From Mugil cephalus (lineage: Eukaryota > Chordata > Actinopteri > Mugiliformes > Mugilidae): 64,000 nucleotides of DNA. The stretch spans positions 9,414,616-9,478,615 of the forward strand of contig NC_061774.1 in assembly GCF_022458985.1 (NCBI RefSeq), read 5' to 3'. The notes beneath the pieces are model-generated. The model saw only the letters and a list, made by a program, of their open reading frames with translations, made no database searches and had not been told where the DNA came from. The translations under genes were made by a program, and so were the position numbers. Below, piece after piece: positions 1-64,000 of the stretch. Each line of letters starts with the position of its first letter. Position 1 is the first letter of the stretch.

Positions 1-1879
1 GTTTTAACTAATGTAATGAACTGACGAGTGAGTGTTTATGGATTGTATTTCTGTTTATTCATTTTGTGTATGTATATGTACCATGGGACTAAGATCATGC
101 CACAACCTGAAACTAAGAATGTCGTATAAACTAGAAATATAATTTTTAAAAGTTAGTTGTAAGTCTGAAACTAAGTAAGAGCACATCAAGTCAAAAAAAA
201 GGTTCAATTATGTAAAATATTATCCTTCTTTGCAGTGACATTACAATTATCATAATTTGTAATATAAAATACTGACTATTACATAGATGGAATCCTAGAT
301 TAATTTGCTGGACTGATGTAGACTACAGACAGGACATTTTCTTTTACTAGTGTCTTTAAAGTGCCATCTCACTTTGTAACCAAACCCACTCTGAATGAAT
401 GACTTCACAATGCACCAACCCCAACAAACTTCATTAATGGCATCTATAGCCTATCAATTTACAGTCATCAATACTCACCCTGTATTTTATTTAATTATTT
501 TATTATTTATTTATTTATTTTGTAGAGAACAAAAATCAAAAGACAACAGATGATTATGTAAAGAATCAAATCACAACAGAGCTTTTGGCAGGTAGACAGA
601 AGCCCATTGTCCTTTCATTTGTGCTCTTATAAAATGTGTCAGATCACAGATAGGCCTCTGTGTGAGCACGGGGCCCCTGCATTGCCTGCTGCCTGCGTGT
701 ACACAATCTGCTCTCTTTTTCTACAACGATTAATCTAAATAAATCCCCGCAAATCCCTCTCCTCGCCCTCCCTTTCTGTGTTTCTGCATGTGTCCTTCAA
801 CATCACAACATGGCAGGGGGAAACAACTCAGTCAACGTGTCTTTTTTCACCCCCCTTTTTTGTCTTATCTCTTGCTGCACATCAACACTCTCATTTCTAA
901 CCTCACATGACACCCTGATTCCATCCCCAGATCCCCCTTGCACGGTTAACACCCTACATTGTTATGGCCTCAGAGAAACAATGGAGGTGGGACAGAGGGC
1001 GGAAGGATGTGGCTGAATGCCTCAGCATAAACCCATGGAAAAAAAAAAAAGGCTGCAGTCACACTTTCCGCCAGTGTTCTTTGAAAAGAAAAAGTACAAC
1101 TAGGAGTTACTGATACATCTATACTGTACTGAACAGCATTTGTAGTGAACTCTAAAGAGATGTAGTTCACATTATGTATATGTGCAGAGATCTGGGGACA
1201 GCACAGATCAGACAATGTTTAGTTGTTGAAAAGGAGTTCATTTGAATGGACATAAACCCCCAGAGGAAGTGGCTCTGCTGGTGATCTATCACAATTACTC
1301 CTTTTGTAAATTATGCGTATCGGTACTGTTGAGTTTCACAACTAGAAAATTAGGTCTAAATACAAATGGGGGCGCAAAAGTTCCACACTGACAGAGCACA
1401 TGGAGCAGACTTTCACCCTCAAATCTTTATGTTTTCAATCCTGTAGATGGGATCCAGAGTTGGATGAACTGAACTACACACGTGGTCGGTTCGTTTTTTG
1501 CCATTTACAAAGCCACAAGACCTAAGTATGACATGTCGAAGAGCCACTGAAAACATCAAAGTACACCACAAACATTCCTGATTACTGTCAAATTAGCAGT
1601 CACCATAAAAACGTTGACTTCCTGTAAAATCTCTCCAAATTAAACAAGTGCTGCTAACAATTATGATTACTCTGTGACACGACTAATATGCATGCAGCGA
1701 GAGTATAAACTTTAATCAGTAAGAGGTCGATATTACAATTCAGTATATTTACTGAAGCATGTTTACGCAATATCTTTTTTTTTATTATTTTATTTAATCG
1801 CTGCTTTTATTTTGAAGGTCAATGAGGCAGACTTCCTGTAAAGCTCCTGCTTCTTCACACAGATCTCGCTGCATAGGGA
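1..1879. other. Intergenic DNA, no gene recognised
   Basis: AT-rich sequence with short homopolymer and TTTA runs (about 485-525 and 1770-1800). The short open frames here have low-complexity translations, no recognisable domain and no convincing splice context. It probably holds distal upstream sequence of ccdc85b. Confidence 0.5.
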
Positions 1880-2656
1880 GTCACAGCCGTGGAAGTGGCG
1901 GAGGCGGACATTGTTATGTTAAGAGCCCAGCTCCAGAGGATGAGCACAGATGATGCACGTACTGTGAGCGGATAACGGGTGATTTGCGTCGTTGCGGATC
2001 TGGAGGAATGGATTATTTTTAGTGAGAGCGCTGCAGCACTGTGCCGACTTGTACCTCCAGCCAGAGGAGTTCATTCAGCCGAGGCGAGCGGAGCACAGCC
2101 TGATGAGACGATGCCAGCGACGTAAAAACCACAACATCTGCAGGGTGTGCATCCGAGGCTGTTGGATTAAGCCTCCGTGGATCGACCGGGCCTTTGTATG
2201 TAGGCCTACAGGAAAGAGGGAGAGACGGAGACGGCGAGGGGCGACTGTTGTCTTCAAAATCCTGCGAGAGGAGGAGAAATAAGGACGGCTGTATGTCCTG
2301 GAGGCCTTTGGAAAACAGCCTGCTGCTGAGAGGATGACAGATTGACGTTAATGTCGGCTTGTGGTGCATTTCCATACACGACCTCATTAACAGAAGACAT
2401 AGCAAAACAAGGGTGAAGTCATACTGAAGGAACCCCTAAATCTAAATAAAGACACCACATGTTCATGTGTCGATTTCTCTTCCTGATGCTGTGGTGATCG
2501 TATATATAACATCTGGAGCACAGATGAAGAAGACGAGGATGTGATGACTCTGTGTTGAGCACCAAATCTTGCTACATCTCAGCGCTTTTACTAGATTCTC
2601 AGGTACCCAAAGGTTTGTGTTTTTTTTCTTCTACTTGTTTTTCTTTTAAATAGAAA
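1880..2656 (+). promoter_or_regulatory. ccdc85b: Probable promoter and 5' UTR of ccdc85b
   Basis: The stretch just before the ccdc85b ATG becomes richer in CpG than the sequence to its left, especially about 1890-2280, as expected for a promoter and leader. No TATA box is obvious. A pyrimidine-rich run ending in AAATAG lies just before the ATG and could be a splice acceptor for a leader exon, but the donor was not identified. The overlapping open frames on both strands look like chance frames in GC-rich DNA. Confidence 0.35.
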
Positions 2657-3259
2657 ATGGGTAGCGAAGGTGAGATAATAAACAGAGAACTGTCAAAGAT
2701 GTCTGACGAGGATCTGCTGGCTTGCTCCAAAGAGGAGCTAGTGAGCCGGCTGCGTAAAGAGGAGTCAGACAAAATCTCAGCCCTGATCCAGCGCGGACGG
2801 CTCATCAAGGAGGTAAATAAACAGCTGCAGGGACACCTCCTCGAGATCAGGGAACTGAAAGTCATCAATCAGCGTCTTCAGGAGGAAAACGTGGAGCTGC
2901 GGGACCTGTGCTGCTTCCTGGACGACGACCGGCTCAAGGTGAAGAAGCTGGCCAGGGAATGGCAGCTGTTCGGGCACCACGCAGCCAAAGTGATGCGGGA
3001 GGACCTGGGCGGCTACTTGAAAAAGCTCGCCGACCTGGAGCGCATGCAGGACGGGCTGGTGAAGGAGAATCTGGACCTGAAGGAGCTGTGTCTGGTCCTG
3101 GAGGAGGAGTGTGTGAGCAGGAGTGACTCCAGCCCTGGGGGCTCCACCGAGCTCAATCTGCCTTGCATGGTGGCCCGGGATTTGGGGGACGGAAGCTCAA
3201 GCACAGGCAGTGTGGGAAGCCCGGACCAGCTTCACCTCGTGTGCTCACCTGATGACTGA
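2657..3259 (+). CDS. ccdc85b: Coiled-coil domain-containing protein 85B (CCDC85B/DIPA)
   Basis: Intronless 200-residue protein, very close to the length of human CCDC85B (about 202 aa). Family knowledge: CCDC85B is a small coiled-coil adaptor found in the nucleus and at cell junctions and centrosomes; it has been linked to transcriptional repression, catenin binding and hepatitis delta antigen. Visible here: an acidic start with the family-like segment SDEDLLACSKEELVSRLRKE (about residues 16-35), then a heptad-rich coiled coil to about residue 85 containing RLQEENVELRDLCCFLDDDR, a linker with REWQLFGHHAAKVMREDLG, a second coil (about 105-155), and a Ser/Gly-rich tail ending SPDD. The start is the first ATG in frame and gives the family N-terminus. 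It converges with fosl1, the same arrangement as in human 11q13. Other CCDC85 paralogues (A, C) are much longer. Confidence 0.93.
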   Translation: MGSEGEIINRELSKMSDEDLLACSKEELVSRLRKEESDKISALIQRGRLIKEVNKQLQGHLLEIRELKVINQRLQEENVELRDLCCFLDDDRLKVKKLAREWQLFGHHAAKVMREDLGGYLKKLADLERMQDGLVKENLDLKELCLVLEEECVSRSDSSPGGSTELNLPCMVARDLGDGSSSTGSVGSPDQLHLVCSPDD

Positions 3260-5264
3260 TGGCAGGTTTATTTCAGCCGCTGACACAGGAGCTCATGAGA
3301 CAAATTAAAAAAAAAAAAAGAAAAGATAAAAATATCTGAGAAAGAGTAAAAAGCAGTAGGGCCTTGTGAATGCTGCAAAAAAATGTGTGCCACTCTAGAT
3401 TTTGACAACCATACTACACACTTCAGGACTTCTCAAAGACATTTAATAGATATTTACCAGATGATAGCGTGTCTAAATTTTCAGTGTTTTTTCTAATGAC
3501 TCTAATGGAAACTCTCCTTTTTCACTGGGAAAAAAAATGGGACCAAAAAAGTGGGTCACATATATAAATTTATCTCATGCACTGGACTAGCCTACACTGG
3601 TAGACGCCTTTTTTTTCTATTGCACTGGACAACATTATCTTGGATCTTTAAATCACAGATCTAAAGATTAACTTCAATCCAGTTTTGAGCCATACTTAGT
3701 CCACTGAATTCAAATAGCACTGAACTAGGTGAGTTGTGAATACATTAAAAAAAAAGAAACTATTTGATATTAGCTTTTGCTAGACGCCCAATAATGTGTA
3801 ATATTTTATGCACTCTCTTCCTCAGGACAGGATTTGGAGTGCCATATGTGCATGATGATTGTCACAATTTCTATAGGCCTGTGAACCAGCCTGATGTGAA
3901 GACCATTCAGGTTTACCATGGGTGGGGCTGCTACTGTGCGTAATCCAACATGTGCTGGAGCCTGGGCAGAGCCGGCACACTTGTTAACATTTTGAATCAG
4001 ACATGATAGATGTCGTTGGACCTCGCTCAGAGCTGAACAAAAAGAAAAAAAAGTTTGGTCACTTTTTGTAACTGGAAACTCTTTGTATCAAACTGGAAGG
4101 TCTACGAGTTTTAATGGTTTATATTCTATTCTATTCAAGCCAGGCTGTTTAAATTCACTTGTATGATTTTTTTTTTTTTTTTTTTTTAAATGATGTTGTT
4201 GTTGATGTTCAATTAGCATATCACAGAATTTGTTTAAGTTGGCGATTGTCAGCTTTCTCTTCTGTAACTCATGCTTTGTATTTAATCTGTAACATTAGGA
4301 ATAATCCTTTCTTTATCTTGATTTATCTGTATTAACTAGCATTACTAACCAATTTCAGTTTAAGTCATAGACAATGCACAAGATTTATTTTGTTGTTAGC
4401 TGTTTATTGGTGGGCTATGCTCGTAGTGCACTGAAGAGCTTTAAATACAGTGGGTATGACACTTTGTGTTGTCCTGACCTTTATTTGCGTGTTTGACTTT
4501 GCAGAAACAAACATTTACATGACACAGATTGAAGAATTGATTCATACATTTGTTGTTTTGACCTTCATGTCTGAACCAGCATCCAGTTTGATTTATGCAC
4601 CCTTCATGTCATACAGTCAGACTTTATGGATGTTCATCAGTTTTATTTTTGGATCCCCATTTGCACAGTGTGGAGAAGTGAAGAGGGCAGTAATGCTTTT
4701 ACCCACTTAGTGATGCACAGACGTCCTTTGACAGCAGCATACACACAGATATTTTTCTCCTTCATGCTTTCGAGCTCTGAGTCCGCCCGTTTCTCTCTCA
4801 GCCTATTTTAGTAATCCAATGTTCTCTGAGCCATGGATGTATTAGCAAGAGATTCACTTCATTTCTGGAAAATGGAGTGACAGAGACCACAGTGTTCACA
4901 GTGGAGGGTCAAAGAACGGTCATTTCAGTGCGTCAGTATATGCCGCAGTAATCAAACTCCTTTACTGACTGCCACTAGTGATTACTTCCATTATTGATTT
5001 ATCTGCCAGACTTTTTCTCAATTAACTGATTAATTGTGAAGAAATTGTGAAGTATGCACGGATTGATACAATTATATCTTCAAATGCTTGTTTTTTTCTT
5101 TTTTCAGTCCAACAGTGCAAAGAAGTTGAGTTTATAGATGACAAAAAAAGAAAAATTAAGCAGTAAATCTGAACTCTTGTGAAATTAAATCCAAATTAGT
5201 TGCAGAATAATGTAATGCTGTTAGGGTTATTCTAGCATTTCGAATGTTCTGGTATTCAGAAAGC
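3260..5264. other. 3' UTR of ccdc85b and intergenic DNA
   Basis: No coding sequence recognised. The stretch just after the ccdc85b stop is probably its 3' UTR, but no clear AATAAA was found, so the transcript end is unknown. It contains A and T homopolymers (about 3307-3320 and 4169-4187). Confidence 0.4.
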
Positions 5265-5555
5265 TGCTGATTCAGCTGTGTTTTCATTTTGGAGGCTGTG
5301 GTTTGTAGTGCTACTTAATTGTGTTGTGTTTCTATTATTCTGACAACACTATGTCAGTCAGTGGGCTGGGCTAAAGAGCATTATGTTTATTTCAATGCAT
5401 TTGAACAGCACCAAAAATACATCCTTCAAAACGAACACACAGTTGAATCACCACTTTTCCTACACTGTTGTGACATGAACTGAAAATTAACAGTAGGGGA
5501 TTTATTTCAGGACTGTTATATGAGAGTGTTTTCGCTAGTGTACTTAATGATCCTC
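5265..5555. mobile_element. Palindromic MITE family, copy A (partial)
   Basis: This stretch shares long similarity with the copy at 16216-16661. Shared landmarks are TTTTGGAGGCTGTGGTTTGT, CAGTCAGTGGGC, TTGAACAGCACC followed by ATACATCCT, and AGTGTACTTAATGA near the end. The terminal TGAGTGTA is not preserved, so this copy is truncated or decayed. It lies just past the fosl1 poly(A) signal. Confidence 0.75.
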
Positions 5556-5602
5556 CTGTACTATTAATTTGACACCATGACATCTTGCGCACACTTATGT
5601 TC

Positions 5603-5608
5603 TTTATT
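5603..5608 (-). terminator. fosl1: Candidate fosl1 poly(A) signal (AATAAA)
   Basis: TTTATT on the + strand reads AATAAA on the minus strand, about 710 bp past the fosl1 stop. A T/G-containing segment follows on the minus strand. This implies a long, very AT-rich 3' UTR (about 5603-6316), which fits an unstable immediate-early type mRNA. Confidence 0.4.
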
Positions 5609-6316
5609 TTCTACAAATTAGTACAGTTTAGACAAAAGTAAGGCACTGCCCACCCAAATCAAACATTACCAAAAAATATATATATTACACTCTCAAAAAT
5701 AAATATGTTATTATAAATCTATATTAACTCCCTATGGTCCAGCCTTAGTGGTCAACAATTTGCATAGACACTATTATGATTCTTAAAGAATCCGTACAAA
5801 AATAAGGACCATTTGTTAAGTACTCAATTTCCCATTTGAGGACTATTATAAAGTATCACATGATATAACAGAAAATGTAACAAGTTACTAATATTATCTC
5901 AAATAATCAGTATTCAGCATAATTATCAGTATATAGCATTATAGATGGAGTTATCGCAGTTATTTCAAAAACTCTAACAATTCTTTATAGAATCCATTCA
6001 GCATTCAGCTTTCATAAACATAAAACATATTAAGCCCATCTTATAGCTTTTATATTAAGAAATATAAAGATTTTTATATGAAATCTAACAAGAGTGTAAC
6101 ATTCATATCCTGATAATGCCTCTAATTTGCACACTATCTAAGCAAAAAAAAAACTTTCTGAAGAGATAAAGAGAAGCAGATGTATGTAGCTTTTCAAAAG
6201 TAGTAATTATAATCATCATTATCATTCCACATTTTCCAGACATCTTTTCTGTCATACACGGCTATGACTGCATTGAAATGAACATTAGTGTTTTGCCAGA
6301 GTGGCAGGCCAGTCGA

Positions 6317-8751
6317 TCACAGTGTGAGGATGGTCGGGGAGTGCAAGGAGTGATCTGACTGGTCACCGCTGCTGCTGCTGCGGCGATGGGCTATCCCACA
6401 TGGCTGAGGGGCCTGAGACTGCTGGACATTTCCCTGATGTGAACTGTGGGACGAGGTGGAGGCGCCGGTGTCTAAAGGAGCGGAGGGATAGGTAAATACC
6501 ATACCAGCTGCGAAGGACAGTAGAGAGGGAGTAGATGTGAGAACAGGGGTGTGGAGTGACTCGGATTCAGTGGCGGCAGCTGAGGGGGTTGATGTTACGG
6601 GCTTGGTGGGGATAGATATCTTTGGTTTGGGCTTCTCCATCTTTAGTAGCCTTTTGGTTGAGGGTCCAGGTCTGCTGGGTTCCTCTGGCTCCAATTTGAT
6701 GCCTCCCAACGAGGAAATTGATGGGTTTGGGTCAGAATCTGAATCAGAGTCCACTATTTTGCAAATGGGACGGTGGGCTTCCAGGACCAGCTCGAGCTTC
6801 TCCTTCTCTTTTTGTAAATCAGCTATTTCCTTCTGCAAAAATGACTTTTCCTCCTCCAGCTGATCGGTCTCCTGCATTGAGGAAAACAGACAAATTTCAA
6901 TTCAAGTCACACCCGAATGAGGCTGTTAACTTACTTTCAGGAATTCATGTTTGGTAATTGTTCACTCACATTTTGCAGTGAATCTGTGAGCTCCCGGCGA
7001 CGAGTGCGACATTTCGCTGCTGCCAGTTTATTCCGCTCCCTTCTTATTCTGCGTCTTTCTATTTCTTCCTGCGATAACTTTAATAAGAGAGAGAAGGAAA
7101 ACTATTACAACACATGAAATAGGTTGACCTGACATTGTGCCATCTAGCTTTGAGCAAGAAACTCATTTCAAAATATCAAATTTACAGGGATTTTTTTTTG
7201 AGATTTCCCAAAGGGAACATGACACAGGAGAAACACTACCACCATGTGTTCACTCTGAGTCATCACAGTCATGACGACTGAATTATTCAAAAACGTCTGA
7301 GCTTTTGTGCCTCTGTTACACCCTAACTCTCAATTCATCTAGTGCCCTTCCCAATAATGCTGTTGATCCATCGATATTTCCCGCCCTTTAGGTGATGACT
7401 CACCCCCGGACCCCAGTGGTGACTCGGGGGTGAGTCACAAAAGTGACTTACCCCTGTGAGTCACATGACAGTCTACTTCCTGTACCATGAAATTACTACT
7501 CTGTGACGGGGATATGTGCCAATATGTGCCTGACAAAACCACAAGAAATGACACAATGTGCTGCTGACAATAAACGATAATGTTCTTAAAGGTAAAGTTT
7601 CTCTAAATTGAGCACTTAACTCTAACAGGTAATATTGCTCTTCTCACTAAAAGCAGATATGTGATCATTTCACTATGTCAACAACAGCTCAAAGTAAACA
7701 CTATCAAAGAACACAGAGAATGACACTTTGTGCCTGTCTTTAGAAAGTGAATGTTTCTTAACCATCTCAACTGTAAATTGTCCCCTTCTTCCCCATCGAG
7801 ATGGATGATCTGGTGAGCACGTCTGAAAGAGCAAGCTCAGTTGTGTCACTGACAATTACAGGATATTACACACCAGTTACACAAAAATGATTGAGCCACT
7901 GTCCACACCTCTGTATCTGTTTTCCTTCTGAGGAAACTATGAATCCCAAGGCGGCTTTAGTTTTCACTCAACCTGACAATACTCATTTTTCAAAAGTGAA
8001 AACTGAAAATGAACAATGACGTTTCCTAACAAGGACTGATTACTTACATGATCATCATTCCTGCGCCGTGTTGAAGTTGTGGCGTGTGAAGCTGCTCTTA
8101 TGACCCCTGGCCTGAGAAGATGGGGATGGGATGGTGTTGGTATGAACGGCCGCGGCCCTTGAAGGGTTGGGTAAGGAGGTACTGGTGATCGCGATGGGCC
8201 TGGTGAGTGCATGAGGGAGGGCTGGACCAACCACTGTAGGTCCTGGTTGGTGGTGATGGCATTGAGGCTTGGTACAAACTGACTGCTTCCTGCCATTGTA
8301 AATTTCTGAAACCAGAAAAATAAATAGTTTACGCATAAAACAAATTTACAGTGCTGTAACAGATCATCAATAACAGTGATCACTTATAAGACCCATTGTG
8401 TGAGGAGTAAACACTGTATAATTAAAATAAAACATTTTACACTATTTTAAAACATATCAACTTTAGTAGTTACTACACTTGATTTAACAATTTGTGTAAA
8501 CTATACAAAAATACACATATGTTGGGACACATATTATCAGTGTGACAGGTTTAATATAATGAAATTCAATTCAAAAAAACTTCTAGACTGTTTTTTACTG
8601 AGATGACCCTTCAACCTGTAGCCTAGATTAGTGAAAGCAAACCTACCTGTTCCTGTTGCGTGGTGGAAGTGCTGGTGCTTCCCAGTGATGCAGAGTCTGA
8701 CCCCGTGTACGGCGGGTTGCCTCTGCCTTGGCTCCCAAAGTTTCGGTACAT
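6317..8751 (-). CDS. fosl1: Fos-related antigen 1 (FOSL1/Fra-1), bZIP transcription factor
   Basis: Four coding exons on the minus strand: 8751-8647, 8305-8048, 7068-6970 and 6871-6317. All junctions are phase 0 and the product is 338 aa. The protein dimerises with Jun to form AP-1. Exon 1 starts MYRNFG, as in Fos proteins (human MFRDFG). Exon 2 has FVPSLNAI and LQWLVQP, both family blocks. Exon 3 carries the basic region [19 protein letters not shown] (about residues 130-148). Exon 4 carries the leucine zipper (about 150-190; [19 protein letters not shown]) followed by EAHRPICK. The C-terminus [10 protein letters not shown]...SPTILTL matches the Ser-rich Fos tail that ERK/RSK phosphorylation stabilises. 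The four-exon structure is that of FOS genes. FOSL1 fits better than FOSL2 or FOS because of length, sequence and the convergent ccdc85b neighbour. Confidence 0.95.
7256..7463. promoter_or_regulatory. fosl1: Cluster of AP-1 (TRE) sites in fosl1 intron 2
   Basis: Four perfect TGA(C/G)TCA sites lie at 7256-7262, 7396-7402, 7431-7437 and 7457-7463. One-mismatch versions occur at 7420-7426 (TGACTCG) and 7444-7450 (TGACTTA). All lie between coding exons 2 and 3. Mammalian fra-1 is known to be autoactivated by AP-1 through intronic sites (first intron), so a positive-feedback enhancer is the natural reading. Confidence 0.75.
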
Positions 8752-9141
8752 CCTTTCTGCTTCAGTAAAAAGTAAATTCAATCCAGCTGCGACTGACTGT
8801 AAGGTCTCACGGAAAGACTTTCGGGTTAAATCCTGTTTGTCAATTCAAATCAAGGGGCGAACTCCCCCTTTGCGGTAAATCGGTAGAGTCCAAACTCGAA
8901 GGTCTTCAAGGGGGGACAAGGAAGAGCACACTTCCTTGCCTGTTTTCCAAATCGCCCTTAAACTTAAAAAAATTGTTTTCAGTGTGCCCTACCGCTCTGA
9001 ATCATACACCTAGAATCGGAAGTCTGGAAATGATCGTGAGGTTGTAAACTCTTAAAGAAACACTATAGGTTTACCACGCCCCTCCGTAGTTACGGGAAAT
9101 AGTGTTGTCTGGAATCTCTCACGAATTCTACCACGTGCTCT

Positions 9142-9162
9142 TGCGTCATTACCCATATTTGG
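9142..9162 (-). promoter_or_regulatory. fosl1: SRE (CArG box) with adjacent TGCGTCA element, fosl1 promoter
   Basis: CCATATTTGG (9153-9162) is a perfect CArG box, CC(A/T)6GG, for SRF. It sits 3 bp from TGCGTCAT (9142-9149), a CRE/AP-1-like element resembling the c-fos FAP site next to its SRE. A CACGTG E-box lies at about 9132-9137. The pair is about 400 bp upstream of the fosl1 ATG. Growth-factor induction through SRF and ATF/CREB is known for FOS genes; here it is inferred. Confidence 0.7.
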
Positions 9163-10044
9163 TGAGAGTTTCCTCTCGAGACTAGAACTAGGGATTCCTC
9201 AGGCAGCTTCGCCTCATGGCATGAAACTAGTAGGTTTTCTGCCCTGCTATCAAACGCAGGGGTGGAAATACTACTACTACACTTTCCAGCGTTAAATGGA
9301 AGTGTTGTTGAAACGCCTTCATGCGATCACTCGACAAAGACTGAAAAGCTGACTGGAGAGAGTTTATCACTGCTAAAGAAATGACAATTCTAAATAAAAT
9401 CTTTTTTTTTCTTTGTCACTGCAAATCACTACATCCAGTAAGTATGGGCAGTTTATATATAATTTTATATATTAATGTCTGTAGTTATCACTACCACTAC
9501 TTGCAGTAACCACTTAAATATATTTTAACCCTCTTCTGCCTGATTAGTACACTTTTTCCCTTATGCATAACAATGACACCATATGCCAGTTTTAAATTCA
9601 GAACGGGAAACCCCACCCACATTCAAATCTAACAATTACTTGTAATTAGACTCAGTTTTTTTGAGTTAAGTTAAAAGTATGTAATGTTCAATTTGAGAAA
9701 TGATGTATATGTTGAAATGATTTGAAGTCAACACCGCATGTCATTTTAACCAAATTAAAAAATATCTTAAAGAGGAATTTACACACAACATGATTTGACC
9801 ATTCTCATCTTTCACCATAAAGCTGTGTCCTGCAAGAAAGCGATTTCTGTTATTATGAGTGTAACACATGTATTATACCTCACGTATGAATGAATTTCAA
9901 ACTGGCATATATAAACCATATATAAACTATGATGAGTTATGAAATAGAAGTACAGTTTGGTTTCATCTAGATAATTGGGTCGGAGCTTTTGGCAGTGACT
10001 CTCACTTTACAAACCACATCAGTGCGCACACATGCTTGTGGTGA

Positions 10045-10051
10045 TGAGTCA
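10045..10051. promoter_or_regulatory. AP-1 consensus TGAGTCA, distal to fosl1
   Basis: Perfect TRE heptamer about 1.3 kb upstream of the fosl1 ATG. A single 7-mer can occur by chance, so weight is low unless chromatin data agree. Confidence 0.3.
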
Positions 10052-10639
10052 GTCCAGTGGCATAAAACTGCTCAGTTATTTCACCACTCGTTTCGACGTC
10101 TGTTTTTTTACACGCAAGCACAATATAGTACCTAGTAAAGATTCAAAAAACGCCTGCTGTAAATTCGGTAAGCTTAGTCTGTCACAACAGCTGCTGACCT
10201 TGCAGTCCCCCAGGACAGAGTTCCCGGCATTGGCTGATTTGTACTAGCTGCTGACTGTCGAACAGGGTCTCATATTCCTCTCCTGGGAATAAAGACTATT
10301 GATATTTTTCAAGTAGCTAAGCTGTTTTCAAAGACAGTTACTTGTGCATTGGGAAAAAGTATATTTTTTGGAAGGAAAAGAAAATATATTGCGGATCAAT
10401 TATCCTCACTTACATACTGAGGCAATAAATTGAGGTCTTGGGCTTTTCATACTCAACTGAAACTGCCAGGGGTAGGAGACTTTAAAAGGCCTATACCTGT
10501 TGCTCCCTATCCCATTCATCTGGAACTCATGTTTCAGATTTCAGCAATATTACACCCTGTAATATTGAGGACACACATGCAAGATGTTGTGTATAATAGT
10601 ATCATGTGAGGTAAATATGGCGTAAAGGTGAGCGTCAGA

Positions 10640-10646
10640 TGACTCA
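10640..10646. promoter_or_regulatory. AP-1 consensus TGACTCA, distal to fosl1
   Basis: Second perfect distal TRE, about 1.9 kb upstream of the fosl1 ATG. Same caution as for the site at 10045. Confidence 0.3.
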
Positions 10647-11117
10647 GGCTTCAGGAATGCAGCAATGACACACTTACTTTGTACCATAGCTCTCTAATGG
10701 TGACATGTCCAAACATGTCAGCCACCATCTTTTCCCCATTCACACCTCCATTCATTCAATAGCTGCTTCTATTATCCTTGAACTTACCAGGAAATCACTG
10801 CACAATGCTCATTTGTTAGATAAATGTTTATAAAGTGGTTTGATTATTTGCACTTGAGGGGAAAGGTTTAGCTTTCTGTTTTACTCCACAGTTTCCCTCC
10901 AGAAAGTACGCTGCTTGTTGTTGAGAGTGTAAGTTTTAATTTTCAATTTGACTCCACAGTTTCCCTCCAAATCTAAATGTTGACTGGGGGAATAAAGGAA
11001 GCTTGGATTCCATTACTATTTACTCATCCTAAAACTCTCCACATGTATTCACATAACTCATCCACACCCACTCACTCGTCCCACGCACTCATCCCACTCA
11101 CACATGTGCCTCACAGG

Positions 11118-11215
11118 GCATTCAAGATTCAAAGAGTTTATTGTCACGTGCACAGAGCAGAGACATGTTACCCTGTACAATGAAATTTTTGTTTTGCCAT
11201 CCACCCAAATGCCTA
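11118..11215. repeat. Retroelement-like 3' fragment
   Basis: The segment with TTCAAGATTCAAAGAGTTTA, TTGTCACGTGCACAG and TGTACAATGAAATTTTTG resembles a very common fish repeat tail (RASTTTATTGTC...CAATGAAATT). The class could not be settled from sequence alone. Confidence 0.45.
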
Positions 11216-12163
11216 ACAATATAAAAACGACTTAAAAATAGAATTACAATAAACAAACATTCAGTATAATGCATAAAATATAAAATAACTAGTGCAAATG
11301 AGAATGGAAACTATCAACTAAAATGTAAACACAAACTGAAAAAGTGAACATTGCCTTGTATGGCATGAAGCAGTCTATGATTTTAGTCCATGATCACAGA
11401 ATCCTGTGAGCTGTTCATTACACAATTGTTGTTATTTTATTTGGTTAGCTGACTGTAATTCCCACATTTTCAGTTCACGCTTACATACCATGGTCTAGCC
11501 TAGATTATCTTAATGTGATAGTGCAGTCTCGGACATGGCAGTACTGATTGTCCCAACAATGCACATACTGTATGTATCTCAAGTCCACTATGTTCATTAT
11601 ACTGAGATGTTTACAATTAAATAAAACTTAATTAATATTAAACATTATTATAGTCTTAGTTAAACATTCTTATTATATAGTTGAGAAAATTGTCCTTCAC
11701 TGCTGAAAATTCAGAATTCTTTATTTAAAGTACAAATTTATTTATTAGCAAGAAAATGTACCCACATAGTAGAAATTACTCACACATAGCAGAATTACAA
11801 TAAGCGTAACAAATTCAGTTACTAATTACTCAAATTACTAAGGTAAAGTGGATTAGCAATTAGTGGAAACCCAATATTTCAGATAGCAAAAGTAAAAGCA
11901 TTTTAATTATGGTGCAAGCAGAAATGAAAATGAAAGTAAATGGACTACATACGTTTCTGTTCAGTCATTTTATGTTTTGTGTATACATCACCCTGTGTTT
12001 ATGCAAATTGTCACACTTAAAATTAAATTCTGAATTTCTCAAAATAAAAATAACCTATGTCTGCTTATGCCGCCTGCATCGTTTTCTCTGAACAATGCAC
12101 ATGTAACAGAATAGCAAAGTCTCTGTGACCATACTGATCTAATAAATCACTGGTAATGAATAT

Positions 12164-12526
12164 ACACTGGTCAGCCACAACATTATGACCACCTTCCTTA
12201 TACTGTGTAGGTCTCCCTTGTGCCTCCCAAACAGATCAGTTTGAGATCTAGTGAATTTTGGGGCCGGGTCAACACCTTGTGCTGTTCTTCGTGTTTTTTG
12301 TTTGTTTGTTTGTTTGTTTGTTTTTTGTTAGTTGTTCCTAAATCGTTTTTGTATATCCTGCTGCCATCAAGGAGTGTCATTGCTATGGAGTGGGGGTGTC
12401 TGGTGGGTGGTTCAAGTCCCATGAATGAAGGTCCATGAATGCCAGGTATAAACGGTTCCCACCAGAACAATGAAATGTCACAAGATGGTCAATGTTATTA
12501 ACTTCTCCTGTTGTGGCTGATGTGTA
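12164..12526. mobile_element. Non-autonomous Tc1-like element
   Basis: The left end TACACTGGTCAGCCACAACA, then TTATGACCACC, and the right end GTTGTGGCTGATGTGTA are inverted copies of the ends seen in fish Tc1-like transposons. The interior is only about 360 bp with no transposase frame. It holds a (TTTG)n run at about 12297-12327. Confidence 0.75.
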
Positions 12527-12659
12527 AACCTGTGGTATTGAATATGTGTATAAATATGTATGTGTTCATATTAAATGCAAATGCAAATTGCTGTAATTGC
12601 ATATTATAAATACAGTTACGTATGAATTTAGTTTGTGGTGAACGTATGACCGCCGTCTA

Positions 12660-12690
12660 TTTTTTATTTATTTATTTATTTATTTTAATG
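12660..12690. repeat. (TTTA)n simple repeat
   Basis: Tandem ATTT/TTTA units upstream of yif1a. Confidence 0.8.
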
Positions 12691-12785
12691 TAACTGTATG
12701 TCTGCTGCTATTTGTATTAAGTTAACTCCCATTAAATGTAACGTAGCCTACACTGCTAAACCTACGCCGAGTCTAGGAACACATA

Positions 12786-12806
12786 GATATATATATATAT
12801 ATATAT
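12786..12806. repeat. (AT)n microsatellite
   Basis: About ten uninterrupted AT dinucleotides, roughly 200 bp before the yif1a leader exon. Confidence 0.85.
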
Positions 12807-12899
12807 GCTAGGAACATAAAAGTAAAGTAACATGGAGGATTCGCTACCAGCCTTAGCTGTGTGAGCACTCGTGTACTTCCCATCGCTTCTGCCACGCAG

Positions 12900-12995
12900 G
12901 CACACTGAAGTTAACCCTCCACGAGTGGGTGGGTAGCATCAGCCGGAGAAAGTCTGATAGCCACGTAGCTATAGCTACAAGCGTTAGCTGCACAG
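12900..12995 (+). other. yif1a: Non-coding leader exon of yif1a (left end approximate)
   Basis: A strong donor, CACAG|GTAAGAG, ends at 12995. A matching acceptor TTATTTTAG|G precedes the coding exon at 13400. The left boundary was not determined and is only a guess from the rise in GC content. Confidence 0.5.
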
Positions 12996-13421
12996 GTAAG
13001 AGCTCTCATTCTCACCATTTCTTCTTAAACTTTAAATTATTCCCCAGACAAGTTATTTGGACATTTATAATGCAACCAATGCCACATATTATGCCGACTG
13101 TCCTGTCCCAGTAATTAGCATCTGAAGATATAATGCGGTAGACCCAGCTTGTCTGGCTAGTAGCAGTTAGCATACACAGACACTGGGAGCAGCCTCGTCT
13201 ACCGTTGACTCGGTTTATGTGTATGTTAGCTGAGTAGGTAGCATATATATGTAGAAATGAGAGTTGTAAAGTAGCCTCTTAATAATATCTAACAATTTAA
13301 CGCCACAGGTGTTAAACGCGACATAGAACCGCAGTACTCTGATGGGCTAGCTTACTAATGAGCTGAAATGTTGCTAACGGGTCAATGTTTTTATTTTAGG
13401 CTAACGTCAGCAAACGTTACG

Positions 13422-16400
13422 ATGGACTTGAATCATGGATATCGAGCAAGTAAGTGGAAACCATGGGCTGGTACTTCCTTACAAAGTTTTGCAGAATGCC
13501 CATCCGTAGTAGCTACTTCCTTTTTTTATTATTATTTTATTTATGCAAGACTCAGAGCTCATCAGACTGAACTGATGTTGACCTCTCACTGACGAAGTGT
13601 ATCAGCTGAGTAGGTACACTTAATTAAAACTGTATACATCGATCAGGCATTACAGTGTGACCACTGACGGGTGAAATGAAGAATAGTAACAGTGATTATC
13701 TCTGAAATGGACACGTGGAAGGATTCGAGCGACTTTGATTGGGGCCATATTATGAGGGCTTGACGCCAGGGTTTGAGCATCTGTTTTGTGTCTTCTCAGT
13801 CTGCAGTGGTCAGTACCAAAAGTGGTCCAAGCAAAGAGAGGTGAACTGGATCATGGACAGATAGATAGATAGGATAAATAAAGTATCTATCTATCTGAGG
13901 GAAATTCTGTGTCCAGTAGCTTCATCACATATAAACGGATATGAAAAGTATTAAAGTTATTGTGGAGCAGATGAATCAGAGTGTCCATTCTGACCTCAGT
14001 CCATTACTGAAACAATGGAGCAGTGGAAGAAAGCTGCCTGGTCCAATCAGTCAAAGTTTTCTTTTATATCATGTGGATGGCTGGTGCCGGTGCGTTACTT
14101 ATCTGAGGAGTACAGTGCACCAGGATGCAAGGAACACTGCCTGGCCAGGTGTGCTTGGTCTCAACAATGATCAAGTGGTGGTACATATCAAAGTTGCATC
14201 CACATACATCCCAGGATACAGGGTTCCTAGGAGAACGTCACTTCTTATTGTGATTGTCAGTGTTATTCACTTCACTGCGTAGTGGATTTAATGTTGTGGC
14301 TGATGTCGTATACAAATATATCCATTGAAGGTTATACAGTGTCTTTCTTATTGATACACACAGGGCGCACAAGGCCAGTCAGTGCAATGTAAAACAATTC
14401 AAATGCACTGCCCACTGTTTCTAGGAAGTTGAAGTTGTAACGCTCTAAAATTATGTCAAAGATTATAATCTTCATGAAGGCAGCTTTTAGACAATTTCAA
14501 CAGTGAGAGTAGGCACAAGTTTGGAGTGATATAAGTTGCTACTTAAACTAAACAAAATGGCGTTACTTATATGGCTCCTTGTGTTGTCATGTGTCTCGCT
14601 GGGCTTATAGTGGGTAAGACTTGATCCATCTGCATGGATTTCATTGTATCTTTCTGCTTGAAATAGGGGTTAATGAGTTTAGCTGTTTTAAAACATATCA
14701 TCCAGTGCACATTTACTCACTTGTGTTAATTTTTTTTCACAGCTAAGCCCAGAGCTCGAGCAGCTCCCCCCTCATCAGAATCGGTTTTGTTTGACGACAC
14801 CAGCTCAGCACCACCAGCGGTGAATAGTCAAGGCTATTACACTCCTGGGTACAACATGGGCGCACCCTCAAATGACATGCAAGGAGGGGCTGGCGTGAAC
14901 AACCTGTTTACTGACCCAATGGCCAACGCTGCAATGATGTATGGCTCCTCCTTAGCCAACCAAGGGAAGGATATGGTAAACAAAGAGGTGAGGATAAGCA
15001 AGACTTCATCACAAATGATATTACGTGTTTGAATGAATGAATAACTTTTAACACAGTGGCCTGTAAATTACGTCCTGGTCTAGAATGACTCACTGACAAT
15101 TAGTTCAGTCTGCATCTGTTGATTTGCTTCAGTGATAAGTCAATTTTAGATGTACCTGTAGTCACAACATGGCTTTATATACACTCTTAGGAGAAATATA
15201 GAGTGATCTGAAATAGAGTTCCTGTACAGCTCTTACATAACAAACGCATTGCTCTGTGTGGGTTGTTAGTTTTATTCCGTTTAGTTTTTTTCTTACCAAA
15301 AGTGTCTCCTTTTGTCACAGGTTCACCAAAGAACCAGACACCTGCATGCTCTGTCTAGGAGCAGTTTAGTACTGTACTTCTTGCCTGGTATTAATCATAT
15401 CCAGTGAAAACTTTAATGTGTCATATTCAGTGGACAGATTTTCAATCAGGTTTTCTGTTTCACTTTTTAATGTGACATTGCAGTCTATGAGTTTCATCAC
15501 CCAAAAGTGGAAGAAGGAGAATTTAAACCAGTGTGTCACCTGTGGATGTCACATAAATGAAACAGATGCTGTTCTGCTGGTTTGGCATTAGTGCAGCACA
15601 TCATGCCAATGTGATGCATAATCCTAAGGCCAGACACAGCCCTCTGAAAAAATAACTATGACTCAACTGCATTTACTGAGTTTGGCAGACTGTCAGATCC
15701 CATTTGTTAAGTTAATGTTTGCATTTCCTTTGCCTTCCAGATCAGCAGATTCATGTCTGTGAACAAGCTGAAATACTTCTTTGCGGTCGACACCAGATAT
15801 GTGCTGAAGAAACTTATGATCCTTATGTTCCCTTATACACATCAGGTAATCTGAACCACTTGTCCTGACAGACTTTGTCCCATGACAACATACGGGAACA
15901 TTTAATAGTTAAAAACTGCAAACAAGATAATCAGCCACTTTATCGCTTCTCCAGCTTGATTTGTGGACATTACAACGCTGAATGTAAAAGCACACTGTGC
16001 TCATATAGTATCTACTACTGCACACTTTCAAGCTTTGAAATTATAAACTCAAGCTAATTACATGATTCAATAATTTCTATCTTTTTCTTAATTTCCATCT
16101 AGCCAAAGCCTGATACAGCTTATTCCTTTGAAGAACCTGTGTTCTCATTAAGTATGTTAACAGACATTTCATTGTTTGCAGTCTAATGTTTCAGTAAAAT
16201 ATTATTCAACATGAATACACTCACTCACCCATCCGTTAGGTACACTTGTGAAAATGAATGTATCCTACACAATATCCTACACTAAACCCTAACTTCAGTT
16301 ATGCTATTTGGCATTTGTTTAAAAATAAATGTTGAGAAACTGTTTTTATTTTGGAGGTTGTGGTTTATAGTACTATGAAATACTACTTGAAATGCACTGA

Positions 16401-19371
16401 GTTGTACCGACATACGTTATAATTATTTTGACAACCCCAATTTAGTCAGTGGGCCAGAGTAAATAACAGAAACAATTATGTTTAACTCAATACAGTTGAA
16501 CAGCACCATAAACTACATCCTCCAAAACAACATACAATTGAATTGTCATCTTTCTTACAATGTTTCAACATAAACTGAACATTATAACCTTCATGAAGGA
16601 GGATTTAGTGCAGGACTTTTATATTTACAAGTGTAACAAATGAACAGGCAAGTGGGTGTACAGCTACATCCTTTTTTGCAATGTATTCAGCTTGAATACT
16701 TAAGAATGAGGATGGTTACCTGAAAATTACCCGTATTGTTTGAGTTGTACAAGATAGTTGTCTACCTTTTTCATAGGGTTCACTTAATGTGTTTAATTCT
16801 GATTTACAATATGCCATTGATAGAACCTCTTCATTGCTGTTCTATAGCCTTATTAAGTTTAAGTTATAATTCATGTAGTTAGTGCCTAAATGCGTGTACA
16901 CACGGAAAGTGGCTACACCAGCGGCAATGTGGTGAGAAGAAACTGCGAAATGTTAATGAAAATTGATGAGTTGTAGCCATGATGGATGAAAAAAGCTTTG
17001 ACGATCCTCAGCTTTCAAGTGATACGGTTGATGCCATGTTTGACTGACATATGACGTAAACAGAGGGTTTCCCAATGACTTCTGTTCCTACCACCAAGTT
17101 CACCATGTCGATGGCATGCGTTTGGTGGACTCCAGTGGAGCAGCATCTCTTGCTCCACTTGTTTCAGAAATATACAGTTGTTACCATGGCAACCAGAGCC
17201 TGCAACATCCACTAGTGACCAACTGTCAGCTGCAAAGCAAGTGATTCGCTTCATATGTGGACAGGGCTTAACTGATTAGCCCGTTTAATCCCAAATTTTT
17301 TCCCTGCAAAATAAGTGCATGCATCTCATACCTTAGACCTCCCTGGTACACAAAATGTATGATTTATTTAATTTCATGATGATTATGTCAGTGAAAAAGT
17401 AGATTATATACTCCTTCTATACTGCAACAATTGTTGGATTTTTTGTGTTATTGCATTTCAGGGTTTCTTTTTCATTTGAGCATTTCCCTTTATTGAGCTG
17501 TGGGGTATCAACCTCTGGGCATCTTCTTATTCAGCTTGGTTGTCTACTGTGGGGGAATCACTAGTATCAAGTGATATTGTACATCCCTTAGAGGTTTGGG
17601 GTTGTGTAGGAAAAAAACAAAAAAACAACTAATACAGAATAAACACCTAAAAACTATCCTATCATAAAACTTGGCAAGCGGCAACAAATGTTGCCATACT
17701 TATATTTACTCTTCTTAGGACCAAAAAATCCACAAAGGCATATAGTTCACATCATATATCAGTAGTAGACCCGTTAAAGTATGCATGTTGAAAATATTTT
17801 AGTTATACCATTATAACTAAAACATAACAGGTATGTTATCTACTTCCTCTTGTAAAAGTTTGAGGCGGAGATTTCCTTCCGGAGGTGAGATAGTTTGTCC
17901 TAGAGTATCATTTGAATGTAACACTGTTGGAGTCTGATAAGTGTTTCACGCTGCATTTGTTTGTTCTTCATAGGACTGGGAAGTCCGTTACCATCGGGAC
18001 ACTCCTTTGACTCCAAGGCAGGATGTGAATGCGCCTGATCTTTACATACCAAGTAAGTTTTGTATAAACACACATTCAACTTTGTCAGAACATTTTGAGT
18101 AACTCGTGTAACATGTTATGTGTGCCTTTTTTTCTCTTTAGCTATGGCTTTCATTACCTACATTTTACTTGCTGGAATGGCTCTTGGCATCCAGAAAAGG
18201 TGAGCAACACTTTCCTCATCTAATTTATTCTGTGACTCACAATAAACATGTTGGTATCAGATAAACTGAATGGATATTGACTTTGTGTGAAGGTTCAGTC
18301 CAGAGGTTCTCGGCCTGTGTGCCAGCACTGCCCTCGTGTGGATCATCATTGAGGTCTTGGTGATGTTGTTGAGTCTGTATCTGCTGACAGTGCACAGTGA
18401 CCTCTCAACCTTTGATCTCATCGCCTACAGTGGATACAAATATGTTGGGTAAATAGTCCTTGAATTTGCATTTTTTTTCTTTTAATTAATTACACTGTAT
18501 GGTAATTAATTTGTCTGCAGAATAAAACATGAATACAGTTTAATTATCCCTCCTGTTATCCCTGGGGTCAATTTGACCCCAATCAATGTTCATCATTCAA
18601 AAAATAACAGCAGAGGGAAGGTCAACTCACTATGTAGTCAACAAATAAACAAAGTGCCTGACACAAAAACTTGGTTTATGTAAATCATTTCCCTGAAGGT
18701 GAAATGTGTTAGTAATGTTTGAGGATAAAAGGATGGTTATCATCAGCTCAGTGAGGGACATTCTCTTAATTATTAAGGTACTTTTAAAATGTGGTTTGTC
18801 TCTTAATTATTAAGGTACTTTTAACATGTGATTGTGTCTCTTCCTGTGTTCCTTAGGATGATCTTCACAGTGTTGTCTGGCTTGCTGTTTGGAAGTGATG
18901 GTTACTTTGTGGCCCTTGCCTGGTGCTCCTGTGCCCTTATGTTCTTCATCGTAAGTATTTTTCTCTATGAATATTAACAGCTTCTACAGGAACAGATACC
19001 TGAGCTATTAACTACTAATTTATTGTATGCAGTTTTTTTGTTTATCCATTATTAATTATATTCCATAAGAAGGTAATGTGTCTAAGTGCTGTATTTTTTC
19101 CAATTGTGTTTAAAAGTCGCACAAACAATCACATAAATAAGAAATACAAAGTACACACACTTTAAGTGATATTCAACTTTGCCAAATATTTAAGATGTTC
19201 CTTCCTCCTCAGGTCCGTTCTCTGAAAATGAAGATCCTTCCATCCCTCTCCTCGGACTCCATGGGAATGGGTTCAAGTGCCAAACCTCAGCTCCGCCTTT
19301 ATATCACGGTGGCAACTGCAATCTTTCAGCCAATCATTATATACTGGTTAACCTCTCACTTGGTCAGGTGA
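13422..19371 (+). CDS. yif1a: YIF1A, Yip1-interacting factor homologue A
   Basis: Eight coding exons: 13422-13449, 14743-14987, 15741-15845, 17974-18052, 18142-18199, 18293-18448, 18857-18950 and 19213-19371, total 307 aa with all phases consistent. YIF1A is a multi-pass protein of the ER-Golgi intermediate and Golgi membranes that works with YIP1 in COPII-linked transport. The N-terminus is cytosolic (MDLNHGYRA, then LFDDTS and the conserved [13 protein letters not shown]). Next come [33 protein letters not shown] and about five hydrophobic segments. It ends [11 protein letters not shown], a near match to the human YIF1A end. [14 protein letters not shown] and [16 protein letters not shown] point to YIF1A rather than YIF1B. 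Intron 1 of the coding part holds a decayed Tc1-like element, and the third holds a MITE. Confidence 0.95.
13635..14312 (+). mobile_element. Decayed Tc1-like transposon in a yif1a intron
   Basis: Landmarks follow the order of a fish Tc1-like transposon on the + strand. They are the left end ATCGATCAGGCATTACAGTG, the GAGCGACTTTGATTGGGGCC coding start region, CAGTCTGCAGTGGTCAGTAC, ATGGAGCAGTGGAAGAA, CATGTGGATGGCTGG, and the right end AATGTTGTGGCTGATG. Large parts of the transposase are missing and no frame survives, so it is dead. A GATA-type microsatellite interrupts it near 13857. Confidence 0.8.
13857..13905. repeat. GATA/TATC microsatellite with retroelement-like tail
   Basis: Inverted GATA and TATC runs surround AAATAAAGTATC and are followed by GAGGGAAATTC. 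This resembles the 3' end of fish LINE elements (CTTTATTGATCC...GGGAAATT type) inserted into the older Tc1-like copy. Confidence 0.5.
16216..16661. mobile_element. Palindromic MITE family, copy B (near full length)
   Basis: About 446 bp bounded by inverted ends: TACACTCACTCACCC...GTTAGGTACAC on the left and GTGTAACAAATGAACAGGCA then AGTGGGTGTA on the right. The interior is itself partly palindromic: GGAGGTTGTGGTTTATAGT is mirrored by a later ACTACATCCTCC. There is no coding capacity. It lies in the yif1a intron between 15846 and 17973 and is the best reference copy in the window. Confidence 0.85.
18564..18580. repeat. Short inverted repeat GGGGTCAA-T-TTGACCCC
   Basis: Perfect 8-bp arms around a single base, in a yif1a intron, preceded by TATCCCTCCTGTTATCCCT. 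Similar GGTCAA/TTGACC palindromes are common in fish repeats, so it is probably the end of a decayed transposable element. Confidence 0.6.
18762..18834. repeat. Two tandem 37-bp units in a yif1a intron
   Basis: TCTCTTAATTATTAAGGTAC and the following TTTTAA(A/C)ATGTG(G/A)TTG occur twice head to tail (starts 18762 and 18799), differing at two positions. A recent local duplication just before the exon at 18857. Confidence 0.8.
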
Positions 19372-19871
19372 CTGTGAGGCAGTGACCTCATGTCCAAGTC
19401 TACTGGACCCAAATCTTTTGTGGTTGTTGAGTGTTTGTACACCTGCCTTTATACGCTCTTTTGTCATTAACATTTGTAGACTGTGTTGAGCTTAAGCATG
19501 CGGTGAGCTTGTCAGTTGGACATGTTCATTCTGAAACGGTGTCACCGACTTCACCAGAAAGCGTGACTGTACAGTAACATCGATAAATGCTTCTTTTTGG
19601 CTACCTAACTTTGAACACAAGGGCTTTGATCGAAAGATTTGTTTAATCAGAACTGATATGGTTCAAGTTTCCTTTTATATAATGTCTCTGGACATACTTT
19701 CCAGTATTTACACCACATAGAAATTCACATAAAAAAACAAAAAACATGATTCCGGTACCATGTTTCTGGTATGGTAATGTTGTGACATTATCTCCCTTTC
19801 TTTTGTGAATCCTTGATTTTATTTATCTGCATTTGACAAAGCATGACAATGTTTGGGTTTTTGTAGAAAAC

Positions 19872-19877
19872 AATAAA
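19872..19877 (+). terminator. yif1a: Candidate yif1a poly(A) signal (AATAAA)
   Basis: First clear AATAAA after the stop, giving a 3' UTR of about 500 bp. Confidence 0.55.
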
Positions 19878-20379
19878 TATATCTAGCTTTGTGTATTCAA
19901 TTGTAACTGTTTTATTTTGCCTTATACAAAACTATTTCTGCTATTTACTGTGCATGATGTAGACATTGTCTTTTAAGAATTTTTTTTTTCTCTACAGTAT
20001 TTGCCACATTGTTAGTATTAATATTGAATTATAAAACCAGGCATAATTAGCTCTGAACACAATAGTATTAGTTACTTAGCAGAAGTACTAATCTATCATT
20101 ATCAGTTACTTGTACTTAGTTATTGCTAATTTGCTTGGACTGCACAAGAATTCAAAGAAAATAGTGTTTTAACTTTACATTTACACTCACACTCACAACA
20201 CTGCTCTGCTCTGCTCCTCTGCTGCACATTCAAAATGCAGTGATAATGCATCAGTAATAATGTGATACTGTAATATAAAACATTAACGATGGTCACATGT
20301 TAGGGACGCTCCAACACTTGAAGCACATGTGCTGAAGTTTTTTACATTTTAAATCCAGCATTTATGTATCCATGCTGTT

Positions 20380-20639
20380 GGATTTAAATACCGTCTCTCT
20401 TGCTGGATGGTGTCAGACTCTATAATTGGCGCGGGAGCGCGCCGGGGAGCGCGCACACTGCGGAGCGTCCTTTTGGTTTCCATGGACACCGCGGACAGCA
20501 ACAGAGCGCGGAGGGAGAGGTGTCCGACTGCCACTCCACTTTTGAACACCGGGATTTCACCTTTAACTTTTCAAATACGACTTTTACTTTTACAAGAAGC
20601 CGGTCTCTGCCAGGGTCGTCGTCGTCGTTTGATAATTTG
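20380..20639 (+). promoter_or_regulatory. CpG-rich promoter and leader exon of the forkhead gene
   Basis: An abrupt GC-rich island in AT-rich DNA. It holds an inverted CCAAT box (ATTGG, 20425-20429) overlapping TTGGCGCGGG (20426-20435), an E2F-like site, and repeated GCGCGC. A good donor (AATTTG|GTGAGA) ends the leader exon at 20639. It pairs with the acceptor TCTTTCAG before 21615, whose exon carries the forkhead ATG. The transcription start itself was not located. Confidence 0.6.
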
Positions 20640-21179
20640 GTGAGAAATTAGTTAATGTTTGCATTTGAAGGACTAAGCTAACAGCGCGGAATGTGTTACC
20701 TGTGAGGGGGGAAAAGGCGGCTTTCTTGACTAGCTAAATGAAACTTTATATTGATCCGCCATTTGCCTGCTGAACTGCTTTGTAGAGCCATGTGGCATCA
20801 CACACGCAAACTTTCAGGACGTTATCAGTGAGATTGACACACTAAGTGGATGGTCGGCCTTAGTTTATTAAAAATCATGTTATCGGTGGGATCCACACTG
20901 ACTCTACGAGGCGTGCACCTGTCCACTGTCCACTGTCCACGCTTTGTCTTTCTTAAAACGGGAGACAGCGCTGTAAGAGTGGACTCTGAACGCTTCGTGA
21001 ATGCTCATCAGAGGGGTGGTAAACATTTAACTGAACTAAGCTGAAGAGATGTTATCTTTTATCTTCCCATCATCTCCGTGTATAAAGTCAAAACTTTAAG
21101 CTTGAAATAAACCAGAAGAAACTCCCTGCATGTTTTAATTATGTTTTTATTTTGAAGGGTAGTTCTCAAAGCTTAGGTA

Positions 21180-21342
21180 AGATACAGTTGTTTAACGGCA
21201 TCATGAATTACATCCACAAAAAAGATTATACAGGTGAAAAAGTCAACATAATAACAGTGATGAAGTGGGATTCATTGCAGGAAAGTTATATTTGAATGCA
21301 TCCTTCTCACTAGTGTACTTTATGAACTGTCAAGTGAGTGTA
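21180..21342. mobile_element. Palindromic MITE family, copy C (one end)
   Basis: Matches the right part of copy B: GATTCATTGCAGGAAAGTTA, then ACTAGTGTACTTTATGAACT and GTCAAGTGAGTGTA at the end. It lies in the first intron of the forkhead gene. Confidence 0.65.
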
Positions 21343-21660
21343 TATTGTCCAGAAGACGAAGTAGCAGCAGTAGCAGTAGTAGAGCAGGATGTGCTAGTTC
21401 AAGAGTACCAAGTACCTCAAGTACCTCTGGCAGTGCTCGCTTCTTGGACTGCGTCTGACTCAATAAGTTACCTGAGGTCCCAACAGTCTCATACAAGGGG
21501 TGAGATGAGTTGTTCAAGTACAGTAATTGTGGTCTAGTCAGACTTCAGCCTTTACAGCAAACCTCGTCATTCTTTGTAGCTGTGACTTTCATTATTTTCT
21601 CTTGTGTCTTTCAGCACCTGTACAACTGGATGACCCTGAAGGCTTTGTCCTGAGAGAGAG

Positions 21661-24600
21661 ATGGAGAATAGCTCTCATACACTGCCACCCTTGTCCCCGT
21701 GTCCCACCACTCTGCCTTTCTCCTCCTCACCTCTGCAGACCCCCCCAAGTTGCCGCCTTTCGCTCCCACTTTCGCCCATTTCATTCCCCCCGTCCCCCAC
21801 CTCACTTTCTCCAGCGACGGCAGAGTCTGTCCACTCCTCGTCCCCTCTTTCCCACTGCACAGCGTCTCATCGCCTCGAAGGACAAAACATACAATGCATC
21901 AGCCCGGAAAACCTATCTGACCAAGATGACCTGACCTGTCTCAGCTGGCTGCATCAGAGAGGAAACCTGCTACCTCTGCAGCCCCTCACCAAAATGACAC
22001 CGCTGACCCAGCAAGAGTCCTGCACTCCTGCCCAGTCCGTTCTTCCAGTGTCATCCAAGCCTCCTTACTCCTTTAGCAGTCTCATTTTTATGGCAATTGA
22101 AGATTCCCCCGACAAGAGGCTTCCGGTGAAAGACATCTACGAGTGGATTGTGAACAATTTCCCTTACTACAGAACAGCCACCGGAGGCTGGAGGAACTCG
22201 GTCAGACACAACCTCTCCCTGAGCAAGAGCTTCCGTCGCATTCAGAGGGACAAGAGCCAGGTGGGTGCACAAATCAAGTCGATTTCTCCATCTGAAAGCA
22301 AACAACCTCCTGAACTGCACTGAAGCCATATGTTCTGTAGTAAAAAGAGGCCCCCATAAAGCGAAGTCATCATAATGTACTCTCCACGTATTACAGATGT
22401 GTCAATATTCCTGAAGGCTACCATCTTTGCAGCTTTAATGTTTCAACATGATTTGTGTACTTGTTGCAGTCAGTGGGGAAGGGTTCGCTGTGGTGTGTGT
22501 GTCCGGAGTATCGGCCGGCGCTCCTCGAAGTGCTGAGAAAGACCCACAGTTATCACAGCACCAACAGCAATCTGATCAACAAGCCTGCACTGTGAGTAGG
22601 ATTCACACCGTTAAAGCTTCTACAATAATCGTGAATAATACAATGATTATTATTGATTGCTGTTTAATTTATCTTTACTCTTTAAATTCATAAAACTGAA
22701 GAAACGACAATTTAATCTGAAACCGTGTTCAGCTCGTCATGATGCTGGACTAAACAAATTAAAAGTAAGCTGCTAAATGTTGGGCTACAGAAAGACAATT
22801 CTACTGTATATTAATACCAGTTTCTTGAAATGTGAAATAATAATTTACTAAATTGAATGACTTGTTATTTATTGTACAACGATTGTTATGATCAGTCAAT
22901 ACGTCAAACATTTGCATTTGCTAGTCTTAGTGGGATGAATTAAGAAATGTTTACACAATTTTACACAATTTTAAACTAGTCTATTGATTACTTGCAAAAA
23001 AAAAGCAATAAAAATAAAAAGGTGTTGGGGGCTTATAAAAAAAACACATGGAAATATTATATATATTATTACATTGAAATATTACATTATTATTCCTCTG
23101 GACTCAATAATACTCAATAAATACACTCACTTGCCAGTTCACTAGGTGGTGAAAATGAATGTATATATGTCTAATATAACAGTCCTGCACTGTGTCCCTG
23201 GTATTTAGCTTAGCCCACTGACTAAAAACCACAGCCTCCCAAATGAAAACACAGTTGAATCAACAGCTCTCAGTTATTTTAAACGAATGCTGAATGCCAG
23301 TTCCAGTGTGAGTTACTAGAGTCTTTCTACGTGTACTTTTCTGTGGTTTGTTGGGGGAGTAGCACCAGCAAAATAGACAGTAGTAGGATCAACAAACCGA
23401 TCCCAGAGGCTGGACATGTAATTTGTAGGTAGTTAGGGATGTTTGTCTCAGTGAGGGACAGGAAGACACTGGATAAACTGCTCTCCATTATGGACAACCC
23501 ATCCCGTCCACTACACCAAACACTATAGAGGGGCAGCAGAGCTCATTCTCCAGCAGACTGATTCAGCTCCACTCCCACAGTGACTGCTACAGAACTATGA
23601 CCAGGCTATTTCCCTTGTGGATATTTAAAGCCTAATAAGCTGAGATTACTGTTCGCACTTGTGTATCTAATGAACAAATTAGCTGTAGTGGGTAAAGCGT
23701 AGACTCTTTTATTAGTATGTATTTTAAACAAATAAATAAACCAAAATGCTCTATTTACATAGTTGTCTGTGATTTCTGTGTGCAGGTTGGAGGGAGCTGA
23801 CTATGAGGTGCCTTCGGTCTGCGATTCGATGGATATCTCAGGTTTGTGACTCTTGACGTCTCTTAATTTGCCCCAGAACCAACATATGTGACCCTGCATG
23901 AATGAATTTCTAATTAGTTTTAGTCTACAGTATTTCATCAGTGGGGTAACAGCCCTCTGTGACGCTTTCATTACCTGCAGCTTTTCTCTCGCTCTGCAGC
24001 TTTCTCAACATGCAGCATTGTTCCCGTGTTTGTGTTCTGTTGTCATGGCAACTGCCCTCTATTACCTAGGCAACCCAGCAATAGCCTAGCTTAGTGCTCT
24101 CTATGAGTACCCACCGTTTTACTTCAGATCCTATGCACCATATGGGCCCAGGTGCCCGCTGGAGAATCTGACAAGCGGTTGTTCAACCCGGCAGTGAAAA
24201 CAGATGTTAATGTCTGACTTTATTTCATTTCTAATCTCATCCTGCAGATCCTCTGTCTCACACGCTGCTCCTCTCCACGTCCTCCTCCCAAATCCTCACC
24301 ACCGATAACCCCAATTTCGCTGACAACCCATCATGCCCTTTGACCCCGGACCACGAGGAACTTGTCACCATGGAGTCGGTGGAATACCAGCAGGAGGAGG
24401 TCAGCGAAGAGATGGAGAAAGACCCCCTGTCGGACAGCGGCTACATCGAGTTACACTATTACCAGTCCCACCAGTACCAGTACCTGGTGCTGCCGGGCGA
24501 CACCGAGCTGGACCTGGAGACCGTGGAGATCCTTCAGCTCGATGCCGAGGCCCAGGAGGCGGCCGGGTCACTGCTGGACCTGGCAGGAGGTGGATATTAA
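21661..24600 (+). CDS. Forkhead transcription factor, FOXN2/FOXN3 type
   Basis: Coding exons 21661-22260, 22470-22591, 23786-23841 and 24248-24600 give 376 aa with consistent phases. Residues 1-80 are Ser/Pro-rich. LSDQDDLTCLSWLHQRGNLL (about 84-105) matches the WLH block before the FOXN2/3 forkhead. The winged helix runs from KPPYSFSSLIFMAIEDS (133) through the recognition helix WRNSVRHNLSLSKSF to VGKGSLWCVCPEYRP in the second coding exon. The C-terminus keeps DPLSDSGY and EAAGSLLDLAGG, both near the ends of FOXN3-like proteins. These factors bind forkhead sites and mostly repress transcription. It is shorter than human FOXN2 (431) or FOXN3 (490), and WCVCPEYR and the region after it differ from the usual WC(I/V)DPEYR. 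Hence it could be a fast-evolving paralogue; I do not assign N2 or N3. Confidence 0.87.
23122..23300. mobile_element. Palindromic MITE family, copy D (partial)
   Basis: It begins ATACACTCACTTGCCAGTTC ACTAGG, like the left end of copy B, followed by AACAGTCCTGCACT and CCCACTGACTAAAAACCACA (the mirrored interior). It lies in a forkhead-gene intron. Confidence 0.7.
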
Positions 24601-25512
24601 TTAATATCACAATGCTTCCCAAACACTATGTCAAATCAACATGAATTCAGATTTATGTTGGCTCTGAAATGTTGACACTGCCCTAAATCTTGTTCTGTAG
24701 TTAGACAACCACATGGATAAACTTGGACTAACCTAATCTATGTATCACATTCAGGCATGTATTCAGGCCGACCTGAGGTGTAACGATAAACCGAAAAACT
24801 TACTCAAAATTATATCCAAAACCGAGGAGAAAGTATTAATAGCTTTTAGGTTTTCCACTGTGATTTTCTAAGAGATTAAATTCATTCTCAGGGGTGGAAG
24901 GAGTGCTTCCAGCTCATGTACTGTCTCTTTGTTGAGGTGTGTCTGATTTATAAACTGTACAAGAAATCTTCAATAGTAGCTTGAGGAATAAAATGACCAG
25001 CACACTGACTCACAACCACGCTGTTACCATTTAAATATGTGTTACAAACAAAGCTTTGTTTAACAGGAAAGTTTATATACAGGCGAATGTTTGAAGAGGA
25101 AAACAAACCATAGTAGAGTATTTTTTTTTCTTTTAACCCAGTAGTTTATGAAAAATATTTAATTTATAATTTAGGTGAAATTGTACATTGTACATAAGAA
25201 GCACTACTCAATTATATTAACGTAAGTACTTCCAGTTTTATTTCTAATTAATGTGTTAACACTTGTCATTCTTCACATTATGTTTGCTAGAGTTGATTCT
25301 GTGTAGCTGGATCCATGAACGCCTTTGAGTTTGGAACCCTACATGTGACACTGTAAGCTAAGCCGTCATCGATCAGGAAAAGTTCGATTGGAGTGTTCTG
25401 ACATTTAAATCAAACTCACTGCCATTTAAATCACTTTACATTTCAGGGTGCACCAACTTTCTGTTTATAAACTGTATGTATTTTCGAAAGTTTTAGATTT
25501 TGTAATCTAACA

Positions 25513-25518
25513 AATAAA
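25513..25518 (+). terminator. Candidate poly(A) signal of the forkhead gene
   Basis: AATAAA about 910 bp after the stop codon. No earlier clear signal was noticed except AATAAA near 24988, which could serve a shorter form. Confidence 0.45.
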
Positions 25519-25593
25519 ATCTGTGATACAGTTCTTGTGAATTAAAGTCTGGTACTGCATCTGTTGCTTTTGTTTTTAAAGCGATGCAAGACA

Positions 25594-26003
25594 TACACTC
25601 ACTCAGTTCATTTGGTGAACATTAGTGATAATCCATTGTAATCTGAAAGTCCTGCCTCAGATCTTAGCTTTATGAGAGTCATGGCATTTGACTCTATCCT
25701 CCTCCCCTTTCCTCTAGGGTCACCGACCTTCTTGCTGTGAGGCATCATCAGCGCTAACCACTCATTTACTTGTTTAAAGTAAATGAGAGAAATATTCATC
25801 TCAGTGTTTTAATTTGGAGGCTGTGGTTTGTGGCACTGTTGAATTATACTGAGGTGTATTCACATGTTTTTATTTTCTTGACAACCTCGTTTTACTTAGT
25901 GGTCCAGGCTAAAAACTACATCCTCTGAAAGTATACTGTTGACATACCGCTTTTCTTACTCTATTTCTGCATAAGCTGAACATTATAACATTCGTGAAGC
26001 AAT
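25594..26003. mobile_element. Palindromic MITE family, copy E
   Basis: The left end TACACTCACTCAGTTCATTT is followed by unrelated or diverged filler. The core is then clear: TTTGGAGGCTGTGGTTTGTG, TTCTTGACAACC, AAACTACATCCTCTGAAA and AAGCTGAACATTATAACATT. The right terminal repeat is not visible. It sits between the forkhead and atl3 genes. Confidence 0.7.
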
Positions 26004-26296
26004 TTTTATTTATTTATTTTATTTTTATTTTTTTTAATGTTTACCTAAAGAACCGGCGATGAAAGTGTCAATGGGATTTGTTTCTTTCCGAATTGCACCA
26101 CTGGATGGCGCAACATCGGCAACCACCAAAATGAACTCCTCCATACATTTATATAATATGATTTAAAGTGAAGCTTTGTTCCTATGCTACAGACCTTGAA
26201 ATCTGTCGCGTATCATTTACATAAAGGCAAACCGTCGATCCTAGTTCACATTACCTGTACGGTAGTTCCGCATTCGTAACTGTAACAGTAACAAAA

Positions 26297-26430
26297 CTAC
26301 ATATCCCGAAGCTGCGTGGTAATGTTGGCACGACGGGGAATGAAGTTTGTAGACAGGTTGCAGGAGAAGACGAAAACCGCGCTTCAACTACAGTTCCCAT
26401 GAGGCGTTGCGCAGAGTGAAGGCGGAAGTG
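26297..26430 (+). promoter_or_regulatory. atl3: atl3 promoter with two ZNF143-type motifs and an ETS site
   Basis: ACTACATATCCCGAAGCTGC (from 26297) and ACTACAGTTCCCATGAGGCG (from 26387) both resemble the ZNF143/STAF site ACTACAA(T/C)TCCCA(G/T)(A/G)ATGC. CGGAAGTG (26423-26430) is an ETS/GABPA site. No TATA box is seen. This is the profile of a TATA-less, broadly active promoter. A non-coding exon appears to end at 26555 (CCGAAG|GTAAC), followed by a first intron to 27667. Confidence 0.65.
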
Positions 26431-27686
26431 TGTAAATTTCGTTGTTGGAAGAAAGTTCTCATGGTTGTTTTCATGCCAGTGTAGCAAAAAAGTTACGTTT
26501 CAGTTGTTTCTCGACTCGTGTGAGGTTTTGTTGAAGGCGTTTGAAGAAACCGAAGGTAACTTTTAACCTTGTAACACGAGCTAAAGCGAGGTGATGATTT
26601 ATTTAAAAGCTGTCTCTGGGTTGACGTCTTTAACGTTAGGTTTTAACAGTCGTTTGCTTTAGCAGCTACTAACGGGTACGTGTTAGTTTTTTTTGGTTAT
26701 GTTTGATTTGATGCAGCCATACAAGCTAAAAGCAACATTTATTCACCAGTGACTTAGTGGGCTACGTGTTATCTTTGTTGAGCTATTTCTCCGCATCTCC
26801 GAGATATTAGCCTGGTAATCTGCTTAGCTTAGCTCAGTAACAGTTGTTGAGATATAATCGTTTAACTAACTGAACATGCAATGTACAAACCAGTTTATGT
26901 TTATGGGAACTTGCACGGAAGATTGTACAATACGTTTCTGGAAACTGTTTTCTTCATGGCATTAAGTCAAACCATCAGATCCACTGCAGAGAAATGGCTG
27001 GCATGCTGCTCTTCAGTGCCACACCTTGGAGGTGTTGTGCTTTGGTTATTACAGACAAACTATTTTAAAAGCATGTTAAAAATCGCCTCCCCGCCTCAAT
27101 TGTTGTGGGAGAGGACAGCTTCCCCAGAAATCTGCAACAATGAATTCCTTTGAAGCAGCCGAAATGATCAGAGTATCGGAGAGTGTGCTGAACCTTAAAG
27201 CTCCAGGCGGAGCAGCATGACACCATGAGAGCTTCCCACAGTCCGCTCAACACACAGATAAATATTGTTTCTGATCAGTGTGTGTCTAACTCTTCAACAG
27301 GCACATTGTAATAATATTCACGGTGGCAACAGCTTTTAAATCTCATAGTTTAGTGAAGCTGGGAAGATGGTCAGTGTTAAGTAGTAGTTTTGCTGGAGTA
27401 GTTTTTGTCTGAGTCAAAAACAAATGTTTATGCAATTGTGTCTGCTAAAAGTGATCATCACAATTTTACTGATTAAATGTGGAGTGCTTACTAAGATTTA
27501 GAAAAATATGATGCCAGAAAATGAATATTAGATAACAATTAACAACATTTGAAGTAATTCTATGCAGGTATATATAAAGTACTCAGATATATCAATAATA
27601 AAAATGGATCCTGAAATATTCTCTAGTATTCATACCAGCCCGGTGTTTCTGTCTGTGACCTCCACAGGGACCAGTAACTCTGAAGA

Positions 27687-30600
27687 ATGGGGAGTGAACC
27701 AGGCCCAGTTCAGATCGTCACGGTGTGTAAGGAGAATCACTCCTTTGAGTTGGATACGGAGGCTTTGGCTCGGATCCTGTTGGCTCCGGAGGTCCGAGAC
27801 AAACATGTCGTGGTGCTGTCGGTGGCTGGAGCATTCAGAAAAGGGAAAAGCTTCCTGCTTGATTTCATGATACGTTACATGTACAGAAAGGTGAGCAATG
27901 GCCACTGTAACTATCAGTGATGGTTCCCAGTCATGCAGGTCGTACACCCTAAAACACATCTTAAACGAAGGCCACTGGACCTGTTGAGCTTCCCTGAAGA
28001 CATTTCATCGTCATCCAAGAGATTTCTTTTTGGGAAGTTTTTAGCAGGATCATCTGTTCTGCTCTGTTATGTCAGCTGTTCCACAATCAGTAATTATACT
28101 CTAACAGCTCATTAATGGCTACATACACCAAATCGAAAGGACAATTATGGTTGAAACTTTTAGATGTTTAGACTGTGGATTATTTTGTTTTCCCAGTGCA
28201 CTGAATTGCATAAAGTACAGTGTCACAAAAAACATTGCAAAACAACACACTGAAATAGAAACCTTTCACCCCAAAGACGAAACACATAGGCAAATGCAGA
28301 GCAGTGTAATTTATGCAGTTCAGTGAATGCAAAGGCTTGTTCACTGAAACACAAAACAACCACTGACACATGGCTCAACACAGGAGAAGAGCCAGTTCTT
28401 CAGGTCAGAACTCAGCTATCCACCTATACCTCGACCATCAAATTCTTAAAAGGTTGGAAGACGACTAAAGGAGACCATCATTGTAAAATGGAGACGGGGT
28501 TGACTGAGATATAATTTATTAACCATATACAACAGTCTTGTCCCAAATAAAATCTTAAAGGTTGCACCAGTCATTTAAAACTGAAGAAGCTACTTTGATT
28601 GATTATCAGAACTGTCTGATGCTCGAACACTGTCATGTTACAGGGAGTGCTTCAGAGCAGCTAGTTAAACCACTTCTTATGTTCCAGGTGTGATACGTAA
28701 TATGCCTGTGTCTGGGATGACAATAACCTGTATGTGTAGTCATGACACGTAAATGCCCCTCCCTGCTGTAACATGTGAACTAACTAGTTTACCAAAAAGG
28801 AGTAATTTGGAATGTGTCATTACGGCGGTTAAGGAGTGGAGCCTGTAGTCGCTGTAGGAATGCTTTGTCTTTGATTTTGTAAACCGTTAAGCTCATAGGG
28901 TCCATTCATAAATCTCATTCATTCTCACAACTCCATTACTTGATACCTCCAGGCCCTAAGCTGCCACTGCCAATGACACATTCTGAGCTAGAGAGGAGTC
29001 TGGTGAAAAGCTGAATGGGATAATGGAAAAAATGGAATAATTTAACCTCCAAAAGCTAGAAAAGGTCAAAAGACGGTGTCAGTTTGATGCAAAGAATTAC
29101 GTTTTTATTGTCCTTCTCCCCTGGATTAGTGCGGTGCAGTAAGATGGACTGAGTATGTTCTCTACTTTATACTCAGGCACTGTAAGAGCTCATCTGAAAC
29201 TGTGTTCAGGTCCTTTGTCACTGCCCAAAACTAGTAAACAAAAAATAAATAAACAAGAAGAAACTCATAATCTACAGTCTTTAAATAATAAGCTACTCAA
29301 AGAATAAAATCTTACTAAGATGCTCCACGTAGCTCAGTGCACCCACCAAACTATGAGTAGCATGCTGCCTGGCTAACATGTGATCTGTGAAATGAGTGTT
29401 GGTGTGGTGTGCTGGTGTGGTGCGTTACCAGGGCCAGGGAAAACTGCCACAACCAATAGGTCATTTTGTCATTTTGCAGGTAAACAAATAATTAACTGAC
29501 ACCATAACCATCATTTCAAAGCTCAACACTACACTTACTGTGTCTTTGTGGAGATTTATGTACAATATGGCATCTTTTTCAGTGTCTGAAGGAGTCTGAC
29601 TTTGTGTGTCTGCAGAATAATGAGAACTGGCTGGGTGAAGATGATGAGATTCTCACTGGATTTTCTTGGAGAGGAGGTTCAGAACCAGAGACGACAGGCA
29701 TCCAGATGTGGAGTGAAGTTTTTCTTGTCAAAAAGAGCGACGAAACAGAGGTGCTCACACGGTTATTTATTTGCTCGGTTTGAGCAGTACAACCACAGCA
29801 AGAAAGAAAGAAAGTGCACTGTTAATGTTAGATAAATATTCATAGATTCAAGACATTTATGTTTCTTATTTCATTTCTGTTTCTGTTCACCTTTTATTAA
29901 CCTTTTCAACACTGAAACACACATCCAATTACTTTGAATTATCCTGATTTGAATAAATCATTGGATACGCTTAATGTTTCTCAGCAGAGAAAAAGTCACA
30001 CTGGTGCTTCCCAACTTTTGTAGATGAATGTTTTCTTTCTGTGTTCTACATTAATTTTTTTTCATCTGACTTGCATATTTGACTTTTCTGCTACAAATGA
30101 GGATAAAAGCTGCATTAATGAATATAATGAATAGAGGGTAGGTCAGATGAATCACTACATAAAAGGTCATGACACACGTTTGACGTGTCAGGCTGTTGTT
30201 TTTGTGTCCCTCACTGTTGACCCTAGTCAGACTGCTGTCTGCAGCTAGTCTGGTCAGAGAGATTGCTCCGATTGGTTGTTTAGCTTAGTGAACCAGTGGA
30301 GGAATAAAGAAACAGAAGTTTGAATGAAGTTTAAAGGGCACACAGAAGGCTCCTCTTGTCCCCTGAACATTCAAATAAACAAGTACTTACACAGAACATG
30401 ATCAACTACAGTTATTAAAGTGTAGAGCAACTCCTTTGAAACATTTCATTGTTTGTGCTAGCTGTATTCTCTTTACAGGCAACATGAAGTGGCGTCACCT
30501 TAGTTAAGAGGCAGTCAGCTGTTATTCCCCCATATCCTGTACCTGTATTCACACACATCACGTCACTGTCTTGTCTCTCTGCTGCGGTAGGTGGCCGTGG

Positions 30601-33600
30601 TGTTGATGGACACTCAGGGAGCGTTTGATGATCAGTCCACCGTGAAGGACTGTGCCACCATCTTTGCCCTCAGCACCATGACCAGCTCAATACAGGTGAC
30701 TGGTCTCCTCTGGTTATCACAGTATCATAATATGTTCTGGATATTCTAGTAAAGTGCACTTACACGGCTTCTCTTGTAGATCTACAACCTCTCGCAGAAC
30801 ATTCAGGAGGACGATCTCCAGCAGCTACAGGTCTGTTAGATTATTAGACAGATTATTTATATTTCACAGAGCTGATATCTGCAGTGTTCATTTACATAAT
30901 GAATAAAAATAGTAGAACAATATATAGAACGAGTAGGTGTCCAGGTTTAAGTGGCGAGGATGTGAAATAATCCTGTGATTTCACTGCTTGCCTCCTCCTC
31001 ACAGCTGTTCACAGAGTACGGTCGTCTTGCCATGGACGAGATCTTTCAGAAGCCTTTTCAGGTAAGATGTTTAAGTTGATGTTGCTGATTATTTAAAATT
31101 TCTGGTCATTAAATAAAATTTCTTATTTTTACTTTTACTTAAACACACTTCTCCTCTTCCTACAGTCTTTGATGTTTCTAATCAGGGACTGGAGCTTTCC
31201 CTACGAATACACCTACGGGTTTAAAGGTGGCAATGAGTTCCTGGATAAACGGTTACAGGTATGCGTTGATTGTCGAGTATTTTGAATGCGCCTTCATAAG
31301 GTACAGATAGTAAAGTCATGTGTGGCAGATCTTGAACACTGAGTTCGTTCTGCTTCTTAAGGTTAAGGAGGCCCAACATGAGGAGCTGCAGACGGTGAGG
31401 GAGCACATCCATTCATGCTTCACCCAGATTTCCTGCTTCTTGTTACCTCACCCTGGGTTGAAGGTTGCCACCAGCCCTGCTTTTCGGGGACAACTCCGTG
31501 GTAAGATACGTGATATGTTACTTTGTTTGAAGGGGAGTTTTCGGCAGAATGCCTGAGCTTAAAGACGTTTTATTTTGTCAGATGTGGCCCCAGAGTTCAC
31601 AGAGCAGCTGCGGAATCTGATTCCCAAACTGTTGCACCCCGATCGTCTGGCTGAGAAAGAAATAAATGGGAACAAAGTCACCTGCAGGGGCCTGCTTGAG
31701 TTCTTCAAGGTAACGTGTTCACCTGAGCTGCTCCTATGATGAATATGACTCGATTCGTTACACCCAGTGTTGTCATTTTTGTGTCAACAGGCTTACATCA
31801 AGATTTATCAGGGAGAAGACTTACCACAACCAAAGACAATGCTCATGGTATGTTCAGGAATAACGTGTTTATTAATAAGGTTGATTAAGGCAAATGGAGG
31901 GTTGGTTTGGATCCAGTGCCTGAGCTCAAACCACATTTTGTCAGACAAATAACTGTCTCCCTGCTGAATTCATTCACATTTCAACTTCTTTGCAAGAACT
32001 TATTACGTCAGGGGCTGGGATCAACAAGACAGAGTAAATCTTTATGACCCTGAGCTAGTGCACAGTCTAGTCTGTCTAATCAAAAGAAGAAAAAAACAAG
32101 TGTGTAATCAAATAATAAACTAGAAGAAATGTTCAAGTATGAAACCGGTGCTCAAATAGGCAATAGGGAAGAAATCCCCTCGGCCTCACCTTTAGTTTGG
32201 AATATTAGGAATAAGCAACATTGTAGATACAAAGCACAATCAAACCTTGAACAGAAATCATAAAGTAAGGGGTATTTTGAAGAACAAGGTCAGTCTCAAA
32301 ACCTTGCCATGTTTTTCTCAACGTTAGACACAGACCATAGTCTGCAAACTATCCTCCAATATTATTGTTATTGTGGAAAATATTTGCAAGTTGAATCAAT
32401 GTTATCAATGACCTGGTTTCTATTGATGAAGATGGATATAAGATGTGGCATCAAGCGGGTCAGTGGTAATTTTGTTTTTTGTTATGTTTAACTTGTATCT
32501 TTTCAGGCTACAGCGGAGGCCAATAACCTGGCAGCTGTGGCAACAGCCAAAGATCAGTATTACAAGAACATGGAGAAGGTGAGCTCATGTGAAGTAACCA
32601 CACCTCTGTGTACAGTGTGGGAATGGTGATTAAGAGTGAATTTATTGCCATTGATGTAGAGTATAAAGACTTATTAATTGATAAGTAAAGAAGAACCATT
32701 TAAACAAAGCCAGTGTAAGACGCAAGCATTGCTCACGCACATCTGGACTGCTTTGTCTCTTTTCTCCAGATGTGCGGTGGAGACCTGCCCTACGTGTCTC
32801 CCGACTCTCTGGAGGAGAAGCATCAGTTTTTCTTCCGGGAGTCTCTCCACGCCTTTTCATCCACCAAGAAGATGGGCGGACAAGAGTTTTGTGACCGTTA
32901 CCAAACACAGCTGGAAAAGGAGCTGGAGGAGATGTGGCAGGCTTTCAGCAAGCACAATGAGGTAGGAGCAGTTTGTTTCATTTCCTTTTATTTTTGCATT
33001 AAACATAAAAGGTAAAACCTTAGAACTGTGAAGTTCCTGATCTTGAATTTTTTTTTTTTTTGGTGAAAGTCAAAAAACCTCTTCAGTGCCTTCCGGACTC
33101 CAGCCGTGCTGTTCGTCCTGGTGTGTCTCCTCTACGTGCTGTCCGGTGTCTTGCTCTTCGTTGGCCTGTCGACCTTCGCCTTGGTGTGTGACTGCACTCT
33201 GGGCGTGGTCATGATGTCCATGCTGACATGGGCCTTCATCCGCTACTCCGGTCGCTATCGGACTGTGGGAGGAGCCATCGACCAGGCGGCAGGTGTCGTC
33301 TTGGAGCAGGTGAGAATAAAAGGGCCGGAGGTCAGTTTGTGTTTCACAGCTTTCAGTTTCAAGACAGGGACGCAAAAGAACAGTATCAAAGAAGCGCCGG
33401 TATCGAAGGCCGAATGTGACGTCGCCTCAGTTTGCATGTCAACAAAATTTGCATTTGCATTGCAAACACTGCAACCAACCACCAGCTGGTACACACTGCA
33501 CTTGTGCTGCTGCATGAGAAAAATATCTCCAGGAATCTCCAGCTTTGTACAGAGCTCGCCTCTCCTGAATATCGTCCATCAGATGGTCCAACACCAGAAA

Positions 33601-35016
33601 ACAACCAGTAATAGGCTTTGTGTATCTCCAACATTTATTTCACTGTAATGTCCTGGTTGAAGCCACTAGAGGGAGCAATTGCATGAAAAGACCATAGACT
33701 GTACAAATACCAAGAATGACAGGAGAGAAAAAAATAACAGCGCTCATAGAAGTGCTCAGACAACACAGCTGAATATTGAGTAACTTACCACTTTACATTA
33801 TTGCTTAAAAAGATTATATTTGAGTGCTCTTTTTTTCTTATCATTAATCACTAAACAACTTAATGGTTAAGTCTTTGTGTCTACAAAATGTAGCAGACAT
33901 TTGGATGACCCTGCTTCTAGGAGTTGCCTTCTTTCTGTATCGTTCCCTTGACTCGCTGTATGGGAGTGTGTGGTCATAAACAAGGGCAAAGTTTACTAAT
34001 GAGCTAAGGAGTCATATCCTCCGTCATATCTGACCATTTGACGGTAAAGCAGTTGGTGTGGTGAGGGAAAAAAGTGGGTGTGGTGTGCTTAAAATGTCAG
34101 GTTCACTGTGGATGTCTGTGTAACTGATTGTCTGTAGTTGTTTAATAAGGTCTTTGGAAAATCTCTCAAAGAAAGAACAGATAACACACATATTTTATTT
34201 TCTTATGAAGTTGTTACACAATTTCATAATTAACATTTATTTACTGACCCCTGGAGAATTCTAGCTAATGTTTTTTTTTGTTTTTTTTTTTTACTGCAGC
34301 ATCTGTAACATCTGTAGTTGTTTCACATGGCCACACTTAAAGATGGTTATCATTAAGAGTGACATTGTTCAGACTGTGAACTGGTGTCTCAGGAGTTTCT
34401 GACAATAACTTCTGTAGGACTACACCGGATACTGTACTTGTTTGATGTGAGACAACATTCACAAGCTCTTTGCTAAGTGTTTGTGTGCTTTTTGGTGCTG
34501 GATAGGCCAAAGTGGGTTTATCAGTTTGTTTCCTGAAAACGGTTTGACTGTTGCTCCTTGAAACAGAGCTGATAAGAGCAGTGACACTGAACAAAGCAGT
34601 AAAAATGGGTGTCATAAAACATAGCCCCAATAGAGGCAAAAAATGGCAAATATCAATGTCTGGTGATAAATTATTTGTGGTTTTTTGCAACTTCAACTTA
34701 GACAGAAAATGAAACTAGCAGTGAAAAGCCCTCGGAGTTTACTCTCCAGTTCACTTCTCTCACACGAAACCAGAAGTGGTTCGAACAGATCAACCGCACT
34801 CTTTCTGGCAGAGTCACAGATGTGATGGATATGGTTAAGAGGTTTCAGCGAATAAACCACAACAAAGTAATACTGAAGTCAGCGGATGTCGTAAGCAGCT
34901 CTTCAAATCAGCACAGTCTGATGAACTGTCTCCCCCGTTTTCTCTGTTTTCAGGCCACTGTGGTGTTGAACAAGTCGAGAGGGACGAGCGCCGGGGACCA
35001 GAAGAAATCCAGTTAG
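27687..35016 (+). CDS. atl3: Atlastin-3, ER membrane-fusion GTPase
   Basis: Fourteen coding exons: 27687-27890, 29616-29750, 30591-30695, 30780-30830, 31005-31061, 31166-31258, 31362-31500, 31582-31709, 31791-31847, 32507-32578, 32770-32961, 33070-33309, 34702-34866 and 34954-35016, total 566 aa. Atlastins are dynamin-like GTPases that fuse ER tubules. Seen: the P-loop GAFRKGKS with the arginine-finger context (about residues 52-60), DTQGAFD (G3), LIRDW (G4 Arg-Asp), and the middle-domain block [15 protein letters not shown]. Two hydrophobic hairpins (about 417-465) follow [12 protein letters not shown], and then IRYSGRYR. Compared with human ATL3 (541 aa) the tail is longer. The last exon ([10 protein letters not shown]...DQKKSS) resembles the human ATL3 end, which favours ATL3, but the 55-residue exon before it has no clear human match. 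The donor after exon 2 (GTGCTC) is weak. Confidence 0.92.
33650..33705. repeat. Short fish-type interspersed repeat fragment
   Basis: TGAAGCCACTAGAGGGAGCA followed by GACCATAGACTGTACAAAT resembles a repeat tail seen widely in fish genomes. It lies in the last large atl3 intron. Family not identified. Confidence 0.35.
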
Positions 35017-35811
35017 AAGACCTCTGAACCGTCTTTATCTCGATGCACACAGCACAAGCATAAAGCACTAAAAGCCTTATCACGCTACCCATTGGAGCAA
35101 ACTTGCAGATCAACCACATTGGCACAGGGTAACAATATTCACCAGCAACTCTATTTATGCACATTATTATGACTCTAGGCTTAAATGAAAGTGACCGAAT
35201 TCTCCGAGGCAGTTACTTAAACCATCTCTGTCCCTCCTGTTGATACTTAAATTGACACTGCCATCAATGTACAAGTTTACAATTGGTCTTAACAGACGAG
35301 TCAATGTTTACTTTTAAAGAAACACATTTATTTTCTGTTTCTGCTGCATCTTCTGTACACTGATCAGATGAGGGGGGAGTCTAATTTCAGTGATTACCTT
35401 TTAAAAATGCTAGCTTTAAAGCCTCTCTACATATCTCTGTGCGGCTATATTTTTCTATCTTATTAGCCTTTAAACATTCCATTCAGTTCGTAGATTTGCT
35501 TTATATTTGATATAAACTCGCATTTCCAGGAGGGTGAACGTCACTACTTTGAGTGGAAGAAGACAAATAAACGCACTTTGTACTTATCTATCGCTTTTAA
35601 ATGCTAAAACTCATTTGTTTCAAGGGCTTTTCTGTTTATTCCGACATGGAAGTATGTTACACTTTGTAGTTATAACAGGATGCAAGAAAAACTATGTTAA
35701 TGGAACGTATATAGAAGCTTCAAGCTCCGAAGGAAAATAGTTGAGGGAGTTGAACACTCAGTATAATCTACCAAAGAGTTTTGGCCAAAGAGCTTTAAAT
35801 ACTGTAACATT

Positions 35812-36190
35812 GTACTCCTATCAGCCACAACATGAAAACCACTGACACGTATGCTGGGAAACCTTTGGTCCTGGCCTACCGAGGCGTAGACGTTGCAGAC
35901 TACGTAACCCTACTCCATAGCAGCGACAGTCGGTAGCAGCCGTCCTCCGTGGGATAATCCTGGCCCACACAAATTCTGAGGAACAGCTCAAAAAACGTAG
36001 AAAATCCATAGATCCTAAACTGGTGGAGTATCTAGTTGTGGGTGCACTGGTACAAGCCTGTTCCACAGGACTCAAGGCTTCCACTATCTATGTCCTGGAG
36101 GCAGACTCAGAAGATCTGTGTCCTGATGAGCCCAAACTGAACGGACACCAACAAGGCAGATGGTTTTAATGTTGCGGCTGATCGGTGTAC
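35812..36190. mobile_element. Non-autonomous Tc1-like element
   Basis: The left end CCTATCAGCCACAACATGAA AACCACTGAC and the right end TTTTAATGTTGCGGCTGATC GGTGTAC are inverted. The roughly 340-bp interior contains GGGAAACCTTTGGTCCTGGC, a fragment like the transposase-coding part of Tc1-like elements, but no intact frame. It lies just past atl3. Confidence 0.75.
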
Positions 36191-38080
36191 ATTTACTCCT
36201 ATCACTTTAAATATCAGTGAAAATAAGCTGACATAGGTGAAACGAGACTTTTACTCCCTAAAAAAAAACAATTAAAGATCTCAGTCATGGCAGTGAGACA
36301 TAATGCTATTACATCCATGCATGGAACAAATGACCAAACAGATCAAATACAGAAGAAACACCTGCACAGACTATGAACAAACTTAGTTCATCTTTGTCCT
36401 CATGTCCTGGGCCCATAGTGCTCATAAGGTAACGCTGTTGGTTCACATTTGAGTTCTGACTGCCGGTCAAACGGATATTTCTTTAAAAAGGTGATCTTGA
36501 CTAAACTGTGCGAGGAAAATCTTATATTTGCATATTATAAACTGTCTCTTTTTGATAATCATCATGTATCTACATGCAGCTTGAAACCAATGCGCGCTTG
36601 GCTCAGAGTGCTTTAAATGACTCGCAGTTATGGTTGTATAACCCCTAATGAGACCCCATTACAGAACAGCAACAATAATACATTTGGGCTGACTTGATTC
36701 ATATGTCCTTATTTACGTTCAGCAATTTAACCAATCAGGACGTATTAGTATAAGTCATTAATCAAACCGAGAATTAAAAAGAAGGACTCCACAGTTGATT
36801 TATTGAGTTTTAGTTTTTCTTTGTGGAGCCACTTAGAATAAATGGTGGATTTAAGGACTGTGATTATTTGCAATTTTGTCCTACATCCCAGAATACGATG
36901 AAATGCAGAATAATTTTGTCGTAGCCATGAAAGCCGTGTGTTTCTATGGCCTGAGAGCAGACGTAGGATCCTGGTTTCTGTAATGAAGCAGCATAGTGCA
37001 CTTATACAACTAATCATATAATTTCTTACACAGATTGGCGAACCAAAGCACTGAATTAATATGGCTTTATTCTGACAATGATGTCATTATATTGTACGTA
37101 CAAGTCATAAGAATACAGGCTTAAAAGACATGTGGAGGATCCGTGATTGCTGATTTCTTTCCAAGAGTGAAGGAAAGACGTTATACAAGCAGTCACTGTT
37201 GCACGCCCCCTCCTCTTTGGTGCTTATTCTGCACAGCTCGTTCCAAAAGTTCATAAATGCATGCATTATTGTAATAACAGCTAATGTAATCATCTCTTGC
37301 AGGGACATGGTGGCCTTGACTTGAGAAAATGCTGTTTTATAAAGAATAAACAGAGTTTGAAACAGTTAATGTGTCTTTGTTTTTATTTTTTATTTTTTTA
37401 TTTCCACTTTTTCTGTGTAGCAAAGCATCAATAAAAACCTGTAATATTATGTTTGGTTTCACTCATTTATACAAAAATATTACAAGATTTTCATTTGCTG
37501 TAGTTGTGCAGCCATTAAATTATCTGTTAAAAGGTAGATTAATTAGGTTAGATTATTATCAGAATAGATTAACAAAATGAAAAACAAAATGCAGTTTAGC
37601 GTTGCACCAGATAGTGCGTGCTGCATAGATCTTATATATATATATATATCTATATATATAATATGGGTATTGTTTTATATTATCTATTGTCTATCATTCT
37701 ATCTAAATATTCAATTGCCCGATGGAAGCTGGGATGGGCTCAAACCCCCCATGATACTCTGGGGGATTACTGGTAATGAATAGATGAATGGATGAATGAA
37801 TACACCATAGTACAAAGGGAAATGCAAGTATGTCTAGTCTTACAACAAAATACAGTAGTACTGTAACATGTAGGCTGCAGTATAATGTAGCTGTCTAGTA
37901 ATCTGCTGTTTTCATTATAAATCGATTATAATGCAATAATTAATACAACATCCATAATGAGTAGTAACAATTGTTTGTGTAATATTTGGAAAATAAACCA
38001 ACATGTACTCAATACAGAATAAGCAGGTGGGATGAATAAAGAATATTTATTTTATCACCACAACGTCTTTTACTAAAGTG
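36191..38080. other. Intergenic DNA between atl3 and cfl1
   Basis: AT-rich; no exon recognised. AATAAA signals at about 35566 and 37347 could end atl3 transcripts. An (AT)n-type microsatellite spans about 37632-37661. Confidence 0.45.
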
Positions 38081-38087
38081 GAAAAAT

Positions 38088-38215
38088 ACATTCGCTTGCC
38101 AGTTTATTAGGTACACGACAGAAAACTAATTCTAATACAACAGTCCTTCACTAAATCTTAGCTTCATGAAGGTTATGTTATTCAGCTTTTCCTTAAAATA
38201 ACATAGAGGCATGTT
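38088..38215. mobile_element. Palindromic MITE family, copy F (left part)
   Basis: CATTCGCTTGCCAGTTTATT AGGTACACG is followed by CTAATACAACAGTCCTTCAC and AGCTTCATGAAGGTTATGTT. These match the left end and first interior block of the family; the rest is missing. Confidence 0.7.
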
Positions 38216-38605
38216 GACTGTTTTTTTTTCCATATTTGAGTTTAATTGAGTCTAGTTTAACATCATCACCAACTACATCTATGAATCACCATCTTTTTTA
38301 CTGTTTCGATTCGTATGTTTTTGTTTTGTTTCTCTATAATGGGTGTAAGTAATTCACCACCACGTCACTCCCTTTTTCCACATACAAACATTTATATGTG
38401 ATATAAATGCGTTATAACAGCCGCCGTTGCCTCTTTTTCTCTCGCCGTGCTTCACGTGTCGCTCTTCTCCCTCATCTTCCGCTTCCTCCTGCCTCTCATC
38501 CTCGCGCTGACCGCCTCTCGATGTCTCGCTCTCCCAATCCACGCGATGCCGCTCAAAAAAAGGGGGAAAAAAAATCCGCTCCGGTGAATTTCGTGTCCCT
38601 TGTTT

Positions 38606-38713
38606 CCTTATATGGTGATCAGCGTCGTGGCCCGAGCCTCTCCTCGCGCATGATGTGAGCGAGGCGCGTGCACATACCGGCCGCCGCCGCTCACCGTTCA
38701 CTTCCATATTTGG
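38606..38713. promoter_or_regulatory. cfl1: Two perfect CArG boxes upstream of cfl1
   Basis: CCTTATATGG (38606-38615) and CCATATTTGG (38704-38713) both fit CC(A/T)6GG. The second is set in the near-palindrome TTCCATATTTGGAA. They lie in a GC-rich island (about 38400-38900), 0.9-1.0 kb upstream of the cfl1 ATG exon. Cofilin and other actin regulators are known SRF targets, so SRF control of cfl1 is plausible. No coding sequence was recognised in the island itself. Confidence 0.65.
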
Positions 38714-39479
38714 AAGTGAGTTCAACGAAAACCGCACGGAGGGGAGGGAAGAGTGGGAGTGAGGGAGAGGAGGGATGTGCAGGGAGAGGAGGGATGGATG
38801 GTGGAGGACTTCCTCCCAGCCTGAATGTCGGTCAAAACAGCAGCGAGGCCGCATTACTTATTAATCATCCCGGCGATGTAATCATTAATGTCACTGGTCA
38901 GTGTGTTGTGAAAACATACTCATATTACAGCGGCTCTCAATGATGGCCACAAAGGCGACAGTGTGGTTTTAAAATAGGCTACGACAAAAGCACTAGCGTA
39001 GCCTAGAGATAAATATGTCTGCTGTCTTAAACCATAATAAACAAATGAATCCTTTTATAATTTAGGACATCACATATTACCATGGATTTGTAGAATTATT
39101 CAAATAGTATGTAAACACATATTTTCATAATGTTCTCCTCTATTCATTATATACGACTGTACATACATGTATTGGATTTTGTTATTTAACGCATACTGTC
39201 TGGAAAAGAACTGTTATAGTTAGAGACGTGATAGTGTAAGTTTTAAAAATTAAAATATAAAAGATACACCATAAATATATATAACTACAATGTTAACACA
39301 TGGATATATAATATGTATAAGCCGGTAGGTGTCAACATTCACTTTGCGACTGTAAATATATATTTTTATTTGAGTGTGTGTGTGATAGATTGACAAAGAA
39401 TGGAAAGAAGTGGTGATTATTATCGATGAGTTAAGATTTAAAGTACATTAGTAGTAAATAAACATCTCAAATGTCATGG

Positions 39480-39641
39480 TTAATGGACACGCGCTCCCTC
39501 CCGCTCGTGCACCCTCCTCTCATCGGGGACGTGCTTCCATGCGCGTTCACGTTGTGTATCCAGTGAGAGAGGGAGAGAGACAATTCATCATCACAGTCCA
39601 TTCAATTTCTACCAGACGCTGACCTATTCAGAGCTACAGCA
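39480..39641 (+). promoter_or_regulatory. cfl1: cfl1 core promoter and 5' UTR (approximate)
   Basis: CpG-rich sequence running directly into the one-codon first coding exon. No TATA box seen. The CpG-rich state continues about 600 bp into intron 1. Confidence 0.5.
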
Positions 39642-42600
39642 ATGGTACGTTCACCGTCCTTTTTTTAATCTGCTTTATATTGATTCTCACTGGTTTAGCT
39701 GCCTACGACTAGTTTAATGTCCGTGTCTGTGGACGTTTGTGTCCAGCCGGTGTTTTATTTTGTAGATCGGTTTTGGCATTAAACATCAAGCCGGCTGTTA
39801 GCAGCGGGGCTAGGCAGCGGCCAGCTCGGCTATCCCAGAGGGTGGACAGCTAACAAAGCTTTCACGGACCTCTAAGAAAATCGCCCTTTTCCCCCCTGTC
39901 ACACTCCGGGGGGTTTTCTGTGCGGTTGTTTTACAGGATCGAGATAACGGTCCAGATAAACCTCAAACGGTCCTGAAGTCCCGGCGCCATTTCGTTCATC
40001 TCTCCGTGTTTCGCTGACAAAAAAGCGGCTTTAGAGGAGGCCTCGTCTGGTCCGGGCTAACATCCACACTGTTGCCATGGCGCTGCTTCGGTGTTTTCAC
40101 TGCATCGTGTTTCCATTATTTCACCTCAGCTCGTCGATGCTTCCTCAGTAACGCTGAGCGGCGGCAGGTGCAGCATCGCCCCGGGGGCCACCACCTAGCT
40201 CAGGGTATCTGGGGTTAGTTAGCTCCCATTATGGCTGGCGCTAGCTGAGATTTTCTCTTTCTTTGTCTGAACTCGACTCCCTCTCTGTCTGTCTGTCGGT
40301 GCGTTAGGCGCTGGTTGACTGCGTGCTCCACTTGAGGACATCTTTAGCCCACAGCGAAGGCAAACGGATAAACATTATGATTATGGCCGACTTGTGCTGT
40401 GTCAATAAATGTGCGGATTGACCGACTAACGGGCCGTTTGAGCCCAGTTTTTCCTTATATAGCAAAGCTAGCGCACACATGTGCGTGTGCTGCATTCACG
40501 GCCCCACCCTGAATTTGGTGCAAAGACCATTTTGTTTGGTGGCGTATTATAATGGATCTGCAATTACAGTCAGATCACTGCCGCTTGAGACGTGATCACT
40601 CCGTCTTCTGTCGATGAGCTTGTGGCAGATATTTTACCTAAGTACTGTCACCATTATGTAAGGTCAGATTGGCAGCATTTAGCTAAAGCTAACGGGCCTC
40701 TGTCTGCGCATCATCTCTTCTAGTTGCGCATCTCACCATTAGATTACCACACAATGCTAATATGGATTATTTAATGGATGCCTCTGTCCATTCACACATG
40801 ATCATCAAAGTTTAGAGATAATGAAAATGACAGAATATGGCGCTACTGTTTGTGCAAGACGAAATACTTTAAATACATATGTATCTAAATATCACAGTTT
40901 ATGTGAACGGACAGCTGTGTTTTGTGGCTTTCATTGGTGAGTCTGCATCATTGTCTCCCGGCAAGTAAATCCTCCTCCGGCTGCACACTTTAAGAGGTTG
41001 AATGGTGTGAGGCCTGCAAAGGAATGAAAGACTTGGACTGTGAGACATTTGAACCTTGTCTTCTATAAAGAAAGGTATCCCTGGTTAAGATTAGATAAGA
41101 TTTATCATCATGGTGACATTGCTGCTACAACAAAAAAATAAATAGAATATAAACAGTGAAATTAGGACAAATTAGTTGGTGGCGGTGAAGTAATGGAAAC
41201 ATTAAAATAGTTAAAATAAGCCCTGTTTATACAAGGAAGAATGAGCCGTGTAAACAATATGGTCGTAATAATTTCTTAACATCACTGTGCAGGAAGATTT
41301 TAGTGGGTCAGAAAAGAGTTTAAAAAAATTGTAATCTCAAGTCTAGCCTATGTACAATCCTTAAATTTATTGTGGAAGTAAAGGAAGGGATTATACGTGT
41401 TCGCTGGTTAATTATTAATCAGATACTCTCTGTTATCTCACCCAGGCCTTTGACGCCCTGAACAAACATAGAGTGTCTGCCAGTGCTGTTTTGCAGCCGG
41501 GTTCCTTTTCCGTCTTTCCTGTCCCATTATTTCCTTTTCATTGTTTCTTTCTTTGTCTGTTTTTCCACAGACACACTGCTGGTAGATAGCATTAGTTTTC
41601 CTCTCATGAGACTGCACTTTCCTGTGATGAAGGCTTAAACGGAGTCAGAAGACATGGCTGACTTGAGTTTATTGGGCAGCCTTGACTTAGCGATGTGACT
41701 TGTATTCTATATTTTAACAGAAGCCCCATTGTTTGCGACTGAAGCGCTTAATTCCTGACCACACCCTCGCCCACATGGTCGTCTTTATGTTAGAGATTCA
41801 TGGCTGTTCTGTCTGCATGCAGAAAAACTTACGTAATGTGTCATGCCTACAGAAGCCACACCTGTTAGCTTAACTGGTTTTCAAGTGTTCATATTCGAGG
41901 TGGACTTTGGTCAATCAGGACGAGCTACATATTTTATTTCTTTTCTTCGTAGTCCTCGACCTTATCCATAATAAATACTTCTGAAAGGCTGCGCGGAGAA
42001 AATCGCCAGTGTTGATTTCATTTGAACCACCTGTGCTAACCAGTTGGATCATTTTCAGATTGCTTTACACGGCTTAACTCTTCCACCGCCACAACGAACG
42101 GCTTGTCACAGCGACACCATTTGTGTTTCAATCCTCCTTATCAGTCGTCCTCGTAAGAAACATTCCTGTTGTGTGTGATAGTCACATGCCGCCCTCTCAG
42201 GCCCTTCTTCAGCTTCATGATGTCTGTCTTTACTGAACCTAAATGGCCACTTCTGGCCTGTTGACGACTGCAGCCACGGTCGTCTTATTTAAGCATAACT
42301 GTCACAGTCAAATACGCCACACGATGAATAGTAATTATTATTTAGTAATCTAAATATTTAGAGATTAGATGGTTGTTTGGTCCATATACTGTCAAAGAAA
42401 ATCCTAAACACAGTTTCTCCAACCCCAACCAGGTCTATTCAAGTTGATTGTTCGACCATGAATTGTACACACAAATATATTGTAATATTATCACAGATCA
42501 ACTTGGCAACATATTTACATCTGGAAAGCTGGATGTTATGGGATTTCTTTATTTAAGTGACCCGAAACTGTTTGAAGTAATTTGGAAATCAGGTGCATTT

Positions 42601-44424
42601 TCATTTTCAGTTGAGTGTGTCCTGGTGAAATTAGCATCGAGGGCTCTATAGGCTGTAGTGGACCTCAACCGTTCACACATTAGACAACGTGTTAACCGCT
42701 TGTTCTCTCTGCAGGCCTCCGGTGTGAAAGTCACAGATGAAGTTATCGCAGTCTTCAATGACATGAAGGTGCGTAAGGCACAGGCAAATGAGGATGAGAA
42801 GAGGAAGAGGAAGAAGGCCATTCTGTTCTGCCTGAGCAAGGACCTCAAGAACATTGTCCTGGATGACGGTAAAGAGATCCTCCTGGGCGACCTGGGAACC
42901 ACCGTCCAGGACCCATACCAGCACTTTGTGAAGATGCTGCCCCCAGACGACTGCCGCTACGCCCTGTATGACGCCACCTATGAGACCAAAGAAACAAAGA
43001 AGGAGGACCTGGTCTTCATCTTCTGGTGAGGGCCGCCGTAGTCAAACATTAGTAACTTTATGACCTCCATTGAGATGTCTTTAGACTTTAATGTCTTCTG
43101 TCTCTTCACAGGGCTCCAGATAGTGCTCCTTTGAAGAGCAAGATGATCTATGCCAGCTCAAAAGATGCTATCAAGAGGAAATTTGAAGGTGAGTAACAGT
43201 ATACGTTGGTTTTAGGTTGAGAACCATCGGGGACAAACGTACTTATTGAATCCTGGATTACACCTGATAGATCTCCAAACCTGAAGCTGCACCGTGAAAA
43301 TTAAACTGAGTTTTTGTCCAGAACAGGGCAGGGACATGATTGAGCTGCAGATGTTATAAATATCACCATCTCGGCTCAGATGTCGTGGGTTCTTTGGGGG
43401 GGTTACATCACATTTGAGAAACGGTTCATTTTACCTTTGAACTATGGCCTCGGCCTGAATATGTGCTTCTTATTTGTCTAACGCTTGTGTCCACTAAACC
43501 GTCCACCACACTGTGTCCTTTAAACAGGGAGGTGTGCTGAATGAATACAAAAAAACATCTTTCATGCATAATAAAATCAGATGTTAAGAGAGCAAAACAT
43601 TTTAATTAAGTCACACAATGATTGAATTAGACGGTAGAGCCGGGCGGCATCATCTCACGATATAAAGCTTTCATTTAGAACTCGTGGTTACAACAACGAA
43701 AGTCGTGTACACGAAATGTTTCGCCTTTAAGTGGTAACATTACCTGTAAGTCGCAAGAGCGCTGCTGCTAGGCAACCGTTGAACTCAAGAAGCCACCGGG
43801 GGCTAGCAGCTTTAGCATCGTAATGATCTGGGGCCTGGATTTAGGAATAAAGTATAGATGAAGTTGTTTGAATATCCACATTTTCTTCAGACATTTTATA
43901 AAAGAAAACTATATATGACTAAATTACACCTACACCATTTCTGAATAGGTCTACAAGCTGGTGAACTTGGGACCAGTCCAAAGATTTTCAGTTACGTGGC
44001 CACAAGAGGGTGCTGTTTAAATGCTGCCGTTTACTTGTTCACACAACGTAAAGGCAGCAAAATTGGCCTATTTTAGTTTCTGTGTGGCATTTATACCCGG
44101 TTAACAGTAGATTTAAATATATCAAATATTTTAATCTAGCACCAAAGTGAGGTGTAGTGAATCATATCTATTGACATTAAACCTTTTGGTCAGTGGACAT
44201 TCACATGTTAATCTTACTTAAAGATCCGTATAATCCACTTTAACTTACACATTTCTCTGAAAACGTACCGATTCATACTTCTCACTGGTGCGTGTGTCTT
44301 TCTTTTTTTAGGAATTAAGCACGAGTGGCAGGTGAACGGTTTGGAGGACCTCAAAGACCGGCACACCCTGGCAGAAAAGCTCGGTGGCTCATCAGTAGTC
44401 AGCCTGGAAGGATCCCCTATATAA
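39642..44424 (+). CDS. cfl1: Cofilin (actin-depolymerising factor)
   Basis: Four coding exons: 39642-39644 (the ATG alone), 42715-43025, 43112-43188 and 44312-44424, total 167 aa (human cofilins 166). Cofilin binds and severs ADP-actin filaments. Seen: MASGVKV with Ser3, the LIM-kinase site that switches it off; the nuclear-localisation block KRKRKK (about 30-35) after EDE; LCQ-like region [23 protein letters not shown]; and the long actin-binding helix [20 protein letters not shown] (about 110-130). The one-codon first exon is the usual vertebrate cofilin structure and confirms the start. Intron 1 is about 3.1 kb. CFL1 and CFL2 are hard to separate by sequence alone; linkage to 11q13-type neighbours favours cfl1. 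It converges with prss23. Confidence 0.94.
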
Positions 44425-45276
44425 CTACCACTCCCCCCCTTGTCTCCGGCTTCGACTGAGGCCTTTCAGACACATCTGTTGGGTTTAGCTGTTCATTCCA
44501 GTGTGGTGTGGAGAAGGGCACAAGCCGAACCAGCATCATTCGTGGGACTCTTGGGGAGGGATATTGTGGGTGGGTTTTGGGTCCAGTGACAGTTAAAAGA
44601 AAAGAAAAAAAAAAACAAGCAGACTGTCATTTCAGTTCATGCAACATAATGATTACGAACAAAACACACACAAAGGAAAAACATTAAGATACAACTGAGG
44701 AAGGATGATGACGATAAAACTTAAGTACACATATTGTTCATGACAGGGTTTTGTTCTTTCCGGGTTCCATTTGAGAGATTGCAGAGAAAGGGACAACGTT
44801 TAGTTTTCCAACCATTGACTCCTGACAAATAATTGTTCCAACTACATTTAATTTTTTTTTTTTTTTTTGCCAAACTTCTAGTTAAGTTTTGTAAGTGTGT
44901 GTAGTTGAGACTAGATGTAGTATGAACTAATTCAATCTTGATTGCACAACATGTATCAAAACCTTCTCTGGGGGAGCACGGTTATTAAATATATATATAT
45001 TTTCTTTGTTTTGTTATTCCATTGTTTTTTTTTTTTCTTTTCTTTTTGAACATGCAAATTCCAAAACTTGAGTGATTCCTTTTTATTTTCCAGTTCTGGG
45101 TCAGAAAACAATTGATGTAGTAAAACACAACATTCCTTGTACTTGTTAAAAACCAGGATTTAAAAACTTTGGTGTTATGAAGGTCTGATGGGGAGCGATG
45201 TGTATATGAAGGACCAGCGGTCAGAGTTTAGACTGAATATTGAATGGTGGATGTTTTGTATCGTCTCCTTATCTCT

Positions 45277-45282
45277 AATAAA
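45277..45282 (+). terminator. cfl1: cfl1 poly(A) signal (AATAAA)
   Basis: TCTCTAATAAAAAGC about 850 bp after the stop, followed by a T/G-rich stretch. The 3' UTR contains several long A and T tracts. Confidence 0.6.
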
Positions 45283-45965
45283 AAGCACTAAACTACTGAT
45301 TTGTTCTGCTCTTATTCAATTTGTTTAAGAAACTGAAGATTATCTTTTACAGCAACATGCCGATTTTGAAATCTACATTTATGTTGCAGACGTTGTTTAT
45401 AGTAGAAACATGCACTTTAGAATTGATGCATAAAACATGACAGAATAAGACATGAGAATCTTGGCTCAAAGTTTCAAGTGAAGCTGCAGTACTCGTTATG
45501 GCCACGGTGGGGCAGCTCAACACCACTCCTGAAATCAAAACCATTCACACCGACATAGATATAAATCTCTGTTTATTAAAATATATCAAGCATTTTTCAA
45601 AAAATAAAATTAGCTCTCTGTGCTTTCAGTCCACACTGAGAAGAGTATACTGTCTGCTGAAAAGTACTGTCCTTTAAACTACATCAGTCTTTATTCTGAA
45701 TGCAGGTTGAAGCAAAAGGAGGTGAATGATCCACCAAGAGCAGTAAAAATATTAAAACCGTGTCCCGAAAGAAAGAGCAGGAACAATAAAAAAAGAAATC
45801 CTCGGAAGGAAAATGAGCTGCTGCTACTCAGAAACATAAGACACTTTTTCCCCTCTTGTTAAAAGTGTCTCGTGTTAATTCTGTGGAAACGCTGACCGTG
45901 TTATTAATGTGAATGCGGGCAACAACATATTAAAAGATGCCTTTGGTGATGATCTCACAGGCTGA

Positions 45966-45971
45966 TTTATT
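45966..45971 (-). terminator. prss23: Candidate prss23 poly(A) signal
   Basis: AATAAA on the minus strand about 155 bp past the prss23 stop. A second one is at about 45573. The gap between the convergent cfl1 and prss23 ends is therefore under 0.7 kb. Confidence 0.45.
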
Positions 45972-46125
45972 TAATAGGCCCAGAAGTTCAAGGGAGCAAA
46001 TTAAACACAGACTAAAAGCTGACGAGCTTCACTGAAGGATGTAACTTCTGTGTGGGTTTAAGCCTGTTTCACTCTTCTTTCTTCAGGAGAAATGTCACCT
46101 TGTTTACACTTTCAGAGCCCCTTTC

Positions 46126-47283
46126 TTAGTCCTGGACACAGTCTAGTCGGTTACCATGCACCCAGTAACAGATCTGAGCAAACTTCAGAGGAGTAATGCG
46201 CACCGCCACATTGTAATCCCGGTTCTCCCCATCGATCTCCAACCACTGGTGCCCGGAGAAAATACCAATGACCTTCCTTTCCCAGCGCTCCAAGCCGTTG
46301 TCCCACACTCGTCCATACACGCCAGAGCCGCTGGCTCCGGGTCGGGCGTCACAGTGCTGGTATATCAGGTTGCTGGACTCTTCTTCCACAGGGCAAAACC
46401 TGTACACCAGCTCTCCGGGCCTGTCGCTGTCAAAGCCAGAGAAGTGGATGCGTTTCCCTGCCAGATCCTCTGAGGAGGGAGCCACGGAGAGGCGCATGAA
46501 GGGACGCCGATGAGGCCAACGCAGCTCCAGCAGGGCGTAATCAAAGTCCATGCTGACCTCCTGGGGACCCTGGATCCAGCCCTTCGGCACACGGGTGCGT
46601 TTCACCCGCACCCAGCGAACCAGAGGCTTCTTGCCAGAAGCGAGGCCGGCTCTGGTGCCGTTGATGGAGGGAGGGATCAAGAAGCCCACCCTCAGCTTCC
46701 GTGCCCCGTTGACATAATCCTTCCCGTCGTGGACGCAGTGGGCGGCCGTGAGGACGTGCTGCTGGGACACGAGAACGCCGGTGCAGCCGGTGGAGATGCG
46801 CACGGCCGTGGAGAAGGGGTAGTCTAACAGGAAGTCGTCCCCTTGGATGTTAAAGCGGCCGTCCGCTCCATAGATCTGTCGCCTCACACGCCTGTGTCTG
46901 GGCTTCACCCTGAAACTCCTCCCGAGCGACGGCCGAGCGAAGTCGTCGCCTTCAAACTCATCATCGCCCTCCACGTCCACGGCGGTGAGGGTGCGGGAGC
47001 CGTCGGCGTACAGCGTCTCGAACGCCAGCTGCTCAGAGAGCTGCTCCCTCTGCTCCTCGTGCTCTCCTCTGTGGAAGCAGCTGGAGTTGCAGTGGGTGGT
47101 GAAGTCCAGCTGAGCGTGGGCGCTGAAGCGGGAGCGGGCGAGGGGCGTCGGCGTGTGGGGGACCAGCGTGGGGACGTGGACGGGCGTCTGGTGGGGAGGG
47201 TGGAGGAGAGACAAGGTGAGAGGGAGGAGGAGATGGAGGGGCAGGAGCAGGTGGGTCAGGAGGAAGCTCTCACGTGGCGCCAT
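46126..47283 (-). CDS. prss23: Serine protease 23 (PRSS23), secreted
   Basis: Single coding exon of 385 aa (human PRSS23 383). It begins with a hydrophobic signal peptide (about 1-27), then a propeptide with Cys65/Cys69 and an acidic stretch, ending at the basic cleavage-like motif HRRVRR (130-135). The trypsin-like domain has His182 (TAAHC), Asp248 (DYALLEL) and Ser318 in GASGSGVYG, where Ala replaces the usual Asp before Ser, as in PRSS23/PRSS35. PRSS35 lacks the catalytic Ser, so this is the PRSS23 side. Other family marks are IHFSGFDSDRPGELVYRFC and IFSGHQW, ending CYWVHGNRLDC. Possible N-glycosylation sites are at Asn66 and Asn208. An acceptor (TTTTCCTGCAG) 18 bp before the ATG at 47301 implies at least one non-coding upstream exon, not located. 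Secreted; substrate unknown. Confidence 0.94.
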   Translation of the reverse strand: MAPRESFLLTHLLLPLHLLLPLTLSLLHPPHQTPVHVPTLVPHTPTPLARSRFSAHAQLDFTTHCNSSCFHRGEHEEQREQLSEQLAFETLYADGSRTLTAVDVEGDDEFEGDDFARPSLGRSFRVKPRHRRVRRQIYGADGRFNIQGDDFLLDYPFSTAVRISTGCTGVLVSQQHVLTAAHCVHDGKDYVNGARKLRVGFLIPPSINGTRAGLASGKKPLVRWVRVKRTRVPKGWIQGPQEVSMDFDYALLELRWPHRRPFMRLSVAPSSEDLAGKRIHFSGFDSDRPGELVYRFCPVEEESSNLIYQHCDARPGASGSGVYGRVWDNGLERWERKVIGIFSGHQWLEIDGENRDYNVAVRITPLKFAQICYWVHGNRLDCVQD

Positions 47284-47301
47284 CGCGGTGACGGGAAAAC
47301 A

Positions 47302-49080
47302 CTGCAGGAAAATAATCGGAGGGCGACAGTTTAGCGAAGAGGGACTGCCAAGAAAACAACTCTGGAAAACATTCCTAAACGAGCGGCCTCACAAACACAC
47401 AAAATCTAATCCCTCATAAATCTGGACTCCCTCACAGTTGATTGTTGATTGTAAATCACAGAGTATAACCGAGGTCAGCTCACAAATGTTGCAAGGCAGG
47501 CCTGAATTTCATCTAGTGTGACAAGGCAACAATGAACCTCTTGTTCCTATAGATTACCAGGAAAATAGGATTTCAGCCCAACGGAGGCAAAATGGGGACA
47601 AAGCCGAGTGGTCGGAGGAATTTTAGTTTACAGTAACACCTCTCAATCAAATATTTGTTAAAGCTCAGAGGTAAGGAGGTGTTTTCTATCAACCATTAAC
47701 TACTTCACACTGTGTGCGAGGCTTTCAGGTCAGATTAGCAGGGACAAGGAGATACTTGATCCCCCTCTAATGGCTGCAGATCCCGAGGCGCTCATGGCAC
47801 GAACCGAGCAGGTGTGTGAAAAGTGAAACAAGTCAAGACAGGGTGGTGAAACAGAGCATTATTGCTAACAAAAGGCAGGGTGGGGCCTGTCCGCACACCC
47901 GTGAGCTGGTCCATATGAGACTAGAAAGGAGGCACAAAAGAGAGCAAGCAGGGAAAGTACGAGTCAGATCATCTTAAATGGCAAACTGGCTGCTGGTCAA
48001 GTAGTGAAATATGTTTGTAACACTAACACACTGCACGGCCTCTTCAGTTCAATAAATGTGATTCAAATATCAAACCAAGCTCTGGAAAGACAGACATAAT
48101 CTAAGTTTTAGGATGTAAAGGCAATAACGCGTGTGTGCAGAGTCCATGGTAATAACTTGAGATTATAGAGCATCTTTAACCAGTGAACAATAAGAGCAAA
48201 CTCACATGTTTATGGAAACTGAACTGCATCAAAGGCAGTTACACAAAAATCCTACATAATACTTCCTGTTCATCTAATAATGATCTAATCTGATTTATTC
48301 ATGCAGCAGAGTCAGGCTAAGTTCATCTCTCTCTAACACCTGCTACACATCAACTAAAGACACATATTATTTCAATTACAACTGTGAAAATGGTTAAAAA
48401 GTGACACCATATTAAGAAATTCACCATCACCCAAATATTTGTCCTAAATAATCTTCCATTTTACATTTGGACTGTAAATCCACCATATGCAATGACCCCT
48501 GAATGCAACATTACAGGCAGTAGATAGAGCAGGGAAATGTCCTAAACATTAATGCTGTGACATATTACCTCCTGATTAGAGATCCACGGTCCGTGTTTAC
48601 ATCCCAGTCAAGTTTTCTTCCCCATCAGACAAGTCCCTCGGGATCATTTCCCCAGGTTTCCCTCATCATCTCAGGTAGACAGCAGGTAGACAGCTTCCCA
48701 CCTCCCCTCCGGAAGGGAAACGTTGCTCTCTCTCTTTTACAGCTGTAGAAATGCAGCGCCAGGTGTGGGCTGAGTGTCGGGTCGTCCTCTGTAACCTGCT
48801 CGACTCAGACTCAGAGACACAAATGAAGTCTCTTCTCTGAAAGACGTGGTTTCTCTCCGTGCAGCCTCCGGCCTCACGGTCCTAGCGCCCCTCCCTCCCT
48901 CCCTCTACCATATGGGATCTGCAGCTAATGAAGAAGTTAGTGGTGATCCTGGTTTCACGTTAAGAATAAATATATTTAAATGTTTAAACCAAGTGCAGCC
49001 AGAGAATAATTTATATAAAAAAAATAATGCGTATGAATAAATATTAAGAAAAGCTCTTTAACATAAACACCAACATACTG
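47302..49080. other. Upstream intron/intergenic region of prss23
   Basis: No coding exon recognised. A GC- and pyrimidine-rich patch at about 48750-48910 is a possible site of the prss23 leader exon and promoter, but no confident donor was matched. Confidence 0.35.
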
Positions 49081-49085
49081 ATACT

Positions 49086-49330
49086 GATACCATGCTAACT
49101 TTAGCTAATTAACACTAAAGTGTAGTTGAGGCTGACAAATTTAATTTGTTTAACTATCTGGTGAAAAAAAGTCAACATGTTAAGTGCTTACAATAACCAG
49201 GCTGCTATGTTTAATTAGACTAGCCATTTGAAATGTTCAGCATGCTAACAATACAAATACCTGAAGTTAAAAAATATTAAGCATGCTAGCATGTTAACAT
49301 TTGGTCATTAGCACTCATTTGGTTTAGTCA
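49086..49330. repeat. GCTAAC/GCATGCTA low-complexity repeat
   Basis: Repeated short words such as CATGCTAAC, AGCATGCTAACA and GCATGCTAGCATGTTAACAT recur irregularly. Such GCTAAC-rich patches are common in fish genomes. Confidence 0.5.
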
Positions 49331-52300
49331 GCTAACATATGTATTAGGTGTAGTGTTTACTGTATTAATTTCTTTCTAAAAAAAATACTAAAAAATAAAA
49401 ATAAAAAAAGCATATTTTGACATTAGTTTATCGAAACCTTAAATTACTTTTTTTTTTTATTGCAAACTTGAACTGAACTTCAACAACAATCACCAAACAG
49501 GCAGATTAACATTATAAGAGATCTTACTGCCTGAAGTTTGTCTTGTCAGAAAGTGATATTAAATAAATTGCACTAAAGAAATGCGATTAGCTCTCTGATC
49601 ATGTAAAAAGCTCCATCAACCACCTCTGAATGTGACTAAAGACCAAAATACAGACAAAGGCGAATCATAGGGTACAACTCAAACCAAACAGAGTCTCAGT
49701 GTAAATACCCCGAAACACATCAAAAGAAAAACAATGATTACTTGTCTCGATAGGACATCATCAACCTTCTGTGAAACAACAGAACTAGTAACCTGAACTG
49801 AACGTTTGCTGACTGAGTTTGTTTTGAGTATATACACCCAGTTTTAATCGGAGACATTTGATTTAGCTCTTCTTTCAAATTACAGTACACAATAATTAAC
49901 TATAATATAGATTTTTTATATCATTATACTGTCAGTGTTAAAATAAGGCCTCATACCATTGTAAAACTTTCAACAGTTTGGCTCTGTTGTGACATGAGGA
50001 TCTAACGACAGCGGAGTGAATCGTTATGACTAAACACAGTTTCTTCTTTACTGATTCAGTAACAGATTGTAAGTATTTATTTTCATATCATATCAACAGA
50101 CATTTGGCATTCAGTTTGATAGCCTACAGCTACACCGAAGCAAGAAAAATCTTGTTTCTGACATTACTGCACTCTAATTACGATCCGTGCCAGGAGCTGT
50201 GATGGATAAAAGTGAGGACCAGTGTGCTCAGAGATTGTAGCTGGCAGGCAGAGGACTGTTGGAACTTGTCGGCTGCAGCATTCACCTCGTCCTTTGACCT
50301 TGATTTCCAAGAGGTCTTTCAGATCTGTCAACCTGTGGAATTCGGGAAGCTGAGCACCGACGCTCCCACGGGGCTTCCCGAAGCTTCAGGGGTGGCGAAA
50401 ACAGAGGTTCCAGTCACAGCGACATTGCTTTCAGGAATGCTGAGGAATCTCCCAACAAGGACACAAGTCAGGCTGTCGGCACAATGTGGCTACTGTCACC
50501 CCAGAGGAAACACCTACCCAACCTGCTCCTTGTCCCCGTAATAAAACCTTCAGTGAATAGTGTGGTGATGAGAGATTAAGTGTAAGGCATATTCCCTCTG
50601 AGATAAAGGGGGGAAATCATTGTGGAGAGCAAGGAATGTACCATGAAAAAGGCTAGAGAGGTGCAAACCTGAACTCTGCAAGTGTGATGATGATATCATG
50701 TGTTTCTGTGCTTCATGGCGAGTACAAGAGATTTTATTTCTTTATGTGTGTGTGTGTGTTTGGCATTGAGCTATTCAGCTTCTGTTTCTCACTGGATTTC
50801 TCTTCTTTTCAGTGGTGCTTGAAAAATGTAAAAAAATACCAAGCAGCACACAGGCAGGAACCTATCAGCTTAGCTTGGGAGGTCAGAAACAGGTGAGGAC
50901 CGCCAGTCTATCTCTGCCCACAGTCGATCAAAGCAGTCTACAAAAATATCTAAAGCTTACTAAGAAACACATTATGTCCTCTTTGTTACAAAAAACTCAA
51001 GTTAAAAAAAAAAATAATAATAGTCTGCAGATTTACAGCAGTTTGTGTTGCAGCCAAGAAATAGTTTGGCACACAACCTCCTGCAAAACCACACACTGTT
51101 GCTTCTACTGTTTTGTTTTAAATTAAACATTGCTCATAGAAATAGTGAACTGGTTGACACATTAGTTGTTTTTCCATTTTCTTGTGTTAAGCTATGGAAC
51201 CCACGTCCACAGTTTAAAAAGGTGAACTAACCATCTTTTGATGTAGACATGATAACATGTGCAGACAATCATAATACTAACACATTGGTTTATTCAGTGT
51301 GAAAGCATGCTGCTAATGTTTGGTAAATTAAAATAAAAACTGAAGTCAGCCTACAAATAGTTTAGCAACAAAAAACAGGTGGCTCTGCACTTTTGTACTA
51401 ACATATTCCCCACAACCAGTGAAGCTACTTTCCACCATAGTTTCTCAGCTTGTTACCTTGCGTAAATTGACGTGTTTAAGGACCTGGTGTTCCACCTGTC
51501 TCCTGTTTGTAGTACGGTCGATGAGCAGCTCCTCATCAGACACGTCATGGTTCGTTCATGGTTCAGTTTTCAGAAGAGGCACCAGCAGCACATTTGACAG
51601 TTAAAGGATGAAACAGTTAGGAAGCAGCTGCTGGTAATGTATGGGATGTTTCCTAAGCAATTTGTCGTACTTGTCGGTTTAAATTCAATTGCTATCACTA
51701 GTCTGAGCCCAGAACAAATCTCCCAGGATGCTTCGGATAAAGATGAGAAGCTTAAATAAACATGTTTGTAGTCCACCACAGGACTAATACAGCGAATTAC
51801 TTCACACATTGTAGAGGGTAAATCTGCCTGACGTGTACGTCTTTGGTATTTGGGAGGAAAGTCGTTTGAACTCAGCGAGAACACGTCAGTGCCACATGAA
51901 AGAAAAGATCTGGACCGAGAATCGACCCCATGACACTGACACACTGCTGCCTCTGTTTAGTGGCGTGTTTTTTTCCACACTGAGCTGAAGTCCACAAATG
52001 CCGCTTCACACATTGTTCTCATTCAGACATGGACACCAGGTGGGACCCTCGATTCATTGCCCCCCCTCTGGCTATTACGCATGGAGTCCATGTGGTTGGG
52101 GAACAGACCAGATGTGGACATGAGAAACTTTACTAAAGTGCAACAGGGAAAATGTCATTTGACAAAAAAAAACATTTGATTTAAATGTGTGAGAATGGGA
52201 ACTGACTGTTTATTGAAGGTAACAACTACTGATAAGAACTGACAACTGGACGATACTTCAGAACCCAAAGGTTGGAAAATGTGGAGCTGCAGCATAACTG

Positions 52301-55300
52301 CAGCCTAGTATCATGTTCTTGTCACTTATTCTTGCAGATAAACTCGTGTATGGAGAGTTTAGTCAATTCTGGGATAGATGGTAAACCACAGCTGAATACT
52401 GTCAGTTCACTGTCTTATAGTGTCAAAAATCATTTTAGATCCATATTAAGGGGCGAAAAAAAGTAAGAATTACTTAAAGAAAAAGTAAATTGTACCTCTT
52501 CACAAAATGGCAGTGGGAATACACTGAACACTAGAGTTATTTAACGGAGTCAGTGACGTATTTTTCTTCACACTCACGTCTGTATCTTCAACACTGGTCC
52601 TGGAGGTCGGCGACCTTCTTGCTCAGTTCTCAGGCCCACACAGCTCTTAACACTCTCGTTTTCTCTGACCCACGCTCGTACACTTTCCAAGATGATTCAT
52701 TTAAGAAAACACAGTTCTCACTTTTTTTTCTCCCCCTCCAGTATAACAAGCCGTCATGTTTGTTAACATCTGGCTACTTGTCAAGGAAGTCCATAGTTAG
52801 TCCGTCACCTCATGAAGGGAGAGACAGGAAAACAAATGAGAAAATGAAAGTGTTTGACTTTCTTCATTAGGATTTAAAATTCTATCCCATTACTGGTAGC
52901 TGTCCAGGCTGATCTCGCTCAGAGTTCCAGATGAGTGAGTTCACGCTAGGTACATGTGAGCAGGCATACCTTACATTTCCATGGAGAAGGTGCAAGTTAA
53001 AGCCTGTAATAGCACCACATTGAAGCCTACAAGCAGAGCTCAGTCATTATATGTTTCATCGTGGCTGGAGCGGGGTTAAATATATCAGGTTAGTTAGTTT
53101 TATTAAGGTGGCAAACGCAGATTTGGTGCCTGTTATAATTCCAACATGGTGGGTCTGGAGTATCAAGACTTGTGTAAGTGTTCAGCTGACATGCTGCGGG
53201 GGCCCCACATCAGTTTCTCTAAGCAATTGAAGGATTTATTACCAGGATCACAGGGTTTACTCTGCACGCTTTAATCTGATAATTGGCTTCAGATTAGAAC
53301 ATGCTATGTGAGCCTAAAAACTGTAGAATGGACCTCTTATAATAACCCTGGAGCTCTTGACCTGTCCTAGGCCCGACCGCGTCGTCACTTTGAAACCACA
53401 GAAACCAGAGCCTTTTCAGAGAGCAGCTTTTTAAAGAGCAAGACTGGGAACACAAAGAATGTCCCCTTTCTCCTCTCCAGCCTGTGCCTCAGTGTTTTAT
53501 GTCCCCCTTTTTCCATTTAGATATATTTATCGCCTCTCGACTACATCCCCTTTTATCAAAGCCCTCCCATCCCATCTGTCCGCGCTCCCTCTGTCCTCAT
53601 CATCAGGACAAAAGATATTTTCCACATTTCGGGTCCTTGTGTGTTGTTGCAGCTTCATCTGCGCCAGGAATTACCTTTTCAAATGTAAGATTTTCCTCCT
53701 CGATAAATATCCCATCCTCCCGTTGAGCACATTCCCCTCCTGCCGTTGGTCCCTGGTCCTCCTGCAGGGCCTTGTGGGTACGCATTCAGCCTAACTTCCC
53801 CTCGGCATGATGTCATTTCAGTTTGGCTGCTTCAGCTGTAAGAGGAAAAGAGAAGAAAAAAAGGAAAAGAAAAAACAGAGTTAGCAAAAACAGAACTTAG
53901 GAATGCAAACTGAAATCCATCAGGAGAGAGGTGGAGTGTGTCTTTTCATATCTTGAACCAGTCTGGGCAGAGGGAGTCTGCTGCTGAGATTGGAAGCCAT
54001 CCCAAACGGTATGCTGTCGCTCCAACCTCTGGCCTCCTTTAACAACTTGAAAACACAGCTCTGGCCTGGATGTATGGAAAGGAGCGGGGCTGTTGGCTTA
54101 ATCAGGCATTGTAACGGTTTCAGCAGGATTTATGGTTCCAAGGGGCAAAATAAATCCACTTATCACAGTCAAAGTGTCAGTTTCCTACAGGGGGATGTTG
54201 GCGACAGACATATTGTGTAAGTGTGTTAACAATTGCTTTTGCTTTTGTTTCTCAATAAGATGCGGTCGAAGAAATCTTTGCTCTATAAGATTTTGGTTTC
54301 ATTTTTTTTATCATCGGTATTCTGCTGAACAAAGCTTGAACCTAAAAACAATAAAGTCCATCAGAGAGACTAACAAAGTCAAAGAAATTTTATGTCTTCA
54401 GCTTCTAATGAAAAAAATATTTTCCACACAACCTCCCAGTAATATTTTAAAAAGCATTTGTCCCAAAAAATATTTAATAGGAACTCCAGTACAGCAGGCA
54501 CCAAAGTGTGTGTTTAAATGATAGCAGAAGGGAGAGATTACTCAGGGAACGGCAGAAATCTTGAGAGATATGAGTCATTTGGTGAGACCAGAGATAATAC
54601 AGAGTTGTCACCCGTTGATATCCACGGTAATGGGTCATGCAGCTGTTGCACGTTGTGGAAAACGCAAACATGTGGACCTCAAGTGGAATGACAGGCAGAG
54701 GCAGTGCAGAGCTTTCATCACATTAATGTGGTTGGAGTATTGAGAAATCCTCTAAAGAGTCCATAAAAGAAACACAACGCAGGCGACTGCAAAGCATCTG
54801 ATCACATGGGATGGGTCACACTTCCTAAAGCTGTTTCCGTGGTGGAGACGGAGACAAAAAGCATTTATGTCCTTAGACTGGGAGAACAAATCTTCTGTAA
54901 AGGACTCGGTAAACAGACTCAAATATTTACAGCCTCGGAGCGAGCATTCTGACTCACAGTCTTCTGTGTGAATCTCTCCTTTAAACTCATGGTGTTGAGT
55001 TTTACTGAAGACTTTGCGTCTGGGAAATACTTTCTCCTCGTGCTGATAAGATATATAAATATCTAAAACATGAGAGAATTTAAAAGCCGGATTGAATCTT
55101 TCTCCCACTGGGGAAGCTCCAGATAATAGATTCATTTAAAAGTGCACAGCTGTGTACCAAACCCAGGAAATACATCTATCTATTAATTTGTTGTATTAGA
55201 AGGCAAAAAGACACTGTTTAGCTTGTAGAATTTACAACAATTATCTTTATTCAGAGGACAAGTGTGTCTTTACAAACTCTCAAGACTAAATATATCAACA

Positions 55301-55428
55301 GAGTTAGAGTTCAAAATGTAAGTGTATATTTGGTTATCCAACAAATAGAATAATATGAATTCTGCTTTTAGCTTTTTGCTTCTTGGATAAAACAGTTTGG
55401 TCTTTTGTTACCTTGATGCTCAGTTGGC
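49331..55428. other. Gene-poor intergenic DNA
   Basis: No recognisable exon. The open frames here (the longest about 110-130 codons, e.g. 50212-50541) give no known domain. There is a (TG)n run at about 50743-50760 and a purine-rich tract at about 53838-53880. Confidence 0.4.
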
Positions 55429-56038
55429 GTACACCAATGAGCCACAACATTAAAACCACTGATGGTCTTTTGGGAAACTTGGATTCTGGCATTTATGTGA
55501 ATGTAACTCTGATATGTACCACCACCTGAACGTTGTTGCAGACCAAACCCACCCTCATGTCATCCTGGTGCCAGGTGTTCCCCAGATAAGCAACACACAT
55601 GCATCTGGCCATCTACATGACGTAAAACAAAATGTGACGCATTGAGTTGTCAGCAGAGGACGGGGGTCAGTGTGTGACAATTCTGCAGACACACAACCTC
55701 ATACAAAACAAACTGTGATGCATTGTGTGCTCTGACCTTTCCATTAGAACCAGAATGAAGAGTTTCAGCAATCTGAGCTACAGTAGCCCGCCTGTTGGAC
55801 CGGACCACGCAGCCTAGCCTTTACTCCCTACGTGCATCAATGAGCCTGTTTCCAGGCATCTAGCCATCAAATTTTTCTGGCTCCTGTCAAAGTCGCTCAA
55901 ATCCTTCCACTTGTCCATTTTTCCTGCTTCTGACATCAACTTTGAGGACAAAACATTCACTTGCTGCCTGATATAGCCCACCCACTGACAGGTGCAGTGA
56001 TAGACAGATAATCTGACATAATGTTATGGCTAATTGGT
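55429..56038 (-). mobile_element. Decayed Tc1-like transposon
   Basis: The ends ACACCAATGAGCCACAACAT TAAAACC and ATAATGTTATGGCTAATTGG T are inverted. Interior blocks read in Tc1-like order on the minus strand; on the + strand these include CTGTTGGACCGGACCAC, TCAATGAGCC, AGCATC-type, CAAAGTCGCTCAAATCCTT, and GCTGCCTGATATAGCCCACC. About half of a full element is left and there is no transposase frame. Confidence 0.75.
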
Positions 56039-56703
56039 GGCTAGCTGCTAACTATATCTGAGTAATACTTAAAACACACCCCTGCATTGGTAACATAGAA
56101 TATTTTTCCCTTATTTAGTTAATTTTGCTAATTAACAGCTATCCTGCTAAGCCGACTCAATTAAAAACTAATGTTTTACACACATTTCACCTCGGTGAAG
56201 AGTTTTGGTGAAGTGTGATAACCGTGACAACAAGGTGAACAGTTACAACAGTTACAAAGGAGCCTTGGTAACGACCACAGTGGTGTGTGGAGTGTGTACT
56301 TATAGCCCAGCCCCCAAACACAACACTGACCTCCTCGGACAAATAAAATTACTCAAGTTTGTCATTAACGTCCAGGACGTGCGTGAACCAGCTATTCAGT
56401 AATACATCAATTCCCAAATTGGAAGGTATTAGTATTTGTTATCTTCAGACAGGGACAGGTAGCACCATGTTTTAAATAATAAGAAAGGTTTTAGTAATTT
56501 GTACACCATGTTGCTAGGAAACATCTATAGCATTCTCCAATATAGAGCAGTTAGCTATGTAAACAGGAGGTCACTTAAACACACACACACCAGCCAACTT
56601 ATTATTATTGTTATGCAGATGACGTACAATCTCCAATACACAGCTTACACCAGTCTCAATCTTGTGAAATCAGGTATTGAATGTCCCACAACTTCCTCCA
56701 TTT

Positions 56704-57155
56704 AAAGGTACAGTGTGCAGGACTTACTTACATCTAGTGGTGAGGTGGCACACTGCAACCAGCCCAATACTCTTAAGGTTTATCCCTTCTGGGCTACTGT
56801 AGAAATAGACGGGGATTGGGGGCGGCTGTGGCTCAGTAGAGCGTGGGTTTACGAACCACGGAATGTGCTACATGCTGTGTGTGAATGTGTGTGTGTTTGT
56901 GTGAACGAATGGGTAAATGTGTCTGTGACTGTAAAAGTGCTTTGAGTACCACAGGTAGAAAGGTACTACATAAAAACAAGACATTTACTAAGATGTCCGT
57001 GGATGGCGACCTGCTCCCTATCCAGATAATAAAGGCTTGTTTTAAGCTAAACAAAACAACAACAAAAGGAATAGTTAAAGATGATTTTACAGGTATTGAA
57101 GCCTTATTAAGATACTATATTCAGTTTCTGTTCATTTATCCCCTTATATCCTCAG
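56704..57155. mobile_element. Fish interspersed element, host of a nested SINE
   Basis: The left part is AAAGGTACAGTGTGCAGGAC to GGGCTACTGTAGAAA. The right part is GATGTCCGTGGATGGCGACC, GCTCCCTATCC, AAAGGCTTGTTTTAAGCTAA and ATATTCAGTTTCTGTTCATT. Together they resemble one common fish repeat, split by the SINE. Class not determined. Confidence 0.5.
56820..56988 (+). mobile_element. tRNA-derived SINE
   Basis: It starts GGCGGCTGTGGCTCAGTAGA GCG, like a pol III A box in a tRNA-type head. It has a degraded B-box-like GGTTTACGAACC, a TGTGTGAATGTGTGTGTG segment, and the tail block GTGCTTTGAGTACC...AAGGTACTACATAAAAAC. No target-site duplication was recognised. Confidence 0.65.
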
Positions 57156-60100
57156 GAAATGAAAAAAAAATGGGCAAAATATTAAACTGGCAGCCAGTTA
57201 GTCTTTGATAATCTTGATGAGATGACAAACAGGTCAAGTCACAAAAATTTGTTTTTTAGTTCCCTGTGCTAATTTCAAGATGGTCGCCTGAATTGTCTCA
57301 GCTGGACTTTTTCAGTTTGCTATATTTGGGTCCCAAAAAAGAAAAAGGTAGCCCGCAGCTACGAAATAAAGATCATATCATTTTTTCTTCATTTACAAAT
57401 GGATACATTCAAGGAAAAGTCAAATCACTTTGCAGGATCAGTGTTACCTTTTAAATTATTTCTAAAAACTTTATTTTTAAGAAGCATTTCCCTCAGTTTT
57501 AAAACACAATGGTTCATTGTCACGTTTCCAGTTCCACAGTGCTTCATCATTTTACAAATCTTATCTTATTTTACTGTTTTCCTGGTGTTTTACATTTACT
57601 TTTATTCTTTGTACCTAATTAAAATAAATCTGTTGGAGTTGGCTGTGGAGTTAAATTGTTATGCCATTGCATAATAGTACAAAGCAAATCTTTAACTCGC
57701 ACACAACTGATGCTAATATCGTCTCTTATCTGATTTTTGCATTTATGAGTCAATTGGAATGTTTTCGTTTTATTTCTTTAATCAATTGCAACATTTGTTG
57801 CTTCGTCCTCGGTGCGCTGTATGAAGTCAGCCACATGCCGCTGTGACAAAGAGCTGTGCAGCTGTACTAATCCTAGCAGTGACATGCGATATTAATTTGG
57901 CGACATCGCTCTTTTACAAAATACAACAGCAGAGTACATAATCAATGTCAGCCCCGGTAAGCAGACGTTTCCGAGGCAGTGCACTAAACAACGTGTCAGT
58001 GAACAAAGAGAAACAAGATCTTCTCCTGCAGCCCGACACATCCCATCACTCTCCCCGATGAGTAAATTAAAGTTCCTTACAAGGGGTAAGCTGTGTTCCC
58101 TCCGTGAAATTAAAACCTTTTTCCGCCGCTCACCTCTTTCCCCAGATTTCTACAACAGGGACTTTTATGATTCTGACTCTGCCAGAGCTGTGCAAGTGAA
58201 TGAGGAGCTCAGCGAGCCAAAAGAGTGCACTGGAAAAAATCTTAATAGGACAAGAACGTGGCGTCTTATGCTGCATTCTTTCCTTCATCAGGAATTCACT
58301 GAGGTTTGGCCATGCATTTTTTTTTTTTTTTTTTTTTACTGCAGCCTTTTCCTGTTTGCCTCAGAGAAACAAGGCCGTGGGTTTCTTGTCCAAGTTAGCT
58401 TTGAAGAGAGAAGCCTCAGACCAGGCTTCAGAGCCGTCCAAGTGCTCAGGGCAACTCCACACCCACAATTTAATCCTCTGAACCCTGCACATCACACAGA
58501 AACAAATCCCAGTGTCCGAAACAGACCCCTAAAGGCAGTGGAGCTCATTTTCCTGAGAACAATGCTCTGTATGCAGATCAGCTACAAGCATGGGTTCAAT
58601 GTTTTGTCCCCGTGACTGTGTTTCTTTTCAGACACAGACAGAACAATGAAGCGACGACGCTCATAACTGGATTCCAGCATGGCACATCTCTGCTCTGCGC
58701 TCAGCTGGAGCTTATTGTTTTTGACCGGCATTTTAATCCACGGCTGATTAGGGTCTTATAAATTCGACAGACAGGAGATGCGGCAGAGATTTGCACCCCC
58801 TAAAAGACATCAGAGAGATGATAAAGCATTCCAGCGACAACTGTTTAATTGTAAAACCTATCTGAAGGCTTCCCACAGCCAGATGAACAAAGGACATGAG
58901 CGCCTGTGAATTCATAATGATCACAAAAGCTCTGTTTATAATGAAGTGATAGAATAGAAATACCCTGTGAAAAGCCAAGGAAAACTTGGAGAAAACACCA
59001 GGGATCCAGTTGGAGGAAGCTCAGTGAGATCAGTATGACCTGTCAATAAATATCAATGTCTAATTATTCTTATTAAATATTTTATTCAAAGGAAAAAAAA
59101 GACAAAACAAAGAGGAATACAGTTTTTCTAAACACATTACCTCTGAGCCTTCACTTGTCCTCTCATATCTCTCTCTCACACAAATTGTTTAGGAAGTGAT
59201 GATTGTGTAATCCCGAGCAAAAATTACAACCCATGCTAATCACTTTGGGCCCATCTCCCACACAGATTTACCTCTGATCCAGTACATCTGACATCTCGAA
59301 CCAATTGTTCCCGTTTTTTTTTTTTTTTTTTTAGTTTTTTTTTTTGGATTTCCTGAAGCATGCAAGACAGGACAAAAGTCTGGCAGCTTGGAGTAGACTG
59401 CGAGACAGATGACAATGGTCTGAAAATGCAAAGAGAAAAGAGAAAAAGAGTGAGAGGGATTCGAGGCTGGACTGCAGCTGTGTGTCCTCACGTTCAACTC
59501 CCAAATAGATCCAGATTAGTAACACTACAGCTGAGCCAAGACCTGCTCCTACTGACACGAGATAAGTAAACTGGGGTTTACATTCACACAAGACCTGTAG
59601 GAACAAAATGCAGAGGATGGCAACACATTAACACCACATAATGCTGTAATGCACTGTAACAGGGGACCAAATGAGTAAAATCATGATAATAATATGTCAT
59701 TATATAAGTTTTTTTTATATAAGTTCTTTACAAAATTGCTAACTGCATCTACAATATACATATATTTGTTGCTGTTGAACAATATTTTAAATGCATTGTA
59801 TGAGCTTAGTATCCCATCAATCAAAAAAAGTTAACCCAACAATTGTCCAAAAAACTAATTAATTATTAATTACTTACTAATTTACGTAAACAGAGCTTAA
59901 AGAGTAACTTAATGCATCCAGAAGTCCAGTGGTTTAACTCCCCACCTTGTTGCCATTACATGAATATTTTTCTTTCATGTTGCCCATCATGTCAAGGCTG
60001 TATCTCCTCCAGCTCCCGTGCTGCGTACACTATTTGTGTTGCCATCACTCGCCCCCTCTCTCTTCTCATGCAGGGGCCCTGGAGCCAGAAGGTGTTGTTG

Positions 60101-63100
60101 AATTATGAGCCTGTGACTTGGCAGGGTGTTGAACGACTGTCAACTTAAAGAGCACCGGTTCACCAGCCCTGCTGCAGAAACGAAGCAACTCGCTTCAGCA
60201 GCCGAGTCACCCACAACAAACACCCCAAGGACACATGGAAACCAGGGGATTTAACCTGTGATTAGGTCCAATAATGCTTTTATTTCCTTTTTTACTTTGC
60301 ACATGTATTTGCACAATGTGTGATGGCGTTTTTGCATCTGACAGTTGACTAGCAGAGTTTTCTAGTATGACAGGGAGCTGCAAGAGCTTTGCTCAAGGTA
60401 TCATGGTAGTGATTCGAATGCTCAGAAATATAAAGCTGCTTTCATATATAAATATGATTGATCAATTAGAACAACTACTTCAAGAGCATAATATTTGCAG
60501 TCTATATTATATTACAGCAATATTTTTTGCAGTTTCCCAATTTGGGATGTGTGGCTACGTTAGGTAATTTCAATGAGTATTTCTCAATCGTAGTTTTAAC
60601 CAGTAGCTGAGTTTGGAAGATAACTGCAGCCCCTGTCCTCACATTACATGTACACCTGGTAAGAGACAAAAGAAGTGGAGGCTGTGAGCCTGCACACTAT
60701 TTCCCATCTAAATCATATCTGTCACTTCCTGTACAAGCAACAAAAATATGGAAACAGTGACTGTGTTAAGGCCCCATAAACAGTGTGAACCTGCTGCCAA
60801 TAAATCAGAGACCTGGCAGCTCTGTAAAAATGGACTCCACCTGACCTTTCCTTTTCATTGCCGCCCTCCACACCGGAGCTGCCGCTGCCGATGGAGCTTT
60901 TCAGCACACAATAAGTAGAGGAACAAGTAGCAGTCGTGCATGTTGCCAGAAACCGATACGATCTAATCCTGCCCCGAATAACAGAGAAGTAAACAAGACA
61001 CAAACAAGCTGAAGGCGGAGGTGGCGTGTTATAGTTTGTCGTCACTAAGCTGCGCTGTTTCTTTTAAAGAGTTGCCCAGACACCATGTGACAGACAGACA
61101 GACGGAGGGTTGAGTCGTGACTCATACAGTCTGCAGCCACCAAACATGATGAAGGTTTAAAAATACACAGGGACAAGCTAGAGGTGATGACTTACTCCAC
61201 ACTCAGCTCTTTATGTCCTCCAACTCAAGATTTTCCTCTCTCTGTCCTCTTTAGCCGAGGAAACAAGTCCAACAACGTCACTCAAATCTAACATTGTGTA
61301 AAGTCAGCGTTAGGAGCTGTCTCTCCAGCCTGAGGGTCCATCACCTGATACTCTCCCAAAGAGCTGCAAACGGAGACAGATTCAACAGGGTCAAGGCAGA
61401 AATGCGGCACGGGTGCGCAGAGTGGATGAATAAAAGACAATCTGGGTGTGAACGCTCATAATTCCGCGACCAGCCTCAGATTTTTGTGGTGCCTTTGCGT
61501 TTGTGGAGATGTAAAGCTTCCAGCAGCCGTCCAGGCATGTGCAACATATTTGCGGCGCCCCACATGGTAAATGGCGCATGGGAGTGAGGCCAGGTACCTT
61601 AATCCCCATCACCCTTGGGATTCCCCACCAAGAGATCCCATTAGTGAGGATAAAAGCTGTAATGTAGTCCGGAGAGGCTCGGTGGACTTGTGGTGTGCTG
61701 CAACCCCCACAGGCCAGCAGTGACCTCCATCTGATCCCTCACTAACTGGAATTACAGCTACGGCTCCAGCAGGCAGTGTAAAAGAGCAATGAACTGTAAA
61801 ACATTTTGATGTCTTAATGAACAACATACACACAGAAACAAGTCCAATAAAGGGCACCAATAAATTCGAAAAGAGCAGCAGTTTGCAGATACCATAGAAA
61901 CTGCCTCAAACACTTTAAGGCTTGCAGTGCGACCAGAGGAAAAACTTGGAAAGCTAAAGCTGCTTGTTTGGAAGGATGCAGTGGTGTTGTGAAGCTGGCA
62001 AGAGTTCTGTGTGTTTACCATGTGTTTTTAATGAAGAAAACTGAGCTTTCGTCATTAAAAAAAAGCTGATTTTAAACTGAGGAATCTGAGTTAAACTCGT
62101 TCACATTCTTCTCAGACATACAGTAACAGCCCATAGCCCTGGGTCAGCATCTGGTGTCACTGAGCAATAATCACACACAATGTGAACACATGAAATAATT
62201 CAAAGACTAGATCCGGAGATCAGGAAATTTATTCACTTTAATGATGTCTGGAGAGCGATCAGAGCGGGTGTTGGAGCGTGAAAGTGAAGAAATCTGAGAC
62301 ACCTGAACCTAAAGTGCAACCTTGGTGCTGAACGTAAACGAGGATGAAAAGAAAGCGGCCGCGTTGAAGCAAGTGCAGATCGATTCTCATGATTGCCAGA
62401 TTATAAATGATTTTAATGGCTGTTAAGTATAATCAGCAGGAAGAGGCTGGATGCACTAAAGGCAGTGATCGAATGATTGCAGGTACACAAACCAAAGAGC
62501 AATCAGCAGGAGGGTTGTGTGTAACAAGTCTGAATTACTCTGGATTTGTTTTGACCTCGACTCTGGAAGTGATTACATGAGCATGTCTCCCCTCGTAGTT
62601 TGTGTTTTTCATTTTAAATCAAATAAAGGAAGAAAGTTTGGTCGGACGCCAATGCCCTCAAATGACCACTCGTCTTAACCAAACAATGAGCGAACCTTCT
62701 CTGGAGCCAAGAAGAACAGAAACATGTTGTTGGGAGGAAAAGATGTGTGATGTCCATGAATCATCTGGGAGCTATGTGAGCAGCAGAAGTTAACGTAACT
62801 ATCATTGTTTTATCATCACATTCTCATGTTTAATACTCGATCAATGCTCGCGTAGGAAAGTCAGGAGCTTTGCACTACTTCTTCTTTTTCATTTCTTCGT
62901 ATAAATCAGACACAAATATACACATTTAGGAGCTCAGGATGCAACAACCTTGAATAATATTACCTCATTCTTTAAATGATGGTCTACTTTTTACTACCAA
63001 TTTCACAGCTGTGCAGTTATTTGTAAGGATAATACGAATAACAAAGCCTCTTACTCAGAATCTGCCGGCCCTCTCTTTGTGCACTGTTATTGTTTCATGT

Positions 63101-64000
63101 AAAAAGCTCCGATAGTGAGTTTATCTCAAATCCCTCCCTCTAATAGCTTTCTCTTTCTAATGAACAGTTCATAATGATCAGTAGATTATGTATAATTTAA
63201 AGGTTGCTCAAATTCTTGGCTTCAAAATAAAAACTTTCAGACCTCATCTTAGTGATTCGAAAGTCCCAGAACCTTTGTCTTTGTGGTTTCTCCTGTTCTT
63301 TAACTAATTATTCTTCTTCAACCTGCCTGATCTGCTTTCAACAACAACCGAGAGACTAATAAGTAAGAGTTAGTAATGTTTTTATATAATTAATCTTTCA
63401 TAGCAAAAATGTGAAGACTGTGAGGTCTGGTTATCTGGGATCAAGAAATGGTCCATTTCGTAGCAGGGAGCTTAAAAAAAGAGTAGGTCTCCATCTTGTG
63501 AAGGAGCTCTGCATGTTTTTTTCCCCCTACCTCTCCGTCTCTGGTGCACAAAGCTGATATTGTTGTCAAAGCTTTTTTACAGTGACCCGTTACAAGGAGC
63601 CCGGGACCATCTGGTAAAATAAACGGTCAAATAAAAAGCGGCTAACCGACACCGCCCTCGCTTCTGTTGCAGCTCGGCCATGGAAACGCTGAAGCTTCAA
63701 CTCTTCCCTCTCCTCTACGCGCACCTGGCCAGACGTCCCACATCCCCCCAGCCTTCCTGCCTCCCTTCATTTACCATATGAACCAGTGTCGCTTTCCAAT
63801 TAAGAGAAGAAACGAGGGTCTGGAGATGAGGAGAGACAGCAGCAGCTTCTGGAGTCAGCATGAAAGCTGCTCATTTGCTGACGTCCTGCTGTGTTAATTC
63901 AACCCCTGCATGAGTGTGTATGTTTTCACACTGGCCTAGTGAACTCTTTAATTTCATGCCATCAGAGGACCTCTGGTGTGGACAAATACACTCAAAGGAG
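57156..64000. other. Gene-poor intergenic DNA
   Basis: No recognisable exon or RNA gene on either strand. The longest open frame (58058-58615) contains a poly-Phe run encoded by a T tract at about 58318-58337 and no known domain. Another long T tract is at about 59314-59345. Distal regulatory elements cannot be excluded by eye. Confidence 0.4.

Follow-up and report, generated by a model that had tools for sequence, protein, structure and literature searches.

An AP-1 enhancer in the first intron of mammalian FOSL1 (fra-1) was reportedly described by Bergers in 1995. Mammalian FOSL1 is positively autoregulated: the AP-1 element responsible sits at +1.1 kb, within the first intron, and further Fra-1-bound enhancers lie upstream of the gene (PMC7968996). 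One review names AP-1, MYC, TWIST1 and SNAIL1 as factors at the enhancer in the intron (PMC8946526), and another reports that the first intron has a canonical AP-1 site (PMC8835756). An earlier note on this DNA had pointed to such AP-1-responsive sites in mammalian fra-1, and an intronic enhancer by which AP-1 feeds back on the gene is indeed what these three sources describe. In zebrafish, fosl1a is strongly induced directly after fin amputation and is needed for the normal speed of regrowth, with mutant fins regrowing late (PMC7047409), and in the injured heart dominant-negative AP-1 in the endothelium lowers fosl1a (PMC10881044). Wound endothelial cells were also fewer in that experiment, and the fall of fosl1a may come partly from loss of the cells that express it. 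In PMC4627065 a zebrafish fosl1a promoter was chosen for another motif, not AP-1. The regeneration enhancers of one zebrafish study are described as requiring E-box and AP-1 motifs (PMC9922731), and injury enhancers of the fish and mouse heart as enriched in ETS and AP-1 motifs (PMC10077677). The literature searched, by titles and opening lines of abstracts, gave no pointer to an AP-1 cluster in intron 2 of a fish fosl1 gene, which does not prove absence.

We analyzed a 64,000-nt stretch of a fish genome (C5:9414616-9478615 of a 634.8-Mb, 24-contig genome; hereafter the window), whose minus strand carries a fosl1 gene, modelled with GT/AG splice sites. In this gene model, coding exon 1 (8647-8751) is followed by an intron 1 of 341 bp (8306-8646), exon 2 (8048-8305), an intron 2 of 970 bp (7078-8047), an exon 3 of 108 bp (6970-7077) that matches the bZIP basic region, and exon 4 (6317-6871), which by structure match encodes the leucine zipper and the C-terminus. 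Among solved structures, the joined bZIP of the fosl1 exons matched c-Fos and FosB chains, at E 2.4e-24 for the best match. In Pfam, exon 3 matched bZIP_1 at E 6.3e-4, under the curated cut-off, and exons 2 and 4 had zero matches. Relatives of exon 4 were sought in a collection of genome contigs (129 pattern stretches) and relatives of exon 2 in a collection of viral contigs (42 stretches), and none was confirmed in either.

We named the gene fosl1, not another Fos gene, because we take its C-terminus to be Fra-1-like and because human FOSL1 has CCDC85B and CFL1 as neighbors: the window holds a CCDC85-family gene at 2657-3259 (+) and a cofilin/ADF-type open frame at 42658-43029 (+). Further open frames in the window encode a forkhead domain (21661-22323, +) and a trypsin-like protease (46126-47283, -). 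In the basic region of fosl1 (minus strand, ~7003-7005) a Thr stands where five other Fos-family loci and an ATF3-like locus of this genome have the Asn of CRN; the position presumably adjoins base-contacting residues, and the Thr would be either a basic-region change next to these residues or a sequence error.

Inside intron 2 we located, by motif match, a cluster of AP-1 sites (TREs) at 7256-7463. It is made up of four exact TGA(C/G)TCA heptamers, namely TGAGTCA at 7256-7262, TGACTCA at 7396-7402, TGAGTCA at 7431-7437 and TGAGTCA at 7457-7463, and of two near sites with one mismatch each, TGACTCG at 7420-7426 and TGACTTA at 7444-7450; no strand is assigned to the cluster, its sites or its repeats. 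The earlier note had claimed four perfect heptamers and two near matches within 208 bp of a fosl1 intron, between coding exons 2 and 3; all six sites were found, the gene model places them in intron 2, and the c-Fos/FosB match and the CCDC85-family neighbor point to FOSL1 as the host. All sites except the outermost form a core array (7396-7463) with start-to-start spacings of 24, 11, 13 and 13 bp. An 11-bp inverted match, TGAGTCATCAC, links the 7396 site to the outermost site at 7256, and the 7396 site opens a perfect 13-bp inverted repeat, TGACTCACCCCCG, with arms at 7396-7408 and 7425-7437. The site cluster is real and locally unusual.

The density of heptamers in the cluster is beyond chance. 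Against a shuffle mean of 13.9, the window holds 16 heptamers, or roughly one every 4 kb, so that the earlier estimate of one in about 8 kb was too low by half. The accompanying claim that four heptamers this close together are striking held up: none of 800 simulated windows reached four in 208 bp (0/400 order-1 and 0/400 order-3 Markov windows), and 16 sites placed at random give such a cluster with P = 2.2e-4. Within the window, TGASTCA is the sole word among the 64 palindromic NNNSNNN words with more than two copies per 208 bp, and three NNNWNNN words attain three copies within that span. At least four copies in 208 bp are reached by 34 of the 7844 strand-collapsed 7-mers in the window; seven of these 34 have at most 20 window copies, and TGACTCA is among the seven.

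Across the 634.8-Mb genome, the mixed-orientation triple TGACTCA-N0-30-TGAGTCA-N0-30-TGAGTCA (C-G-G) had seven matches, the fosl1 cluster included, and its reversed control had two. One of the seven (C1:27024446) lies inside a tandem repeat and another (C8:21498494) has repeated 10-mers around it. RTGASTCAY-flanked sites were most numerous at the fosl1 cluster (3 of 4 sites, vs 0-1 at the other six loci), and an exact ETS octamer was present within the central 600 bp only there and at C19:4528356. The chance that one of seven random loci would hit the 4.5-kb fosl1 interval is 5e-5, and a set of 15 AP-1-type genes, each of 12 kb, raises it to 2e-3, both figures being after-the-fact and the second using an assumed gene number and assumed sizes. 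The looser triple TGACTCA-N0-30-TGASTCA-N0-30-TGASTCA gave 168 rows genome-wide, 106 in forward and 62 in reverse orientation, vs 67 for the reversed pattern used as control; when rows at most 2 kb apart were joined, 100 of them, on contigs 1-16, formed 40 loci, and tandem repeats hold many of the triple rows among the matches listed.

Another mixed-orientation AP-1 triple stands at C19:4528356-4528412; an exact ETS octamer is close by, and 600 bp hold four heptamers. Repeat arrays with TGACTCA in their units, and with many heptamers each, lie at C8:29807-30181, C9:788966-789498, C13:233973-234797 and C2:33628982-33629141, and are possible sinks for AP-1. At C14:23207704-23346405, one 35-bp AP-1 triple occurs at least four times in ~140 kb, a local duplication.

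We then compared the cluster with related genes. A bZIP query gave eight other genomic loci, of which six regions of 9.9 kb (five Fos-family and one ATF3-like) were compared and the weaker L015 and L016 left out. Their exact heptamers number 3, 0, 1, 1, 0 and 1. Two within 208 bp is the most that any of the six shows, and this happens once, in L017, where the pair is 156 bp apart. Therefore, the AP-1 cluster is no general Fos-family trait, and among the loci compared the array is particular to fosl1. Once one mismatch is tolerated, the richest 208-bp spans of the six loci hold 4, 2, 2, 2, 3 and 2 sites vs 6 in the fosl1 cluster, and the four sites of L017, together with its exact pair, soften this contrast a little. 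In blast comparisons with the six loci, the element and intron 2 gave short matches of 12-28 bp only.

Besides AP-1, 23 consensus strings were scanned, and it is from among these that the candidate matches for ETS, E-box and E2F were chosen. An E-box, CACATG (7462-7467, no strand assigned), lies in an M-box-like TCACATGA (7461-7468) and shares 2 bp with the last AP-1 site, and an ETS-like site, CAGGAAGT (7475-7482, minus strand), follows 11 bp past that site, so that AP-1 is paired with both motif classes, as candidate matches. Other consensuses matched an E2F-like TTTCCCGC (7377-7384, plus strand), which is the sole TTTSSCGC match in the window, an Sp-like AGGGCGGG at 7380 (minus strand) and a RUNX-like site at 7536. 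A Maf/Nrf2 site was considered and rejected; AP-1 dimers are preferred as ligands because the extended Maf/Nrf2-type motifs are absent (no TGCTGASTCA in the window, no RTGACNNNGC in 6300-11000).

Upstream of fosl1 we observed two more exact AP-1 heptamers, at 10045 and 10640. Immediate-early promoters of the fosl1/c-fos type carry an SRE and ATF/CRE sites. In likeness to these, CACGTG, TTGCGTCA (9141) and the CArG box CCATATTTGG (9153) fall inside 31 bp at 9132-9162, ~0.4 kb upstream of the fosl1 ATG, and by its motifs this stretch is a putative promoter module of the immediate-early type, an element separate from the cluster and outside it.

We read the cluster as an AP-1/ERK-responsive intronic enhancer of fosl1 that would serve positive autoregulation, and give this reading a probability of roughly 60%. 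It is favored because the cluster exceeds chance and is one of only seven mixed triples in the genome, because two further exact heptamers lie upstream and three of the four sites carry RTGASTCAY flanks, and because the genome search with the 301 bases around it found no second copy. It is also favored because mammalian FOSL1 has an intronic enhancer and zebrafish fosl1a falls under dominant-negative AP-1, and because published injury and regeneration enhancers pair AP-1 with ETS or with an E-box. Against it count the possible local duplication of part of the array, the lack of such a cluster at the other Fos-family and ATF3-like loci compared, the choice of the ETS, E-box and E2F matches among 23 strings, the possible loss of expressing cells in the zebrafish heart experiment, and one zebrafish region that has several E-box and AP-1 motifs and lacks regeneration-enhancer activity (PMC9922731). 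That AP-1 binds here, that the element enhances transcription, that the loop is positive and that it has a role in the injury response are inferences. In this reading, ERK/JNK signaling set off by growth factors, stress or injury would act first at the promoter, inducing fosl1, and would also activate Jun/Fos dimers already present. Such dimers, before long with Fra-1 itself among them, would occupy several of the closely packed TREs in intron 2, where an ETS factor at 7475 would assist them and a bHLH factor at 7462 possibly as well, and the occupied TREs would keep fosl1 transcription high. If active, the cluster would offer a compact, deletable element for asking whether Fra-1 feedback sets how large or how long the injury response of regenerating fish is.

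The main rival is that one or two chance TGASTCA heptamers were copied by small inverted and near-tandem duplications, leaving an array without function, which we consider possible though rather unlikely. The perfect 13-bp inverted repeat and a 10-mer, GTGAGTCACA, common to the sites at 7431 and 7457 (at 7430 and 7456) suggest that the array did grow partly by local duplication. In 120 same-heptamer comparisons among all 16 sites, the 7396/7431 inverted repeat reached furthest, with a match of six bases past the heptamer; the next-longest extension, of four bases, was found in the pairs 7256/7396 and 7457/18233. The 13 + 13 bp spacing at 7431-7444-7457 and the many other genomic triple arrays in tandem repeats, among the matches listed, also speak for copying. 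If the array is partly a local duplication, the statistical surprise of the cluster is lower, with P = 0.0125 for three independent origins and P = 0.44 for two, at which the density is unremarkable. Set against this, Tandem Repeats Finder, taken down to score 30, reported nothing at 7256-7463, which rejects a classical tandem repeat, and the share of repeated 10-mers is 0.00 (rounded) in the 600 bp around the cluster vs 0.18-0.65 in the genome's clear tandem arrays. A location in an AP-1 gene is also unlikely by chance, given the assumed gene numbers.

Two other readings of the cluster were considered and rejected or given less weight. A transposon or dispersed repeat was set aside after the genome match of the 301 bases around the cluster returned the element itself only, with no second genomic copy in a search that skipped simple repeats and very common words; compared with the window, intron 2 matched itself, its own inverted repeat and two pieces of 15 and 18 bp. 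A structured RNA was sought at Rfam gathering scores, with no match in the window. Single-strand hairpin folding is strong (DNA z -5.15) because palindromic sites form the inverted repeat, and it was not taken as RNA function.

Duplication and function could also be combined, in that the cluster may be a recent, lineage-specific TRE array, raised by local inverted duplication of one AP-1 site into a cooperative, switch-like Fra-1 loop of five to six sites and equivalent to, but independent of, the element in mammalian intron 1. We find this proposal doubtful; if true, the Fra-1 loop would sustain itself above a threshold.

It is improbable, in our judgment, that AP-1 binds the cluster mainly on behalf of another gene, such as the CCDC85-family neighbor, or that the element is a negative, self-limiting one for fosl1. 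AP-1 elements can act from afar (PMC7968996) and Fra-1 also lowers some of its targets (PMC7968996, PMC10354941); against these options, the mammalian FOSL1 intronic element backs positive autoregulation (PMC7968996, PMC8946526) and dominant-negative AP-1 decreases, not increases, zebrafish fosl1a (PMC10881044). The end of the CCDC85-family gene is ~4 kb from the cluster, a distance that would suit action on that gene.

The cluster also lies directly upstream of the bZIP-encoding exons. CREM/ICER is the model of an intragenic promoter, and a comparable promoter here would make a short, bZIP-only Fra-1 opposing AP-1. We hold this to be very improbable, as no downstream in-frame start for a bZIP-only protein was found: the frame upstream of exon 3 meets a TAG at its ninth codon without an ATG, Met is absent from exon 3 and from the zipper part of exon 4, and the phase-0 frames ending at the donor-like 7451 and 7403 have no ATG back to the first stop. 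An in-frame ATG in intron 3 (6877, just before exon 4) would give the zipper only, without the basic region, and intron 2 has no TATAWAWR match. Equally hard to credit is a splicing signal or hidden cassette exon using donor-like sequences inside the AP-1-like sites, since, although GGG|GTAAGT at 7451 and GGG|GTGAGT at 7403 on the sense (minus) strand match the donor consensus and acceptor-like AGs at 7701 and 7530 have a pyrimidine content like that of real acceptors, in-frame stops interrupt each of the four exons obtained within 400 nt at a pyrimidine share of 0.7 or more.

The enhancer reading of the cluster can be set beside known systems. Teleost injury and regeneration enhancers share with the fosl1 element the combination of AP-1 with an E-box and an ETS-like site (PMC9922731, PMC10077677), and two of the published teleost elements sit in transposons (PMC9922731), whereas the fosl1 element has no second genomic copy. 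The mammalian FOSL1 first-intron enhancer is the closer counterpart: in both cases canonical AP-1 heptamers, four of them exact here, lie in an intron of the same gene, ~1-1.5 kb in, and positive autoregulation, described for the one, is proposed for the other. The two differ in that the fish cluster lies not in the first intron but in intron 2, with four exact heptamers in 208 bp and two near sites. The fish element may, as the earlier note suggested, be a shifted or independently gained feedback enhancer. It lies 1.29-1.50 kb downstream of the fosl1 ATG, and because intron 1 is only 341 bp long the mammalian distance of +1.1 kb would fall in intron 2 here, so that no shift of place relative to the promoter is needed. 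Most likely, the cluster is a fresh example of an already known regulatory arrangement, and, if it is active, AP-1 feedback on fosl1, known from mammalian tumor cells, would be wired in this fish through a dense array of sites.
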